Shown one piece after another: positions 1-64,000 of a stretch of DNA of 64,000 nt (position 1 is its first letter; each line of letters begins with the position of its first letter). The position numbers and the translations under genes are program-made. The notes under the pieces were generated by a model. It searched no databases, was not told the origin of the DNA, and worked only from the letters and a program-made list of their open reading frames with translations. The DNA is from Affinirhizobium straminoryzae (GTDB taxonomy: Bacteria > Pseudomonadota > Alphaproteobacteria > Rhizobiales > Rhizobiaceae), in contig NZ_VJMG01000047.1 in assembly GCF_007004135.1 (NCBI RefSeq), positions 1-64,000 on the forward strand, read 5' to 3'.

Positions 1-70
1 GGTGAACCTCAGACACCGCGGCTGCATCCAGCGGTTCTGCCCGCCGCACCTCGATGGACAATGTCTTCAT
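1..70 (-). CDS. GNAT family N-acetyltransferase, N-terminal fragment (runs off the window)
   Basis: An open minus-strand frame starts at an ATG at 68-70 and runs off the left edge. The 23 visible residues begin MKTLSIEVRRAEPLDAAA, which resembles the first beta strand of GNAT acetyltransferases (an 'I-R-R-A-x-x-x-D-A-x-x-I' start). No catalytic motif is visible, so the substrate is unknown. There is no strong Shine-Dalgarno sequence before the ATG. The gene is on the same strand as typA and downstream of it, but the typA terminator at 216-247 separates the two, so it probably has its own promoter. Confidence 0.5.
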   Translation of the reverse strand, partial: MKTLSIEVRRAEPLDAAAVSEVH

Positions 71-215
71 GACAACACTCTGAACCTGTCGCCGCCCCTT
101 CCATCATTCCGCAAAGGAACGACGGTACGGCTCACGAACGTCATGCGTGGAACCGCAACCCGAAGTTAACGCTTTTTTAATCTGACGAACAAGCCCGCCC
201 GCAACGCGGCGCACA

Positions 216-247
216 CAAAAAAGCCCCGGATTTCTCCGGGGCTTTTT
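216..247 (-). terminator. intrinsic terminator of typA
   Basis: A perfect 9-bp stem (222-230 with 235-243) closes a TTTC loop and is flanked by A residues on the left and T residues on the right. On the minus strand it gives a GC-rich hairpin followed by a U run 20 bases after the typA stop. The T run on the other side means it could also work on the plus strand. Confidence 0.85.
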
Positions 248-265
248 CGGTATCGATGGGCCGGA

Positions 266-2086
266 TCAGGCGACGCGCGACTTTTCGAAGCGCTTGCGAT
301 CGTTCGGATCGAGATACATCTTGCGCAGGCGGATGGACTTCGGCGTGACTTCCATCAGTTCGTCGTCCTGGATCCAGGAGAGCGCGCGGTCGAGCGTCAT
401 GCGGATCGGCGGGGTCAGCTTCACCGCTTCATCCTTGCCGGCGGCGCGGATGTTGGTGAGCTGCTTGCCCTTGAGAACGTTGACTTCGAGATCGTTGTCG
501 CGGGAGTGGATGCCGATGATCATGCCCTGATAGACCTTTTCACCCGGCTCGATGATCATCGGACCGCGATCTTCCAGGTTGAACATGGCATAGGCCACAG
601 CCTCGCCCGAACCGTTGGACAGCAGCACGCCGTTGTTGCGGCCGGCAATCGCGCCCTTGAACGGCTGGTAGCTGTGGAACAGGCGGTTCATGATGGCGGT
701 GCCGCGCGTGTCGGTCAAAAGTTCCGACTGGTAACCGATCAGGCCACGGGTCGGCGCCAGGAACTTCAGGCGCACGCGGTTGCCACCGGAGGGGCGCAGT
801 TCGGTCATTTCGGCCTTGCGCTCGGACATCTTCTGCACGACGACGCCGGAATGTTCTTCATCGACGTCGATGACGACTTCCTCGATCGGCTCCATGGTCT
901 CGCCGGTCGTCTCGTCCTTGTGCATGACGACGCGCGGACGCGACACGGCAAGCTCAAAGCCTTCGCGGCGCATGGTTTCGATGAGAACGGCAAGCTGCAG
1001 TTCGCCACGGCCGGAGACGAAGAACGAATCCTTGCCTTCGGCTTCCTCGATCTTCAGCGCGACGTTGCCTTCGGCTTCCTTGAACAGACGGTCTCGGATG
1101 ACGCGGCTCGTCACCTTGTCGCCTTCGGTGCCGGCGAGCGGGCTGTCGTTGACGATGAAGGACATGGTGACCGTCGGCGGATCGATCGGCTGGGCAGTCA
1201 TGGCTTCGGTGACAGAGGGGTCGCAGAAGGTATCGGCAACGGTGCCCTTGGAGAGGCCGGCGATCGCAACGATGTCACCTGCATGCGCTTCATCGATCGC
1301 CGTGCGCTCGATGCCGCGGAAGGCGAGGATCTTGGAAATACGGCCGGTTTCGATGGTCTTGCCGTCCTGGCCGAGAACCTTGACCGACTGGTTCGGCTTG
1401 ATCGAACCGGAGGCGATGCGGCCGGTGATGATGCGACCGAGGAAGTTGTTGGCTTCCAGGATCGTGCCGATCATGCGGAACGGGCCTTCTTCGACCGTCG
1501 GCTCCGGCACGTGCTTGAGCACGAGATCGAGAAGCGGGGCGAGACCCTCTTCCTTCGGACCTTCCGGGCTGACATTCATCCAGCCATCGCGACCCGAACC
1601 GTAGAGGATCGGGAAATCAAGCTGCTCGTCGGTGGCATCGAGGTTGGCGAACAGGTCGAAGACCTCGTTGATCACTTCCTCATGACGGCCGTCCGGACGG
1701 TCGATCTTGTTGATCGCGACGATCGGGCGAAGGCCGACCTTCAGCGCCTTCGAGACCACGAACTTGGTCTGCGGCATCGGGCCTTCGGAGCTGTCGACCA
1801 GAACGATCGCGCCATCCACCATCGAGAGGATACGCTCGACTTCGCCGCCGAAATCGGCGTGGCCGGGGGTGTCGACGATGTTGATGCGGACACCCTTCCA
1901 TTCCACCGAGGTCGCCTTGGCGAGAATGGTGATGCCGCGTTCCTTTTCGAGGTCGTTACTGTCCATCACGCGTTCTGCCACGCGCTGGTTTTCGCGGAAC
2001 GAGCCGGACTGCTTCAGAAGCTCATCGACGAGGGTCGTTTTTCCATGGTCAACGTGCGCGATAATCGCGATGTTGCGAAGTGCCAT
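266..2086 (-). CDS. typA: ribosome-associated GTPase TypA/BipA
   Basis: A 606-residue translational GTPase of the EF-G-like family that binds the 70S ribosome and is known to help 50S assembly and growth under cold or other stress. The G1 P-loop AHVDHGKT is at residues 10-17, the G2 region ERGITI near 49-54, G3 DTPGHADFG at 72-80 and G4 NKID at 126-129. EF-G-like beta-barrel and C-terminal BipA domains follow. An upstream in-frame ATG would add 16 residues, but MALRNIAI is the usual family start and is chosen here. The gene appears monocistronic, with a terminator right after it. Confidence 0.97.
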
Positions 2087-2127
2087 CTTGGTTTCTCTGG
2101 GGCTGTGGCGCACACTGGGAGCATAAC

Positions 2128-2177
2128 GCGCCAAATTTCGTTGGCGCGCTCATACCCTGTTTTTCGCATTTGCGAAA
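2128..2177 (-). promoter_or_regulatory. two hairpins between the ABC exporter operon and typA
   Basis: The gap between typA and the upstream permease gene (2087-2221) holds two inverted repeats. One has arms TTTCGCA/TGCGAAA at 2162-2168 and 2171-2177 and is followed on the minus strand by a short A-rich stretch. The other pairs GCGCCAA/TTGGCGC at 2128-2134 and 2141-2147. The first could end the exporter operon. Neither has a good U run, so the assignment is tentative. The typA promoter must also lie here. Confidence 0.3.
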
Positions 2178-2221
2178 GGGGGAGGCTGAACGCACGGTTA
2201 AGGGCAGGGTTGCGGGCGCGA

Positions 2222-3022
2222 TCATCCGCCCCCGCCCTGGTAGCGATGGAGGCAGAACCGCCAGAAGGCGGCAGCCACCACGACGGAAAGCGGGCCAGCC
2301 GCAAGCGCCGCCAGTTCCGCGGCGGAGGCGAGATAGGGCACGGGCCGGCCGAGCAGCACCGAAACCGGCACATAGGCCATGTAGCCGAGCGGAATGACGG
2401 AGAGCAGCGCGATCTGGAACGGGACCGCAAAGATGCTGGCCGGATAGCGCGACAGTTCCCAGAAATCGAAATAGATGCCGAACAGGTAGCGCGCCCGGCC
2501 AAGCACCATGGCGCAGGCGCCGATGATGGTGATCATCGAGGCGGTAATGAGCGCCGCGCTGATCAGCCCGCCCACGAAGAGCGCGAGCGTCGCGGGCGTC
2601 CAGACGATGGGGAGCTGCGGCAATGCCCAGGCGATCAGCCCGGCGCCGAGCGCGATGTGGCCGCCATATTCGATGTTGAAGCCGGAAAAGACGAGATAGG
2701 CCCAGGGGTTCAGCGGCCGGACCAGCAGCGTGTCGAACTCGCCGCCCAGCACGATCTCTTCCATGCGCCTCAGCTGCACCAGCGTGAAGCAGGCGCCGAG
2801 CGCATAGCCCAGCGTGTGGAAGCCGAGAAGCAGCGCCATCTGCGGCCAGGTCCAGCCGCCGATGTTCTCGAAGCGGGTGAGGATCAGCCAGATCTGCGTG
2901 AAGACGCCGGCATAGCCAAAGGCCTGCGCCACCCAGGCAATGACCAGGCTGGCGCGGAATTCCAGCCGGGTGCGCACCCTGAGCCGGACGAGATAGAGGA
3001 GCAGCGACAGCGTTTCGCGCAT
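2222..3022 (-). CDS. ABC-2 type exporter permease (COG3694-like)
   Basis: A 266-residue integral membrane protein with about six hydrophobic segments and a short basic N-terminus, of the ABC-2 permease type. It is the last gene of a three-gene minus-strand operon: ATPase (3817-4818), permease (3026-3820) and this permease, with only 3 bases separating it from the preceding gene. This ATPase plus two unequal permeases matches the uncharacterised COG4586/COG4587/COG3694 exporter group, in which the two permeases probably form a heterodimer. The substrate cannot be read from the sequence. Confidence 0.85.
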   Translation of the reverse strand: MRETLSLLLYLVRLRVRTRLEFRASLVIAWVAQAFGYAGVFTQIWLILTRFENIGGWTWPQMALLLGFHTLGYALGACFTLVQLRRMEEIVLGGEFDTLLVRPLNPWAYLVFSGFNIEYGGHIALGAGLIAWALPQLPIVWTPATLALFVGGLISAALITASMITIIGACAMVLGRARYLFGIYFDFWELSRYPASIFAVPFQIALLSVIPLGYMAYVPVSVLLGRPVPYLASAAELAALAAGPLSVVVAAAFWRFCLHRYQGGGG

Positions 3023-3025
3023 CCC

Positions 3026-3820
3026 TCAGCCTCCCTGCACCACGACCTGACCGCAGGCCCGCGACCAGACGAAGGCGACGCAGGCGCCGAGCGCCGCCGT
3101 CCAGCCGCAACCGGCGGCGAGCGAGAGTGCCGAGGCGGCCAGATCGCGCTCGCCGAGATAGACCGCCATTGGCTGATAGGTGATCCAGGAAAAGGGCAGC
3201 GCATGCGCGACCTCGGCCAACCCTTTCGGGAAGAACCAGATCGGCACCAGCCCGCCGGAGAGCACGGCCAGCAGGCCGCGCATGAACCATTCGAGCGAAT
3301 GGGCATCGAAGACCCAGAAGGAAAACAGGCCAATCAGGATACCGGTCAGCATCAGGATCGCGAGCGACACCACCACATGGCCGAGAAAGAACATTGCATG
3401 GCCAAGGCTTGCCGGCGGCTCGATGCCGTAGATGAGGCCCATGATGACGATGACCGGCAGGGAGACCAGCAGCCAGTCGAAGAGGCGCACGCCGAGTTGG
3501 TCGGCCAGCAGCATCAGCGGGTAACCGACCGGCCTCAGCAGCGAACTGCCGATCGCACCGGTGCGGATCGTCGCACCAACATCGCGCACGATCATCGTGG
3601 CATCCCAGCTCGACAGGATGGTGCCGCCGATCAGCGAATAGGTGATCATCTGCGACAGCGTGATGCCGTAGAGGGCCGGATGCGCGCCGAAGGCTGCCTG
3701 CCAGATGGAAATCCGGGCAAGAATTTCGACAAGGCTGCCGAGAATACGGAAGACATTGCGCGAGTGATGCTCGGACTCGCGGCGGAAGGCGGCGCGGATG
3801 AGGGCAAGGAAGGCGCTCAT
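3026..3820 (-). CDS. ABC-2 type exporter permease (COG4587-like)
   Basis: A 264-residue membrane protein with about six transmembrane segments, for example the hydrophobic runs near residues 55-75, 110-135 and 140-170. Its start codon overlaps the stop of the upstream ATPase gene by 4 bases (ATGA), indicating translational coupling. It should pair with the downstream permease and the ATPase as one inner-membrane exporter. No periplasmic binding protein is present, which fits export rather than import. The substrate is unknown. Confidence 0.85.
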   Translation of the reverse strand: MSAFLALIRAAFRRESEHHSRNVFRILGSLVEILARISIWQAAFGAHPALYGITLSQMITYSLIGGTILSSWDATMIVRDVGATIRTGAIGSSLLRPVGYPLMLLADQLGVRLFDWLLVSLPVIVIMGLIYGIEPPASLGHAMFFLGHVVVSLAILMLTGILIGLFSFWVFDAHSLEWFMRGLLAVLSGGLVPIWFFPKGLAEVAHALPFSWITYQPMAVYLGERDLAASALSLAAGCGWTAALGACVAFVWSRACGQVVVQGG

Positions 3821-4818
3821 GCCGCCCTCCCCGTCTCGATCCTTCTCTGGTAATGGGTGCGGATGATCTCCTCGATGCCGGGCTCGTGCAGGCGCACGTC
3901 GCGCAGATCGGCATCGGCCTGAAGAGCCGCCAGCAGTTCAACCAGCGAGCGACCGTCATCGTTCAGCAGGAAGCTGCGGAGGTGCCCCTCGCCGCCATCC
4001 GGCTCGGCGCCCGCCAGATGCACGAAGCCGGGTTCGCGGGAAAATTCCAGCACCAGCCGCCGGCGCGCGCCAAACCGGGCGCGCAGATCAGCAACCGCTC
4101 CATCGAACAGCAGCTTGCCCTCATCCACCATGATCAGGCGCGGGCAGATCTCCTCGATATCCTGCAGATCATGCGTGGTGAGGATGATGGTGGTGCCGCG
4201 CTCGCGGTTGATGCGGGAGAGAAACTTGCGCACCACATCCTTCGCCACCACGTCGAGGCCAATGGTCGGTTCGTCGAGAAAGAGGATCTTGGGATCGTGC
4301 ATGAGCGCCATGGCGATCTCGGCGCGCATGCGCTGACCAAGGCTCAGGTGCCGCACGGGCCGCTCCAGGAAGGAGGCAAGCCCCATCATCTCGGTGAGAT
4401 CGGCACGATTGCGGGCGAAGACCTCGGACGGCACGCGATACATGCGCCGGTGCAGCTCGAAACTTTCCGAGAGCGGCAGCTCCCACCACAGCTGGGTGCG
4501 CTGACCGAACACCACGCCGATCTGGCGGGCATTCTCCACGCGGTTTGCCTGCGGATGACGGCCGAGCACCATCACTTTACCGGAAGACGGTGCGAGGATG
4601 CCGGTCAGCATCTTGATCATCGTCGATTTACCGGCGCCGTTCGGGCCGAGATAGCCGACCGCCTCGCCCGCCGCGATGGCAAAGGAGATGTCGTCGACCG
4701 CATTGACCGGCCGCGTGACCGGCGCAGCGAGATCGCGCAAGCTGCCCAGCAGGCCGGGCCGGCGCACCCGCTGGCGGAAGACCTTTGTGACATGCTCGGC
4801 GCTGATAATGGGGGCCAT
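3817..4818 (-). CDS. ABC exporter ATP-binding protein (COG4586-like)
   Basis: A 333-residue nucleotide-binding subunit. Walker A GPNGAGKST is at 58-66, an LSLGQ-type signature at 158-163, Walker B ILFLDEP at 178-184 and the switch histidine in TTHD shortly after. About 100 residues beyond the ATPase core form a C-terminal domain common in ABC-2 exporters. It is first in the operon, with AAGGACA as Shine-Dalgarno upstream of the ATG. It powers the two permeases encoded directly downstream; the exported compound is unknown. Confidence 0.93.
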   Translation of the reverse strand: MAPIISAEHVTKVFRQRVRRPGLLGSLRDLAAPVTRPVNAVDDISFAIAAGEAVGYLGPNGAGKSTMIKMLTGILAPSSGKVMVLGRHPQANRVENARQIGVVFGQRTQLWWELPLSESFELHRRMYRVPSEVFARNRADLTEMMGLASFLERPVRHLSLGQRMRAEIAMALMHDPKILFLDEPTIGLDVVAKDVVRKFLSRINRERGTTIILTTHDLQDIEEICPRLIMVDEGKLLFDGAVADLRARFGARRRLVLEFSREPGFVHLAGAEPDGGEGHLRSFLLNDDGRSLVELLAALQADADLRDVRLHEPGIEEIIRTHYQRRIETGRAA

Positions 4819-4945
4819 GGCGGGGTGTCCTTGAAAAGGAACTCCCCACTAGGAGAGTCGCATGAAGACTATGCGACACCCGCTCGTTTTGCCCGCGACT
4901 TCTTGTGATGGATCACATTCCGACCGGGAATGGCCCGTCACACCC

Positions 4946-7039
4946 TCAGCCGTCGCTGCCGGCCAGTTCCGCCATGACGGCAAGGCCCCGCTTCTTCAGC
5001 ATTGCCTCCGGATCCGGCAGCTTGCCGCGGAAGGCAAGATAGGCCTCTTCGGGATCGATGGCGCCGCCGACCGAGTAGATATTGTTCTTCAGCTTGCGCG
5101 CCATGACCGGATCGAAGGGATTGCCGCTCTCCTCGAAGGCTGCGAAGGCATCGGCATCCAGCACTTCCGACCACATGTAGGAATAGTAGCCGGCCGAGTA
5201 GCCGTCGCCGGAGAAGACGTGCTGGAAATGCGGTGTGGCGTGGCGCATGACGATGGAGGACGGCATGCCGATTTCCTCCAGCACCTCGGCCTGCACCGCC
5301 ATCGGATCCTCCACCGGGCCACGGGTGTGGAAAGCCATGTCGACCAGCGCCGAGGAGGTGAACTCCACCGTGTTGAAGCCGGCATTGAAGGTGTGGGCCG
5401 CGAGAACCTTGTCGAGCAGCGCCTTCGGCATCGGCTCGCCGGTCTTTTCATGCACGGCATAGCGGGTCAGGATGTCCGGCACCGTCAGCCAGTGTTCGTA
5501 AAGCTGGGAGGGCAGCTCAACGAAATCGCGCGACACGCCCGTGCCGGAGACGGAAGGATAGGTCACATCCGACAGCATGCCGTGCAGGCCGTGGCCGAAT
5601 TCGTGGAACAGCGTGCGGGCATCATCCAGTGACAGGAGCGCCGGTTTGCCTTCGGCGGGCTTTGCGAAGTTGCAGACATTGTAGATGATCGGCAGCTCGC
5701 CTTCGGCGCCGTTCTTCAGCGTCAGGCGATGCTGGCTCTGGAAGGAACTCATCCAGGCGCCGGAGCGCTTGGATGAGCGGGCAAAATAGTCGCCGAGGAA
5801 CATGGCCTTCAGCGTACCATCCTGATCGCGCACCTCGAAAACCCTGACGTCAGGATGATAGGCGGGCACGCCCTTCACTTCCGTCAGCGTGACACCGAAC
5901 AGGCGGTTTGCCACGTCGAAGCAGGCCTCGATGATCTTCTCCAGCTGCAGATAGGGCTTCAGCTCGGATTCAGAGAAATCGAACATCCGCTCGCGCAGCT
6001 TTTCGGCATAGTGACGCCAGTCCCAGGGCTGCACGGGACCGTTGATCCCCTCCTCCGCCATCAGGCCGGCGAGCGAGGCTTCCTCTTCGAGCGCGCGGGT
6101 GCGCGCCTTCGCCCAGACCTTCATCAGGAGGCCGTTCACATTGGCCGGCGTCTTGGCCATGGTGTCGTCCAGCTTGTAGGCGGCGAAATTGTCATAGCCG
6201 AGCAGTTGCGCCTTTTCGAAACGCAGTGCCAGCGTTTCCCGGACAATGCCGATATTGTCGGTCTCGCCGCCATTGGCGCCGCGCGTCACCCAGGCCGCAA
6301 AAGCCTGTTCGCGCAGGTCGCGGCGGCTGGAGAAGGTAAGGAAAGGCTCGATGATCGAGCGCGACAGGGTGACGGCATAGCTGCCCTCTGCCGCGCCGCG
6401 ATCACGGGCGGCAGAGGCCATCGCATCGCGCAGGAAGCTCGGCAGGCCGGCAAGCTCCTCCTCGGCCGTCAGGATCAGCGACCAGTTCTTCTCGTCCGCC
6501 AGCACGTTCTGGCCGAAGCGTGCGCCAAGACCGGCCAGCGTCTCGTTGATCGTCGCCAGCCGCTCCTGCTGATCGCGGCTCAGTTTGGCGCCCGCGCGCA
6601 CGAAACCCTTCCAGTGGCGTTCCAGCACCCGCGTCTGCTCCAGCGTGAGATCGAGCGCGTCGCGCTGTTCCCACAATGCATCGACGCGGGCAAACAGCGC
6701 CTCGTTCATGGCGATCTGCGAATAATGGCGCGACATCTTCGGCGCGATCTCGCGCTCCAGCGCCTGGACCACCTCGTTGGTATGGGCGCCGGCGCGGTTC
6801 CAGAACAGGGCGGAAATGCGCGACAGCTCATCGCCGGCAATCTCCAGCGCGGTGATGGTGTTGTCGAACGACGGCGCCTCGGGATTGCCGGAGATTGCAA
6901 GGATTTCAGCATCATGCAGCGAAAGCGCGGCATCGAAGGCGGCTGCGAAATCCTCATCCCGCACCTGATCGAATTGCGGAAGGCCGTTCCTGCCGCTCCA
7001 GTCCACGAGCGCCGGATTGATCTTCGAATGCACTGTCAT
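4946..7039 (-). CDS. M3 family zinc oligopeptidase (Dcp/OpdA-like)
   Basis: A 697-residue metallopeptidase of the thimet-oligopeptidase family, which degrades short peptides in the cytoplasm. The zinc-binding HEFGH motif is at residues 479-483 and the length is typical for Dcp or OpdA. A frame extending 48 residues further upstream exists, but MTVHSKINPALVDW with a GAGGACAG ribosome site just before it is the better start, and the upstream residues do not look like protein of this family. No signal peptide is seen with this start. I cannot separate peptidyl-dipeptidase Dcp from oligopeptidase A by sequence alone. Confidence 0.93.
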   Translation of the reverse strand: MTVHSKINPALVDWSGRNGLPQFDQVRDEDFAAAFDAALSLHDAEILAISGNPEAPSFDNTITALEIAGDELSRISALFWNRAGAHTNEVVQALEREIAPKMSRHYSQIAMNEALFARVDALWEQRDALDLTLEQTRVLERHWKGFVRAGAKLSRDQQERLATINETLAGLGARFGQNVLADEKNWSLILTAEEELAGLPSFLRDAMASAARDRGAAEGSYAVTLSRSIIEPFLTFSSRRDLREQAFAAWVTRGANGGETDNIGIVRETLALRFEKAQLLGYDNFAAYKLDDTMAKTPANVNGLLMKVWAKARTRALEEEASLAGLMAEEGINGPVQPWDWRHYAEKLRERMFDFSESELKPYLQLEKIIEACFDVANRLFGVTLTEVKGVPAYHPDVRVFEVRDQDGTLKAMFLGDYFARSSKRSGAWMSSFQSQHRLTLKNGAEGELPIIYNVCNFAKPAEGKPALLSLDDARTLFHEFGHGLHGMLSDVTYPSVSGTGVSRDFVELPSQLYEHWLTVPDILTRYAVHEKTGEPMPKALLDKVLAAHTFNAGFNTVEFTSSALVDMAFHTRGPVEDPMAVQAEVLEEIGMPSSIVMRHATPHFQHVFSGDGYSAGYYSYMWSEVLDADAFAAFEESGNPFDPVMARKLKNNIYSVGGAIDPEEAYLAFRGKLPDPEAMLKKRGLAVMAELAGSDG

Positions 7040-7211
7040 GTCACTGTCCTCTAGAGCTGTTCTTTTCGTGTCCGCGCGATGCCGGATGATGGCACCGGCG
7101 CAAGGGTTCAACCATGGGCATACAAGAAATATTAGCTGATTATTGATAATTGACCGGTTGTACGCCTCGGTTATGTTCTGCAACCATATCCCATGAAGGT
7201 GGATACTGGCC

Positions 7212-7634
7212 GTGGAAATGAGTTCCCTGCACTGGTCCGGCAGCTTGCTTCATCGAGAGCATGCCCGCAATACCAGGATCGAAAAAGCCCTGTTCTCGCC
7301 AAGAGCGGAAACGCGACCCGTTTTCGAGCTGCAGGACATGCAGCGCCAGACACCGGACTTTTCCGCCATCTCTCCACGCCTTCTGCGCGAACTTGCCCTT
7401 CAGAAATATATCGCCGGCGACATCCCGCAAGACGTCTATATCGCACTCGCGCAGGAATTGCCGATGCAGGCAGTCAGTGCGTCCGGTGCGGTCGAGGATC
7501 TGTCCGACGTGACCGACGATACCGAGTTCGATTTCCGCCGCTACTTCCAGAACCAGAAGGTGCTGGCGACGACGCTGGGTGACGAGGACAAGGCCCAGAC
7601 CTTCGAATCCGTCCTGGGCTTCCTGCGCACCTGA
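7212..7634 (+). CDS. hypothetical protein, 140 residues
   Basis: I do not recognise this family. The frame begins at GTG 7212 with AAGGTGG at 7195-7201 as a reasonable ribosome site; an ATG two codons later is the alternative. The product is soluble, mixed in charge, with an acidic stretch near residues 95-106 (DLSDVTDDTEFD) and no signal peptide or membrane segment. Codon use matches neighbouring genes, which supports a real gene. It is divergent from the M3 peptidase and precedes the marR gene by about 100 bases. Confidence 0.6.
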   Translation: MEMSSLHWSGSLLHREHARNTRIEKALFSPRAETRPVFELQDMQRQTPDFSAISPRLLRELALQKYIAGDIPQDVYIALAQELPMQAVSASGAVEDLSDVTDDTEFDFRRYFQNQKVLATTLGDEDKAQTFESVLGFLRT

Positions 7635-7667
7635 AGGACCACCTGTTTTCCACGGCAGCAAGACCGT

Positions 7668-7681
7668 GCAATGCGCATTGC
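7668..7681. promoter_or_regulatory. 14-bp perfect palindrome upstream of the marR-type gene
   Basis: The 14 bases here are a perfect palindrome (GCAATGC/GCATTGC) in the 100-bp gap before the MarR-family gene. A second, looser pair GTGCC/GGCAC lies at 7712-7716 and 7726-7730. MarR repressors usually bind short palindromes in their own promoter, so either could be the operator. This is inference from position and symmetry only. Confidence 0.35.
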
Positions 7682-7736
7682 CGCTTGCCTTGGGGACGAA
7701 TAATCGTAAGGGTGCCTTATCAATCGGCACGGTAAC

Positions 7737-8210
7737 ATGCACCCCCAGACCCATCACGACAGTCTCGGCTTTCTCCTGACGGATGCCGCACGCCTGCTGC
7801 GCGGCGCCTTCGAGCGACGCATCGCCCAGGCGGGCCTCGGCGTCACGCCCGCAGAAGCCCGCACGCTTCTCAACATCCGGGCGCTTGGCGACTGCCGCCA
7901 GCTGGAGCTGGCCGCCCGCATGGGCATCGAGCCGATGACCGTTTGCACCTTTCTCGACAAGCTGCAGGGTTTGGGTCTGATCGACCGCCAGCCGGACCCC
8001 AACGATCGCCGCGCCAAACGTGTGACGCTGACGGCGGCCTGCGAACCTCTGATCGAAAGCCTGAGAGAAGAGCTGGATGCCCTTCTGCTGATGGCCACGG
8101 CAGGGATGACGCGCGCTGAAGCCGATGCGCTGAGCAGCGCGCTGGGGCAGATCAGCGCGAATCTGCAGGCCGATGCCCTGGCTCAGCCGGACCCCGCCGC
8201 ATGCTCCTGA
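7737..8210 (+). CDS. MarR family transcriptional regulator
   Basis: A 157-residue winged-helix regulator. The recognition region (residues about 58-82, ending in a helix with MTVCTFLDKLQGLGLI) and the wing with DPNDRRAKRV are classic MarR features. It overlaps the start of an MFS drug transporter, so it is likely the local repressor of that exporter, released by a small ligand. Palindromes upstream (7668-7681 and 7712-7730) are candidate operators. The ligand cannot be predicted. Confidence 0.9.
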   Translation: MHPQTHHDSLGFLLTDAARLLRGAFERRIAQAGLGVTPAEARTLLNIRALGDCRQLELAARMGIEPMTVCTFLDKLQGLGLIDRQPDPNDRRAKRVTLTAACEPLIESLREELDALLLMATAGMTRAEADALSSALGQISANLQADALAQPDPAACS

Positions 8211-9418
8211 GATCCGACATGTCAGGCGGACAGCCACCCCGCATGAGCGAGGCCCGCGTGACCTTCCTCGGCGCGCTGCTGACGACGCTCGGCCCGATCT
8301 CGATGGCGATCTACACCCCTGCCATGCCGCAGCTGGTGCATGCCTTCGGCACCACCGAAGCGGCGATCAAGATGAGCCTGTCGATGTTCTTCGGCGGCTT
8401 TGCGCTGGCGCAACTGGTGGCCGGCCCGCTTTCGGATGCGCTGGGCCGCAAGGTGGCAACGCTGATCTTCATCGCCATCTACCTTGTCGGCTCCGCCATG
8501 GCGGCGCTCGCACCGACGGTTGAGGTCATCCTCGCGGCACGCCTGATCCAGGGTATCGGCGCCTCCGTCGGTGTCGTCGTGGGACGCGCCATCGTGCGTG
8601 ATCTCTATGTGGGCGCCGAGGCCTCGCGGATTCTCAACACGATCGGCATCTTCCTGGCGGTCGGCCCCGCCATGGGACCGACGCTCGGCGGGCTGACATT
8701 GGCCGCGTTCGGCTGGCATGCCGTCTTCCTGCTGATGGTCGGTTTCGGCCTGCTGGCGGCAGCGAGTACGGTCTTTCTGATGCGGGAAACCATCATCCCT
8801 GATGTGCGCCGTCTGGAGCCGGCCCGGCTGATCCGCGCCTATGGCGAGGTGGCGCGAAACCGCCAGTTCCTGGCCGCCGCGATCGTACTGTCCGGCTCGA
8901 TCGGGGCGCTCTACACGCAATCGACCATGCTGCCCTTCGTGCTGATCAACCGCGTCGGGCTGACGCCGACGCAATTCGGCATCGGCATGCTGATGCAGTC
9001 CGGCTTCTACCTCATGGGCTCGCTGACGCTGAAGATGGTGGCAGCCCGCATTGGCGGACAGCGTGCCGCCGAGATCGGCATCGCGCTCTGCGGCACGGGC
9101 GGCGTGATCATGGCGCTGTCGGTGGCCCTGGTGCCGCCCTTCTTCCTGTCGATCATGGGGCCGGTCGCGATCTGCACCTTCGGCCTGGCCTTCCTGACAC
9201 CGCATGTGGTGACGCAGAGCCTGGCGCCCTTTGCGCATGTGGCCGGCTCCGCCTCGGCGCTGACTGGGTTCCTGCAGATGAGTTCCGGCTTTCTGGGCGG
9301 CATCGCAGCTGCCGCCATCGGCGATCCGCTGACCGCCTTCGGCACCATCATCCCCTTCATGGAACTCTCGGCCGTCGCAGGCTTCCTCTGGCTGCAACAC
9401 CTCTCCCGACGGGCATGA
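8201..9418 (+). CDS. MFS drug efflux transporter, Bcr/CflA-like
   Basis: A membrane protein of about 400 residues with 12 predicted helices. The loop 2-3 signature GPLSDALGRK and the QGIGASVGVVVGRAIVRD stretch in helix 4 match the Bcr/CflA branch of drug:H+ antiporters in the inner membrane. The start at 8201 overlaps the marR gene by 10 bases. ATGs at 8219 and 8243 are alternatives and the true N-terminus is uncertain, because none has a strong ribosome site. It is probably co-transcribed with and controlled by the MarR protein. Confidence 0.9.
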   Translation: MLLRSDMSGGQPPRMSEARVTFLGALLTTLGPISMAIYTPAMPQLVHAFGTTEAAIKMSLSMFFGGFALAQLVAGPLSDALGRKVATLIFIAIYLVGSAMAALAPTVEVILAARLIQGIGASVGVVVGRAIVRDLYVGAEASRILNTIGIFLAVGPAMGPTLGGLTLAAFGWHAVFLLMVGFGLLAAASTVFLMRETIIPDVRRLEPARLIRAYGEVARNRQFLAAAIVLSGSIGALYTQSTMLPFVLINRVGLTPTQFGIGMLMQSGFYLMGSLTLKMVAARIGGQRAAEIGIALCGTGGVIMALSVALVPPFFLSIMGPVAICTFGLAFLTPHVVTQSLAPFAHVAGSASALTGFLQMSSGFLGGIAAAAIGDPLTAFGTIIPFMELSAVAGFLWLQHLSRRA

Positions 9419-9448
9419 AAAAGCCCGCTCTCCCGAAAGAGAGCGGGC
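9418..9448 (-). terminator. intrinsic terminator of argG
   Basis: A 10-bp perfect stem (9423-9432 with 9439-9448) around CCGAAA, preceded on the plus strand by AAAAA, gives hairpin plus U run on the minus strand 25 bases after the argG stop. There is no T run on the right side, so it mainly serves argG. It overlaps the end of the convergent MFS gene. Confidence 0.85.
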
Positions 9449-9472
9449 CAATCACGTGGGTGGCGATCCGGC

Positions 9473-10696
9473 TTACTTGCCGAGATTGCGCTTGGCGAGC
9501 GTACGCAGACGCAGCGCGTTCAGCTTGATGAAGCCGGCTGCATCCTTCTGGTCATAGGCGCCCTGGTCGTCCTCGAAGGTGACCAGCTGGTCGGAATAGA
9601 GCGACTTTGCCGATTCGCGGCCGATGACCATGACATTGCCCTTGTAGAGCTTCAGCGTCACTTCGCCCTCGACATGCTCCTGGCTCTTGTCGATCAGCGC
9701 CTGCAGCATCTCGCGCTCCGGCGAGAACCAGAAGCCGTAATAGATGAGTTCCGCATAACGCGGCATCAGCTCATCCTTGAGGTGGGCAGCACCACGATCG
9801 AGCGTGATCGATTCGATCGCACGATGGGCGGCGAGCAGGATGGTGCCGCCGGGTGTCTCGTAGACGCCGCGGCTCTTCATGCCGACGAAGCGGTTTTCCA
9901 CGAGATCGAGGCGGCCGATGCCATTGTCACGGCCATAATTATTCAGTTCGGCAAGCAGCGTGGCCGGGCTCATGCGCACGCCGTTGATCGACACGGCATC
10001 GCCCTTTTCGAAGCCGACCTTGATGATCGTGGCCTTGTCGGGAGCAGCTTCCGGCGAAATGGTGCGCATGTGCACGTATTCGGGAGCTTCCTTGCTCGGA
10101 TCTTCCAGAACCTTGCCCTCGGAGGAGGAGTGCAGCAGGTTGGCGTCGACGGAGAACGGCGCTTCGCCCTTCTTGTCCTTGGCGACCGGGATCTGGTGCT
10201 GTTCGGCAAATGCCAGAAGGTCCGTGCGGCTCTTGAACGACCAGTCGCGCCAGGGGGCGATGATCTTGATGTCGGGGTTCAGCGCATAGGCCGACAGCTC
10301 GAAGCGGACCTGGTCGTTGCCCTTGCCGGTCGCGCCGTGCGCGATGGCATCTGCGCCGGTCTTCTTCGCGATCTCGATCAGGTGCTTGGAGATCAGCGGA
10401 CGGGCGATCGAGGTGCCGAGCAGATAGACGCCTTCATAGACGGCATTGGCACGGAACATCGGGAAGACGAAATCGCGCACGAATTCCTCGCGCACATCCT
10501 CGATGAAGATCTCCTTGATGCCGAGCATCTCGGCCTTCTTGCGCGCCGGCTCGAGTTCCTCGCCCTGGCCGAGATCGGCGGTGAAGGTGACGACTTCCGC
10601 GCCAAGCTCCGTCTGGAGCCACTTCAGGATGATGGAGGTGTCGAGGCCGCCGGAATAGGCCAGCACGACTTTCTTCACGTCTTTGGGGAGTGCCAT
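9473..10696 (-). CDS. argG: argininosuccinate synthase
   Basis: This 407-residue cytoplasmic enzyme joins citrulline and aspartate with ATP to form argininosuccinate, the penultimate step of arginine synthesis. The ATP-pyrophosphatase P-loop YSGGLDTS is at residues 14-21. The conserved [13 protein letters not shown] stretch that binds citrulline and aspartate is near residues 120-132. Length is normal. The gene stands alone, ends at a strong terminator and faces the MFS gene. Confidence 0.98.
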
Positions 10697-11220
10697 GTCG
10701 ATTGCGTTCCGTCTGGAGGGCAGGTCGCAGAACCTGCCGCTTTAAGTCTGGGATCGCGGCACTTTTAGCGAGTTTGCGGCGGGGTGCAAGGGCATGCGCA
10801 AGCCCAAACCGTCACAGATGCCGGCCGATGGTCTTGCGCTGGTGAAGGATGCGGATGACCCCATGGCGCCAGACTTGACTTGATCGGCGAGCGGCGATGT
10901 CTCTCTCCGATGAAAGCATCAACGTCAAACGGGTGCGACTCTCCGGAGGCTTCGCCCGCCTTCGATGGCGGCACGAATGGCAGCAAGGCCGTCATCATGC
11001 CCGCGCAGGAGGAGCAGCGAGCGCCTCAGCCTCGCAAGCCTCATCGCCGGCCACGACCTCGCCGTCGACAAGCGCGGCAAGGTCTGCGGAAATCATCCCG
11101 GTCACCATCCTGCCCATGGCGAACGCTTCCCGACCGCACCCCGCCATGTTGACGATGTGCGGGCAGCGTCCCATATGCGCCACGACGTGTGAACATGACG
11201 CCACCGAAGGAGACATTCCA
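10697..11220. other. 524-bp gene-poor gap between argG and an SDR gene
   Basis: Apart from the toxin-like fragment at 10812-10919, no gene is recognised. A minus-strand frame at 10995-11174 (59 residues, starting MGRCPHIVNMAGCGREAF, with six methionines) reads like protein but matches no family I know and has no clear ribosome site. The end of the gap must hold the promoter of the SDR gene, and the left end the argG promoter. The patch looks like degraded accessory sequence. Confidence 0.4.
10812..10919 (-). pseudogene. possible RelE/ParE-type toxin remnant (C-terminal part only)
   Basis: A 35-codon minus-strand frame ends in WRHGVIRILHQRKTIGRHL followed by TGA. This resembles the last strand and tail of ParE-family plasmid-stabilisation toxins (typically V-R-I-L-H-x-R-x-D-I-x-x-H-L). 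Nothing like the N-terminal half of a ParE toxin, nor an antitoxin gene, is recognisable upstream. I read it as a decayed toxin fragment. The match is short and could be chance. Confidence 0.35.
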
Positions 11221-12093
11221 ATGAGTGACCAGATGACAACCCCGCATCCGGCCCTGCAACAGGGACATGTCGCCGTGGTAACCGGCGCCGCATCCGGCAT
11301 CGGGCTCGCCGCTGCCAAGGCGTTTGCCAGGATGGGTCTCTGCGTCGTGCTCGTCGATCTCGACGGCGACCAACTGGCCGAGGCAGGCCGCGCGGTGGCC
11401 GCCCTCTCTGCCGGCGGAGAGGCCGATGTGGTGGCCATCGGCACCGACGTGTCGCGGCTCGACGAACTGGAGGCGCTGGAGCGCGCCGTGATCCAGCGCT
11501 TCGGCCGCGTGCATGTGCTGATGAACAATGCCGGCATCCAGCCGGGCAGCGCGCTGTTTGGCCCACAGGTGGCCTGGGATAGCGTTCTCGCCGTCAACCT
11601 GATGGGCGTGATCCACGGCACCCGCGCCTTCGGTCCCGGCATGATCGCCCATAAGGACCCGGCGCTGATCATCAATACCGGCTCCAAGCAGGGCATCACC
11701 ACGCCACCCGGCGACCCAGCCTACAATGTCGCCAAGGCGGGCGTGAAAGTGTTTACGGAAGCGCTGCAACACGAACTGCGCAACACCGAAGGCTGCAACG
11801 TGTCGGCGCATCTGCTGATCCCCGGCTTCGTCTTCACGGGGCTCACCGCCCATGGGCGCACCGAAAAGCCGGCCGGCGCCTGGACGCCCGAGGAAACGGT
11901 GGACTTCATGCTGCGGAGCCTGACGGGCGGCGATTTCTACATTCTCTGCCCCGACAACGAGGTGGACCGCAAGACCGACGAGCGGCGCATCGCATGGGCA
12001 GCCGGCGACATCATCGAAAACCGCCCGCCGCTGTCGCGCTGGGAACCGGCACACGCGGAAACGGCAAAAGCCTTCATCAGCAAGCGAGACTGA
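11221..12093 (+). CDS. short-chain dehydrogenase/reductase (SDR)
   Basis: A 290-residue NAD(P)-dependent oxidoreductase of the classical SDR type. The cofactor motif TGAASGIG is at 21-28, NNAG at 102-105, and the catalytic triad includes Ser155, Tyr168 and Lys172 (YNVAK). Aspartate 46 after beta strand 2 (VLVDLD) suggests NAD preference. The substrate is unknown. AAGGAGA seven bases before ATG 11221 fixes the start, although the frame stays open about 320 bases further upstream. Confidence 0.92.
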   Translation: MSDQMTTPHPALQQGHVAVVTGAASGIGLAAAKAFARMGLCVVLVDLDGDQLAEAGRAVAALSAGGEADVVAIGTDVSRLDELEALERAVIQRFGRVHVLMNNAGIQPGSALFGPQVAWDSVLAVNLMGVIHGTRAFGPGMIAHKDPALIINTGSKQGITTPPGDPAYNVAKAGVKVFTEALQHELRNTEGCNVSAHLLIPGFVFTGLTAHGRTEKPAGAWTPEETVDFMLRSLTGGDFYILCPDNEVDRKTDERRIAWAAGDIIENRPPLSRWEPAHAETAKAFISKRD

Positions 12094-12151
12094 TTGGCAA
12101 GCCCGGCAAGGCAGGGTAAGTCTCGGCGACCATCATTCGCCGAGGCCTTCC

Positions 12152-12793
12152 ATGGATTTTCTGCCGAGCCTGCCCACCCTCGTGACCTTTACCGGCATGT
12201 GCCTGCTGCTGGCCATCACGCCGGGGCCGGACATGACGCTGTCAATCAGCCGGGCGCTGTCGCAGGGGAGCCGACGGGCGCTTTATGTGGTGGTGGGCAC
12301 CACGATCGGCGTGATGATCCACACCATGCTGGTGGCCTTTGGCGTGTCCGCGCTGATCACCGCCTCGCCGACCGCCTTCTTCCTGCTGAAGACCGGCGGC
12401 GCCGGCTATCTGCTGTTTCTTGCCATCCAGGCGGTGCGGCAGGGTTCGAGCCTGAAGGTGGAAGCGGTCGCGGAACCGTCCGGCTCGGTCTGGGGCAATA
12501 TCTCGACGGGGCTCTGGGTCAACCTCCTGAACCCCAAGGTCATCATCTTCTTCATGACCTTCCTGCCGCAATTCGTCACCGCCGGCGATCCGGCCGTCAC
12601 CCACAAGCTGCTGTTCCTCGGCTTCTTCTTCATCATCGTCGGCATGCCGATCAACATCATCGTGATCTTCGCCGCCGACCGGCTGGCCCGCTGGCTGCAG
12701 GCCAATCCGAAGGTACTGCGCGGCATCGACTATACCTTTGCCGGCGTCTTTTCCGTGTTTGCCGTGAAGATCTTCATGACGCAGGCGCGCTGA
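12152..12793 (+). CDS. LysE/RhtB family amino-acid exporter
   Basis: A 213-residue inner-membrane protein with about six hydrophobic helices. The N-terminal ITPGPDMTLSISRALSQG stretch is the RhtB/LysE family signature. Such proteins export amino acids such as threonine, homoserine or leucine, but the substrate cannot be predicted. It follows the SDR gene by 58 bases and may be co-transcribed with it. It faces tenA, with only 24 bases between the two stop codons and no clear terminator. Confidence 0.92.
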   Translation: MDFLPSLPTLVTFTGMCLLLAITPGPDMTLSISRALSQGSRRALYVVVGTTIGVMIHTMLVAFGVSALITASPTAFFLLKTGGAGYLLFLAIQAVRQGSSLKVEAVAEPSGSVWGNISTGLWVNLLNPKVIIFFMTFLPQFVTAGDPAVTHKLLFLGFFFIIVGMPINIIVIFAADRLARWLQANPKVLRGIDYTFAGVFSVFAVKIFMTQAR

Positions 12794-12817
12794 GGGCACC
12801 CGACCCTAAGCATTCGC

Positions 12818-13480
12818 TCAGGCGAGATCGAGGCCCATCTGCCAGAAATCGGCTTCAAGCCGCGTCGCATCGCGAAAGACATTGGATAGTGCAGCCATCC
12901 GTGCTGCATCGAGCGCCGAAAGCCGTTCATCAAGCCACTGCAGCTCGGAGGCGACGAGCGCCTGATATTCGTCGCCGGCATACATGGCGATCCAGTCGGC
13001 GTAAGGATTGCCCTCCAGCACCGTGAAGGGCTGCTGCAGAATCCAACGTGCGATCTCGCCATAGCCGATGATGCAGGGCGCGAGCGCCACATGCAGGTCG
13101 ACCAGGTCACCACTCATGCCGGCGTCCAGCACATAGCGGGTATAGGCGAGCGTGGCGCGGGATTCCGACAGGTCTTCAAGCGCCGCCTCGTCGATGCCCC
13201 ACTGCGCGCAATAGCCCACATGCAGGCCAAGCTCCACCTCGACGATCGCCTTCAGGCTGTCGAGCCCCTGCCGGATCTCGGCAAGCGTGCGGCTCTTGTA
13301 GACGGCAAGACCCCAGACGCGGGCGAACTGGATGAGAAACAGGTAATCCTGCCTGAGATAGTGCCGGAAGGCCGCCTCCGGCAGCGTGCCTTCAGCCAGT
13401 TCCCGCACGAAGCGGTGCTGCGTATAGGCCTGCCAGTCCGTCGCATTGGCCTCGATCAGACGCGCGAAGGCACCGGACAT
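12818..13480 (-). CDS. tenA: TenA family protein (thiaminase II / aminopyrimidine aminohydrolase)
   Basis: A 220-residue all-helical protein of the TenA family, which hydrolyses aminopyrimidine breakdown products of thiamine for salvage. Cys136 in APCIIGYGEI matches the catalytic cysteine position, and Glu142 and nearby tyrosines fit the family. I chose ATG 13480, preceded by GAGGA; ATG 13501 would add seven residues and overlap the end of rlmN. It lies directly downstream of rlmN, not with thiamine genes, and no TPP riboswitch is visible. Confidence 0.88.
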   Translation of the reverse strand: MSGAFARLIEANATDWQAYTQHRFVRELAEGTLPEAAFRHYLRQDYLFLIQFARVWGLAVYKSRTLAEIRQGLDSLKAIVEVELGLHVGYCAQWGIDEAALEDLSESRATLAYTRYVLDAGMSGDLVDLHVALAPCIIGYGEIARWILQQPFTVLEGNPYADWIAMYAGDEYQALVASELQWLDERLSALDAARMAALSNVFRDATRLEADFWQMGLDLA

Positions 13481-13484
13481 CGGC

Positions 13485-14726
13485 TCAGTCGTCCTCGCCA
13501 TGGCCGGCGATCATCATGGCTTCGAAGGCCAGACGCTCGGTCTTGCGCATGCGCTCGGATTCCGATTTCAGCTGGCCGCAGGCGGCGAGAATGTCGCGGC
13601 CACGCGGCGTGCGGATCGGCGAGGCATAGCCAGCCTGGTTGATGAAATCGGCGAACTTCTCGATCGTCGCCCAGTCCGAGCACTGGTAATTGGTGCCCGG
13701 CCAGGGGTTGAAGGGAATGAGGTTGATCTTGGCCGGCACGCCCTTCAGGAGCTTCACCAGTTCCTTGGCGTCTTCCAGGCTGTCGTTGACATCCTTCAGC
13801 ATCACATATTCGAAGGTGATACGGCGGGCATTCGACAGGCCCGGATAGTTGCGGCAGGCCTCGATCAGCTCCTTCAGCGGATATTTCTTGTTGATCGGCA
13901 CCAGCATGTCGCGCAGTTCGTCGCGCACCGCATGCAGCGAGATCGCCAGCATCACGCCGATCTCGTCGCCGGTGCGATAGATCTCCGGCACCACGCCGGA
14001 GGTGGAGAGCGTGACGCGACGCTTGGAGAGCGACAGGCCGTCGCCATCGGTGGCGATCAGCAGGGCGTCCTTCACATGGTCGAAATTGTAGAGCGGCTCG
14101 CCCATGCCCATCATCACGATGTTCGTCACCTTGCGCTCGCCGGTCGGCACGAAGGCGCCGGGCGGCGTATCGGTGCCCGGAAAATCGCCGAGGCGATCCC
14201 GCGCCAGAAGCAGCTGCGAGAGGATTTCTTCCGCCGTCAGGTTGCGCACCAGCCGCTGGGTGCCGGTATGGCAGAAGGAACAGGTGAGCGAACAGCCGAC
14301 CTGGCTGGAAATGCACAGCGTTCCGCGGCCTTCTTCGGGAATGTAGACGGTTTCCACCTCGACAGGACGGCCGGCACCGCGCGGCGGAAAGCGCAACAGC
14401 CACTTGCGGGTGCCATCGTTGGAGACCTGCTCTTCCACCACTTCCGGGCGGGAAATGGTGAAATGCTGCTTCAGCATCTCGCGCATGTCCTTGGCCACAT
14501 TGGTCATGGCGTCGAAATCGGACACGCCGCGGATGTAGAGCCAGTGCCAGAGCTGGCTGACACGCATGCGCACCTGCTTTTCCGGCACGCCCTTCTCGAC
14601 CAGCGCCTTGCCCATCTGCTCGCGGGTGAGACCGATCAGGGAGGGCTTGCCGGACATCAGGTCCGGGCGGGGCACCAGCGGCTGCTTGACGGCAAGACCG
14701 GGTACGATGGCATCGGTAACGGACAT
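13485..14726 (-). CDS. rlmN: dual-specificity 23S rRNA/tRNA adenine-C2 methyltransferase RlmN
   Basis: A 413-residue radical-SAM enzyme that methylates C2 of A2503 in 23S rRNA and A37 in some tRNAs. The [4Fe-4S] cysteines are C145, C149 and C152 (CSLTCSFC). C138 and the C-terminal cysteine in ILAACGQL match the conserved and catalytic cysteine positions. The N-terminal extension (about 30 residues) is slightly longer than in E. coli. It is followed with no gap by tenA, so the two are probably one transcript. Confidence 0.97.
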
Positions 14727-14898
14727 GTTCGTTTTCCACTCGACGGCTGCGCGTCACGGCGCGTCGCGCCGAAGGCAGTCCGGACTGTCTGGTGTGAAAT
14801 GCATCGGGCGGCCTGTTGCCCATGGCATGCCATGGCGGAGTTCGACCGCAGTTGCGGCGCCCTTTAGCATCAAATGGCGCGCCCGTCATCAGCAAACG

Positions 14899-14926
14899 GA
14901 AAAAGGCCGGTCATGCCGCCGGCCTT
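14899..14926 (-). terminator. intrinsic terminator of the IalB-like gene
   Basis: The stem AAGGCCGG (14903-14910) pairs with CCGGCCTT (14919-14926) around an 8-base loop, with further A residues to its left that become a U run on the minus strand. It sits 38 bases beyond the stop of the IalB-like gene. Confidence 0.75.
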
Positions 14927-14963
14927 CCTTCGATTCTGGCAGGGTGAGGCCGCGTTGGCGGCC

Positions 14964-15467
14964 TTACTTGCAGGTTTCGATCTGCTTCAGCGCCTGCGAG
15001 AGGCCCGAGAGCGAATAGGAATAGCTGGTGCCGGTACCACGCACCGACGTCGCCTTCACGGTCATGGTCGAGCCGCCCTTCATGGCGGACACCAGAGCCG
15101 GTTCCTCGGCGGCGTTTTCCACCCAAGCTGCCTTGTCCTTGACGAACATGACGAAGTTCTTCTTGTCGATGGTGACGTTGACCTTCGAATCCGGCTTGAG
15201 CGGATAGCCCATCATCGCCTGCGGCTCGTAGGAAATGTTCTGGCCCGGACGCTGGGAGACGATGAAGAAGATATCTCCATGGTCCACGCTGGCCGGCTCC
15301 TTGGTGGTCGGCATGGACAGCACATAGCAGACAGTGCTGTTGCCGGACTTGTAGGAATAGGCGCCCCAGTTCTTGAACTGGCCGATGAGGTTGGGCGCCT
15401 GGGCCGAGGCGAATGCCGTGCTGGCGAGCAAAAGGGTCGACGCGATGGCGATCTGTCTTACAAACAT
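14964..15467 (-). CDS. IalB-like (invasion-associated locus B family) secreted protein
   Basis: A 167-residue protein with a signal peptide: basic start, hydrophobic core TLLLASTAFASAQA, and likely cleavage near residues 22-24. The mature part, with conserved C-terminal Cys (IETCK) and an early Cys (VCYVLS), fits the IalB family, periplasmic or outer-membrane-associated proteins named after a Bartonella erythrocyte-invasion factor. In free-living rhizobia the role is unknown. Start M at 15467 is chosen because AGGACA precedes it and the signal peptide begins there. Confidence 0.85.
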   Translation of the reverse strand: MFVRQIAIASTLLLASTAFASAQAPNLIGQFKNWGAYSYKSGNSTVCYVLSMPTTKEPASVDHGDIFFIVSQRPGQNISYEPQAMMGYPLKPDSKVNVTIDKKNFVMFVKDKAAWVENAAEEPALVSAMKGGSTMTVKATSVRGTGTSYSYSLSGLSQALKQIETCK

Positions 15468-15777
15468 TGTGTCCTGCCAGTTTCTCATTGAACGGCCGAC
15501 CGGACGGCGCAAGCCGGGCTTGGTCGAAATCCGTTCAATTTTGACTTAATTCTGGTTACCAAATCGTCAACAGAGAGGAATCGTCGGCTGTTTGGCATGC
15601 GGACTGGGAAAGGTGCAGGCGAAAAGACCTTTTGACAGGACATGGATCGCAACAGCCCCGGATCGTCGTCCGGAGCTTCAATGATGGGATGAATCGGGCA
15701 AGAGTTTGGCCGCCATACGCTCTGAAGCGGCATGCCTTCGCACACTGCGACCGGAAGAGGGAAAAGATACAGCCACC
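15468..15777. other. 310-bp intergenic region, no gene recognised
   Basis: A minus-strand frame of 86 codons (15485-15745) is open here but has low-complexity, Pro/Arg/Ser-rich composition unlike its neighbours and no ribosome site, so I do not call it. The AT-rich stretch around 15535-15575 probably carries the IalB-like gene promoter. No terminator is evident downstream of the YkvA-like gene at 15778. Confidence 0.5.
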
Positions 15778-16224
15778 TCAGCCTGTGGCTGCAGTCCTCG
15801 TCGGATCGAGATCGGGATCGTTGGCGAGCGCCCGGTCGGCCGCCTGATAATGCTCGTCCTTGATATGCGCCTGGATCATCCGGAAGGCGGCCGCCAGAAC
15901 GGCCACGTCATCGGTGAAGCCCACCATCACGAACATGTCCGGGATAAGGTCAAAGGGCAGCACGAAATAGCCGAGTGCCGCAAGAAGCACGCCGCGTACG
16001 CGGGTCGGCGTCTGCGGATCGATCGCACAATAATAGGCGGCCGCGACATCGCGGCTGAAGGGGATGACGCGCAGCGCCTTCTTCAGCGTAGGCCAGAACG
16101 AGCGCCGTACCCGGGCCTCCTGACGGGCCTGGGTTTCTTCGTCTCCCGGCATCAGAATTTCCCCGATCTTGACCTCATCCACGGTCTTCATCCCTTCCAC
16201 GTTCAGCATGGTGCTGGAACGCAT
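15778..16224 (-). CDS. YkvA family (DUF1232) protein
   Basis: A protein of up to 148 residues containing the DUF1232 core (TPTRVRGVLLAALGYFVLPFDLIPD), whose hallmark is the P-x-D-L-I-P-D loop following a hydrophobic helix. A second hydrophobic segment follows (FTDDVAVLAAAF). It is probably membrane-associated; its function is not established. Starts at 16224, 16209 and 16191 are all possible and none has a convincing ribosome site. It is the last gene of a thpR-phhB-ykvA cluster, 22 bases after phhB. Confidence 0.85.
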   Translation of the reverse strand: MRSSTMLNVEGMKTVDEVKIGEILMPGDEETQARQEARVRRSFWPTLKKALRVIPFSRDVAAAYYCAIDPQTPTRVRGVLLAALGYFVLPFDLIPDMFVMVGFTDDVAVLAAAFRMIQAHIKDEHYQAADRALANDPDLDPTRTAATG

Positions 16225-16246
16225 ATGGGAAGGCAGCGTTCCCGCG

Positions 16247-16549
16247 TCAATTGCGGGCGCGGGCGGCCTTGTCCATCAGCCGGGCAAGGCGAAGGTCGCG
16301 CTCGGTCAGCCCGCCGCTGTCATGGGTGGTGAGCGTCACGGAAACACGGGAATAGACATTCGACCATTCCGGATGATGGTCCAATTTTTCCGCCGACAGC
16401 GCGCATTCGGTCATGAAGGCAAAGGCGGCGCGGAAATCGGCAAACTTGAAGTTTCGCAATATCGAACGTCCGTCCGGCGCCAGTTCCCAGCCCTCAATTT
16501 CCGCAAGCGCCGCCTCGATGGCGGCGGGTTCGAGAAGGGGATCACGCAC
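16247..16549 (-). CDS. phhB: 4a-hydroxytetrahydrobiopterin dehydratase (pterin-4a-carbinolamine dehydratase)
   Basis: A 100-residue enzyme that dehydrates the carbinolamine formed when aromatic-amino-acid hydroxylases oxidise tetrahydropterin. The active-site histidines H58-H59 (EKLDHHPEW) and H76 (TTHDSGGLT) are all present, and length is normal. No phenylalanine hydroxylase gene lies nearby. It sits 13 bases after the 2'-5' RNA ligase-like gene and before the YkvA gene, all on the minus strand. Confidence 0.95.
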
Positions 16550-16562
16550 GGTCGCAACTCCC

Positions 16563-17150
16563 TCAGTAAAGCTGGCTTTCGGCGTGCCGGCCGGCGTCCC
16601 GCCAGGCAGAGCGGCTTTCCTGCAGCGGAAACACCTCTTCCGTCAGGTAGGGACCGCCGCCCACCGATTCCTTCGACGACATCAGCACGAAACGCCCGAC
16701 GGTGAAGGGCGTGGTGTGGAAGTTGCCGCGGCCTGAAAGATAATGCACGACATCGTCCAGACGGGAGGACTTCAGCCGGGCCAGCGTGACATGCGGGGTG
16801 AACTTGCGCGGATCCGGCGGCAGACCGACACGCTGGCAGATCCGCTCGATTTCCGCCTGCAGGGCATTCATCTCCGGCGAGGGAGACACGCCCGCCCAAA
16901 GGGAATGAGGCTTCTTCGATCCGAAGGAACCGATGCCGCTGAGGCTGATCTGGAATTCCTCCCGATCGATCCTGTCCAGCCGATTGACGATCTCGTCGGC
17001 AGTACGGTTGTCGATATCACCGATGAAGCGCAAGGTAATGTGGTAATTCTCGACGTCGATCCAGCGCGCACCTGGAAGTCCGCCACGCAGCAGGGAGAGG
17101 CTCATGGCGGCATTGCGCGGGATTTCGAGGGCGGTGAAAAGTCTCGGCAT
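16563..17150 (-). CDS. thpR: RNA 2',3'-cyclic phosphodiesterase (2'-5' RNA ligase family)
   Basis: A 195-residue 2H phosphoesterase. The two catalytic HxTL motifs are HITL at 37-40 and HVTL at 120-123. Bacterial ThpR opens 2',3'-cyclic phosphates on RNA and can ligate 2'-5' junctions; the physiological substrate is unclear. The start M-P-R-L-F-T-A-L-E at 17150 has GAGG six bases upstream; an upstream in-frame start would add 23 unrelated residues. First gene of a three-gene minus-strand cluster. Confidence 0.93.
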
Positions 17151-17235
17151 AGCGAACCTCCTCGAATCTCTTGCGATAGCCGTAGCGGAACACGCATCGG
17201 CCTTGCGCGCAAGCACCAATTTTTGCCCTGCACAA

Positions 17236-17880
17236 TCAACCGTCTTTGGGCAGAGCCTTGATGAAGGCCTCCACGGCCGGCAGCGAACGGTCGACCATCA
17301 CTCCGACACCCTTCTCGTTCGGGTGCATGCCATCCGAGAGTTGCAGCTCCTTGTGCGTCACCACGCCGTCGAGGAAGAAGGGGTAGAGCGGCACGCCATA
17401 TTTCTGTGCAAGCCGCGGATAGATGCCGTTGAACTTCTCCGCATAATCGCTGCCCATGTTCGGCGGCGCCATCATGCCGACCAGAAGAACGGGGATCTTG
17501 CGTTCCCTGAGGCGCGCCAGCATGGCGTCCAGATTGCTTTCGGTCTGCTCGGGCGGAATGCCGCGCAGTGCGTCATTGGCGCCGAGTTCAAGGATGACGC
17601 CATCCGTGCCATCTTCCACGGACCAGTCCAGCCGGGAAAGGCCGCCAGACGTGGTATCGCCGGATACGCCGGCATTCAGCACAGCCACGTCATGACCGCG
17701 CAACTCAAGTGCGCCTTCCAGCTGCGCCGTGTAGGATTGCGAGGGCGACAGCTGGTAGCCCGCCATCAGGCTGTCACCCATTCCGACGATCTGCAGGGTC
17801 TTCGCCTCTGCCGATGCAAGGCCCGCCATCGCAAGCAGGGCAATGACAATCACGTGAAGCCGGGCTGCTTTGAATTTCAT
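17236..17880 (-). CDS. tesA: SGNH-hydrolase esterase/lysophospholipase, TesA-like
   Basis: A 214-residue exported esterase. A signal peptide covers residues 1-24 (ending LASAEA). SGNH blocks are GDSL with Ser37 (35-38), Gly76, GAND with Asn102, and SDGMHP with Asp183 and His186. TesA has thioesterase, arylesterase and lysophospholipase activity in the periplasm. It is divergent from ybbA-ybbP exactly as in E. coli, so the neighbourhood is conserved. The start at 17880 is preferred over ATG 17889 because AGGG spaces better from it. Confidence 0.93.
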   Translation of the reverse strand: MKFKAARLHVIVIALLAMAGLASAEAKTLQIVGMGDSLMAGYQLSPSQSYTAQLEGALELRGHDVAVLNAGVSGDTTSGGLSRLDWSVEDGTDGVILELGANDALRGIPPEQTESNLDAMLARLRERKIPVLLVGMMAPPNMGSDYAEKFNGIYPRLAQKYGVPLYPFFLDGVVTHKELQLSDGMHPNEKGVGVMVDRSLPAVEAFIKALPKDG

Positions 17881-17968
17881 GAAATCCATCCCTAGATTGA
17901 ACAGGTCCGCCGTACTGCGGCAAACGTAGCTTCGAAACAGTTCAGTCGCCAATATAGGATCGTTTGCC

Positions 17969-18679
17969 GTGGCAAGAACCATCATCACCCTGAAGAAGGC
18001 TGATCTGACGCTCGGCAGCGCGGCCGCCGCCGTGCATGTGCTGAAGGGCATCGACCTGAAAATTGGCGAAGGTGAGGCCGTTGGCATCGTCGGGCCGTCC
18101 GGTTCAGGAAAGTCGACGCTGCTGATGGTGCTTGCCGGTCTCGAGCGGCTGGACAGTGGGGAGATCCACATGCTGGACACGCCGCTGCACACGCTCTCCG
18201 AGGATGCGCTGGCGGATTTTCGCGGCCGCAACATCGGCATCGTCTTCCAGTCCTTCCACCTGATCGCCAACATGACGGCGATCGAGAATGTTGCCGTGCC
18301 GCTGGAACTGGCGAACGTGCGCAATGCCTTCGATATCGCAAAGCGTGAACTGACGGCGGTGGGCCTTGGCGAGCGTCTGACCCATTATCCGGGCCAGCTC
18401 TCCGGCGGCGAGCAGCAGAGGGTGGCGATTGCCCGCGCGCTCGCGCCCTCGCCTGCCGTGCTGATTGCCGATGAGCCGACCGGCAATCTCGACACGGAAA
18501 CCGGCCGCCAGATCGCCGACCTTCTGTTTGCCAAGCAGAAGGAGCGCGGCATGACGCTGATGCTGGTGACGCATGACACGGCGCTCGCCGCCCGCTGCAC
18601 CCGGCAGATCCGCGTGCGCTCCGGCGAGATCGCCGCCGACAGCCTGAACAGCGTCAGCCCCGCGGCGGCCTTCGCATGA
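17969..18679 (+). CDS. ybbA: ABC transporter ATP-binding protein YbbA-like
   Basis: A 236-residue ATPase of the MacB/LolD type. Walker A GPSGSGKST is at 42-50, signature LSGGEQQ at 144-150, Walker B VLIADEP at 164-170 and the switch histidine in VTHD. It overlaps ybbP by 4 bases (ATGA), so the two are coupled. The pair energises a mechanotransmission-type complex whose cargo is not defined; in E. coli it also neighbours tesA. LolD is less likely because the partner is an 800-residue YbbP-type permease, not LolC/E. Confidence 0.93.
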   Translation: MARTIITLKKADLTLGSAAAAVHVLKGIDLKIGEGEAVGIVGPSGSGKSTLLMVLAGLERLDSGEIHMLDTPLHTLSEDALADFRGRNIGIVFQSFHLIANMTAIENVAVPLELANVRNAFDIAKRELTAVGLGERLTHYPGQLSGGEQQRVAIARALAPSPAVLIADEPTGNLDTETGRQIADLLFAKQKERGMTLMLVTHDTALAARCTRQIRVRSGEIAADSLNSVSPAAAFA

Positions 18680-21222
18680 ACGGTGCCGGTTTTCCCCGTA
18701 TCTCCATCGCCTGGAGGCTCGCGCTGCGCGAGCTGCGCGGCGGGCTGTCCGGTTTCTATATCTTTCTGGCCTGCATCGCGCTCGGCACGGCGGCCATTGC
18801 CGCGGTCAATTCCGTCTCGCGCGCCATTACCGGGGCGATCGCAACGCAGGGCCAGTCGCTGCTTGCCGCCGACGCGCGCTTCGAGCTGAACAACCGGGAA
18901 GCAACCGCACAAGAGCGCACCTTCCTCGACACGCTGGGCCAGGTCTCTGTCTCCACGGGGCTTCGCTCCATGGTGCGCCTGCCAAACGGGTCGCAGCAGG
19001 CACTGGTCGAGGTGAAGGCCGTCGACGGGGCGTATCCGCTTTATGGCGGCGTGGTGACAAATCCGCAGCGCCCGCTCTCCGACCTGCTTGGCAGAGAGGG
19101 TGATGCCTTCGGGGCGGTGGCGGCGCCGCTGCTGCTGGAGCGGCTCGGCATCGAAGCCGGGCAGGAGCTTCTCATCGGCAATGCCCGCATCCGCATCACC
19201 GCCGCCCTGGTCACCGAGCCAGATGCGCTGTCTGAAGGGTTCGGCTTTGCACCACGCCTGATGCTGAGCCGCGAGGCACTGATTGCCTCGGGCCTGATCC
19301 AGACCGGAAGCCTTGTCGAGCACTCCTACAAGGTGAAGATGCCGGCGCCCCTGTCCCGCGCTGCCCTGACGGAGAAGGCCAACGCCGCCTTTCCGGCCGC
19401 GGGCTGGTCGATTCGCACGGCCGACCGTGCCGCGCCGTCGCTGACGGAGAATGTGGAACGCTTCTCGCAATTCCTCACCCTCGTCGGGCTGACAGCGCTG
19501 ATCGTCGGCGGCGTCGGCGTCGCCAATGCGGTCAGGGCCTTCCTTGACGCCAAGCGAACCACGATCGCGACCTTCAAGTGCCTGGGCGCGCCGGCCTTTG
19601 TCGTCACGCTGATCTATCTCTTCCAGATCCTGATGATCGGTGCGATCGGCATTGCCATCGGCCTCGTGGTCGGGGCGGCGGCTCCCTTTGCTGCCCTGGG
19701 TTTCCTGAAGGATATTCTCCCGCTGCCAAAGGAGACGGCCTTCTACCCGTCCGCGCTCGGCCTTGCCGCGCTGTTTGGCCTGCTCACCACCTTCACCTTC
19801 GCCGTTCTGCCGCTTGGCCATGCACGCGAAGTGCCGGCAACCGCCCTGTTTCGAGAACAGAGTTTCGACCAGAGCCGCCTGCCCTCCTGGCCCTATCTGC
19901 TCGCCGCCGGTACGGCACTTGCCGCGCTTGCGGGCCTTGCGATCCTCGCCGCCGAGGACCGCTTCATCGCGGTCGTCTTCCTCGGCGCGGTGGCGGGTGC
20001 CTTCGTGCTGCTGCGGCTGGTCGCGGCCGGGATTGCCGCGCTCGCGCGCCGCGCGCCGCGCGTCTCCTCCCCGGCGCTGCGGCTGGCGATCGGCAATATC
20101 CACCGGCCGGGCGCGCTCACGCCATCGGTGGTGCTGTCGCTTGGGCTCGGCCTTGCGCTGCTCGTGACGCTGTCGCTGATCGACGGCAATCTGCGCCGCC
20201 AGCTGACAGGCACGATGATGCAGGAGGCGCCGAACTTCTTCTTCGTCGACATCCAGAGCAACGAGCGCGAGGGCTTCCTCGACGTGCTGGAGCAGCAGGC
20301 ACCGAAAAGCGCGATCACGCAGGTGCCGATGCTGCGCGGTCGCATCATGGCCTTCAACGGCCAGGATGTGGCAAAGATGAACGTGCCGCCCGGCGGGCGC
20401 TGGGTTCTGCGCGGCGATCGCGGCATTACCTATGAGACGACGCTGCCCACCAATTCGCGGCTGACGGAAGGGAACTGGTGGCCGGAGAACTACGAGGGCG
20501 AGCCGCTCGTCTCGTTTTCGGCGCGCGAAGCGACGGAACTCGGCCTGAAGATCGGCGACACGGTGACGGTCAATGTACTCGGCCGCAACATCACCGCCCG
20601 CATCGCCAATTTCCGCGCCATCCAGTGGGAATCGCTGTCGATCAACTTCGTGATGGTGTTCTCGCCGAACACCTTCCGCGGCGCGCCGCATGCCTGGCTT
20701 GCAACGCTGAGCGATGCCTCGCTGACCCCGCAGCAGGAAGGCGCGATCCTGCGGGCCGTCACCAATGCCTATCCGACGATTACCAGCGTACGGGTAAAGG
20801 ACGCGCTCGACATGGCCGAAGGCCTGCTCGGGCAGCTGGCGACGGCGATGCGGGCGGCGGCGGCCGTCGCGCTGATCGCCTCCGTCCTCGTGCTGTCGGG
20901 GGCGCTCGCGTCGGGCAACCGGGCCCGCACCCATGATGCGGTGATCCTCAAGACGCTGGGCGGCACCCGCGCCATGCTGATGCGCGCCTTCAGCTACGAA
21001 TACATGATCCTTGGCGCCGCCACCGCCATCTTCGCGCTTCTGGCGGGCGGCCTCTCCGCCTGGTTCGTCGTCAGCCGCATCATGCGCCTGCAATCGACCT
21101 TCCTGCCGGACGTGGCGGCGGCGACGCTGATCGGCGCGCTGATACTGACAGTCGGCATCGGGCTTGCCGGCACCTGGCGGGTGCTGGGCCAGAAGGCCGC
21201 ACCGGTGCTGCGGGAACTCTAG
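18676..21222 (+). CDS. ybbP: ABC transporter permease YbbP-like (FtsX/MacB family)
   Basis: An 848-residue inner-membrane protein with two FtsX-type domains. One N-terminal helix is followed by a large periplasmic domain, a cluster of helices (about residues 270-470), a second periplasmic domain and three terminal helices. Length and layout match E. coli YbbP rather than LolC/E. It functions with YbbA. Downstream, about 200 bases separate it from the BI-1 gene and include a candidate regulatory RNA. Confidence 0.92.
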   Translation: MNGAGFPRISIAWRLALRELRGGLSGFYIFLACIALGTAAIAAVNSVSRAITGAIATQGQSLLAADARFELNNREATAQERTFLDTLGQVSVSTGLRSMVRLPNGSQQALVEVKAVDGAYPLYGGVVTNPQRPLSDLLGREGDAFGAVAAPLLLERLGIEAGQELLIGNARIRITAALVTEPDALSEGFGFAPRLMLSREALIASGLIQTGSLVEHSYKVKMPAPLSRAALTEKANAAFPAAGWSIRTADRAAPSLTENVERFSQFLTLVGLTALIVGGVGVANAVRAFLDAKRTTIATFKCLGAPAFVVTLIYLFQILMIGAIGIAIGLVVGAAAPFAALGFLKDILPLPKETAFYPSALGLAALFGLLTTFTFAVLPLGHAREVPATALFREQSFDQSRLPSWPYLLAAGTALAALAGLAILAAEDRFIAVVFLGAVAGAFVLLRLVAAGIAALARRAPRVSSPALRLAIGNIHRPGALTPSVVLSLGLGLALLVTLSLIDGNLRRQLTGTMMQEAPNFFFVDIQSNEREGFLDVLEQQAPKSAITQVPMLRGRIMAFNGQDVAKMNVPPGGRWVLRGDRGITYETTLPTNSRLTEGNWWPENYEGEPLVSFSAREATELGLKIGDTVTVNVLGRNITARIANFRAIQWESLSINFVMVFSPNTFRGAPHAWLATLSDASLTPQQEGAILRAVTNAYPTITSVRVKDALDMAEGLLGQLATAMRAAAAVALIASVLVLSGALASGNRARTHDAVILKTLGGTRAMLMRAFSYEYMILGAATAIFALLAGGLSAWFVVSRIMRLQSTFLPDVAAATLIGALILTVGIGLAGTWRVLGQKAAPVLREL

Positions 21223-21350
21223 GAGCAATCGAGGGTTGTCGACGGCGCCGCCGGATTAAATCTTCGTCACTTTCGCGAATCGGAGCTGATTCGGGTTCCC
21301 GCCACTTGAACGCACGGGCGGGACAGCGCATATTTCAGGCATGCTTGCTG

Positions 21351-21407
21351 AGGCTCCGCAGCGGCGCCAGGGTTTCAAGGCCCGACACCGTAGCAACACC
21401 GGAGCTT
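21351..21407 (+). ncRNA. candidate ybhL leader RNA upstream of the BI-1 family gene
   Basis: The leader folds into a nested hairpin: outer stem AGGCTCCG (21351-21358) with CGGAGCTT (21400-21407), inner pairs CGG/CCG (21362-21364 with 21388-21390) and GGG/CCC (21370-21372 with 21381-21383). The Shine-Dalgarno GAGAGGA follows directly. Established knowledge: a ybhL motif of unknown ligand has been described upstream of ybhL-family genes in Rhizobiales. Position and gene family fit, but I have not compared it with the covariance model. Confidence 0.55.
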
Positions 21408-21419
21408 TGAGAGGACGAT

Positions 21420-22151
21420 ATGTCTGAACGTTACAACTTCCAGAGCCGTGCCCAATCGGCCGCAATGATTGACGAAGGCCTTCGCAGCTACATGCTGAAG
21501 GTCTACAACCTGATGGCGCTTGGTCTGGTCATCACCGGCCTGGCAGCCTTCGGCACCTGGCAGCTTGCCGTCGCAGACGGCCATCTGACGCCGTTCGGCG
21601 TGGCGCTCTACACGAGCCCGCTGAAGTGGCTTGTGATGTTCGCTCCGCTGGGAATGGTCTTCTTCCTCAGCTACCGCATCAACAGGATGAGCGTGTCAGC
21701 GGCGCAGACCACCTTCTGGGTTTATGCCGCACTGATGGGCCTGTCGCTGTCCTCGGTCTTCCTCGTCTTCACCGGCCAGAGCATCGTGCAGACCTTCTTC
21801 GTGACCGCCGCCTCCTTCGGCGCCCTGTCGCTCTACGGCTACACGACGAAGCGTGACCTGACGGCCATGGGCTCGTTCATGATCATGGGTCTGTTCGGCC
21901 TGATCATCGCCTCGATCGTCAACATCTTCCTGGCCTCCTCGGCCGTCGCCTTCGCCATCTCGGTGCTGGGCGTGCTGATCTTCGCCGGCCTCACCGCCTA
22001 TGACACGCAGAAGATCAAGGAAATGTATTTCGATGGCGACGACGCCGCCGTGATGGGCCGCAAGGCGATCATGGGTGCGCTGACGCTCTATCTCGACTTC
22101 GTCAACCTGTTCATGTTCCTGCTGCAGTTCCTGGGCAACCGCAACAACTAA
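21420..22151 (+). CDS. Bax inhibitor-1/YccA family membrane protein (YbhL-like)
   Basis: A 243-residue protein with seven hydrophobic helices, ending in the BI-1 signature region (GLTAYDTQKIKEMY, then LTLYLDFVNLFMFLLQ). The conserved aspartates of the BI-1 pH-sensing pair lie in these last helices. Bacterial members are calcium-leak or protease-modulating membrane proteins; the physiological role is unclear. GAGAGGA eight bases upstream sets the start. A structured leader precedes it and a strong terminator follows. Confidence 0.94.
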   Translation: MSERYNFQSRAQSAAMIDEGLRSYMLKVYNLMALGLVITGLAAFGTWQLAVADGHLTPFGVALYTSPLKWLVMFAPLGMVFFLSYRINRMSVSAAQTTFWVYAALMGLSLSSVFLVFTGQSIVQTFFVTAASFGALSLYGYTTKRDLTAMGSFMIMGLFGLIIASIVNIFLASSAVAFAISVLGVLIFAGLTAYDTQKIKEMYFDGDDAAVMGRKAIMGALTLYLDFVNLFMFLLQFLGNRNN

Positions 22152-22186
22152 GCGGCCCGAACGGAAATCGGTTCGACACCAGACGG

Positions 22187-22215
22187 AAAGGCGGTCCTTC
22201 GGGGCCGCCTTTTTT
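22187..22215 (+). terminator. intrinsic terminator of the BI-1 gene (UUCG tetraloop)
   Basis: Stem 22187-22197 pairs with 22202-22212 (one G-U pair) around a C(UUCG)G tetraloop and is followed by a T run to 22215. It lies 35 bases after the BI-1 stop codon. It is a textbook Rho-independent terminator. Confidence 0.92.
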
Positions 22216-22243
22216 CATGGCGAGGGAGGTCGGCCGGACGCGT

Positions 22244-22789
22244 TCAGCCGATCACCGTGACCATGGTGCCCGACCGCAGATGCGGCAGCAGACGGCGCAT
22301 GTCGCGGAGACTGACGGCAATGCAGCCGGCCGTCGGCTCATAGCCGGGGCGGATCAGGTGGAAGAAGATCGCCGAACCGCGGTTGCGGCGGCGCTCCGTC
22401 ACGTTCCAGTCGAGCACCAGGCAGATGTCGTAGAGGCCGTCGGTGCGGGAAAGCACCTCATGGCTCGGCACGAAAGGGGTTCGAACGGGCCGGTTGTAGG
22501 ACGAATGGCCGGGATCATCGCACCACAGCATGTCCTTGCGGATGCGTCTGAAGGGCAGCGCCGTCGGCGGCAAGCGCAGGCGATCGCCCCGGACAAAGCC
22601 GTAAAGCAGCCGCATGGTGGCGATCGGCGTGGCACCATCGCCCTCCCGTTTGCGAGCGGTTGTTCCAGAACGGCCGAGCGCTGCTGGCACCGTCAATGGG
22701 CCGATGCTCACGAAACCGCGAGCGCGATTTGATGGCGCGGTGCGAACAACCAGCGCATTTCCCTTGCGAAGGGGGTTTATCCCACCCAT
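22244..22789 (-). CDS. L,D-transpeptidase (YkuD catalytic domain) family protein
   Basis: A 181-residue protein of the YkuD-like COG3786 group. The catalytic motif is H144-x11-C156 (HLIRPGYEP then TAGCIAVS). Members form 3-3 peptidoglycan cross-links or attach proteins to peptidoglycan, and are insensitive to most penicillins. No signal peptide is visible at this start, as is usual in this subgroup, so its location is uncertain. It is divergent from the CenR-like response regulator, an envelope regulator in relatives. Confidence 0.85.
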   Translation of the reverse strand: MGGINPLRKGNALVVRTAPSNRARGFVSIGPLTVPAALGRSGTTARKREGDGATPIATMRLLYGFVRGDRLRLPPTALPFRRIRKDMLWCDDPGHSSYNRPVRTPFVPSHEVLSRTDGLYDICLVLDWNVTERRRNRGSAIFFHLIRPGYEPTAGCIAVSLRDMRRLLPHLRSGTMVTVIG

Positions 22790-22906
22790 TTCTCACACAC
22801 ATTGTTGCTTTCGACAGGAATTCGTTTGAAGTGATAGCACAATGTCACGTGCAACGAAGCGCCTCTCCGCCATTGGCGGACGGGCCAACGGAAAGGCAAA
22901 GACGGC

Positions 22907-23590
22907 ATGGCAGCCCGCACCATTCTGCTGGTGGATGACGATGACGACCTGCGCGAGACGCTGGTGGAACAGCTTTCCCTCTATGAGGAATTTGCGCTGG
23001 TGCAGGAAGCGAATGCCACGCGTGCCATGGCAACCGCGAAATCCCGCCAGATCGACCTGCTGATCATGGATGTCGGCCTGCCGGACATGGACGGCCGCGA
23101 GGCCGTGAAGCTGCTGCGCAAGGCGGGCTTCAAGGCGCCAATCATCATGCTGACCGGCCACGATACGGATTCCGACACGATCCTCGGTCTGGAAGCCGGC
23201 GCCAACGACTATATCACAAAGCCCTTCCGCTTCGCCGTGCTTCTGGCGCGCATCCGCGCCCAGTTGCGCCAGTACGAGCAGAGCGAGGACGCCACCTTCA
23301 CGGTCGGCCCCTACCTGTTCAAACCGAGCCAGAAGCTCTTGACCACCGAGGACGGCAAGAAGATCCGGCTGACGGAAAAGGAAGCGGCGATCATCCGCTA
23401 TCTCTACCGCGCCGGCCAGAAGGTGGTGACGCGCGACGTGCTGCTGGAAGAGGTCTGGGGCTACAATTCCGGTGTGACGACCCATACGCTGGAAACCCAT
23501 GTCTATCGCCTGCGCCAGAAGATCGAGCGCGATCCGTCCAATGCGGAGATCCTCGTCACCGAAAACGGTGGCTACAAGATCGTTCCCTGA
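22907..23590 (+). CDS. cenR: OmpR-family response regulator, CenR/OtpR-like
   Basis: A 227-residue two-component regulator. The receiver domain has acidic pocket D10-D12, phospho-acceptor D55, T83 and K105. The C-terminal winged helix (about 130-227) is OmpR-type. The receiver sequence and the adjacent cNMP-binding gene match the Brucella otpR (cenR) locus, implicated there in envelope integrity and beta-lactam tolerance; this identification is from memory of that locus. No histidine kinase is adjacent. GGAAAGG precedes the ATG. Confidence 0.85.
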   Translation: MAARTILLVDDDDDLRETLVEQLSLYEEFALVQEANATRAMATAKSRQIDLLIMDVGLPDMDGREAVKLLRKAGFKAPIIMLTGHDTDSDTILGLEAGANDYITKPFRFAVLLARIRAQLRQYEQSEDATFTVGPYLFKPSQKLLTTEDGKKIRLTEKEAAIIRYLYRAGQKVVTRDVLLEEVWGYNSGVTTHTLETHVYRLRQKIERDPSNAEILVTENGGYKIVP

Positions 23591-23605
23591 CCGGAAGGAC
23601 AGCCC

Positions 23606-24061
23606 ATGGCGCTCAGCGACGACATTCGCCTTCTCTCCGAAGTGCCCCTCTTCCAGGGGCTCGATGAAGACCAGTTGCGGCTGGTCGCCTTCGGGGCGGA
23701 GCGGCGCAATGTCAGCAAGGGCCAGGAACTGTTTCGCGAACGCTCGCCCGCCGAATGCGCCTTCGTGGTGGCGCGCGGGCGTATCGATCTCTACACCGAG
23801 GGCCGCGACGGCATTGCGGACCTCAGCCGCTCGGTCGGTCCGGGTACTCTCCTCTCCGAGCTTGCGCTGGTGACCATGGTGGAGCGAAAATTCACCGCGA
23901 TCGCTGCAGAGGATGGCGAGGTTCTGCGCATCGCCCGCACGCTGTTCCACCGGCTGCTGGAGGAATATCCGTCGGTGGCCGCCGTCTTGCAGGAGCGGAT
24001 CCGGCAGAACCTTGCGCGGCTTGCGGCAGAGGCGCTGGCGCAGCAGCATCGCTTTGCCTGA
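23606..24061 (+). CDS. small cyclic nucleotide-binding domain protein
   Basis: A 151-residue protein made only of a cNMP-binding beta-roll, with no DNA-binding or kinase domain. The phosphate-binding cassette region GTLLSELALVTMVERKF retains the Glu and Arg expected for cyclic nucleotide contact. It starts 15 bases after the CenR-like gene and is surely co-transcribed. The same pair occurs in Brucella (regulator plus a gene annotated as a cAMP-dependent kinase regulatory subunit). Its partner and ligand are not known. Confidence 0.85.
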   Translation: MALSDDIRLLSEVPLFQGLDEDQLRLVAFGAERRNVSKGQELFRERSPAECAFVVARGRIDLYTEGRDGIADLSRSVGPGTLLSELALVTMVERKFTAIAAEDGEVLRIARTLFHRLLEEYPSVAAVLQERIRQNLARLAAEALAQQHRFA

Positions 24062-24181
24062 AGGGCCGAACCGGCCCCTTTGTACGAGGTTGCCCGGCAT
24101 GCGCCGAGCGCACTGGAAATGCCGGCATTTTTCCGCCATATAGCCCAAAACGACGGACATCGGTCCGAAAGGTGGCTTTCC

Positions 24182-25087
24182 ATGGTACAGACGGTCGAAT
24201 TCGCGAAGATGAACGGGCTTGGCAACAAGATCCTCGTCGTGGATATGCGCGGCCGTTCCGACCGGGTGACGCCCGAGGCCGCGATTGCGCTGGCAGCCGA
24301 TCCCGAGACCGCCTTCGACCAGATCATGGCGATCCACGATCCGAAGATCGCCGGTACCGACGCCTATATCGACATCGTCAATTGCGACGGCACGCGCGCC
24401 CAGGCCTGCGGCAACGGCACGCGCTGCGTGGTGCAGGCGCTTGCCGCCGAGACCGGACGGAGAACCTTCACCTTCCAGACGCTGGCCGGTATCCTGACGG
24501 CAGAAGATCATGCCGACGGCACGATCTCCGTCGACATGGGCAAGCCCGTGTTCCAGTGGGACAAGATCCCGCTGTCGGAGGAGTTTGCCGATACCAGCCG
24601 CATCGAGCTGCAGATCGGCCCGATCGACGCCCCCGTGTTGCATTCGCCCGCGGTAATGTCCATGGGCAATCCGCATGCGGTCTTCTGGGTGGATCGCGAC
24701 CCGATGAGCTTCGATCTCGACCGCTTCGGCCCGCTTCTCGAAAACCACCCGATGTTTCCGGAAAAGGCCAATATCACGCTGGCCCAGGTGATCTCGCCGA
24801 CCGAAATGGTGACACGCACCTGGGAGCGCGGCGCGGGTCTGACGCTCGCCTGCGGTTCCGCCGCCTGCTCCGCCGGGGTCTCCGGCGCGCGCACGGGACG
24901 CACGGGCCGCACGGTCACCATCACCGTCGCCTCCAGCCCCAATCGCGGCAAGCTGACGATCGAGTGGCGCGCCGACGACCATGTGATCATGACCGGCCCG
25001 GCCGAATGGGAATGGTCCGGCCGTCTCGACCCCACGACCGGCCGCTTCGCGCGCGACCCGGAGGCAGCCGAGGCCATGGTCCCGTGA
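24182..25087 (+). CDS. dapF: diaminopimelate epimerase
   Basis: A 301-residue enzyme that converts LL- to meso-diaminopimelate for lysine and peptidoglycan synthesis. The catalytic cysteine pair is C76 (ACGNGT) and C224 (LACGSAAC). ATG 24182 with AAGGTGG seven bases upstream is chosen; the frame stays open 34 codons upstream without family similarity. The stop overlaps the start of mtaB by 4 bases, the usual dapF-mtaB-ftsY order in rhizobia. Confidence 0.97.
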
Positions 25088-26358
25088 GCGGCGTCGAGGT
25101 CATCACCTTCGGCTGCCGGCTCAACACCTATGAATCCGAGGTCATGCGGGCGGAGGCCGAAAAGGCGGGGCTGAACAATGCCATCCTCGTCAACACCTGC
25201 GCGGTGACGGGCGAAGCGGTGCGCCAGGCGCGGCAGGCGATCCGCCGGGCGCGGCGGGAAAACCCGCATGCCCGCATCATCGTGACCGGCTGCGCGGCCC
25301 AGACCGAAGCCGGCACGTTCGGCGCGATGGCGGAGGTGGATGCGGTTCTCGGCAATGAGGAAAAGCTGAAAAGCGCCGCCTATCGCGCCCTGCCGGATTT
25401 CGGTGTCTCGGCGGAAGAGAAGCTGCGCGTCAACGACATCATGAGCGTGAAGGCGACGGCGCCGCAGATGGTGCGCCACATCGATGGCCATGTGCGCGCC
25501 TTCATCCAGGTGCAGAACGGCTGCGATCACCGCTGCACCTTCTGCATCATTCCCTATGGTCGCGGCAATTCCCGCTCCGTGCCGATGGGCGCTGTGGTGG
25601 AGCAGGCCCGCAGGCTTGTCGCCGAAGGCTACCGCGAAATCGTGCTGACGGGCGTCGATGCCACAAGCTACGGCGCGGACCTGCCGGGCCAGCCGACGCT
25701 CGGGCTGCTGGCAAAGACGCTTCTGAAGCAGGTGCCGGACATAGAGCGCCTGCGCCTCTCCTCCATCGACAGCATCGAGGCGGACCGTCATCTGCTCGAC
25801 CTCATCGCCGAGGAGGCGCGCTTCATGCCGCATCTGCACCTGTCGCTGCAGCATGGCGACGACATGATCCTGAAGCGCATGAAACGGCGGCATGCGAGCG
25901 CCGACGCGCTGGCCTTCGTGGAGCAGGTGCGCCGGCTGCGGCCGGAAACGAGTTTCGGCGCCGACATGATCGCCGGTTTCCCGACCGAGACCGAGGACAT
26001 GTTTTCTAATGCCGTGCGGCATGCCCAAGACTGCGGCCTCTCCTTCCTGCATGTCTTTCCCTATAGCCCGCGCCCCGGCACGCCGGCGGCGCGCATGCCG
26101 CAGCTCGACCGCGCGCTCGTCAAGGAACGGGCAGCACGGCTGCGCGCCACGGGCGAGCAGTTGACCGCGGCCCATCTCGACCGGATGGTCGGCACGCGCC
26201 AGACCCTTCTGGTGGAAATGAGCGGCTTCGGCCATACCGAGAATTTTTCGCTGGTCGCGGCACCCGGTTTGACGCCGCGCGATCTGGTGCCGGTCACCAT
26301 TACCGGCCACAATGGCAAACATCTGACAATGCAGGTTGCCGCTGCCTGTGCAGCGTGA
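25084..26358 (+). CDS. mtaB: tRNA threonylcarbamoyladenosine methylthiotransferase MtaB
   Basis: A 424-residue radical-SAM methylthiotransferase that turns t6A37 of tRNA into ms2t6A. The N-terminal cluster cysteines are C11, C39 and C70; the radical-SAM cysteines are C147, C151 and C154 (CDHRCTFC). A TRAM domain is expected at the C-terminus but is short here. The start is GTG 25084, overlapping the dapF stop (GTGA), which indicates translational coupling. RimO and MiaB are less likely given the C11/C39/C70 spacing and the operon context. Confidence 0.93.
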
Positions 26359-26373
26359 CGGAACGGATCATTC

Positions 26374-27972
26374 ATGGCGCTGGGTTTCATCAAAAAAGTC
26401 TTCTCGTTCGGCAAGGACAAGCCGGCCACGGAAGACGACAAGGCACCGGAAGGTCTGACGGTCGAGGAACAGGCAGCCATCGCCGCCGAGGCCGAACCGC
26501 ATGCCCGCAGCGAGGATCTGCCGGTCTCGCCGGTCGACCCGGTCTCGCTTGCCGAAATGGAAACGGCCGGCGGCCCGGCGGATGACGATGCGGATGACGC
26601 CGCCGATCTGCTGACGGCAGCCGCAGCCCCCGGCGACCTCGGTATGGTGCCGCTGGCGCTGCTGGAGGCGGAAGAAGACGCCGTTGCGCACCCCCCTGGT
26701 GATGTGCCCGCGACGCCCCCCTCTGCCCTGCCGGGCATCTCCCCCTCAAGGGGGGAGATCGACTCGCAGCAAGGGGACGGATCCCTCACCGACGCTGCGC
26801 ATGTTGAAGCGTCACGGGAAGAGCCGGATTCCTCCAACCGGGATTTGGTTGGGGAAAGCAAAAGCCCGGAAGCGATCTCCCCCCTTGAGGGGGAGATGTC
26901 CGGCGGGACAGAGGGGGGTGACGCGTCTGCTGCCGTTTCCTCTTTCTTGACCGAGGCGGAAACACCACCGCTGACCGCCGACCCCGCCCTTCCCAAGGGT
27001 TTTGCCACGCGCAAAGTGGAAGCGCCGGTGGTGGAGGCAGCGCCGCAGCCAAAACTCTCCTGGTTCCAGAAGCTGCGGCAGGGCCTGTCGCGGACGTCAG
27101 CGCAGCTGACCGGACAGATCGCCGCCCTCTTCACCAAGCGCAAGCTGGACGAGGCCACGCTGGAGGAGCTGGAAGACCTGCTGATCCAGGCCGATCTCGG
27201 TGTCGAGACCGCGATGCGCATCACCGACACGCTCTCGTCCGAGCGCTACGGCAAGGACGTGACGGGCGAGGACGTCTCGCGCATCATGGCGACGGAGATC
27301 ACCAAGGTGCTGACACCGGTGGCGAAACCGCTGGAACTCGATCTCTCGCACAAGCCGCACGTCATCCTCGTCGTCGGCGTGAACGGCACCGGCAAGACGA
27401 CGACGATCGGCAAGCTGGCGGCAAAACTTTCCGGCTCCGGCCTCAAGGTGATGCTGGCGGCGGGCGACACCTTCCGTGCCGCAGCCATCGAGCAGCTGAA
27501 GATCTGGGCCGACCGCACCAACTCGGAATTCATCGGCACCAGGCTCGGCGCCGATGCCGCGGGCCTTGCCTATGACGCCTTCGAACAGGCGCGGGCGAAG
27601 AAATGCGACGTGCTGATCATCGATACCGCCGGCCGCCTGCAGAACAAGGCGGAACTGATGGCGGAGCTGGAAAAGATCGTCCGCGTGCTCGGCAAGCTCG
27701 ATCCGGATGCGCCGCACACGGTGCTGCAGACGCTGGACGCCACGACCGGCCAGAACGCCATGAACCAGGTGGAGATCTTCCGCAACGTGGCGGGCGTCGG
27801 CGGCCTGATCATGACCAAGCTCGACGGCACGGCGCGCGGCGGCATTCTGGTGGCGATTGCCGCCAAGCACAAGCTGCCGGTCTATTTCATCGGCGTCGGC
27901 GAAGGGATCGACGATCTCGAACCCTTCGAAGCCGGTGATTTTGCCCGCGCCATTGCCGGCCTGACGCATTGA
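26374..27972 (+). CDS. ftsY: signal recognition particle receptor FtsY (with repeat-derived insert)
   Basis: A 532-residue SRP receptor GTPase at the inner membrane that docks ribosome-SRP complexes with the translocon. The N-terminal acidic A region spans about residues 1-225, the four-helix N domain about 226-320, and the GTPase domain has G1 GVNGTGKTT at 335-343, DTAGRL from 417 and TKLDG from 481. Residues about 114-183 are encoded by a rhizobial-type palindromic repeat lying in frame within the A region (26714-26920). The NG core is unaffected, so function is expected to remain. Confidence 0.97.
   Translation: MALGFIKKVFSFGKDKPATEDDKAPEGLTVEEQAAIAAEAEPHARSEDLPVSPVDPVSLAEMETAGGPADDDADDAADLLTAAAAPGDLGMVPLALLEAEEDAVAHPPGDVPATPPSALPGISPSRGEIDSQQGDGSLTDAAHVEASREEPDSSNRDLVGESKSPEAISPLEGEMSGGTEGGDASAAVSSFLTEAETPPLTADPALPKGFATRKVEAPVVEAAPQPKLSWFQKLRQGLSRTSAQLTGQIAALFTKRKLDEATLEELEDLLIQADLGVETAMRITDTLSSERYGKDVTGEDVSRIMATEITKVLTPVAKPLELDLSHKPHVILVVGVNGTGKTTTIGKLAAKLSGSGLKVMLAAGDTFRAAAIEQLKIWADRTNSEFIGTRLGADAAGLAYDAFEQARAKKCDVLIIDTAGRLQNKAELMAELEKIVRVLGKLDPDAPHTVLQTLDATTGQNAMNQVEIFRNVAGVGGLIMTKLDGTARGGILVAIAAKHKLPVYFIGVGEGIDDLEPFEAGDFARAIAGLTH
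26714..26920. repeat. RIME-like palindromic repeat inside the ftsY coding region
   Basis: Two 48-bp arms (26714-26761 and 26873-26920) are inverted copies identical at 44 of 48 positions, around a 111-bp centre. Each arm also holds a small palindrome of the form ATCTCCCC...GGGGAGAT, and the centre holds CCAACC/GGTTGG (26834-26839 with 26847-26852). The element is 207 bp, a multiple of three, and keeps the frame open. Its look, mosaic palindromes rich in CCCCCT/AGGGGG, is that of rhizobial intergenic mosaic repeats. No other copy is seen in this window. Confidence 0.85.
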
Positions 27973-28028
27973 TGCCACAGATGGCGGGTTTGCATCGCAA
28001 ACAGCCCAACGGAAGATGAAGACGATCC

Positions 28029-28676
28029 ATGCAGAGCCTTGAAAGCGACACGACGCCGACCCGCCAGGAGAAGCAGCACCCGGGCCTTAAGCTTGCGCTG
28101 GAGATCGGGCCGCTGCTCGTCTTCTTCTTCGGCAATCTGCGCGGCGAGTGGCTGGTCCAGAAATTCCCCGCGCTCTCGGCGCTCGGCGGCCCGCTTCTGG
28201 TGGCGACCGGCCTGTTCATGGCGGCGACCGTGCTGTCGCTGGTCGTGTCCAAGATCGTGTTCCGCCATCTGCCGGTGATGCCCTTCGTCTCCGGCATCGT
28301 GGTGCTGATCTTCGGCGGCCTGTCGATCTGGCTGCAGGACGAGGTCTTCATCAAGATGAAGCCCACCATCGTCAACACGCTGTTCGGCGTGACGCTGCTC
28401 GTCGGCCTGGCGCTTGGCAAATCGCTGCTCGGCTATGTCTTCAACGCTGCCTTCCAGCTGACCGACGAGGGCTGGAAGAAGCTGACGCTACGCTGGGGCC
28501 TCTTCTTCCTGTTTCTCGCCGTGCTGAACGAAGTCGTCTGGCGCAATTTCTCCGATGCGGCCTGGGTGAACTTCAAGGTCTGGGGAACGATGCCGATCAC
28601 GATTGCCTTCACGCTGGCGCAAATGCCGCTGATCATGAAGCACTCGCTGGAGCAACCGTCCGAGGACGGCAAGTGA
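28029..28676 (+). CDS. yciB: septation protein A family (YciB) inner-membrane protein
   Basis: A 215-residue protein with five or six membrane helices. The family features are the early helix [12 protein letters not shown] and the [20 protein letters not shown] stretch between the last helices. YciB interacts with division and elongation proteins in E. coli and is linked to septation in Shigella. The length is about 30 residues above the E. coli protein, with the excess at the N-terminus. It follows ftsY by 56 bases and overlaps the DUF2585 gene at GTGA. Confidence 0.93.
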
Positions 28677-29257
28677 CGCTGGCGAAGGCTTCGCCTTCCC
28701 GCTCCCACGCCTTCTGGCTTTCGGTCGCCCTGATCCTTCTCACCGTCCAGATTGTCTCCGAACATCTGATGGGTCGGGTATGGATCTGCACCTGCGGTAC
28801 CATCAAACTGTTCGAGCCGGGCGTGAACACGCCGGGCAATTCACAGCACATGGCCGACTGGTACACGCCCTCGCACATCATCCATGGCTTCCTGTTCTAT
28901 GGCCTCGGCTGGCTGGTGCTGCGCAAGGCAGACCTTCCCAAACGGCTGGCGCTCGCCACCCTGATCGAGGCGGGCTGGGAGCTTCTGGAAAACTCGCCGA
29001 TCATCATCAACCGCTACCGCTCCGCCACCATGGCGATCGGCTACGAGGGCGACAGCATACTCAACTCGGCGATGGACACCCTCTTCATGGCGCTCGGCTT
29101 CCTGTGTGCGGCGCGCGCCCCGATCTGGCTGACGGTCGCCATCGCGCTTGCCTTCGAACTGCTGACCGGTCTTCTCATTCGCGACAACCTGACGCTTAAC
29201 GTGCTGATGCTGATCTGGCCGGTGGAGGCGATCAAGGCCTGGCAGGCAGGCGTGTAA
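28673..29257 (+). CDS. DUF2585 family membrane protein
   Basis: A 194-residue membrane protein with about five hydrophobic helices and the conserved [15 protein letters not shown] and [12 protein letters not shown] segments typical of the DUF2585 family found in alphaproteobacteria. Its function is unknown. The start GTG 28673 overlaps the yciB stop by four bases, so it belongs to the ftsY-yciB transcript. No other start in the frame gives such coupling. It ends 6 bases before the stop of the convergent higA gene. Confidence 0.88.
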
Positions 29258-29263
29258 CGCCCT

Positions 29264-29566
29264 TTACGCGGCTTCGCCGAGCTCTGGAATCTTCGCCAGT
29301 TCGCTACCGAGTTCGGCGCTCTGCTTCTTGAGATGGTAGTTTGACTGAAGGTTAAGCCAGAGTTCGGGCGTCGTCCGGAAGAATTTGGCAAGCCGCAGCG
29401 CCGTATCCGCGCTGATGCCGATCTTCTCCGCCACGATGCGCTCGATGCGCGTCCGCGGAACCCTCAACGTCTTGGCCAGCGCATAAGCGGACATGCCCAG
29501 GGGTTCGAGATACAGATCTCTCAAAATCTCGCCCGAATGAATGGCTGGCGCCTTACTGAGCGTCAT
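29264..29566 (-). CDS. higA: HigA-type antitoxin
   Basis: A 100-residue helix-turn-helix protein of the HigA family, which neutralises HigB mRNA interferase and represses its own operon. The HTH covers about residues 25-47 (SAYALAKTLRVPRTRIERI), preceded by the family HSGEIL motif. Start at 29566 has GGAGA seven bases before it; an upstream ATG would add eight residues. It lies 29 bases downstream of a higB gene interrupted by a stop codon, so it may now be an orphan antitoxin. Confidence 0.92.
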   Translation of the reverse strand: MTLSKAPAIHSGEILRDLYLEPLGMSAYALAKTLRVPRTRIERIVAEKIGISADTALRLAKFFRTTPELWLNLQSNYHLKKQSAELGSELAKIPELGEAA

Positions 29567-29595
29567 CTCGTATCTCCCACCTGTATGCACCGTCT

Positions 29596-29877
29596 TCAGT
29601 GGTCATCGACGATCTCGACCTCTTCCGCATCGCCGTCTTTCCAAATGAAACAGATCCGCCATTGAGCGTTGACGCGCACCGAATGCTGGCCTTCGCGGTC
29701 ACCCGATAGCTTTTCGAGGCGATTGCCAGGCGGGGACCGAAGATCCTCCAGAGATCATGCCGCATCGATGAGGGTCAACAACTGCTGTGCACGACGAACA
29801 AGCTCGGCTGGAAAACCCTTTCCAATGGTTCCTGCATCGACGGCTTCGGTTCTTTTATCCCGGAACGAACGGATCAT
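29596..29877 (-). pseudogene. higB: HigB-type toxin interrupted by one in-frame TGA
   Basis: Read from ATG 29875-29877 the frame gives a typical HigB/RelE start (MIRSFRDKRTEAVDAG) to residue 40, then TGA at 29755-29757. It continues in the same frame for 52 more codons with the family core (SPPGNRLEKLSGDREGQHSVRVN, split here by no indel) and ends IVDDH at 29598. All later conserved positions remain, so the nonsense change is the only visible defect. The toxin is probably inactive, unless the codon is read through or is a sequencing error. Confidence 0.85.
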
Positions 29878-29944
29878 TCGCCGCCTCCATTGTTCGTATC
29901 CCACAGTGATACGCAGAGGAAGACAAGGGAAAGCAGGCCGCGTC

Positions 29945-30550
29945 TCAGCTTGACGGTTTGGCCAGGGCCTTCGCGATCGCCGGCAGCAGATCCTGCGTCA
30001 CGCTGCGCTCGTCGAACGGGCCGACACGCTTGTAGAGAATGGTACCGTCGGTGCCGACCAGATAGCTTTCCGGAATACCGTAGACGCCCCAGTCGATCGC
30101 CGCCTTGCCGTTCGGATCGACGCCGATCGCCCGATAGGGATTGCCGAGTTCGCCGAGGAAACGCAGCGCATTGTCATTGCGGTCCTTGTAGTTGATGCCG
30201 ACGATGGTGAGGCGCGGATCGGTGGCCAGTTGCTTCAGCAGCGGATGCTCCTGCCGGCAGGGCACGCACCAGGAGGCAAACACGTTGACGAGCGTGAGCT
30301 TGCCGCGAATGGCGGCATCGGTCAGCGCCGGCGTCTCGGACCCCTCCAGTGGCGGCAGCGAAAGAGAGGGGGCGGGCTTGCCGATCAGCGCGGAGGGAAT
30401 GGCCGCGACATCCAGCCCGTTGACATCCTGGTCATAGAGCATCTTGCCGGCAATCGCGGCAAAGCCCGCAAACACCAGAAGCGGGATCAGCACCAGCACC
30501 CGGATCGCGCGACGGCGGGGAACGGCGTCCGGCTCGATCTCGCCGCTCAC
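29945..30550 (-). CDS. ccmG: cytochrome c biogenesis thiol:disulfide interchange protein CcmG/DsbE
   Basis: A 201-residue membrane-anchored periplasmic thioredoxin that keeps apocytochrome c haem-binding cysteines reduced. One N-terminal helix (about 16-34) precedes the thioredoxin fold; the active site is C95-V-P-C98, and the cis-proline loop GIPESYLV is present. The start is GTG 30550, overlapping the ccmD stop (GTGA). Last gene of the ccmABCDG operon on the minus strand; ccmE, ccmF, ccmH and ccmI are not in the window. Confidence 0.95.
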
Positions 30551-30732
30551 GACGCCGTCTTTCCGGTCGATGCAGAGGCCGGAGCGGCAGAGCGGCGGCG
30601 CAGGCCGGCCGCCTCCAGTTCCGCCAGTTCCCGGCGACGGGCGCGACCATCGGCGACAGTCCAGATCACCAGGGCAAGGATCACGACGGCCGCAACGCCA
30701 TAGGAGGCCAGAACATAGAAGGCATGGGTCAT
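30547..30732 (-). CDS. ccmD: haem exporter protein CcmD
   Basis: A 61-residue single-helix protein: hydrophobic segment [20 protein letters not shown] near residues 7-26, then a basic, coiled-coil-like tail ([13 protein letters not shown]). CcmD stabilises the CcmABC-CcmE haem delivery complex. Position and size between ccmC (2 bases upstream) and ccmG (overlapping) identify it even though sequence conservation in the family is low. Confidence 0.92.
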
Positions 30733-30734
30733 GG

Positions 30735-31493
30735 TCAGTCTCCGCGGCCGGCGAGGCGGGCCGCCATGCGCCGCTGCGTTGCCACCCGGCGACGCCAGAT
30801 CTCGTTGCGGATCGCCATGATGTGGAGGGTGAAGAAGAGTAGCGTGAAAGCCAGCGCCATCACGATCAGCGGGCGCAGGAATTCCGCATCGATGGTCGGG
30901 CCGCCCATACGGATCACGCTTGCCGGCTGGTGCAGCGTGTTCCACCAGTCGACCGAGAACTTGATGATGGGAATATTGACGAAGCCGACGAGGATCAGCA
31001 CCGCCGAGACGCGGGCGGCGCGCGACGGATCGTCCATGGCGCGGTTGAGCGCGATCAGGCCGAGATACATCAGGAACAGGATGAAGACGGAGGTCAACCG
31101 CGCATCCCATACCCACCAGGTGCCCCACATCGGCTTGCCCCACAGCGAGCCGGTCACCAATGCCACCAGCGTGAAGGCAGCCCCCAGCGGCGCGGCAGCC
31201 TTGTGGCTGACATCGGCCAGCGGATGGCGCCAGACCAGCGTGCCGAGCGCCGAGAGCGCCATCACCGAATAGCACATCATCGACAGCCAGGCGGCCGGCA
31301 CATGGATATACATGATGCGCACCGTATCGCCCTGCTGGTAGTCTCCCTCCGTGGTGAAGGCGAGTGTGAGGCCAAGCGCGAACAGCAGGCAACAGAGGCC
31401 GGCAAGCCAGGGCAGCACGCGTTCGGCGATCGCCAGGAAGCGCGTCGGGTTGGCGAGGTCGCTGAATTTGCGGATGGCAAGGCTTTCGGTCAT
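30735..31493 (-). CDS. ccmC: haem exporter/lyase protein CcmC
   Basis: A 252-residue, six-helix inner-membrane protein that loads haem on to CcmE. The tryptophan-rich haem-handling motif [13 protein letters not shown] starts at residue 123. Periplasmic haem ligand histidines fit His64 (MYIHVP) and a later His. The gene follows ccmB by 44 bases and precedes ccmD by 2, in the standard system I order. Confidence 0.97.
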
Positions 31494-31537
31494 GGCGTCC
31501 TTCTAAATCACGGCCGGTGGCCTGCACTTGATCCTAG

Positions 31538-32197
31538 TCAATCCCCGGCATTGCGCAACGCCAGGGCGGCACCTGCCGGCCCCAGCACGGCAAAAAACAT
31601 CGTGATGGCCGTCAGGATCAGGAATGGCGGTAAAAAGGGCGCCGGATCCTCCACGGCCGCATAGGCCGCGCTGACCCCGAAGATCAGCACCGGAATGCAG
31701 AGCGGCAACACGAGGATGGAGACGAGCAGCCCGCCGCGCGGCAGCGTGACGGAGACCGCTGCCCCCACCGCGCCGATGAAGGTGAGCGCCGGCGAACCGA
31801 CCAGCAGCGTCAGCATCACCGCACCGATCGCCACCTCGCTCATGTTCATGAACAGGCCGAGCAGCGGCGAGGCAATCACCAGCGGCAGCACGTTGGCGAG
31901 CCAGTGGGCAAGGCACTTGACCAGCACCGTCAGCACCAGCGGATGCTCCTGCATCAGCAGAAGATCGAGCGAGCCGTCGTCGCGGTCGGCCTGGAACATC
32001 CGGTCGAGGCCGAGCAATGCGGCCAGCAGGGCGCCGATCCAGACGATCGCCGGGCCGATGCGCGACAAGAGATTGAGATCCGGCCCGACACCAAAGGGAA
32101 TGACGGCCACAACGGTCATGAAGAACAGGATGCCGATCAACGCACCGCCGCCGGCCCGGATCGACAGTTTCAGATCGCGAAGCAGAAGGGCGGTCAT
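31538..32197 (-). CDS. ccmB: haem exporter permease CcmB
   Basis: A 219-residue membrane protein with six hydrophobic helices, the permease subunit of the CcmABCD complex that releases holo-CcmE. Conserved motifs include the FQADRDDGSLDLLL stretch near the second helix. Its ATG overlaps the ccmA stop by four bases (32194-32197), indicating coupling. Confidence 0.96.
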   Translation of the reverse strand: MTALLLRDLKLSIRAGGGALIGILFFMTVVAVIPFGVGPDLNLLSRIGPAIVWIGALLAALLGLDRMFQADRDDGSLDLLLMQEHPLVLTVLVKCLAHWLANVLPLVIASPLLGLFMNMSEVAIGAVMLTLLVGSPALTFIGAVGAAVSVTLPRGGLLVSILVLPLCIPVLIFGVSAAYAAVEDPAPFLPPFLILTAITMFFAVLGPAGAALALRNAGD

Positions 32198-32844
32198 GCG
32201 AAGTCCTCCCCCGTTTCCGCATATTGAAACCCCTTCATCTCCAGCCGGTGGGCAGCGACGAGATCCAGCGGCTGGTGGGTGGCCGCGACGACCAGTCCGC
32301 CCCGACCCAGATGATCGCGAATCAGGCGGGCAAACAGCGCCTCCGCCGCGACATCCAGCGCAGCCGTCGGCTCATCCAGCAGCCAGACCGGGCGATGGGC
32401 GACCAGCAGCTTGGCAAAGGCCATGCGCCGTTGCTGGCCGGCCGAGAGATAGCCGAAGGGCAGATGCAGGATGGCTTCCAGTTCCACCGCCGCCGCCGCC
32501 TCGCCGATGGAAAGGCCGGTGCCGCCCGGCCTGTCGCAGAGGAAGGCGCGCCAGAAGCCGAGATTTTCCGCAACCGAAAGCTCCGGTTTCATGGCATTGC
32601 GATGCCCGAGATAGTGGCAGACTTCCCGCACCGGAAGCCCGGTTTCCGCCGGTTCTGCCTGCCAGAAAACACGGCCAGACGCGGGGCGCATCAGGCCCGC
32701 GACCACCTTCAGAAGCGTCGATTTTCCAGAGCCGTTGGGGCCGGTCAGAAGGAGCGCCTCTCCCGCCGTTAAGTTGAAGGAAATATTCGAGAAAATCAGG
32801 TCCTCGCCGCGATGCGCCGAGAGGTTTTCGGCGTTGAGCCGCAT
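32194..32844 (-). CDS. ccmA: haem exporter ATP-binding protein CcmA
   Basis: A 216-residue ATPase. Walker A GPNGSGKST is at 35-43, signature LSAGQ at 133-137 and Walker B VWLLDEP at 153-159, and the family TGLSIGEAA insert is visible. It drives release of holo-CcmE. Start M at 32844 (AGAGG upstream) is preferred; another in-frame ATG 17 codons upstream gives residues unlike the family. First gene of the ccm operon, divergent from acnA with a 264-bp shared regulatory region. Confidence 0.95.
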   Translation of the reverse strand: MRLNAENLSAHRGEDLIFSNISFNLTAGEALLLTGPNGSGKSTLLKVVAGLMRPASGRVFWQAEPAETGLPVREVCHYLGHRNAMKPELSVAENLGFWRAFLCDRPGGTGLSIGEAAAAVELEAILHLPFGYLSAGQQRRMAFAKLLVAHRPVWLLDEPTAALDVAAEALFARLIRDHLGRGGLVVAATHQPLDLVAAHRLEMKGFQYAETGEDFA

Positions 32845-32923
32845 GATTTGAGCCTCTGGTATCCCGGCGGAACGCACTGCAAAAAAATCTCGCAATCTGC
32901 CCCTTCACCGTCTGGAACACTTC

Positions 32924-32937
32924 TTAGAAATTATCTA
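32924..32937. promoter_or_regulatory. possible iron-response (ICE-like) element between ccmA and acnA
   Basis: TTAGA and TCTA arms around AATTA form an imperfect inverted repeat in an AT-rich patch of the ccmA-acnA divergent region. Rhizobial Irr binds ICE boxes of the form TTTAGAA...TTCTAAA, and aconitase and haem genes are known targets in relatives. The match here is partial, so the call is weak. Confidence 0.25.
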
Positions 32938-33108
32938 TAAGCTTCGCAACCACGCCAGCGGCCGGCGTGATTTTCACTTTGCGCCGGACCTGAAGAAATT
33001 TCTTCTCGTGCGGACAGCGGAAATGGTCGCACCCGCATCCTGATGTGCATGTAGTGCATAGGCGTCCGCACGCGCGTGTTGGCTCTTGATATCAGCGGGG
33101 TTGTTTCC

Positions 33109-35805
33109 GTGACCAAATCTCTCGACAGCTTTCATTGCCGGTCGGTCCTGACCGTCGGCGGCAAGGACTACGTTTATTACAGCCTGCCGAAGGCGGAGGC
33201 CAATGGCCTTCCCGGCGTCTCCAAGCTGCCCTTCTCCATGAAGGTCCTGCTGGAAAACCTGCTGCGTTTCGAAGACGGCAAGTCCGTCACCAAGGAGCAG
33301 ATCCTTTCGGTCGCCGAATGGCTGAACAACAAGGGCAAGGTCGAGAACGAAATCGCCTATCGTCCGGCGCGTGTTCTGATGCAGGACTTCACCGGCGTTC
33401 CGGCGGTGGTCGATCTCGCTGCCATGCGTGACGGCATCAAGTCGCTCGGTGGCGACCCGGAAAAGATCAACCCGCTGGTGCCCGTCGATCTCGTGATCGA
33501 CCACTCGGTCATCGTCGACGAATTCGGCAACCCGAACGCCTTTGCCCGCAACGTGGAGCTGGAATACCAGCGCAACGGCGAGCGCTACCGCTTCCTGAAG
33601 TGGGGCCAGCAGGCCTTCAAGAACTTCCGCGTCGTCCCGCCCGGCACCGGCATCTGTCACCAGGTGAACTTCGAATATCTCGGCCAGACGGTCTGGACGA
33701 AGGACGAAGACGGCGAAACCATCGCCTATCCCGATACCTGCGTCGGCACCGATTCCCACACCACGATGATCAACGGTCTCGGCGTTCTCGGCTGGGGCGT
33801 GGGTGGTATCGAAGCGGAAGCCGCCATGCTTGGCCAGCCGGTCTCCATGCTGCTGCCGGAAGTCATCGGCTTCAAGCTGACCGGCACGCTGAAGGAAGGC
33901 GTCACCGCGACCGACCTCGTGCTGACCGTCGTGCAGATGCTGCGCAAGAAGGGTGTGGTTTCCAAGTTCGTCGAATTCTTCGGCACGGGTCTCGACACCC
34001 TGCCGGTTGCCGACCGTGCCACCATCGGCAACATGGGGCCGGAATACGGCGCGACCTGCGGCTTCTTCCCGGTCGATTCCGCCACCGTCGGCTACCTCGA
34101 CATGTCCGGCCGCACCAAGGACCGTATCGCCCTCGTCGAAGCCTATTCCAAGGCGCAGGGCATGTGGCGCGAAGGTGACGGTTCCGACCTCGTCTTCACC
34201 GATACGCTGGAACTCGATCTCGGCGACGTCGTGCCGTCCATGGCCGGCCCGAAGCGTCCGGAAGGCCGCCTGGCCCTCGAAACCATTGCCCCGAACTTCG
34301 CAACCGCCCTCGAAGGCGATTACAAGAAGCCGGGCCAGCTCGATCAGCGCTGGGCTGTCGAAGGCACGGATTTCGATCTCGGCCATGGCGACGTGGCGAT
34401 TGCCGCCATCACGTCGTGCACCAACACGTCCAACCCGAGCGTTCTGATCGCGGCCGGCCTTCTCGCCCGCAATGCCGTCGCCAAGGGTCTGAAGTCGAAG
34501 CCCTGGGTCAAGACCTCGCTGGCACCGGGATCGCAGGTCGTTGGCGAATACCTCGAAAAGTCCGGCCTGCAGAAGGAACTCGACGCGCTCGGCTTCAACC
34601 TGGTCGGCTTCGGCTGCACCACCTGCATCGGCAATTCCGGTCCGCTTCCGGCGCCGATTTCGAAGACGATCAACGACAAGGGCATCATTGCCGCCGGCGT
34701 TCTCTCCGGTAACCGCAACTTCGAAGGCCGCATCTCGCCGGACGTTCAGGCGAACTATCTGGCGTCCCCGCCGCTCGTCGTCGCCTACGCTCTCGCCGGC
34801 ACGGTCCAGAAGGACCTGACCAGCGAACCGCTCGGCGAAGACCGTGATGGCAACCCCGTCTACCTGAAGGACATCTGGCCAACCTCTGCCGAAGTGCAGG
34901 AGTTCATCCAGAAGTACGTCACCCGCGAACTGTTCGAAACCAAGTATGCCGACGTCTTCAAGGGCGACGCCAACTGGCAGGCCGTGCAGGTTCCGGAAGG
35001 CCAGACCTATGCCTGGGACGACAAGTCGACCTACGTGCAGAACCCGCCCTACTTCGTCGGCATGCCGAAGAAGGCCGGCGTCGGCACCGACAACATCGTC
35101 AACGCCCGCGTGCTCGGCCTGTTCGGCGACAAGATCACCACCGACCACATTTCTCCGGCCGGTTCGATCAAGGCACAGTCTCCGGCCGGTGCATACCTGA
35201 TCGGCAATGGCGTGTCCGTTGCGGACTTCAACCAGTACGGCACGCGCCGCGGCAACCATGAAGTGATGATGCGCGGCACCTTTGCCAACATCCGCATCCG
35301 CAACTTCATGCTCGGCCCGAACGGCAAGGAAGGCGGCTACACCGTCCACTATCCGTCCAAGGAAGAGATGTCGATCTATGACGCCGCCATGAAGTACAAG
35401 GCCGAGGGCGTTCCGCTCGTCATCTTCGCCGGCGTCGAATATGGCAACGGCTCCTCGCGTGACTGGGCTGCCAAGGGCACCAACCTGCTCGGCGTGCGCG
35501 CCGTGATCGCCCAGTCCTTCGAGCGCATTCACCGCTCGAACCTGGTCGGCATGGGCGTCATCCCCTTCGTCTTCGAAGAGGGCACCAACTGGCAGAGCCT
35601 GGACCTGAAGGGCGACGAGACCGTCACCATCGAAGGCCTCGATGGCGAGATCAAGCCGCGCGAATGGAAGATCGCCAAGATCACCTATGCCGACGGCACG
35701 GTGAAGGAGATCAAGATCCTGTGCCGCATCGACACGCTGGATGAGGTCATCTACGTCAACAATGGCGGTATTCTTCAGACGGTTCTGCGCGACCTCGCTG
35801 CCTGA
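33109..35805 (+). CDS. acnA: aconitate hydratase A
   Basis: An 898-residue TCA-cycle enzyme that isomerises citrate to isocitrate. The [4Fe-4S] ligands are C437 (SCTNTSNP) and C503/C506 (GCTTCIGNSG). The C-terminal swivel domain includes SSRDWAAKG. I start it at GTG 33109 (V-T-K-S-L-D-S-F), matching the usual rhizobial N-terminus; GTG 33076 is an in-frame alternative adding 11 residues. It is divergent from ccmA and followed by a very strong terminator. Confidence 0.97.
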   Translation: MTKSLDSFHCRSVLTVGGKDYVYYSLPKAEANGLPGVSKLPFSMKVLLENLLRFEDGKSVTKEQILSVAEWLNNKGKVENEIAYRPARVLMQDFTGVPAVVDLAAMRDGIKSLGGDPEKINPLVPVDLVIDHSVIVDEFGNPNAFARNVELEYQRNGERYRFLKWGQQAFKNFRVVPPGTGICHQVNFEYLGQTVWTKDEDGETIAYPDTCVGTDSHTTMINGLGVLGWGVGGIEAEAAMLGQPVSMLLPEVIGFKLTGTLKEGVTATDLVLTVVQMLRKKGVVSKFVEFFGTGLDTLPVADRATIGNMGPEYGATCGFFPVDSATVGYLDMSGRTKDRIALVEAYSKAQGMWREGDGSDLVFTDTLELDLGDVVPSMAGPKRPEGRLALETIAPNFATALEGDYKKPGQLDQRWAVEGTDFDLGHGDVAIAAITSCTNTSNPSVLIAAGLLARNAVAKGLKSKPWVKTSLAPGSQVVGEYLEKSGLQKELDALGFNLVGFGCTTCIGNSGPLPAPISKTINDKGIIAAGVLSGNRNFEGRISPDVQANYLASPPLVVAYALAGTVQKDLTSEPLGEDRDGNPVYLKDIWPTSAEVQEFIQKYVTRELFETKYADVFKGDANWQAVQVPEGQTYAWDDKSTYVQNPPYFVGMPKKAGVGTDNIVNARVLGLFGDKITTDHISPAGSIKAQSPAGAYLIGNGVSVADFNQYGTRRGNHEVMMRGTFANIRIRNFMLGPNGKEGGYTVHYPSKEEMSIYDAAMKYKAEGVPLVIFAGVEYGNGSSRDWAAKGTNLLGVRAVIAQSFERIHRSNLVGMGVIPFVFEEGTNWQSLDLKGDETVTIEGLDGEIKPREWKIAKITYADGTVKEIKILCRIDTLDEVIYVNNGGILQTVLRDLAA

Positions 35806-35826
35806 TCGCACGCAGAACGCATCGAT

Positions 35827-35858
35827 TGCCGCCGGACACCTTGTCCGGCGGCATTTTT
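35827..35858 (+). terminator. intrinsic terminator of acnA
   Basis: A perfect 12-bp stem (35827-35838 with 35842-35853) around a CCT loop, followed by TTTTT, 22 bases after the acnA stop. Confidence 0.95.
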
Positions 35859-35996
35859 ATGAGCAAGTTTCTCTGTCCTTCGTGTCTCACCCCCTTGTGA
35901 CTTCCGCTTGATGGAGGTCACAGGTTAGGTTTCCCGCCACACAAAGATGATCCGCAGCAACAAAGACAAGACATGCTCCTCCAGAAGGCGAGACCG

Positions 35997-36752
35997 ATGA
36001 TGCTCACACGCTCTGCCGCGCTGCTGCTGGCAGTCGGGCTCTATGCCGCGCCGGCACTGGCCGGCGAGATGCAGACGCCACCGAAGGGGGTGGTGGAACT
36101 GTTCACCTCGCAGGGCTGCGCCTCGTGTCCGCCAGCCGATGCCGCGCTGAAGACGCTGGTGGAGCAGGGCGATGTGGTGGCGCTGTCCTATCACGTCGAT
36201 TACTGGAACTATCTCGGCTGGACGGACACGCTGAGTTCGAAGGACAATACCGAACGTCAGTATGGCTATGCCCATTCCATGGGTCGCAGCGGAGTCTATA
36301 CGCCGCAGGCGATCATCAACGGGCGCGACCACCTGAAGGGCACCGATGTGTCCGCAATCAACGGCAAGATCGACAGCCTGACGGCTGCCGGCCAGGGGCT
36401 GACGGTGCCGGTGAAGGCCCGGATGAACAATGACGAGATGGAGATCAGCATCGGCGAAGGCCAGGGCCGCGCCGATATCGTCGTCGCCTATTTCACCAAG
36501 CAGCAGCAGGTCGATGTGGCGCGTGGTGACAATGGCGGTCGCCAGATCGAATACTGGCACAGCGTCTACGATGTGCAGACCGTCGGCATGTGGGAAGGCA
36601 AGGCAATGACCATCACGCTGCCTGCAAAGACCATGGGCCGCTCCAAGAAGGATGGCTGCGCCATCCTGCTGCAGTCGTCGACCGCCAAGGGCGAACCCTC
36701 GGCAATCTATGGCGCGACGCTGGTGATGGCAGGCCGCAAACGCAGCAACTGA
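35997..36752 (+). CDS. DUF1223 family secreted thioredoxin-like protein
   Basis: A 251-residue protein with a clear signal peptide (MMLTRSAALLLAVGLYAAPA, cleavage near ALAG). The mature start VELFTSQGCASCPPAD carries a CxxC pair in a thioredoxin-like context, the hallmark of DUF1223. Its role is not established, though a periplasmic redox function is plausible. AAGGCGAG precedes the ATG at 35997; an upstream in-frame ATG at 35973 would add eight residues before the signal peptide. Confidence 0.9.
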   Translation: MMLTRSAALLLAVGLYAAPALAGEMQTPPKGVVELFTSQGCASCPPADAALKTLVEQGDVVALSYHVDYWNYLGWTDTLSSKDNTERQYGYAHSMGRSGVYTPQAIINGRDHLKGTDVSAINGKIDSLTAAGQGLTVPVKARMNNDEMEISIGEGQGRADIVVAYFTKQQQVDVARGDNGGRQIEYWHSVYDVQTVGMWEGKAMTITLPAKTMGRSKKDGCAILLQSSTAKGEPSAIYGATLVMAGRKRSN

Positions 36753-37059
36753 CGGCAGAGAAAGTCCGGCCGGAAGGGTTGGGGGCTGGGGGTAAGGTCA
36801 ACGCTCCCGACCGGACCAATGGCGCCTCGCGCCAACCGTCGCTGCGAAATCTGCCGGTCGATTCCGGCACTCTTTTGACCAAAATCAGGCGGAAAGCGGT
36901 TCATGTCCCGGCATGGTCGGCTGCCGGATCAGCCCTCGCGGGCGGTGGTCCGTGCGGGAACCGCCGATCTGCCGACGGGTTTCAGCCCGTGTCCGGCTTG
37001 CATTTTCCGCAGGCTGAGGCACACTGTCATTCATCTGTTACATGGCGTTGGGAGCCTTG
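36753..37059 (+). other. 307-bp intergenic region, no gene recognised
   Basis: No frame with family similarity is seen. Short hairpins are present, for example ACGGG/CCCGT near 36976-36991, but none has a T run. The right end must hold the promoter and GGGAG ribosome site of the DUF2794 gene. Confidence 0.5.
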
Positions 37060-37443
37060 ATGACCGATCAGTCCGATTTGCCGGGTGGTTTTGCCGAGGG
37101 CGCTTCCGTCGTCGATCTCAACCAGTACCGCAAGGCAGCCGATCCTGCCCCCGTTACCTTTCACCGCCGCGAGCTCGACCAGATCCTGTGGATCTATGGC
37201 CGCATGGTGGGCGAAGGCGAGTGGAAGGACTATGCCATCGACCATCTGCGTGACAAGGCGGTGTTTTCCGTCTTCAAGCGCTCCGGCGAAATGCCGCTCT
37301 ACCGCATCGAGAAGAACCCGAAGCTCGCCGCCAAGCAGGGCGCCTACAGCGTGGTCAACACGCATGGCATGATCCTGAAGCGCGGCCACGAGCTTGCCCA
37401 GGTGCTGAAGGTGTTCGACAAGGTTCTGAAACTGGTCGAGTGA
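37060..37443 (+). CDS. DUF2794 family protein
   Basis: A 127-residue soluble protein matching DUF2794, a small alphaproteobacterial family of unknown function. The core runs FHRRELDQILWIYGRMV, then EWKDYAIDHLRDKAVFSVFKR in separate blocks, ending with a lysine-rich helix. ATG 37060 has GGGAG six bases upstream and is preferred over ATG 37042. It stands alone between the DUF1223 gene and a convergent GNAT gene. Confidence 0.9.
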   Translation: MTDQSDLPGGFAEGASVVDLNQYRKAADPAPVTFHRRELDQILWIYGRMVGEGEWKDYAIDHLRDKAVFSVFKRSGEMPLYRIEKNPKLAAKQGAYSVVNTHGMILKRGHELAQVLKVFDKVLKLVE

Positions 37444-37517
37444 TCGCCTGAGCGACAGATCCGGCACCGCCACGGTGAGGGCCGTGACATCGACCACCAA
37501 CGTCGGTTGCGGCAAAA

Positions 37518-38075
37518 TTAGCCGGCGAAGAGATTACCCGGATAGGCATCGGGGTCGGGATGGGTGCCTGTGCCCTCCCCCAGTTCCCGCTGCATGAAGA
37601 CCGTATCCAGCCATTGGCCATGCTTGTAGCCGGTGCCCTTCATGCGGCCGGCCATCTCGAAGCCAAGCGCGGCATGCAGCGCGACGGACGCGGGACTTGC
37701 GCCGCCGATCACCGCCGCCATCTGCCGGAAACCGAGCGCCGTCGTGCGGTCAATGAGGCCCGCCAGCAGCATCTTGCCGATGCCGCGACCGCGCGCATCG
37801 GCTGCCAGATAGATCGAATCCTCCACCAGCCAGCGATAGGCCGGCCGCGTGCGGAAGGCGGACGCATAGGCATAGCCGAGAAGCGTCCCCTCTTCAGCCT
37901 CCGCCACGATATAAGGATAGCCCTTCCCTGTGATCGCCTCGAAGCGGGCGGCCATTTCCGCCGCGTCCGGCGGCAGGATTTCGTAGCTTGCCGTGCCGTT
38001 CAGCACGCTGTCGCGGTAGATCTCGGTGATGGCGGGAAGGTCGGCAGGCAGGGCGTCGCGCAGGCGAAGGGTCAT
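37518..38075 (-). CDS. GNAT N-acetyltransferase, phosphinothricin acetyltransferase-like
   Basis: A 185-residue acetyltransferase. The acetyl-CoA loop DARGRGIGKMLL (Q/R-x-x-G-x-G/A) lies near residues 94-105, and the order of conserved blocks (DLPAITEIYRDSV, then SIYLA, then IGGASPASVALHAALGF) matches the PAT/Bar and methionine-sulfoximine acetyltransferase branch. The natural substrate is probably a small amine such as methionine derivatives; resistance to phosphinothricin is not shown. Confidence 0.88.
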   Translation of the reverse strand: MTLRLRDALPADLPAITEIYRDSVLNGTASYEILPPDAAEMAARFEAITGKGYPYIVAEAEEGTLLGYAYASAFRTRPAYRWLVEDSIYLAADARGRGIGKMLLAGLIDRTTALGFRQMAAVIGGASPASVALHAALGFEMAGRMKGTGYKHGQWLDTVFMQRELGEGTGTHPDPDAYPGNLFAG

Positions 38076-38235
38076 GGAAGCGGTCTGTCATGGTGTCAAT
38101 GTGGGCGCCACAGTAATCAGGTCGCCTAGGACCGTGAAGTGGCTTTGCGGTGTCAGGGGCGCAAAAAGGAAAAGCCGCCGGGCTCTCGCGAAACCGGCAG
38201 CCTTCCCATGTCAGGCTCTCACAAGATCGAGAGGC

Positions 38236-39645
<1,410 letters not shown>

Positions 39646-40003
39646 GGCTGCCATCCATTTGGTGTCGGAAAACAAGGGATTTGAATTCGGCAGCATCGGC
39701 TGCCGCAGGTCACGCGATCAGGCGTGACGAAGTCGGCTGTTCAGAGCACCGGAAATGCGCGCGAAAAACCGTGCCGGCAGACGCTTGTGGTCCTGCAGCA
39801 CGATGTAACGGTTCGCGAGGCATCCGAATTTTGATCCCATGTCCGAACCTGTAACAGTTTTCCCGCTTCTCGGCAATCCGGCGCAACCACGCTCGACGAC
39901 CGCATTCGACCATCCTGGCACGGCCAATCCAACCTGTCGCGCGATTGTCATACGCGCTTTGCCATTTCATGCTTCTTCTGCGGCAGGAACAGGAGTGATC
40001 GCG
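39646..40003. other. 358-bp intergenic region between leuC and ppk2
   Basis: Both divergent promoters must lie here. Short frames exist (for example a minus-strand one at 39718-39951) but have no ribosome site or family similarity. The frame of ppk2 is open upstream to 39839, but those residues are not PPK2-like. I see no leucine-leader peptide, T-box or riboswitch. Confidence 0.5.
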
Positions 40004-40909
40004 ATGACCCCACCCATGCAGGATGAAGTGAGCCGTCTCAAGGCAGAGATCGTTGACAGTTTCGATGAGGAACTGGAGCTTCAGCTGGAGGAAGAACGGC
40101 TGGAGGATCTGGTCGAGGAAGGCCTGTCGGAGCCGACACTGGAACGCCGCACCTATTTCCGCGAGCTGTTCAAGCTGCAGCACGAGCTGGTGCGTCTGCA
40201 GGACTGGGTGCAGTACAAGCAGCTGAAGGTCGTCGTGCTGTTCGAAGGCCGCGATTCCGCCGGCAAGGGTGGCGCCATCAAGCGCGTCACGCAGCGGCTC
40301 AACCCGCGCGTCTGCCGGGTGGTCGCCCTTCCCGCCCCGACCGAGCGCGAGCGCAGCCAGTGGTATTTCCAGCGCTACGTCCCGCACCTGCCCTCTGCAG
40401 GCGAAATGGTGCTGTTCGACCGCTCCTGGTACAACCGCGCCGGGGTGGAGCGCGTGATGGGCTTCTGCACGCCGGACCAGGTCGAGGAATTTTTCCGCGA
40501 CGTGCCGGACTTCGAGCGCATGCTGGTGCGCTCTGGCATCATCCTGCTCAAATACTGGTTCTCGATTACCGACGAGGAACAGGAATTCCGCTTCCGCATG
40601 CGCATCAACGACCCGCTGAAGCAGTGGAAGCTCTCGCCGATGGACCTCGAAAGCCGCGTCCACTGGGAAGACTACACCCGTGCCAAGGAAGAGATGCTGG
40701 AGCGCACCCACATTTCCGAGGCGCCGTGGTGGGTGGTGCAGGCGGTCGACAAGAAGAAGGCGCGCCTCAACATGATCGCTCATCTTCTCGAGCAGATCCC
40801 CTATGAGCATGTGCCGAAGGAAGCAATCGAGCTTCCAGCCCGCGTCCGCCATTCGGATTACATCCGCCACCCGGTGCCGGCGAACATGTATGTACCGGAA
40901 AAATACTGA
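40004..40909 (+). CDS. ppk2: polyphosphate kinase 2
   Basis: A 301-residue PPK2-family enzyme that transfers phosphate between polyphosphate and nucleoside diphosphates (ADP or GDP). The Walker A loop EGRDSAGKGG is at 81-90 and the lid/Walker B region FDRSWYNRAGVE at 138-149; both are intact. ATG 40004 with AGGAG eight bases upstream is the start. Length and single domain fit class I PPK2, as in Sinorhizobium. It stands alone, divergent from leuC. Confidence 0.95.
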   Translation: MTPPMQDEVSRLKAEIVDSFDEELELQLEEERLEDLVEEGLSEPTLERRTYFRELFKLQHELVRLQDWVQYKQLKVVVLFEGRDSAGKGGAIKRVTQRLNPRVCRVVALPAPTERERSQWYFQRYVPHLPSAGEMVLFDRSWYNRAGVERVMGFCTPDQVEEFFRDVPDFERMLVRSGIILLKYWFSITDEEQEFRFRMRINDPLKQWKLSPMDLESRVHWEDYTRAKEEMLERTHISEAPWWVVQAVDKKKARLNMIAHLLEQIPYEHVPKEAIELPARVRHSDYIRHPVPANMYVPEKY

Positions 40910-40921
40910 TTTCGAAATCGC

Positions 40922-41737
40922 TTAGCCTCTGGAGCCGGCGCCAAGGCGCCGCTCCACCCGCCTCAGCAGCATCGAGAGCCCGATAGTGAGAATGAGGTAG
41001 ACATAGGCGAGAATCGAATAGGTCTCGAAGAAGCGGAAGGACCCGGAGGCATAGACCTTGGCCATCTGCGTGATGTCGGAGACGCCGAGCACCGAGACGA
41101 GCGAACTATCCTTCACCATCGAGACGAAATCGTTGGAAAGCGGCGGAAAAATCACCTTCAGCGCCTGCGGAAACACCACCAGCCGGAACCGCTGGAACCG
41201 CGAAAGACCCAGCGCCTTGGCGGCATCGATCTGGCCCTGGTCGATCGACTGGATGCCGGCGCGGAAGATTTCCGCGATGAAGGCGCTGTAGCCGATCATC
41301 AGCGCGATGATGGCCCGCCACATCAGCGAGAAATCCCGCACCAGCAGCGCGGGCAGCAGCCCCTTCTCGATCAGCGGCGCGGCGAGGAAGGCATAAGCGC
41401 CCATGATGGCCGGCGCGCCGACGAAGGCGACGTAGAACAACAGCACCAGGATCGGGATGCCGCGGATCGTCTCGATGTAGAAGCGAGCGGCCTGCCTGAG
41501 CGCAAGGCTGCCGGAAAGGCCTGCCAGCGCTACACCAAGTCCGAGCGCGGTTGCCAGCACAAAGGCCGTCAGCGCCACCCCGATGGTGATGCCGATCCCC
41601 TTCGTCACCACGAGGAAGACCTGGCCATAGAGATCGTTGACGGCAATCACGATGGCAAGGCAGGCCATCATCAACCCAAGGGCCACGGCCCACCAGGGGA
41701 AATCCCGGCGGGCCTCACCGCGCGGCGCGGTCGCCAT
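40922..41737 (-). CDS. polar amino-acid ABC transporter permease
   Basis: A 271-residue membrane protein of the HisMQ/GlnP type with about five to six helices. The cytoplasmic EAA loop is visible (IDAAKALGLSRFQRFRLVVFPQA). It sits 6 bases after the binding-protein gene. No second permease and no ATPase gene are adjacent, so it probably works as a homodimer with an ATPase encoded elsewhere. Confidence 0.92.
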   Translation of the reverse strand: MATAPRGEARRDFPWWAVALGLMMACLAIVIAVNDLYGQVFLVVTKGIGITIGVALTAFVLATALGLGVALAGLSGSLALRQAARFYIETIRGIPILVLLFYVAFVGAPAIMGAYAFLAAPLIEKGLLPALLVRDFSLMWRAIIALMIGYSAFIAEIFRAGIQSIDQGQIDAAKALGLSRFQRFRLVVFPQALKVIFPPLSNDFVSMVKDSSLVSVLGVSDITQMAKVYASGSFRFFETYSILAYVYLILTIGLSMLLRRVERRLGAGSRG

Positions 41738-41743
41738 CCGCCT

Positions 41744-42550
41744 TCATTCCCCCATCTTGTAATCGAGGAACCATTTCCTGTTCAGCCGATCAAACGTGCC
41801 GTCCGCCTTCAAGGCGGCAATGGCGGCATTGACGGGGGCAACCAGATCGGAGCCCTTCTTGAAGATGAAGCCGAAATCCTCCGAGCCGAGCGGGCCACCC
41901 ACCAGTTTCAGTCCACCCTTGGAGGTATCGACATAGCCTTGGCCGGCCGTGCCGTCCGTCAGCACCATGTCGACATCGCCCGCCTTCAGCGCCTGCACCG
42001 TGGCGCCGAAGGTTTCGAACAGCTTGATGCGCGGATTCTGCTCGTTGCCGTCAAGCACTTCATAGACGGCCGTGTAGAAGGGTGTGGTACCAGGCTGGGC
42101 GCCGATCAGAGCATCCTTGAGCGCGGCAAAGCCCTTGGCGTCGGAAAAGCGCTTCTCATCGCCGCGCACCAGCATGAACTGCTGCGAACGCATGTAGGGA
42201 TCGGAGAAGTCCACCTTCTCCTTGCGGTCTTCCTTGATGGTGATGCCGGTCATGCCGACATCGTACTGGCCGTCGGACACGGCCTGGATCATCGCATCCC
42301 AGGAGGTGTTCTGGTAGGTGATCTTCGCGTTCAGGCGCTTGCCGATCTCCTCCATCGCATCATACTCCCAGCCGATCTGCTTGCCGCTCTTGGGATCGAC
42401 GAACTGCAGCGGCGGATAGGCATTTTCCGTCACCACCACGATGGTGCGGCCCTTCAGATCCGGCAGGCCGGCGGCGGTTGCAAGACCGGCAGCAAGCGGT
42501 GAAAGGGCAAGGGCGGAAAACCCGGCAAGAAGCGAGCGGCGGCGGATCAT
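41744..42550 (-). CDS. periplasmic amino-acid binding protein (ABC importer)
   Basis: A 268-residue solute-binding protein of family 3. The signal region has a twin arginine-like start (MIRRRSLLAGFSALALSPLAAG), suggesting Tat export or a simple Sec signal. The mature motifs include YPPLQFVDPKSGKQIGWEYD, which contacts the alpha-amino/carboxyl group of amino acids, and the GMTGITIKEDRKEKVDFSDPY pair of segments. Substrate not predictable in detail. It is the first gene of a two-gene operon with the permease. Confidence 0.93.
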   Translation of the reverse strand: MIRRRSLLAGFSALALSPLAAGLATAAGLPDLKGRTIVVVTENAYPPLQFVDPKSGKQIGWEYDAMEEIGKRLNAKITYQNTSWDAMIQAVSDGQYDVGMTGITIKEDRKEKVDFSDPYMRSQQFMLVRGDEKRFSDAKGFAALKDALIGAQPGTTPFYTAVYEVLDGNEQNPRIKLFETFGATVQALKAGDVDMVLTDGTAGQGYVDTSKGGLKLVGGPLGSEDFGFIFKKGSDLVAPVNAAIAALKADGTFDRLNRKWFLDYKMGE

Positions 42551-42753
42551 GGGTCACTCCCGAATGTGTGGCACGGCCGAAATCGACGTCTGAGCGATTG
42601 TCATGGAAATGCCGTGGAAGGCAAGAGGCCGAACACACGGACGGCAGCTTGCAGGAGCGCTCGCGCAGCGCGCCCCTTGCCGCCATCGCAACCGAACCTA
42701 GTTTCCGCAGTTCAAGCCGGGTGGGGGCGCCTGACTGCTGCGGAGGAACCGTC

Positions 42754-44028
42754 TTGGTTTCGGAAAAACACCTGATCGCCAAAATCACCTGGCGTCTCAT
42801 GCCGTTTCTCGGCTTTCTCTATCTGATCGCCTATATCGACCGGCAGAATGTCAGCTTCGCCAAGCTCGACATGGTCGATGCGCTGGGCCTCAGCGAATAT
42901 GCCTATGGGCTTGGCGCCTCGCTGTTCTTCATTGGCTATTTCCTGTTCGAGGTGCCGAGCAATCTCTTCCTCAACCGGTTCGGCGCCTCCAAATGGTTTG
43001 CCCGCATCATGGTGAGCTGGGGCATCGTCACCATCGCACTTGCCTACACCTCCAGCGCGACGATGTTCTACATCCTGCGCTTCCTGCTCGGGGTGGCGGA
43101 AGCCGGCTTCTTCCCTGGCGTTCTCTACCTGCTGACCCTCTGGTTCCCCAAGGATTATCGCGGCCGCATGGTGGGCCTGTTCATGATCTTCAGCGCCTTT
43201 GCCAATGCGGTCGGCGCGCCGCTTGGCGGCATGCTGCTCGATCTTGATGGTCTCCTCGGCTATGCCGGCTGGGAATGGGTGTTCCTCGCCACGGGCGTTC
43301 CCGCCGTCCTCGCCGGCATCGTGACCCTGTTCTATCTCGATGACACACCGGAGAAGGCGCGCTTCCTGACGGCGGCGGAGAAGGACTGGCTGCGCGAGCG
43401 GCTGGCAGCGGAAAACGCCGGCATGGAGGAGCATGCCGAAAGCGGCTTCCGGGCGCTCGTCAATCCGCGCGTGCTGCTGATGTCCGTCTGCTATATCGGC
43501 TTCCCGCTGGCGGCCTATGGCCTCAGCTACTGGCTGCCGACCATCGTGCAGGGCTTTGGCGTGTCCAACACGGTGAACGGGCTCATCAACATCATCCCCT
43601 GGCTGATCGTGGCGCTGGCGCTGTGGATCGTGCCGAGCATGGCCGACCGGACGAACGACAAGACGCCCTATATCGTCGGTCCGGCCTTCGTCGGCGCAGT
43701 CTGCCTGACACTGTCGGCGGTCGTGACGGCGCCGATCCTGCAGTTCGCGCTTTTGTGCGTGGCGGCTGCCGGCATATTCGCCGGACAGCCGGTGTTCTGG
43801 AGCCTGCCGGGTCGCTTCCTGAAGGGGGCGGGGGCAGCAGCCGGCATCGCGGCGATCAACTCGGTCGGCAATCTCGGCGGCTTCATCGCGCAGAACGTGG
43901 TGCCCTGGATCCGCGACGAAACGGGCAGCACCATCGCGCCGATGTTCTTCCTGGCCGCCTGCCTGGCCGTGGCGGGTGTTCTGGTGATTCTCGTCGGACG
44001 CCTCCTTGCACGCAAGGCGTCGGCCTGA
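42754..44028 (+). CDS. MFS transporter, anion:cation symporter (ACS) family
   Basis: A 424-residue, 12-helix transporter. The first helix LMPFLGFLYLIAYIDRQNVS with YIDRxN and the loop motif GWEWVF are hallmarks of the ACS branch, which imports organic anions such as tartrate, phthalate or sugar acids. The start is TTG 42754: GGAGGA at 42742-42747 is ideally spaced and no ATG precedes it in a sensible place. The substrate is unknown and no catabolic genes are adjacent. Confidence 0.9.
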   Translation: MVSEKHLIAKITWRLMPFLGFLYLIAYIDRQNVSFAKLDMVDALGLSEYAYGLGASLFFIGYFLFEVPSNLFLNRFGASKWFARIMVSWGIVTIALAYTSSATMFYILRFLLGVAEAGFFPGVLYLLTLWFPKDYRGRMVGLFMIFSAFANAVGAPLGGMLLDLDGLLGYAGWEWVFLATGVPAVLAGIVTLFYLDDTPEKARFLTAAEKDWLRERLAAENAGMEEHAESGFRALVNPRVLLMSVCYIGFPLAAYGLSYWLPTIVQGFGVSNTVNGLINIIPWLIVALALWIVPSMADRTNDKTPYIVGPAFVGAVCLTLSAVVTAPILQFALLCVAAAGIFAGQPVFWSLPGRFLKGAGAAAGIAAINSVGNLGGFIAQNVVPWIRDETGSTIAPMFFLAACLAVAGVLVILVGRLLARKASA

Positions 44029-44188
44029 CGAGACGGCACGCCGCTGACTCACGAGAGACAGCGGCGGACACGCACCCTGCCACCGCGGCCGGTTCCCTTT
44101 TCCATACTATCGGCAGCGGAAATGCCTTGTTTTCCGGGGCCGGATGCATGCCTATCTCGGCAGGGCATCCATCCCGGGAGACATCCGC

Positions 44189-44686
44189 ATGAAATACATC
44201 GCCTTCGTCGCTGCGCTGGCACTCGGCACAGCTGCTCTTCCCCATCTCGCTGCAGCGCAGGAAGCGGTTGTCGCCGCAGCCGACAAGGAAGCACAGTTCA
44301 CAAGCCCCGATCCCGCACTGAACGCCAACAAGCAGCTCATCTACAAGATCTATCGCGATCTGCTGGAGGCTCACCACTGGGACAAGGCGGCCGATTACCT
44401 CAGCGAGCGCTATATTCAGCACAATCCGAATGCGCCTTCCGGACGCCAGAGCGTGGTGGATTTCTTCACGAAGGGACTGGGCGTCAAGCCAATCCCCATT
44501 GAGGACAGGCTGAAGAGCCCGATCGTTTTCGTACAGGCGGAAGGTGACCTCGTGACCGTTGCCACGGTGCGCACCGAAAAGGACCCAAAGGATCCGGCGA
44601 AAACCTATACCACGACCTGGTTCGATACCTGGCGGATTATCGACGGCAAGGCGGACGAGCACTGGGATTCCGCCGTGAAGAGATGA
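44189..44686 (+). CDS. secreted SnoaL-like domain protein
   Basis: A 165-residue protein with a signal peptide (MKYIAFVAALALGTAALPHL, cleavage near AAAQ). The rest is a SnoaL-like NTF2 fold: YKIYRDLLEAHHWDKAADYL, then RYIQHNPNAPSGRQ, then TTWFDTWRIIDGKADEHWD. Members often look like aldol cyclases but most, like this, have unknown function. GGGAGA lies before ATG 44189; an upstream ATG would add 15 residues before the signal peptide. It precedes the beta-lactamase gene by 64 bases. Confidence 0.87.
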   Translation: MKYIAFVAALALGTAALPHLAAAQEAVVAAADKEAQFTSPDPALNANKQLIYKIYRDLLEAHHWDKAADYLSERYIQHNPNAPSGRQSVVDFFTKGLGVKPIPIEDRLKSPIVFVQAEGDLVTVATVRTEKDPKDPAKTYTTTWFDTWRIIDGKADEHWDSAVKR

Positions 44687-44750
44687 GCGGTGCCGCCTTC
44701 TCGACATCTTGGCAGTTCACAAGCAGCGCACGATGTCGAGGAGGACTGAC

Positions 44751-45575
44751 ATGATGCGACCTGCACTTTTTCTTGCCCTTGCCTTTTCAGGCGCGCTTAC
44801 CGCTCTCGCGCCCGCGCAGGCCAGAACCATCTGCACGATGGTCGCTGATGCCGAAACCGGAACGGTGCTGGCGGAAGAGGGTGATTGCGCCGGTCGCGTC
44901 ACCCCCGCCTCGACCTTCAAGGTGCCGCTCGCCCTGATGGGCTTCGATTCCGCTGTTCTGAAGAGCCCGCACGAGCCGGTGCTCGAATTCAAAAAAGGCG
45001 ATCCGGATTGGGGCGGCGCGGAATGGAAGAAGCCTACCGATGCCGAGCGCTGGCTCAAATATTCCGTCGTCTGGTTTTCCCAGCGCATCACCCACCGACT
45101 TGGCGCCGAAAGGCTGGCGGCCTATGCCAAGGCCTTCAACTACGGCAATGCGGATTTTTCCGGCGATCCCGGCAAGAACAACGGCCTCGATCGCGCCTGG
45201 ATCGCCTCCTCGCTCAAAATCTCCCCGAAGGAACAGATCGCCTTCCTGCGCAAGCTTTCCAGCCGGTCGCTGCCGGTTGCACCGCAGGCGATGGACAAGG
45301 CCGTGGCGGCCATGGAAAGCTTCCCCGTGGCCGGAACCGGCTGGACGGTAAAGGGAAAGACGGGCATGGCCTATCCCCGCGCGGGCGATGGCCGCTTCGA
45401 CTATGAACACCCCTGGGGATGGTTCGTGGGCCTTGGTCAGGCCGACACGCGCGCAATCGTGTTCGTGCGCCTCGCGCAGGATGAGAAGAAACTGCCCGGC
45501 TCCGCCAGCGCCAGAGCCCGCGATTCCATTCTCAAGGACCTGCCGGCGATCATCGAGAAAGCCGAGGCCCAATGA
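44751..45575 (+). CDS. class D (OXA-type) beta-lactamase
   Basis: A 274-residue serine beta-lactamase with signal peptide (MMRPALFLALAFSGALTALA, cleavage near AQA). All class D motifs are present: STFK with nucleophile Ser54 and Lys57, SVV at 105-107, YGN from Tyr131, KTG at 203-205 and the WGWFVG stretch at 222-227. The spectrum cannot be predicted. GAGGAGGA precedes ATG 44751. Flanking genes are chromosomal housekeeping genes and no insertion sequence or integron is near, so it looks intrinsic rather than recently acquired. Confidence 0.93.
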   Translation: MMRPALFLALAFSGALTALAPAQARTICTMVADAETGTVLAEEGDCAGRVTPASTFKVPLALMGFDSAVLKSPHEPVLEFKKGDPDWGGAEWKKPTDAERWLKYSVVWFSQRITHRLGAERLAAYAKAFNYGNADFSGDPGKNNGLDRAWIASSLKISPKEQIAFLRKLSSRSLPVAPQAMDKAVAAMESFPVAGTGWTVKGKTGMAYPRAGDGRFDYEHPWGWFVGLGQADTRAIVFVRLAQDEKKLPGSASARARDSILKDLPAIIEKAEAQ

Positions 45576-45599
45576 AAAAGGCGGGCCTGAGCCCGCCTT
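45575..45599 (-). terminator. intrinsic terminator of rplS, overlapping the beta-lactamase stop
   Basis: A perfect 9-bp stem (45578-45586 with 45591-45599) around CTGA, with AAAAA at 45575-45579 forming the U run on the minus strand. It lies 27 bases beyond the rplS stop. Its left edge touches the TGA of the beta-lactamase gene, so the convergent genes share it. Confidence 0.88.
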
Positions 45600-45626
45600 C
45601 CAAGACAATATCCCGAATGGGACATC

Positions 45627-46133
45627 TTATTCCGATGCTGCTGCCGCTGCGGCTTCTGCTGCTGCCTTTTCGGCGGCGAGAGCCTGTGCTGCTGCAACCT
45701 TTTCCGCTTCGACGCGTGCGCGCTCTTCAGCGGCTGCACTGCGCTCGGCTTCGTTGAGCTTGCGGGCGCGGATGTTGGTAGCTTCAACGATACGGGCCGA
45801 CTTGCCGCGACGATCGCGCAGGTAGTAGAGCTTGGCGCGACGGACCTTGCCGCGACGAACGACTTCGACGCTTTCGACCATCGGGGAGTAGACCGGGAAG
45901 ACGCGCTCGACGCCTTCGCCATAGGAGATCTTGCGAACGGTGAAGCTTTCGTTGATGCCGCCGCCGGAGCGGGCGATGCAAACGCCTTCATAGGCCTGAA
46001 CGCGGGTACGGTTGCCTTCCGTTACCTTCACGTTGACGCGCAGCGTATCACCCGGGGAAAATTCCGGAAGCTTGCGAATGGCTTCGATCTTGGCAACCTG
46101 TTCGGCTTCCAACTGAGCGATGATGTTGGTCAT
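45627..46133 (-). CDS. rplS: 50S ribosomal protein L19
   Basis: A 168-residue ribosomal protein at the 30S-50S interface. The L19 core (residues 1-115; [13 protein letters not shown], then [16 protein letters not shown]) is intact. About 50 further residues form an Ala/Glu-rich helical tail, as in many alphaproteobacteria. Start M-T-N-I-I-A-Q-L at 46133; the frame is open further upstream without similarity. In E. coli rplS directly follows trmD; here an opposing TSUP gene lies between. Confidence 0.97.
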
Positions 46134-46413
46134 GTTAACCTCTGAGTTCTTCTGAAACAGCCAGAGCGCCCAAACCGCGACATCCTCGGACCATGCCTTG
46201 GAGCCGTGCCCTTGCGGGCAGGGGCGAATTCGCCATCCTTTGTTTCGGTCAACGGGAGAATATCCCTTGTCCGTGCGGGGGCCATTACACGAAACTGTCA
46301 CGCTTGTCACCCCGCCCCGCGCTGAATCTGCCGAAAGATCCGGTGAAACCCGGCTTGTGGCAACGGCCCATGCCGTTTATCTGCAAAGGCAACGGGGTTT
46401 GGGAGGACACCGC

Positions 46414-47160
46414 ATGACATTGTCGATGATCGGGCTGCTGTTCGTGGCCGGCTTTCTGTCGGGCGCGGTGAACGCGATTGCCGGCGGCGGCACCTTTCTC
46501 ACCTTCGGCGCCCTGACGCTGGCCGGCATTCCACCGATTTCCGCCAATGCCACCTCCTCGATCGTCCAGTTTCCGGGTTATGTCACCTCCACGCTCGCCT
46601 ACAAGGACGAGCTTCTGAAGCGCTGGCGCAGCGCCGTGGCGCTGACGCTTGTCTCGGCCCTCGGTGGGCTTGCCGGCGCGCTGATCCTGCTGGCGCTCTC
46701 CAACCCCTCCTTCCGGGCACTGGTGCCCTGGCTGCTGACCGCGGCAACGGCCATCTTCGCAGCCGGCCCGCTTCTGCAGCCGAAGGCCACCGCCGAGCGC
46801 TCCGCAAGCTCGCTCTCCAGCCTCGCCGGGCAGGGAGTGACTGCGATCTATGGCGGCTTCTTCGGCGCCGGCATGGGCATCATGATGCTCGCCGTGCTGG
46901 GACTGACGACCGGCGGCAGCTATCATCATCTGAATGCGCTGAAGAACCTGCTCGCAACCGTCATCGCGGCAGTTGCCATCATCGTCTTCGTCAGCGGCGG
47001 CGTGGTCGCCTGGCCGCAGGCAATCGTGATGATCCCGGCCGTGGCAGCCGGCGGCTATGCCGGCGTGTGGGCGGCACGGCGCGTGCCACAAACCATCATG
47101 CGGATGATCGTGGTGGCTGTCGGTGCCGCCCTGATCATCTATTACTTCGTCACCGGCTGA
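46414..47160 (+). CDS. TSUP (TauE/SafE) family sulfite/anion transporter
   Basis: A 248-residue membrane protein with about eight helices and two half-repeats, each with a Gly-rich motif ([14 protein letters not shown] and [13 protein letters not shown]). The family exports sulfite or sulfonates or takes up other anions; the substrate here is unknown. GGGAGGA precedes ATG 46414. It runs against the surrounding ribosomal operon and its 3' end overlaps that of trmD by 19 bases. Confidence 0.93.
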
Positions 47161-47852
47161 GAGGGTTTTGCAAGCAGATCCGGGCGGCGCTCCTTCGTCA
47201 GCGCGAGCGCCTGCTCGTGCCGCCAGCGTTCGATGGCAGCATGGTTGCCGGAGGTGAGCACGGCGGGAATGCCCTGCCCTTCGAACTCCTGCGGCCGGGT
47301 ATAGTGGGGATGTTCCAGAAGCCCGGTCTCGAAGCTTTCATGCGTGCCGGAGGCGGCATTGCCCATGACGCCCGGCAGGATGCGCACCACGGCGTCGAGC
47401 AGCGTCAGCGCCGCCGGTTCACCACCGGAGAGAATATAGTCGCCGATCGAGACTTCCTCGAGCGCCCGTGCATCGATGACCCGCTGGTCGACCCCTTCGA
47501 AGCGGCCGCAGACGATCACCACCCCCTCGCCCTCCGCCAGTTGACGCACCCGCTCCTGCGTCAGCGGACGACCGCGCGGGCTCATCAGCAGGCGCGGACG
47601 CCAGTCAGTTGCCACCGAATCGATGGCGCGCGCCAAGACGTCCGGCTTCAGCACCATGCCGGCACCGCCGCCGGCCGGCGTATCGTCCACCGTCCGGTGC
47701 CGGTCGGTCGCAAAATCGCGGATCTGCACCGTCTCCAGCGACCAGTCGCCCCGTTCCAGGGCCTTGCCGGCCAGAGAATGGCCGAGATGGCCCGGAAACA
47801 TGTCGGGATAGAGCGTCAGGATGGTGGCGCGATAGGGCATGGCGGCCGTCAC
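47142..47852 (-). CDS. trmD: tRNA (guanine-N1)-methyltransferase
   Basis: A 236-residue SPOUT methyltransferase making m1G37 in tRNA. The trefoil-knot SAM site covers [17 protein letters not shown], then [13 protein letters not shown] and [14 protein letters not shown]. Both the start (ATGA overlap with the rimM stop, 47849-47852) and operon place match. Its last 19 bases overlap the convergent TSUP gene, so no separate terminator exists here. Confidence 0.97.
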
Positions 47853-48460
47853 TCCGCCTCGCCCTTCGGCTTGCGGCCGGATTTGCCGCCCGTCTTGCCG
47901 CCCGTCTTGCCATTCGGCTCGGGCGGCGCATCCTCGTCCGGCGTCTCGACCAGACCGGCAGCGACCGGATCGACCAGGATGCGGCCGGCGTCCAGGTCGA
48001 TTTCCAGCACGGCCGCCTCGGAGAAGGGAATGAGCGTCGGGCGACGACCCGGTCCCTTGAGCTCCAGAAGATCGCCTGCGCCGAAATCGAAGACGCCGCT
48101 CACCTGGCCGTAGCTGTTTCCCTCGGCATCGACGGCTTCGAGCCCTTCCAGGTCGGCGTAGAAGAATTCGTCTTCGTCCAGTTCCTCGTCCGGCAGGTTG
48201 TCGCGGTCGATGAACAATTCAAGCCCGTTCAGCGCCTCGGCGGCATTGCGGTCGTTGACGCCGCGGAACCTCACGATCACGACATTTTTCGCCTCGCGGA
48301 TCTCGAGGATCTCGAAGACGCGGCCGTCGGCGCTGTGCAAATTGCCGTAATCGCCGAGCGCCAGCGGATCGGCGGTGAAGGCGCGCACGCGAACCTCGCC
48401 GCGCAGGCCCTGCGCCGCGCCGATCGTTGCCATCAGGACGGGGTTTTCCAGCTTGGCCAT
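47849..48460 (-). CDS. rimM: ribosome maturation factor RimM
   Basis: A 203-residue factor for 30S head assembly that binds S19. The RimM N-domain ([15 protein letters not shown]) and the PRC-barrel half ([19 protein letters not shown]) are in order. About 25 extra residues at the C-terminus are Gly/Lys-rich ([17 protein letters not shown]). The start at 48460 has GGGAG before it; the frame extends 41 residues upstream without similarity. Confidence 0.96.
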
Positions 48461-48601
48461 GGTGGCTCCCTCTTTCATCGACGGATGCTCTACAGCCAAT
48501 CGCACGACTTGAAAACAGCCTGTTGAAAACGCAAAGCGGGCGGCACGTCGCCATGCCACCCGCCCGTCAAGCAGGCCCGTCATGCGGGAATGCGTGCAGC
48601 C

Positions 48602-48967
48602 TTATTCGGCAGCAGCAGCTTCAGCGGCTTCGGCAGCCTTGGCAGCCTTTTCCTTGGCGCGCTCGACAGCCTTCTTGCCGGGCTGAGCCTTGGTCGGGTT
48701 GCTGCGGGCGTCGCGCTCGGCAATGCCGGCTTCCGCCATGAAACGCAGAACGCGGTCGGTCGGCTGTGCGCCCTTGGCAACCCAGGCCTTGATGGCTTCG
48801 GCATCGAGAACGACGCGCTGCTCGTTGTCCTTGGCCAGCATCGGGTTCCAGGAACCGACGGTCGCGATGAAGCGGCCATCGCGCGGCGAGCGGGCATCGG
48901 CAACAACAACGTGATAATACGGGCGCTTCTTGGAACCACCACGGGCGAGACGGATCTTCAGGGACAT
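48602..48967 (-). CDS. rpsP: 30S ribosomal protein S16
   Basis: A 121-residue small-subunit protein. The core [18 protein letters not shown] and [12 protein letters not shown] is canonical. A Lys/Ala/Glu-rich tail of about 35 residues is added, common in alphaproteobacteria. It lies 66 bases after the chorismate mutase gene and 141 before rimM, in the ffh-aroQ-rpsP-rimM-trmD series. Confidence 0.98.
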
Positions 48968-49033
48968 TTCTAACTCCTTCAGTTTCGGTTCAGGCCGTCC
49001 TCTTCGACGGGCTGTCTGGTGTCGAGTCCGCCG

Positions 49034-49354
49034 TCAGGCGGTCTTTTCGGTTGCACCGCCATGTTCGGCGGCAATGGCTTCATGGTGACGGATGACTTCC
49101 TTGATGATGAAATTCAGGAATTTTTCCGCAAAGTCCGGATCGAGCTGCGCATCCTTGGCCAGGCGGCGCAGCCGTTCGATCTGGTATTCCTCGCGCGCCG
49201 GATCGGCCGGCGGCAAATCGTAAAGGGCCTTCAGGATGCCCACTTCCTTGGTGCAGCGGAAACGCTCGGCCAGCATGTGCACCAGCGCCGCGTCGATGTT
49301 GTCGATCGACTGGCGGTATTTGCCGAGCTGTTCCTTCACCTTCGGATCAACCAT
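49034..49354 (-). CDS. chorismate mutase (AroQ class)
   Basis: A 106-residue all-helical enzyme converting chorismate to prephenate. The AroQ pattern is visible: YRQSIDNIDAALVHMLAERF (R13, R31 region), K36 in TKEVG, and the second arginine helix EEYQIERLRRLA. It starts 10 bases after ffh and precedes rpsP, a placement typical of rhizobia. A PheA fusion is excluded because no prephenate dehydratase domain follows. Confidence 0.93.
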   Translation of the reverse strand: MVDPKVKEQLGKYRQSIDNIDAALVHMLAERFRCTKEVGILKALYDLPPADPAREEYQIERLRRLAKDAQLDPDFAEKFLNFIIKEVIRHHEAIAAEHGGATEKTA

Positions 49355-49364
49355 CGAAAAACCC

Positions 49365-50936
49365 TCACTTCTTCTTGGGCATACCGGGCAGGCCCGGAAG
49401 ACCGCCCAGGCCCGGGAGCTTGGCACCGCCGAGACCCGGAAGGCCGCCACCCGGCATTCCACCCGGCAGGCCCGGCATCGAACCCGGCTTGAAGCCCGCG
49501 GCTTCCGCCTGCCTGGCCAGCGCTTCGAGCTGCTTCGGATCCATGTTCGACAGATCCGGCATGCCGCCCCCGAGACCACCGAGGCCCATCTTGCCGGCCA
49601 GGCCGCCCATCATCTGCTTCATGATGCCGCCCTTGCCCTTGCCGCCCATAGCCTTCATCATATCGGCCATCTGGCGATGCATCTTGAGCAGCTTGTTGAT
49701 TTCGGCGGCATCCGTGCCGGAGCCCGCCGCGATGCGCTTCTTGCGCGAATGCTTGAGAATGTCCGGATTGGCGCGCTCGGCCTTGGTCATCGAGGAGATG
49801 ATGGCGATCTGCCGGTCGAACATCTTGTCGTTCATGCCGGACGCGGCCAGCTTGTCCTTCATGCCTGCCATGCCGGGCATCAGGCCCATGATGCCGCCCA
49901 TGCCGCCCATCGCCTTCATCTGGCGCAGCTGGTCGGCGAGGTCGTTCAGGTCGAACTTGCCCTTGGCCATCTTCTCGGCCATGGCACGCGCCTTTTCGGC
50001 GTCGATATTTTCGGCCGCCTTCTCGACGAGCGAGACGATGTCGCCCATGCCGAGAATACGGTCGGCGATGCGGCGGGGATGGAACTCCTCCAGCTCCGAC
50101 ATCTTTTCGCCGACACCGATCAGCTTGATCGGCTTGCCGGTCACGGCGCGCATGGAGAGCGCCGCCCCCCCACGGCCATCGCCGTCCATGCGGGTCAGCA
50201 CGAGGCCAGTGATGCCGACGCGCTCATCGAAATTACGAGCGAGATTGACGGCGTCCTGACCGGTCAGCGAGTCGGCGACCAGCAGAATCTCATGCGGTTT
50301 CGAGCGGGCCTTGATCTCGGCCATCTCGGCCATCAGCGGCTCGTCGATATGCGTGCGGCCGGCGGTATCGAGGATGACGACATCATGGCCGCCGAGCCTC
50401 GCAGCCTGCACGGCGCGGGCGGCAATGTCGGTCGGCGACTGGCCGGCGATGACCGGCAGCGTATCGATGCCGGTCTGCTGTCCAAGCTGGCGCAACTGTT
50501 CCTGGGCGGCCGGACGACGCGTGTCGAGCGAGGCCATCAGGACCTTCTTCTTGTCGCGCTCCGTCAGACGCTTGGCGATCTTGCCTGATGTCGTGGTCTT
50601 GCCCGAACCCTGAAGACCGACCATCATGATGACGACCGGGGCTGCCGCATGCAGGTCGATCGCGACACCCTCGGCGCCCAGCATCTCGACCAGTTCGTCA
50701 TGGACGATCTTGACGACCATCTGGCCGGGCTTGATCGATTTCAGGACTTCGGCGCCAACGGCCTTCTCGCGCACACGATCGGTGAAGGCGCGCACGACTT
50801 CCAGCGCCACGTCTGCCTCGAGCAGCGCACGGCGAACCTCGCGCAGGGCCGCCGAGACATCCGCCTCGGAGAGCGCGCCACGGCCGGTCAGTCCACTCAA
50901 GATGGAACCAAGACGGTCCTGGAGGTTTTCGAACAT
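49365..50936 (-). CDS. ffh: signal recognition particle protein Ffh
   Basis: A 523-residue SRP GTPase that binds signal peptides and 4.5S RNA. The N domain is at 1-95, G1 GLQGSGKTT at 107-115, DTAGR at 190-194, and TRMDGD follows. The M domain from about 330 is Met-rich. The last about 60 residues are a Gly/Leu/Pro tail (repeats of GLPGGMPGGG type). AAGGATG precedes the ATG. First gene of the operon leading to trmD; its leader contains a terminator-like hairpin. Confidence 0.97.
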   Translation of the reverse strand: MFENLQDRLGSILSGLTGRGALSEADVSAALREVRRALLEADVALEVVRAFTDRVREKAVGAEVLKSIKPGQMVVKIVHDELVEMLGAEGVAIDLHAAAPVVIMMVGLQGSGKTTTSGKIAKRLTERDKKKVLMASLDTRRPAAQEQLRQLGQQTGIDTLPVIAGQSPTDIAARAVQAARLGGHDVVILDTAGRTHIDEPLMAEMAEIKARSKPHEILLVADSLTGQDAVNLARNFDERVGITGLVLTRMDGDGRGGAALSMRAVTGKPIKLIGVGEKMSELEEFHPRRIADRILGMGDIVSLVEKAAENIDAEKARAMAEKMAKGKFDLNDLADQLRQMKAMGGMGGIMGLMPGMAGMKDKLAASGMNDKMFDRQIAIISSMTKAERANPDILKHSRKKRIAAGSGTDAAEINKLLKMHRQMADMMKAMGGKGKGGIMKQMMGGLAGKMGLGGLGGGMPDLSNMDPKQLEALARQAEAAGFKPGSMPGLPGGMPGGGLPGLGGAKLPGLGGLPGLPGMPKKK

Positions 50937-51248
50937 CGTGTCATCCTTCTAGACATTTGCCGGTCGAACCGGAAACGTCGGGTCTTCATCGCCCGAAAAC
51001 AAGACGCAAAGCCAAAAAGCACCCGAGGGCGCAACGCGCTGTCGGGTGTTGACCTCCGGGATCTCTTTATACCTTTGCGGGTCCCGGTCGGTGGCTAAAG
51101 TCTTGTCAACTTTGAGCAGATCGGCGTGCTTAAACCCGATGATGCCGCAGAAGTCAAGGCTTTCAGGGATTTTTGCGGGAACGCCCGATTTTGCGATGGG
51201 TCGCGCCTTATGGTAGGGTGAGCTTGGTTCATGGATCGGAGGCCGATG
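50937..51248. other. 312-bp divergent region between ffh and vapB
   Basis: It holds the ffh leader, the terminator-like hairpin at 51014-51048 and, on the minus strand, a TTGACA at about 51105-51110 that may be a -35 element. On the plus side the last 12 bases carry the vapB ribosome site. No coding frame is convincing. Confidence 0.5.
51014..51048 (-). terminator. terminator-like hairpin in the ffh leader (attenuator or sRNA end)
   Basis: CACCCGA (51020-51026) pairs with TCGGGTG (51042-51048), continued after a 2x2 internal loop by GCGC (51029-51032) with GCGC (51036-51039) around AAC. AAAAA at 51014-51018 forms the U run on the minus strand. It is about 80 bases upstream of ffh. No minus-strand gene lies upstream of it, so it cannot end a known gene. 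Confidence 0.6.
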
Positions 51249-51494
51249 ATGTCCCTTGACATTCGCGATGCGGAAATCGATGCCCTGGCCGGCGAGGTCA
51301 TGCGACGACTGGGCGCGAAGAGCAAATCCGAGGCGGTCCGCCGGGCGCTCCAGAACGAATTGACGCGGGGCGACGGCCGGCAGGCTCCAAAAGACAGTGT
51401 TACCAGGATTCAGGACAGAATTGCGTCTCGCATGGGAAGCCATCCTGCCCGTTACGATGACAAAGCCTACATGGACGAGATGTGGGAAGTCTGA
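51249..51494 (+). CDS. vapB: VapB-type antitoxin (Rv0623-like)
   Basis: An 81-residue antitoxin. The N-terminal MSLDIRDAEIDALAGEVMRR is a ribbon-helix-helix DNA-binding start, and the C-terminal KAYMDEMWEV tail would wrap the toxin. CGGAGG six bases upstream selects ATG 51249 over 51246 and 51231. The stop overlaps the vapC start by one base, so they are coupled. The pair is probably self-regulated by the toxin-antitoxin complex. Confidence 0.9.
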   Translation: MSLDIRDAEIDALAGEVMRRLGAKSKSEAVRRALQNELTRGDGRQAPKDSVTRIQDRIASRMGSHPARYDDKAYMDEMWEV

Positions 51495-51931
51495 TGTTCC
51501 TGGATGCATCCGCGGTGGTCGCCATCCTCGCCCGGGAAGTTTTGGCCGACGATCTGCTGAAACGCATTCGAGAGGCAGCCGATCCCATCCACTACACCTC
51601 CATCACCATGTATGAGGCGGTCGTCAGCCTTGCCCGGAAGACCGCAGTCTCGATCTACGGAGATCAGGTGCCGACACCGGCAGCGCTTCTGGCAGAAGTG
51701 CAGGCCGATGTAGAGGACTTCATGAACGCCATAGGCGCCATCGAAATCCCGCTCGAAACCGGCACACATCGGCTGGCGCTCGATGCGGCCCGCCGGTTCG
51801 GCCGCGCCACGGGCCATCCGGCAAGGCTGAACTTCGGCGATTGCTTTGCCTATGCGGCGGCGAAGGCGCTCAATGCGCCGCTGCTGTTCGTGGGGGAGGA
51901 TTTTGCCCGGACAGACATCGCGCCAGCCTGA
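51494..51931 (+). CDS. vapC: VapC-type PIN-domain ribonuclease toxin
   Basis: A 145-residue PIN nuclease. The acidic metal site is Asp4 (MFLDASA), Glu41 (MYEAVVSL) and Asp116 (NFGDCFAYAAA), with further acidic residues near the end. All are intact, so activity is expected: VapC toxins cleave tRNA or rRNA. It starts within the vapB stop. The set is complete, unlike the higBA locus at 29.6 kb. Confidence 0.92.
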   Translation: MFLDASAVVAILAREVLADDLLKRIREAADPIHYTSITMYEAVVSLARKTAVSIYGDQVPTPAALLAEVQADVEDFMNAIGAIEIPLETGTHRLALDAARRFGRATGHPARLNFGDCFAYAAAKALNAPLLFVGEDFARTDIAPA

Positions 51932-52002
51932 GGCTCTGATCCAGCAGCGCCTCATGTGACGTAGCATCGCTTGAAGCGTCACCCCTCACTTCCTATAGAT
52001 TC

Positions 52003-53082
52003 ATGATGAAACGACGCCAATTCTTGAAATGGACAGGCATCGGCAGTCTCGCGCTTCTCGGCGGCGGGCTGGCGGCAGGGAGAGCCATGGCAGCCAATCG
52101 CTACTACAAGGGGCCGGTTTCGGACCATTTCGACGGAACCCGCTTCTTCAATCCCGGCGGCGAGGAGCCGAAGGGCTTCATGAACCTGCTGCGCTGGCGC
52201 TTCAACGGCAAGAGCATCGCATGGCCTGAGGCCTATCCCAGCCCCTTTGCGCCCGCCGTACCGGAGAAGCGGGTGACGGGCAACCGGCTCGTCGTCACCA
52301 TGGTCGGGCATGCCTCGATGCTGATCCAGGTGGCCGGTCTCAATATCCTGACCGATCCGGTCTGGGCGGAGCGGACGAGCCCCGTCTCGTTTGCCGGGCC
52401 GAAGCGGGTCAATGCGCCGGGTATCCGGCTGCAGGACCTGCCGCCGATCGACATCGTCATCGTCACCCACAATCACTACGACCATCTCGATCTCGACACC
52501 CTGAAGCGCCTGCATGCGGCGCATCGGCCGCATTTCGTCACGCCGCTCGGCAATGACGCGATCTTCGGGCCGGACCTCAACGATCCGCGCATCACCGTGA
52601 TGGACTGGGGCTCGCAGGCCTATGCCGGCAAGAATGTCACCCTCCATTGCGAGCCCTGCCACCACTGGTCGGCACGCGGCGTGAACGACCGGCGCATGGC
52701 GCTCTGGGGTGCCTTCGTGATCGAGACCCAGGCTGGCAAGATCTACCACATCGGCGATACCGGCTTTCACCAGGGCATCAATTACCGTGCCGCCGCGGAG
52801 AAGCATGGCAGCTTCCGTCTCGCCATCCTGCCGATCGGCGCCTATGAGCCGCGCTGGTTCATGCAGGCGCAGCACCAGAACCCGGAGGAGGCGGTAGCCG
52901 GCATGCAACTGGCCCGCGCCGCGCATGCCGTCGGCCATCACTGGGGCACGGTGAAGCTGACGGACGAAGGCATCGAGGAGCCTCTGGCAGCCCTTCGCAA
53001 TGCCCTCACCGCCGCGGCAATCGCGCCTCAGCGCTTCCGCGCGCTCCGCCCCGGCGAGGCCTTCGAGGTGCCGGACGCCTGA
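52003..53082 (+). CDS. MBL-fold metallo-hydrolase (NAPE-PLD/UlaG-like), exported
   Basis: A 359-residue beta-lactamase-fold hydrolase. The N-terminus MMKRRQFLKWTGIGSLALLG with RRQFLK is Tat-like. Metal ligands include THNHYDHLD (His156, His158, Asp160, His161), a later His (PCHHWS) and GDTGF. The overall pattern (VGHASMLIQV, ILTDPVW) matches the family that includes N-acylphosphatidylethanolamine phospholipase D. Substrate unknown; probably periplasmic or lipoprotein-like. Confidence 0.9.
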   Translation: MMKRRQFLKWTGIGSLALLGGGLAAGRAMAANRYYKGPVSDHFDGTRFFNPGGEEPKGFMNLLRWRFNGKSIAWPEAYPSPFAPAVPEKRVTGNRLVVTMVGHASMLIQVAGLNILTDPVWAERTSPVSFAGPKRVNAPGIRLQDLPPIDIVIVTHNHYDHLDLDTLKRLHAAHRPHFVTPLGNDAIFGPDLNDPRITVMDWGSQAYAGKNVTLHCEPCHHWSARGVNDRRMALWGAFVIETQAGKIYHIGDTGFHQGINYRAAAEKHGSFRLAILPIGAYEPRWFMQAQHQNPEEAVAGMQLARAAHAVGHHWGTVKLTDEGIEEPLAALRNALTAAAIAPQRFRALRPGEAFEVPDA

Positions 53083-53179
53083 CGGCGATCTTTTCGCGTG
53101 GCGGCATTTACAGCGTCGACCGGTTCTGCTGCACTGCAGCGGCATTGTTGTTGCCTGCCGATCCTGACCGGAGAATTTC

Positions 53180-54142
53180 ATGACATCAGCCTTCCACCAG
53201 CCCGTCGATGCAGCCGAAGTGCCGCGCTTTGCCGGCCATTCCACCTTCATGCGCCTGCCGGCCGTTGCCTCGCCCGAGGGTCTCGACATCGCGCTGGTCG
53301 GCATTCCCTGGGATGGCGGCACGACGAACCGGGCCGGCGCGCGCCACGGGCCGCGCGAGGTGCGCAACCAGTCCAGCCTGATCCGCCGCGTGCATCATGT
53401 GTCGGGTGTCGAACCCTTCTCCATCGCCAATGTTGCCGATGTGGGCGATGTCTCGGTCAACCCCATAGACCTGATGGACGGGCTGAAGCGGATCGAGGAG
53501 GGCATTGCCGCCATCGTCGCGGCCGGCGCGCTGCCGCTCTCCGTCGGCGGCGACCATCTGACGACCCTGCCGGTGCTGCGGGCCGTGGCCAAATCCCGAC
53601 CGGTCGGCATGGTGCATTTCGATGCCCATACCGACACCAATGACAGCTATTTCGGCGGCAACAAATACACGCACGGCACGCCCTTCCGCCGGGCAATCGA
53701 GGAAGGCCTGCTCGATCCGAAGCGGATGGTGCAGATCGGCATTCGCGGCTCGATCTACGACACCACCGACCATGACTGGGCGAAATCGCAGGGCATCCGG
53801 ATCATCTACATGGAGGAATTCGTCGCGCGCGGCGTCGAGGATGTGATGGCGGAGGCGCGCGCCATCGTCGGCGACGGCGCGACCTATGTGACCTTCGACA
53901 TCGACAGCATCGACCCCTCGATGGCACCGGGCACCGGCACGCCGGAAATCGGTGGCTTCACCACGCGCGAGGCACAGCAACTGGTGCGCCTGCTGGCCGG
54001 CATCGATATCGTCGGGGCCGATGTGGTGGAGGTCGCGCCGCCCTTCGACGTTGCGGGCCTGACGGCGCTGGCCGGCGCCAATATCCTGTTCGAACTGCTC
54101 TGCGTCATGGCGCCCTGCGTCGCACGCCGTCGCGCCGGCTGA
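53180..54142 (+). CDS. speB: agmatinase family ureohydrolase
   Basis: A 320-residue binuclear manganese enzyme. Ligands are His126 (GGDHLT), Asp148/His150/Asp152 (DAHTD) and Asp240/Asp242 (FDIDSID). The family hydrolyses guanidino compounds to amine plus urea; agmatine (putrescine production) is the default, but guanidinobutyrate or guanidinopropionate are possible substrates, so the symbol is provisional. It stands alone and faces xth. Confidence 0.85.
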   Translation: MTSAFHQPVDAAEVPRFAGHSTFMRLPAVASPEGLDIALVGIPWDGGTTNRAGARHGPREVRNQSSLIRRVHHVSGVEPFSIANVADVGDVSVNPIDLMDGLKRIEEGIAAIVAAGALPLSVGGDHLTTLPVLRAVAKSRPVGMVHFDAHTDTNDSYFGGNKYTHGTPFRRAIEEGLLDPKRMVQIGIRGSIYDTTDHDWAKSQGIRIIYMEEFVARGVEDVMAEARAIVGDGATYVTFDIDSIDPSMAPGTGTPEIGGFTTREAQQLVRLLAGIDIVGADVVEVAPPFDVAGLTALAGANILFELLCVMAPCVARRRAG

Positions 54143-54159
54143 ACGCCCCCGGCGGAAGC

Positions 54160-54186
54160 AAAACCCTCCCGTTCGAGGCGGGAGGG
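54160..54186 (-). terminator. intrinsic terminator of xth
   Basis: CCCTCCCG (54164-54171) pairs with CGGGAGGG (54179-54186) around a 7-base loop, with AAAA on the left giving a U run on the minus strand. It lies 7 bases from the xth stop and also sits just past the agmatinase gene. Confidence 0.75.
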
Positions 54187-54193
54187 CACGATT

Positions 54194-54994
54194 TCAGAAG
54201 CGGAAGGTGGCCGTCACCGGCACGTGGTCGGAGGGACGTTCCCAGCCGCGTGCCTCCTTCAGAACCTCGATGCTCTCCAGAAGGGGACCGAGATCGGAAG
54301 AGGACCAGACATGGTCCAGCCGGCGGCCGCGATCGGCCGCTTCCCAGTCCTTGGCGCGGTAGCTCCACCAGGTGTAGAGCTTTTCGGAGGCCGGCACGTG
54401 CTGGCGCATCAGGTCCAGCCAGCCGCCCTGCCGCATCACCTCCAGCAGACCCTCGGTCTCGACCGGCGTATGGCTGACGATCTTCAGCATCTGCCTGTGC
54501 GACCAGACGTCATGCTCCAGCGGCGCGATGTTGAGGTCTCCGACGAGAATGGAGGATGTGCCCGGGAGATCAGCCCTCAGCGCCTTCATTTCCTCCACGA
54601 AATCCAGCTTGTGGCCGAATTTCGGGTTGATGCCGCGATCCGGCTCGTCGCCACCGGCGGGCACATAGAAATTGTGCAGGCGGATGCGCCGGCCGCCGCG
54701 CTCGAAGATCGCCGAAATGTGGCGTGCATCGCCGACGCCGCAATAATCCTGCCGGTGGTCTTCAAGGAGCGGCACCTTCGAGAGGATCGCCACCCCGTGA
54801 TAGCCCTTCTGGCCATGCAGGATGATGTGGGAATAGCCCATCTCCTTCAGCGGTTCGAACGGGAATTCCGGTTCCCGGCACTTGATTTCCTGCAGGCAGA
54901 GAATGTCCGGCCGGGCCCGGGCGATGAACTGCTGGACGATCGGCAGGCGCAGGCGCACCGAATTGATGTTCCAGGTGGTGATGGAAAAGGACAT
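54194..54994 (-). CDS. xth: exodeoxyribonuclease III
   Basis: A 266-residue AP endonuclease/3' exonuclease for base-excision repair. The EEP-fold motifs are LCLQEIKC (Glu metal ligand), NFYVPAGGD, GDLNIAPLEHD (Asp/Asn) and SDHVPV (catalytic Asp-His). Length is normal. It follows the lolA-like gene by 109 bases on the same strand, the usual ftsK-lolA-xth order. Confidence 0.96.
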   Translation of the reverse strand: MSFSITTWNINSVRLRLPIVQQFIARARPDILCLQEIKCREPEFPFEPLKEMGYSHIILHGQKGYHGVAILSKVPLLEDHRQDYCGVGDARHISAIFERGGRRIRLHNFYVPAGGDEPDRGINPKFGHKLDFVEEMKALRADLPGTSSILVGDLNIAPLEHDVWSHRQMLKIVSHTPVETEGLLEVMRQGGWLDLMRQHVPASEKLYTWWSYRAKDWEAADRGRRLDHVWSSSDLGPLLESIEVLKEARGWERPSDHVPVTATFRF

Positions 54995-55103
54995 ACGAAA
55001 AACCTCGACGTGATCCGTCGAGGTTTAGAACCTTTCGCTTGCCAAGAGCAAGGCCGCCCGGCCGATCATCGCGGGCATGCCAGAGCGGCAGCGGATGAGG
55101 CCG

Positions 55104-55751
55104 TTACAGCTTGTGGACGTCGTCATAGGGAATGGTGAAGACCTTGCTGTCAAAGCGGACGCCGGTCTGCACATTGTAGATCATCACCGTGGTGTCCTTG
55201 CCCTGCAGGTCGGTGATCGTCCACTGGCGCAGGTCATAGGTCTTCGGATCGAACATCATGGTGATCGTGGAATCGCCGAACACGGTCTTGTTGCCGAGCA
55301 CGATGGTGGTGAGGTCGCTTTCCTCCTTCACCGCCCGCACCATCTGGTTGGAGAGATCGATGCGATCGGCCAGAAGCAGGCTGAGAGGCGTCTTGGAGAG
55401 CGGATAGAGATCCCAGGTCTTCAACTTGAGATTGCCGACGACCACGTTACTGCCATCTGCGATGACACGGATCGGCGACGGATCCTCGAAATTGAAGCGC
55501 AGCTTGCCGGGACGTTCGATGAAGAATTTTCCGCCCGTCTGTTCGCCCCTCGGGCCGAACTGTACGAACTCGCCGGTCATGGTCTTTACCGAGGAAAAAT
55601 GGTCGGCGATCTTCTGCGCTGCATCGGATGGTCCCTGCGCCAGGGCGGGAGCTCCTGCAAGCCCGACCGCCGCAAGCCCGGAAAGGCCAAGCACCAGATG
55701 GCGGCGGCTGAGCGACGGGCGGTGCGACGGAATAGAACGGGGTGTCATCAT
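55104..55751 (-). CDS. lolA: outer-membrane lipoprotein carrier protein LolA family
   Basis: A 215-residue periplasmic chaperone that ferries lipoproteins to the outer membrane. The signal region SRRHLVLGLSGLAAVGLAGA with two arginines may be Tat or Sec type; cleavage is near ALAQ. The mature part has the LolA beta-sheet (TMTGEFVQFGPRGEQTGGKF, then PGKLRFNFEDP). It follows ftsK by 120 bases, as in other rhizobia. Confidence 0.93.
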   Translation of the reverse strand: MMTPRSIPSHRPSLSRRHLVLGLSGLAAVGLAGAPALAQGPSDAAQKIADHFSSVKTMTGEFVQFGPRGEQTGGKFFIERPGKLRFNFEDPSPIRVIADGSNVVVGNLKLKTWDLYPLSKTPLSLLLADRIDLSNQMVRAVKEESDLTTIVLGNKTVFGDSTITMMFDPKTYDLRQWTITDLQGKDTTVMIYNVQTGVRFDSKVFTIPYDDVHKL

Positions 55752-55871
55752 GGGATCTCCTTCAGGCGTCTTATGGCGTCGAAAGACGGCGGCTTCGTGA
55801 CAGGAGCGGCAGGGCGGTCGGGCAGGCCAGCGGCCGCGAAGATGTCCCCGCTGCCGTTCGCCGAGACGGCC

Positions 55872-58535
55872 TCAACGCTCGATGATGTCGGATTCGGTCG
55901 GAACGAGAATTTCGCGCTTGCCCGCATGGTTGGCCGGGCTGATGATGCCCTCCTGCTCCATGCGCTCGATCAGCGAGGCGGCACGGTTGTAACCGATGCC
56001 GAGGCGGCGCTGGATATAGGAGGTCGACGCCTTGCCGTCGCGCAGCACGATGGCGACGGCCTGATCATAGGGATCTTCGGAGTCCGACAGATTGCCGGTG
56101 CCGGCCGGGCCGCCGCCATCCTCGTCATCCTCCTCGTCGGCGGTGATGGCCTCGAGATATTGCGGTGCGCCTTGCGTCTTGAGGTACGAGACGATGTCTT
56201 CCACCTCGTTGTCGGAGACGAAGGGGCCGTGCACGCGCTGGATGCGCCCGCCGCCGGCCATATAGAGCATGTCGCCCATGCCGAGCAGCTGTTCGGCACC
56301 CTGCTCGCCGAGAATGGTGCGACTGTCGATCTTCGACGTCACCTGGAACGAGATTCGCGTCGGGAAATTCGCTTTGATCGTGCCGGTGATGACATCGACG
56401 GAGGGGCGCTGCGTCGCCATGATCACATGAATACCGGCAGCGCGCGCCATCTGCGCCAGGCGCTGCACGGCACCTTCGATATCCTTGCCCGCCACCATCA
56501 TCAGGTCAGCCATTTCGTCGATGATCACGACGATGTAGGGCATCGGTTTCAGGTCGAACTCTTCCGTCTCGTAGATCGCCTCGCCCGTCTGCCGGTCGAA
56601 ACCGGTCTGTACGGTGCGGGTCAGCACTTCGCCCTTGGCAAGAGCCTGTTCCACGCGGCTGTTGAAGCCGTCAATGTTGCGCACGCCGATCTTCGACATC
56701 TTCTTGTAGCGCTCCTCCATCTCGCGGACGGTCCACTTGAGCGCCACGACCGCCTTCTTGGGATCGGTGACGACAGGGGACAGGAGATGGGGAATGCCGT
56801 CATAGACGGAGAGTTCCAGCATTTTCGGATCGATCATGATCAGGCGGCACTGGTCCGGCGTCATGCGATAGAGCAGCGACAGGATCATGGTGTTGATGGC
56901 AACCGACTTGCCGGAACCGGTGGTGCCTGCGACGAGCAGATGCGGCATCTTGGCGAGGTCGGCAATGACAGGCTCGCCACCGATCGTCTTGCCGAGCGCC
57001 ATGGCAAGCTTCGCCTTGCTGGCATCGAAATCGCCGCTGCCGATCAGTTCGCGCAGGAAGACCGTCTCGCGACCCTGGTTCGGCAGCTCGATGCCGATCG
57101 CATTGCGGCCGGGAACGACCGCGACGCGGGCGGCGATCGCACTCATCGACCGCGCAATGTCATCGGCAAGGCCGATGACGCGTGACGACTTGATGCCGGG
57201 CGCCGGCTCGAGTTCGTAAAGCGTGACGACGGGACCCGGACGCACATGGATGATTTCGCCCTTGACGCCGAAATCCTCAAGAACGCCTTCGAGAATGCGG
57301 GCATTCTGCTCCAGAGCATCGGCCGACAGCGTTGCATCGCGCACCACGTTGCGCGGCTCGGAGAGCAGATGGACGGAGGGAAGCTGAAAACCCTCCGGGT
57401 CGAGCAGCGAAGACTGCGCCTCCCGCACGACACGGGCGCCTGGACGCGTCGGTGCGGCAGGCGCCGCCACGCGACCGGACGCCCTTGCCCCAGCCTGCCG
57501 CAGACGCGGCGCATCGAAGGAAGGCTCGTCATCCTTATCCGGCAGGATGCCGGCCGGACGCATCGGCTCGTCATCAGCCTCATCGACGGCGCCCATCGAG
57601 GGCGGCGAGATGCGCCGCCGTGCCGCCATGAAATCGGACATCGGGCTGTCGAGGGAGGGTTCGAGGCGACCCGGAGACCCGACCTTGGCTCGAACCGGTT
57701 CATTCAGCTTGCCGAATTCGTCCTCGTTGAAGTCATAAGGCGCATCATAAGCGGCCGTCTGGCGCGAGGGCGGCGCGATGCGCAGCAGCCGGCGCAGCCT
57801 TGCCTGCGTGATGTACCAGTAATGGGCCAGCGCCCCGAAGGCGAGCAGGCCGGCGAAGAAGCCCTCCCGCTCATCGTCATCCTCGTCCGCCGGCGCGGCC
57901 CGGCGGCGGCTCTGGACAGGCGCCTCCTCCTCGTCGTCCTCGTCAAAGAGTTCCTCCTCCTCGCGACCGACGAGACCGGCGGCAAACAGCAGGAACCAGA
58001 CGGCCGGCACGGCAAACAGCATGCCCAGAACGATCGCCACCGTGCCAGTCGGATAGTTTCCGATAAAGAGTGCAGGAAAGCGCAGGATCATGTCGCCGAC
58101 GACACCGCCGATGCCGTTGGGGATCGGCCAGGTCATCGGCACCGGAAAGCAGCCGAGCGCGGCCGTTGCCAGCACCGTGCCCAGCGCAAAACCGCCCAGG
58201 CGTGCGGGAATGCGGCGGAAGGAGCGGCCGGAGACCAGAGACAGGGACCAGGCCAGCACCGGAAGCAAGGCCAGCACGCTGGCAAGGCCGAAAAACTGCA
58301 TCATAAGGTCGGCAAACACCGCACCGGGATAGCCGAGCAGATTGGTGGGCGGATTGCTGGTGGCGTAAGAGAACGACGGATCTGCAACGTTCCAGCTGGC
58401 AAGCGCGGCAACGGCCAGGGCAAGCGCAAGGAAGAGAGCGAAACCGCACAGGGCGAGAATCTGGCGCACGATGAAGGACACCAGCGCATGGCGGGTGGAA
58501 TTCGGCGCCATCGCGGCCGGAGTGCTTCTGCCCAT
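55872..58535 (-). CDS. ftsK: DNA translocase FtsK
   Basis: An 887-residue division-associated DNA pump. Four or so N-terminal helices (about 20-195) anchor it at the septum. A Pro/Asp/Glu-rich linker (195-395) follows, then the RecA-like motor with Walker A GTTGSGKS and Walker B VVIIDEMADLMM, and the C-terminal gamma winged helix (STSYIQRRLGIGYNRAA) that reads KOPS sites. The linker is acidic and low in complexity. It is the first gene of the ftsK-lolA-xth series. Confidence 0.97.
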   Translation of the reverse strand: MGRSTPAAMAPNSTRHALVSFIVRQILALCGFALFLALALAVAALASWNVADPSFSYATSNPPTNLLGYPGAVFADLMMQFFGLASVLALLPVLAWSLSLVSGRSFRRIPARLGGFALGTVLATAALGCFPVPMTWPIPNGIGGVVGDMILRFPALFIGNYPTGTVAIVLGMLFAVPAVWFLLFAAGLVGREEEELFDEDDEEEAPVQSRRRAAPADEDDDEREGFFAGLLAFGALAHYWYITQARLRRLLRIAPPSRQTAAYDAPYDFNEDEFGKLNEPVRAKVGSPGRLEPSLDSPMSDFMAARRRISPPSMGAVDEADDEPMRPAGILPDKDDEPSFDAPRLRQAGARASGRVAAPAAPTRPGARVVREAQSSLLDPEGFQLPSVHLLSEPRNVVRDATLSADALEQNARILEGVLEDFGVKGEIIHVRPGPVVTLYELEPAPGIKSSRVIGLADDIARSMSAIAARVAVVPGRNAIGIELPNQGRETVFLRELIGSGDFDASKAKLAMALGKTIGGEPVIADLAKMPHLLVAGTTGSGKSVAINTMILSLLYRMTPDQCRLIMIDPKMLELSVYDGIPHLLSPVVTDPKKAVVALKWTVREMEERYKKMSKIGVRNIDGFNSRVEQALAKGEVLTRTVQTGFDRQTGEAIYETEEFDLKPMPYIVVIIDEMADLMMVAGKDIEGAVQRLAQMARAAGIHVIMATQRPSVDVITGTIKANFPTRISFQVTSKIDSRTILGEQGAEQLLGMGDMLYMAGGGRIQRVHGPFVSDNEVEDIVSYLKTQGAPQYLEAITADEEDDEDGGGPAGTGNLSDSEDPYDQAVAIVLRDGKASTSYIQRRLGIGYNRAASLIERMEQEGIISPANHAGKREILVPTESDIIER

Positions 58536-58701
58536 GGTCGATCAGCCTGAACGTTTCGGTTTCGCGCGATGGCCAGAAAGGTTTTTCACCCGCCCGCACG
58601 CATCCCGTCTTCACGTCAGATTACGCAAGGTTGGTTAACGTCGCTTTAACCACGTCCGGACAGAGATAGGGATCCGGGCCGCTGGGCGAGGCGGGCAGCT
58701 G

Positions 58702-59079
58702 TCAGCCGCCCGCGCGCGATGCGACCGGCATACCGTCCATGCCCACGGCCCGCTGCGCCTCTGCATTGCGCTGGTCGGTGTCCGCGAAGCGATAGCCACG
58801 TTCGATCAGCCGCTTTGTGTAGATCCTGTTGTAGACCATGCCCCAGCCGGCGCCGACGGCAAGCCAGCCGACCAGCAGGCCCGGCAGGCCAAGACCGATC
58901 ACCCCCACCAGAAGCGCGGCGATGCCGCCTGCGACACACACGCTCGCACCCATGACGAGATCACCGCGGAAGATGGCAGGAACACCGCCGAAAACCAGCG
59001 AGGTCCAGCTAAAGCCGTAGTATCCGGTCCGCGAGAGACCGCTCCGGGAGTGCATCAGTTGAATTGCCTTCGCCACCAT
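58702..59079 (-). CDS. small DUF2628-like membrane protein
   Basis: A 125-residue protein. A short N-terminal arm precedes GYYGFSWTSLVFGGVPAIFRGD, which resembles the DUF2628/HrgC-like pattern of small membrane proteins. Two hydrophobic helices follow (about 40-85), then a soluble tail with YNRIYTKRLIERGY. Function unknown. It lies between ftsK and amtB, each with its own control region. Family assignment is from pattern only. Confidence 0.7.
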   Translation of the reverse strand: MVAKAIQLMHSRSGLSRTGYYGFSWTSLVFGGVPAIFRGDLVMGASVCVAGGIAALLVGVIGLGLPGLLVGWLAVGAGWGMVYNRIYTKRLIERGYRFADTDQRNAEAQRAVGMDGMPVASRAGG

Positions 59080-59209
59080 ACAATCTCCGGTCAGAAAGTA
59101 ATGTCAAATACTCCCTCCCCAAAAGCAGATACACCTCCGAAGAATTTCTTTCAAATCAATTTTAAATCCGCGTTTTTATTATCGTTTTCGCAAATAACGG
59201 ATTGCAAAT

Positions 59210-59227
59210 CATTAACGGACGTTAATG
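59210..59227. repeat. perfect 8-bp inverted repeat in an AT-rich gap
   Basis: CATTAACG and CGTTAATG flank GA. It lies just before the amtB terminator in a 230-bp AT-rich gap. It could be a protein-binding site for the DUF2628-like gene, but there is no direct evidence. Confidence 0.3.
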
Positions 59228-59230
59228 ATG

Positions 59231-59255
59231 AAAAATGGCCCGGTTTCCCGGGCCA
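59231..59255 (-). terminator. intrinsic terminator of amtB
   Basis: TGGCCCGG (59236-59243) pairs with CCGGGCCA (59248-59255) around TTTC, with AAAAA at 59231-59235 giving a U run on the minus strand. It lies 56 bases past the amtB stop. Confidence 0.9.
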
Positions 59256-59311
59256 CAGATCAGATATTCAAAATTCGGGGTGCGGAGGCGCCCAAGCGAC
59301 GCCCACGCTCC

Positions 59312-60667
59312 TTACGAATGATAGGCAGCTTCGCCGTGCGAGGCGAGGTCGAGACCTTCGCGCTCGGCTTCCACCGGTACGCGCAGACCGATGATGATAT
59401 CGACCACCTTGTAGAGGATCGCAGAGCCGATACCCGTCCACAGGATGGTGATGACCACGGCCTGGATCTGAACCATGACCTGGCCGGCCATCGTCTGTTC
59501 TCCGACATAACCGACGCCGCCCAGCGAAGCGGAGGCGAAGATGCCGGTGGCAATGGCGCCGAACATGCCGCCGATGCCGTGCACGCCGAAGACGTCGGCG
59601 GTATCGTCATAACCGAACTTGTTCTTCACCACGGAGACGAAGAAGTAGCAGAGCGGCGAAACGATGATGCCCATGACGATAGCGCCCATCGGGCCGACGA
59701 TACCGGCAGCCGGGGTGACGGCAACGAGGCCGGCGATCATGCCGGATGCAGCGCCCAGCATGGAGGACTTGCCGCGCGTCAGCGCTTCGACAACGCACCA
59801 GGAGAGGGTGGCGGCAGCCGTGGCGACGAAGGTGTTGACGCTGGCGAGCATGGCGCCACCGGAGGCTTCGAGGTTGGAGCCGGCGTTGAAGCCGAACCAG
59901 CCGAACCACAGCATGGCGGCACCGACATAGGTGAGCGTCATGGAGTGCGGGGCCATCATGTCCTTGCCGTAGCCGGTCCGCTTGCCCACCATCAGGGCGC
60001 CGATCAGGCCGGCAACACCGGCGTTGATGTGAACGACCGTACCACCGGCGAAATCAAGCGCGCCGAGACCGAACAGGTAACCGTTGGCATCCCAGACCAT
60101 GTGGGCAACCGGGAAGTACACGAAGGTGACCCACAGGATGCAGAACAGGATGGAGGCCGAGAACTTGATGCGCTCGGCGAAGGCGCCGATGATAAGCGCC
60201 GGCGTGATGGCCGCGAACGTCATCTGGAACAGCACGAAGATGAATTCCGGAATGACAACGCCCTTGGTGAAGGTTGCCGCCGTCGTGGTGGTCGACACAC
60301 CCGACAGGAACATCTTGGCCGTACCGCCGAAGAAGGCATTGGTCGCGCCACCGAAGGCGAAGGAATAGCCGTAGAGAACCCAGATGATCATCACGGCGCA
60401 GGCGATGACCGTGCACTGCATCAGGACGGAGAGCATGTTCTTGGCGCGCACAAGGCCGCCGTAGAACAGACCGAGGCCGGGAACGGCCATGAACAGCACG
60501 AGAATGGTGCTGATGAACATGAAGGCCGTATCCCCCTTGTCGGGCGTCGGCGCAGCCGCTGCGGCGGCCGGCGCTGCATCCTGGGCAAAGGCGATGGCCG
60601 GCACCAGGAGGGCTGCCGATGCGGCAGCCAGACGTCCATACATGGACGAGAACTTGGAAAATGACAT
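59312..60667 (-). CDS. amtB: ammonium transporter AmtB
   Basis: A 451-residue inner-membrane ammonium channel with a cleavable signal peptide (ends AIAFAQDA) and 11 helices. The pore-lining twin-His helices and the Amt signature DFAGGTVVHINAGVAGL are present. It lies 29 bases after glnK; GlnK blocks the channel when nitrogen is sufficient. Both genes probably depend on the sigma-54 promoter upstream of glnK. Confidence 0.97.
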   Translation of the reverse strand: MSFSKFSSMYGRLAAASAALLVPAIAFAQDAAPAAAAAAPTPDKGDTAFMFISTILVLFMAVPGLGLFYGGLVRAKNMLSVLMQCTVIACAVMIIWVLYGYSFAFGGATNAFFGGTAKMFLSGVSTTTTAATFTKGVVIPEFIFVLFQMTFAAITPALIIGAFAERIKFSASILFCILWVTFVYFPVAHMVWDANGYLFGLGALDFAGGTVVHINAGVAGLIGALMVGKRTGYGKDMMAPHSMTLTYVGAAMLWFGWFGFNAGSNLEASGGAMLASVNTFVATAAATLSWCVVEALTRGKSSMLGAASGMIAGLVAVTPAAGIVGPMGAIVMGIIVSPLCYFFVSVVKNKFGYDDTADVFGVHGIGGMFGAIATGIFASASLGGVGYVGEQTMAGQVMVQIQAVVITILWTGIGSAILYKVVDIIIGLRVPVEAEREGLDLASHGEAAYHS

Positions 60668-60696
60668 TGCGAGAAACTCCCCTGATCAGCCGTGTC

Positions 60697-61155
<459 letters not shown>

Positions 61156-61200
61156 TTATTGAATTATAAAGACTATCAGCGATACCACATGCTGAAATGC

Positions 61201-61227
61201 AATTGAGCGCCATTTAGGCGCTCAATT
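61201..61227. promoter_or_regulatory. 11-bp inverted repeat: NtrC-box-like site or tesB terminator
   Basis: AATTGAGCGCC and GGCGCTCAATT flank ATTTA. The centre GCGCC-N5-GGCGC equals the NtrC box GCACC-N5-GGTGC with one symmetric change per half, placed about 70-80 bases upstream of the -24 element, where enhancers sit. It also lies 30 bases past the tesB stop and could act as a terminator, but the U run after it is poor. Both roles are possible. Confidence 0.5.
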
Positions 61228-61257
61228 CTTAGGCAAAAATTCAAAAATGACCCCAAA

Positions 61258-62142
61258 CTAGGCACTTGCCCGTTTGCGAATCAATCCTTCCTGGGCCACC
61301 GAGGCGACGAGTGCGCCCGAACGGTCATAAAGCGCGCCGCGCGTCATACCGCGCGCCCCCGAGGTGCTGGGGCTGTCCTGCGCGTAAAGCAGCCAGTCAT
61401 CCAGGCGGCTGGGACGATGGAACCACATGGCGTGGTCAATGCTCGCGGCCTGGATCGACGGATGGAAGATCGTGGTGCCGTGCGCGTAAAGCGAGGTATC
61501 GAGCAGCGTCATGTCCGAGAGATAGGCCAGCACGGCGGCCTGATAGTGCCGGTCATCCGGCACCGCGCCGGTGGCACGCACCCAGATCTGCTGCTCGGGC
61601 TTCAGCTTCTCATCGGAAATATAGTGAACCAGCGAGACGGGCCGGATCTCGACCGGACGCTTGCGCCCCCAGTAGCGCTTCACCGTTTCCGGCGCATGGG
61701 CCAGAAAATCCTTCTGGAACTCGTCCTCTCCCATCAGGTCTTCCGGCGCCCTGACGGAGGGCATCGCCGTCTGGTGGTCGTAGCCCGGCTCCTCGATCTG
61801 CGCGGAGACGGACATGGCAAAGATCGCCCGTCCGTGCTGGATGCCGGTCACGCGGCGGGTGGTGAAGCTCGAGCCGTCACGCAACCGCTCGACATCGTAG
61901 ACGATCGGTACCTTGGGGTCGCCGGGCAGCAGGAAATAGCCGTGCAGGGAATGCACGAAGCGGTCCTCCGGCAGCGTGCGCTGCGCGGCCATCAGCGCCT
62001 GCGCGATCACCTGTCCGCCGAACACCCGCTGCCAGCCGATCTGCGGGCTGACCCCGCGAAACAGGTTTTCCTCCAGTCGCTCCAGGTCAAGCGTGGCGAT
62101 CAATTCGTCCATCGGCGAGAGGGCGACGTCAGGCTGCGGCAT
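61258..62142 (-). CDS. tesB: acyl-CoA thioesterase II
   Basis: A 294-residue double hot-dog thioesterase hydrolysing medium/long acyl-CoAs. The N-terminal RVFGGQVIAQALMAA block and FHPSIQAASIDHAMWFHRP block match TesB. The catalytic Asp/Thr/Gln triad fits the DHAMW and later residues. It is divergent from the ubiquinone hydroxylase gene by 85 bases. Confidence 0.95.
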   Translation of the reverse strand: MPQPDVALSPMDELIATLDLERLEENLFRGVSPQIGWQRVFGGQVIAQALMAAQRTLPEDRFVHSLHGYFLLPGDPKVPIVYDVERLRDGSSFTTRRVTGIQHGRAIFAMSVSAQIEEPGYDHQTAMPSVRAPEDLMGEDEFQKDFLAHAPETVKRYWGRKRPVEIRPVSLVHYISDEKLKPEQQIWVRATGAVPDDRHYQAAVLAYLSDMTLLDTSLYAHGTTIFHPSIQAASIDHAMWFHRPSRLDDWLLYAQDSPSTSGARGMTRGALYDRSGALVASVAQEGLIRKRASA

Positions 62143-62227
62143 TTTTCACGGTCTCCGACGGTAGGAAGCACAGGATCGATGATCTATATGTCGGGCAGTG
62201 CAATCACAAGTACGGCAGGAGCAAGCG

Positions 62228-63442
62228 ATGCTGGATATGCTGATCGTGGGCGGCGGGTATGTCGGCCTTTCCGTCGCAGTGGCGACCAAACAGGCAGCGC
62301 CACATCTGTCCATCGCCGTGATCGAGGCTGCACCTGATCACGTCTGGGAAAAGGACGAGCGCGCCTCCGCCATCATTGCGGCCGCCTCGCGCATGCTGGA
62401 CGTGATGGGGCTGTGGGACGAGATCGCCCCCCAGTCGCAGCCGATCAACCGGATGATCGTCACGGATTCGCGCACCGCGGATCCCGTTCGCCCGGTCTTC
62501 CTGACCTTCGACGGCGAGGTGGAGGAAGGCCACCCCTTCGCCCACATGGTGCCGAATGTCGCCATGGTGCGGGCGCTGCGTCGCGCTTGCGGCGAGCTTG
62601 GCATCGAGATCCGTCACGGTGCCTCTGCCACCGGCTTCGTCGCCGGCTCCAATGCCGCCAGCCTGACGCTTTCGACCGGCGAGGTGCTGGAAAGCCGCCT
62701 CGTCGTCGCCTGTGACGGCGTTCGCTCGAAACTGCGCGATATGGCCGGCATCAGGACCGTGCGCTGGGATTACGGCCAGTCCGGCATCGTCACCACCGTC
62801 GAGCACGAGCGGCCGCATGAGGGCTGCGCGGAAGAGCACTTCCTGCCCCCCGGCCCCTTCGCCATCCTGCCGATGACCGGCAACCGCTCCTCGCTGGTGT
62901 GGACGGAGCGGACCGAGGATGCCAACCGGCTGGTTGCCGCCGACGACCTGATCTTCGAGGAGGAACTGCAGCGCCGCTTCGGCCACAAGCTCGGGACCCT
63001 CAGCGTGGTGGGCGGCCGCAAGGCGTTTCCGCTCGGCCTTACGCTGTCGCGCGCCTTCGTGGCACCGCGCCTGGCGCTGGCGGGCGATGCAGCGCATGGC
63101 ATCCATCCGATTTCCGGCCAGGGCCTCAACCTCGGCTTCAAGGACGTGGCGGCGCTCGCCGAAACCGTGGTGGAAGCTGACCGCCTGGGGCTGGACATCG
63201 GCGCGCTGACAATTCTTGAGCGCTACCAGACCTGGCGACGCTTCGACACCTTCCGCATGGGGGTGACCACGGACGTGCTGAACCGGCTGTTCTCCAATGA
63301 TATCGGCCCGCTGCGCATCGCACGCGACTTCGGACTTGGCGTGGTGGAGCGCCTGCCGAAGCTCAAATCCTATTTCATCGGGGAAGCTGCCGGCACCAAG
63401 GCGAAGGACGCCCCACGCCTTCTGGCGGGACAGGCGATCTGA
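62228..63442 (+). CDS. ubiquinone biosynthesis FAD-dependent hydroxylase (UbiH/UbiL/COQ6 family)
   Basis: A 404-residue flavoprotein monooxygenase. The Rossmann motif LIVGGGYVGLS is at 5-15, the DG motif in VACDGVRSKLR near 160, and the second FAD motif LALAGDAAHGIHPISGQGLNLGFKD near 285-310. It hydroxylates a ring position in ubiquinone synthesis; which carbon (UbiH, UbiF, UbiL or UbiM type) cannot be told by eye. AGGAG precedes ATG 62228; the frame extends 10 codons further upstream. Confidence 0.93.
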   Translation: MLDMLIVGGGYVGLSVAVATKQAAPHLSIAVIEAAPDHVWEKDERASAIIAAASRMLDVMGLWDEIAPQSQPINRMIVTDSRTADPVRPVFLTFDGEVEEGHPFAHMVPNVAMVRALRRACGELGIEIRHGASATGFVAGSNAASLTLSTGEVLESRLVVACDGVRSKLRDMAGIRTVRWDYGQSGIVTTVEHERPHEGCAEEHFLPPGPFAILPMTGNRSSLVWTERTEDANRLVAADDLIFEEELQRRFGHKLGTLSVVGGRKAFPLGLTLSRAFVAPRLALAGDAAHGIHPISGQGLNLGFKDVAALAETVVEADRLGLDIGALTILERYQTWRRFDTFRMGVTTDVLNRLFSNDIGPLRIARDFGLGVVERLPKLKSYFIGEAAGTKAKDAPRLLAGQAI

Positions 63443-63454
63443 CAGCCGTCACGC

Positions 63455-63474
63455 GCGGGGCCTGCAGGCCCCGC
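63455..63474. repeat. 20-bp GC-rich palindrome between convergent genes
   Basis: GCGGGGCC-TGCA-GGCCCCGC is perfectly palindromic and lies 12 bases past the hydroxylase stop, before the convergent Trm112-like gene. It could form a terminator stem for both genes but no T or A run follows, so termination would need Rho. Confidence 0.5.
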
Positions 63475-63492
63475 CGCCCGGGCGCACCTCGA

Positions 63493-63681
63493 TCAATCCT
63501 CGATGCGGCGCGCCTCGGACACCAGCATGATCGGAATACCGTCGCGAATCGGATAGGCGAGACGCGCGCTTTCGGAAATCAGTTCGTTGGTCTGGCGATT
63601 GAGCGTCAGACGCCCCTTGCCGAGCGGACAGACAAGGAGATCCAGCAGCTTCGGATCGACCTTGGATAGCTTTTCGTCCAT
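63493..63681 (-). CDS. Trm112-like / UPF0434 family protein
   Basis: A 62-residue protein of the Trm112p-like (YcaR) family: [16 protein letters not shown], then [21 protein letters not shown]. The usual second zinc cysteine is absent; only one Cys (LVCPL) remains, as in many bacterial members. It may act as a small scaffold for methyltransferases, but this is unproven. GAGG precedes ATG 63681. It lies 18 bases after the Lon-N-domain gene. Confidence 0.9.
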
Positions 63682-63699
63682 GGCGCGCCTCACCCTTGC

Positions 63700-64000
63700 C
63701 TATTGCAGAATGGTGTCGGAATCGCCGAACCCGCGGGCAAGGTGGATCTCAGTGATCGCCACCAGCGTTTCGGCGCGGGTCTTGAGATCCGGCGCCTCCA
63801 GCAGCGCCTGCTTCTCGGCAGGACCGAAGGGCGACATCATCGACAGGGAGTTGACAAGCGTGCTGTTGCCGGCCCGTTCCACCGCCTCCCAATCCGCCTC
63901 CAGCTGGTTGGCATCGAGATAGGCGCGGAACACGCGCAGCAATTGCTGACGGTCGACCGTCGTTTCGTCATCCTCGCCGGAAAGATCCGACAGGAAGGGC
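63700..64000 (-). CDS. Lon N-terminal (LON substrate-binding) domain protein, 3' part
   Basis: The frame is open to the right edge and ends at TAG 63700-63702; the start lies outside. The visible 100 residues (from PFLSDLSGEDDETTVDRQQLL, with FRAYLDANQLEADWEAVERA and SPFGPAEKQALLEAPDLKTRAE) match the C-terminal half of the LON substrate-binding-domain proteins found next to Trm112-like genes in rhizobia. No protease domain is seen, so it is not Lon itself. Function unknown. Confidence 0.88.
   Translation of the reverse strand, partial: PFLSDLSGEDDETTVDRQQLLRVFRAYLDANQLEADWEAVERAGNSTLVNSLSMMSPFGPAEKQALLEAPDLKTRAETLVAITEIHLARGFGDSDTILQ

Follow-up and report, generated by a model that had tools for sequence, protein, structure and literature searches.

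The hairpin in front of ffh in Affinirhizobium straminoryzae is a real and well conserved RNA element that is already catalogued, having been published as the "ffh motif". The hairpin forms the final arm of a more extensive leader fold (P0-P1-P2, with P3 in part of the family), and this leader is on balance probably a cis-regulator of the ffh-rpsP-trmD operon, with ribosomal protein S16 as the likeliest ligand; in the family of the analysed strain it would also end early as an RNA of about 110 nt. The window, that is, the whole stretch of DNA that was analysed, comprises 64,000 nucleotides. What the analysis adds to the published motif is the larger fold, a promoter and an argument for rpsP as the target.

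Identity and conservation of the hairpin

On the minus strand of the window, positions 51048-51020 form a hairpin, here called P2, of 7 bp, a C.C and an A.C mismatch, 4 bp and a 3-base loop. The segment 51050-51012 folds with -18.9 kcal/mol (z -3.27 against 200 shuffles). After the hairpin comes a C and then UUUUU at 51018-51014 on the same strand, and 78 nt separate the end of this tract from the ATG of ffh (50936). The earlier note on this DNA described a GC-rich hairpin with five U residues about 80 bases before ffh, which is what these coordinates give, and it was also right that the hairpin ends no gene, because the nearest upstream neighbour (51231-51494, plus strand) is divergent. A generic terminator pattern alone means little because a scan of 2.5 kb returned 4 sites where 1.3 were expected.

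The identity of the hairpin is given by the Rfam family RF01793 ("ffh"), a covariance model of 52 positions with a gathering threshold of 35 bits. The model fits 51063-51012 end to end (positions 1-52) with 68.7 bits and E 4.9e-11 when the whole window is searched, and P2 (51020-51048, minus strand) is its helix. The window has the bulged hairpin and the two conserved cytosines of the family (C.C 51041/51027, beside the A.C mismatch 51040/51028) in the place 5' of ffh, and its genome holds one copy. The ffh motif was first reported from Pelagibacter by Meyer et al. (2009); it consisted of one bulged hairpin ahead of ffh, with a covarying stem, and its transcript was seen in metatranscriptomes (PMC2704228). 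The window shares with the published motif the hairpin, the place before ffh and the two cytosines, but the published form is a single hairpin with ffh as its presumed target, whereas the window adds the helices P1, P0 and P3 (PMC2704228).

The comparison between genomes is based on 159 loci, a chosen subset of the RF01793 matches, of which 59 came from searches and 100 were picked for spread over families and genera. The loci of the order were drawn among the matches listed, and weak matches are under-represented. Strands were set by hand for 23 loci, and two loci were set by hand after parsing. Most statistics refer to a non-redundant set of 137 loci, 136 of them with enough flank (122-124 in some tests); the loci are related, so counts are not independent events.

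P2 is present in all 159 loci by construction, with the parser picking the best-pairing register, and under this rule only one cell departs from standard pairing across the six outer and three inner pairs. Of the 159 loci, 158 retain the C.C mismatch, and the inner stem hardly varies. The position next to the C.C mismatch is A.C in 127 loci and otherwise C-G (13), G-U (5), U-A (4), A.A (4), G-C (3), A-U (2) or U.U (1). The changes at position 51040/51028 and its equivalents follow the pattern of a base pair, which would fit tolerance of an A-C wobble. The conservation of the stem that the earlier note called for is accompanied by strong covariation: two of the outer pairs, followed through 77 sequences of the order, changed on both sides in 43 and 29 of them, and neither is ever broken. 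Ungapped column covariation recovers P2 clearly (top z 15).

Distribution and operon linkage

The element is widespread. RF01793 was matched in 280 of the 297 sampled genomes of the order (presumably Rhizobiales), 271 of them over the cut-off. A sample drawn from the whole class gave matches in 80 of its 289 genomes, with 64 above the cut-off, and none of the 14 control genomes matched. There is one copy per matched genome, except for two copies on two contigs in G128. A published table for Mesorhizobium huakuii assigned RF01793 to a plasmid RNA with a 441-nt transcript, which misfits the leader of a chromosomal operon (PMC5596092). In the text available of PMC7143759, ffh appears as the SRP protein only.

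The operon in the window runs on the minus strand from ffh (49365-50936; domains SRP54_N, SRP54 and SRP_SPB) through a chorismate mutase gene (49034-49357; PF01817) to rpsP, which encodes S16 (48602-48967; PF00886), rimM (47849-48460; PF01782) and trmD (47142-47852; PF01746), and rplS, which encodes L19, lies on the same strand (45627-46310). Directly upstream of the leader are divergent genes for a VapB-like antitoxin and a PIN toxin (51231-51931, plus strand), where Sinorhizobium meliloti has dapF (PMC2573895).

The link between the element and this operon is close. In 155 of the 159 loci, or 156 once the orientation of one is put right, ffh follows on the same strand, at a median distance of 66 nt; of the others, one ends with its contig and two belong to the PS1/OCS116 clade. 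Outside this clade all 20 loci fetched have rpsP after ffh, and 18 of them have trmD within 5 kb, and in PS1 rpsP is the first gene; the element is thus a structured 5' leader of an operon that encodes S16. In 12 loci (L008, L020, L027-L029, L033, L067, L079, L092, L096, L099 and L101, as judged by eye) other genes stand between the element and ffh, with products that by eye are a short CPWSGKP protein (6), a secreted-looking protein (5) and a GST-like protein (1). The element is therefore tied to the start of the transcript and not to the start codon or ribosome site of ffh.

Promoter and fold of the leader

A conserved sigma-70-type promoter lies at 51157-51129 on the minus strand, with TTGACT at 51157-51152, a 17-nt spacer and TTTAAG at 51134-51129. 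TTGAC occurs between -160 and -75 of P2 in 130 of the 136 non-redundant loci, whereas an equally wide control stretch has it in 4 of 136, and the first two positions of the -10 element are T in 67% and A in 75% across loci. Transcription would start 7 nt past the -10 element, at about 51122 (plus or minus 2 nt). The promoter proposed earlier, TTGACA at 51109-51104, had to be abandoned: the hexamer 17 nt on is CGGGAC, which leaves it with no -10 element, and it sits inside the transcript from the conserved promoter. TATAAA in the loop of P1 was also rejected as a -10 element; it has no -35 element ahead of it, and by eye many loci lack TATAAA yet retain the pairing of P1.

P1 is a second, covarying hairpin directly upstream of P2 (51052-51092, minus strand; ACCGGGA ... 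TCCCGGAGGT). The RF01793 model contains only its 3' arm, as unpaired sequence. In a hairpin-constrained test of 136 loci, with the last pair limited to 1-9 nt before P2, the mean stem score was -7.44 compared with -2.4 to -2.6 at four control positions, and 38 of the 136 loci had their own 5' partner among the best 5%, compared with 8-10 of 136 in the controls. There are 90 distinct pairs of arms among 128 loci, and no P1 was found in 8. The varying length of its loop leaves P1 with a weak signal in ungapped column covariation (run z 5.5). RNAalifold on the 77 sequences kept three P1 pairs alone, with 6, 3 and 13 sequences broken or gapped, and free duplex-energy swap tests were flat both for P1 (mean z -0.17) and for the tail against the upstream sequence (mean z -0.22).

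For the loop of P1 (51081-51062 in the window, minus strand), a sequence like CCCGCAAAGGTATAAAGAGA recurs in several families of the order (for example L017, L019, L065, L076 and L091). In other loci the loop consists of 4-5 bases.

The two remaining helices rest on weaker evidence than P1 and P2. P0 is a 5' hairpin (51094-51117, minus strand) in the minimum-energy fold of 51122-51012 (z -2.75), and by eye other loci have 5' hairpins too. P3 is a long-range closing helix (50998-51107, minus strand) in which 51107-51100 and 51096-51093 pair with 51013-51010 and 51005-50998; it excludes P0. P3 appears in the centroid fold, with a whole-fold z of -1.87 and 8 of 200 shuffles equally good. In a partition-function test of the 5' sequence before P1 against the 40 nt after P2, the expected number of pairs was 8.87 with the own tail and 5.58 with the tails of other loci, and the own tail beat all eight swaps in 34 of 122 loci where 13.6 were expected. 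Duplex swaps placed the own partner in the best 5% in 19 of 124 loci, and in 26 of 124 in the reverse swap (6.2 expected), and ungapped column covariation did not recover P3. P3 is thus supported in part of the family only. In the predicted fold of the growing window RNA, P0, P1 and then P2 form in turn, and P3 displaces P0 once 50998 has been transcribed. P0, P1 and P3 are additions beyond the Rfam model.

A strong hairpin is also predicted at 50979-50950 of the minus strand (GACGTTTCCGG..CCGGCAAATGTC), directly before the ribosome site of ffh. Similar stems of the GTTTCCG/CGGAAAC type are found in some other loci of the family.

Termination and the short RNA

The GC-rich stem followed directly by the U-tract has the form of an intrinsic terminator in the window, and the tract (51014-51018, minus strand) is the probable 3' end of a short RNA. 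In the window's family, presumably the Rhizobiaceae, 10 of 11 loci have a T-run of at least 4 after P2. Outside this family such a run is found in 49 of 132 loci (37%) compared with 3-6% at other offsets, and in 61 of the 132 the run is at most 2. With a lenient tail score, 90 of these 132 loci still pass a common cut-off, compared with 34-47% for the background. The RF01793 consensus tail has no U-tract, and the tail consensus of the loci has T at tail positions 11 and 12 in 90% and 92%. The U-tract is therefore favoured yet dispensable, and what is conserved is the folded part with the tail consensus. Some members of the family have the terminator and others do not, and termination is not the common function of the element because the tract is short or absent in 61 of the 132 outside loci.

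An unlikely, though not far-fetched, alternative is that the leader regulates nothing and that P1 and P2 only fix the level of termination or stability of the operon mRNA. The conserved promoter, the excess of T-runs after P2 in the outside loci and the fact that no antiterminator was found (see below) would all agree with such a role. A plain terminator, however, needs neither the C.C mismatch, kept in all but one locus, nor a nearly invariant inner stem, and the lack of a U-tract in the Rfam consensus also speaks against it.

Evidence for a short RNA comes from S. meliloti. A microarray detected the RNA Sm5 in the dapF-ffh region, with predicted ends at 3522271-3522379 and a second, more distal predicted start at 3522121 (PMC2573895). 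It was found again by RNA-seq as SmelC778, 115 nt in length at 3522269-3522383 (PMC2873474); in the published coordinates the RNA-seq end at 3522383 compares with a predicted terminator end at 3522379. The likeness to the window, which is one of layout and length only and not of sequence, lies in the intergenic place before ffh (dapF-ffh in S. meliloti), the orientation sense to ffh and a sigma-70 promoter and terminator 109 nt apart (PMC2573895, PMC2873474). From 51122 to 51014 the distance is also 109 nt, equal to the predicted Sm5 unit. By analogy with S. meliloti, transcripts in the window would begin above 51014 and not below it, with ends near 51122 and 51014. The earlier suggestion of a short sRNA thus holds in so far as the S. 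meliloti counterpart locus yields one, but the length would be about 110 nt and not 60-90 nt. The two S. meliloti publications differ from the present account in treating the RNA as a trans-encoded sRNA, the RNA-seq survey listing it as such and not as an mRNA leader, and no connection with RF01793 was found in their text (PMC2573895, PMC2873474).

That classification leads to a second alternative, that Sm5 is a trans-acting sRNA with a promoter and terminator of its own and that its adjacency to ffh is incidental to its function. The RNA of about 115 nt seen with two methods (PMC2573895, PMC2873474) and the good terminator in the window's family are in favour of it. It is nevertheless improbable. 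The single copy per matched genome, with G128 as the one exception, speaks against it, many lineages lack the U-tract, and a trans regulator would not be expected to keep so constant a place, which in the loci studied is ahead of the ffh operon or, in PS1, ahead of rpsP.

An sRNA inside an operon leader would have parallels. UpsM of Rhodobacter sphaeroides is reportedly an sRNA inside the 5' leader of a conserved operon, before the dcw cluster; by description, the only level at which the two were compared, it resembles the leader studied here as an sRNA within an operon leader and differs in the operon, which is the dcw cluster. The ffH leader RNA of Bartonella bacilliformis, likened here by name and not by sequence, is expressed and called a leader RNA, and no mechanism for it was found in the text available of that publication (PMC7717549).

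The PS1/OCS116 clade

The PS1/OCS116 clade (family f87), a marine lineage, provides a clean natural test of the target of the leader. It was represented by 18 draft genomes (G335, G440, G520 and G582-G596) with the named loci L185-L192. RF01793 was found in 14 of the 18 genomes. In 13 of these, and in 8 of 8 named loci, the element stands ahead of rpsP (the fourteenth genome, G590 with locus L184, lies outside this count). The start of rpsP is 61-68 nt from the pattern inside the 5' arm, or 35-42 nt after the hairpin, and trmD and rplS follow in 5 of the 6 named loci looked at.

The SRP54 GTPase domain, which is common to Ffh and FtsY, was not found over the cut-off in any of the 18 PS1 genomes, six of them nearly complete; G584 gave one sub-threshold match of 41 residues. 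The small SRP RNA was not found in the 18 genomes either, and searches with the SRP_SPB domain and with the window's own Ffh as queries gave nothing in three of three PS1 genomes. SecY, used as a control, was found in 14 of the 18 and in all six nearly complete ones, and 14 control genomes gave SRP54 in 14 and SecY in 13. The SRP RNA model is not fully sensitive, as it matched 11 of the 14 control genomes, 9 of them over the cut-off. These searches suggest that the signal recognition particle as a whole was lost in the clade, and a bacterial clade apparently without one would be surprising in itself.

RimM was found in 8 of the 18 PS1 genomes. It was not found in any of the seven genomes of genus g300 (G520 and G582-G587), two of which are over 90% complete, and five of these seven carry the element. 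At one g300 locus (L189:599-2325) the order of the operon is rpsP-trmD-rplS. If the absences of SRP and rimM are real, neither Ffh nor RimM is the needed ligand there, and S16, TrmD and L19 remain. The argument against Ffh depends on this single clade of draft genomes, because all 20 of the checked loci outside PS1 have ffh plus rpsP.

These observations bear on a third alternative, close to a suggestion by Meyer et al., in which the leader senses Ffh or 4.5S RNA, so that Ffh or free SRP regulates its own synthesis. The position of ffh downstream in nearly all loci fits this, and an ffh-regulatory role was thought possible, without a mechanism, when the motif was described (PMC2704228). It is still slightly more doubtful than a trans-acting sRNA. 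The element is kept in PS1, where no SRP54, SRP_SPB (three genomes) or small SRP RNA was found, and Meyer et al. saw nothing in the motif that resembles the part of 4.5S RNA bound by Ffh (PMC2704228). Mimicry of SRP RNA by the leader was likewise rejected: the three Rfam matches to 50930-51170 at E up to 10 include no SRP family.

Classical RNA-only attenuation, in which the formation of P2 is opposed by a leader peptide or by an antiterminator helix, has the terminator-like layout of the window in its favour but is very improbable, as there is no AUG within 51122-51014 (AUG starts only considered), swap tests of the P2 arms against upstream or downstream RNA were flat and no alternative pairing of the arms appeared in the window fold when the outer P2 pairs were forbidden. 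Of the attenuation put forward in the earlier note, the layout therefore stands, while the antiterminator partner did not turn up. Since many lineages have a short U-tract or none, attenuation by RNA alone is not how the element works in general.

Probable target and proposed mechanism

The cis-regulatory leader favoured here could work as follows. A structured 5' leader of P0, P1 and P2, with P3 as closing helix in part of the family, would be transcribed from a conserved promoter of its own. P2 and the U5 tract very probably terminate a share of the transcripts in the window's family, giving an RNA of about 110 nt, the presumed equivalent of Sm5/SmelC778 in S. meliloti, and the remaining transcripts would read through into ffh-rpsP-rimM-trmD. 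The function retained across the class would be cis-regulation of the operon, most likely as feedback by one of its products. The candidate ligand would be S16 first and TrmD or L19 next, but not Ffh.

S16 is preferred to Ffh because the element is kept before rpsP in a clade without detectable SRP, the g300 members of which also lack a detectable rimM. The target is thus taken to be probably rpsP and not ffh, with this one clade as the source of the argument. Ribosomal proteins commonly feed back on leaders. This, together with the S16 leader proposed in Flavobacteria, favours S16 among S16, TrmD and L19. The flavobacterial leader resembles the arrangement in PS1 in being structured, placed directly before rpsP, usually with rimM, and in having S16 as its proposed ligand (PMC7247131). 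It belongs to another phylum, loci of the window type usually have ffh first, and the likeness is one of description and not of structure (PMC7247131). Against the favoured explanation stand the poor U-tract in 61 of the 132 outside loci, the classification of SmelC778 as trans-encoded and the imperfect SRP RNA model.

A bolder reading, which is offered tentatively, is that the ffh motif is misnamed and may be the leader of an alphaproteobacterial rpsP-trmD operon, a multi-helix RNA bound by S16 (or TrmD or L19) that couples SRP output to ribosome assembly and whose target the SRP-less PS1 clade reveals. No link to rpsP in a clade without SRP and no mechanism for the ffh motif were found in the open-licence full texts, and the text available of a 2024 review states that nothing is known about the regulation of the trmD operon in E. 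coli. Should S16 prove to act on the leader, a single feedback through one RNA would link membrane targeting with 30S assembly and tRNA m1G37 methylation.

Two further features of the window were noted. The second SRP54-domain gene of the genome, presumably ftsY, lies at 27355-27954 on the plus strand. A second Rfam match, to the ybhL leader (RF00520, 59.5 bits), is found at 21340-21409 on the plus strand.
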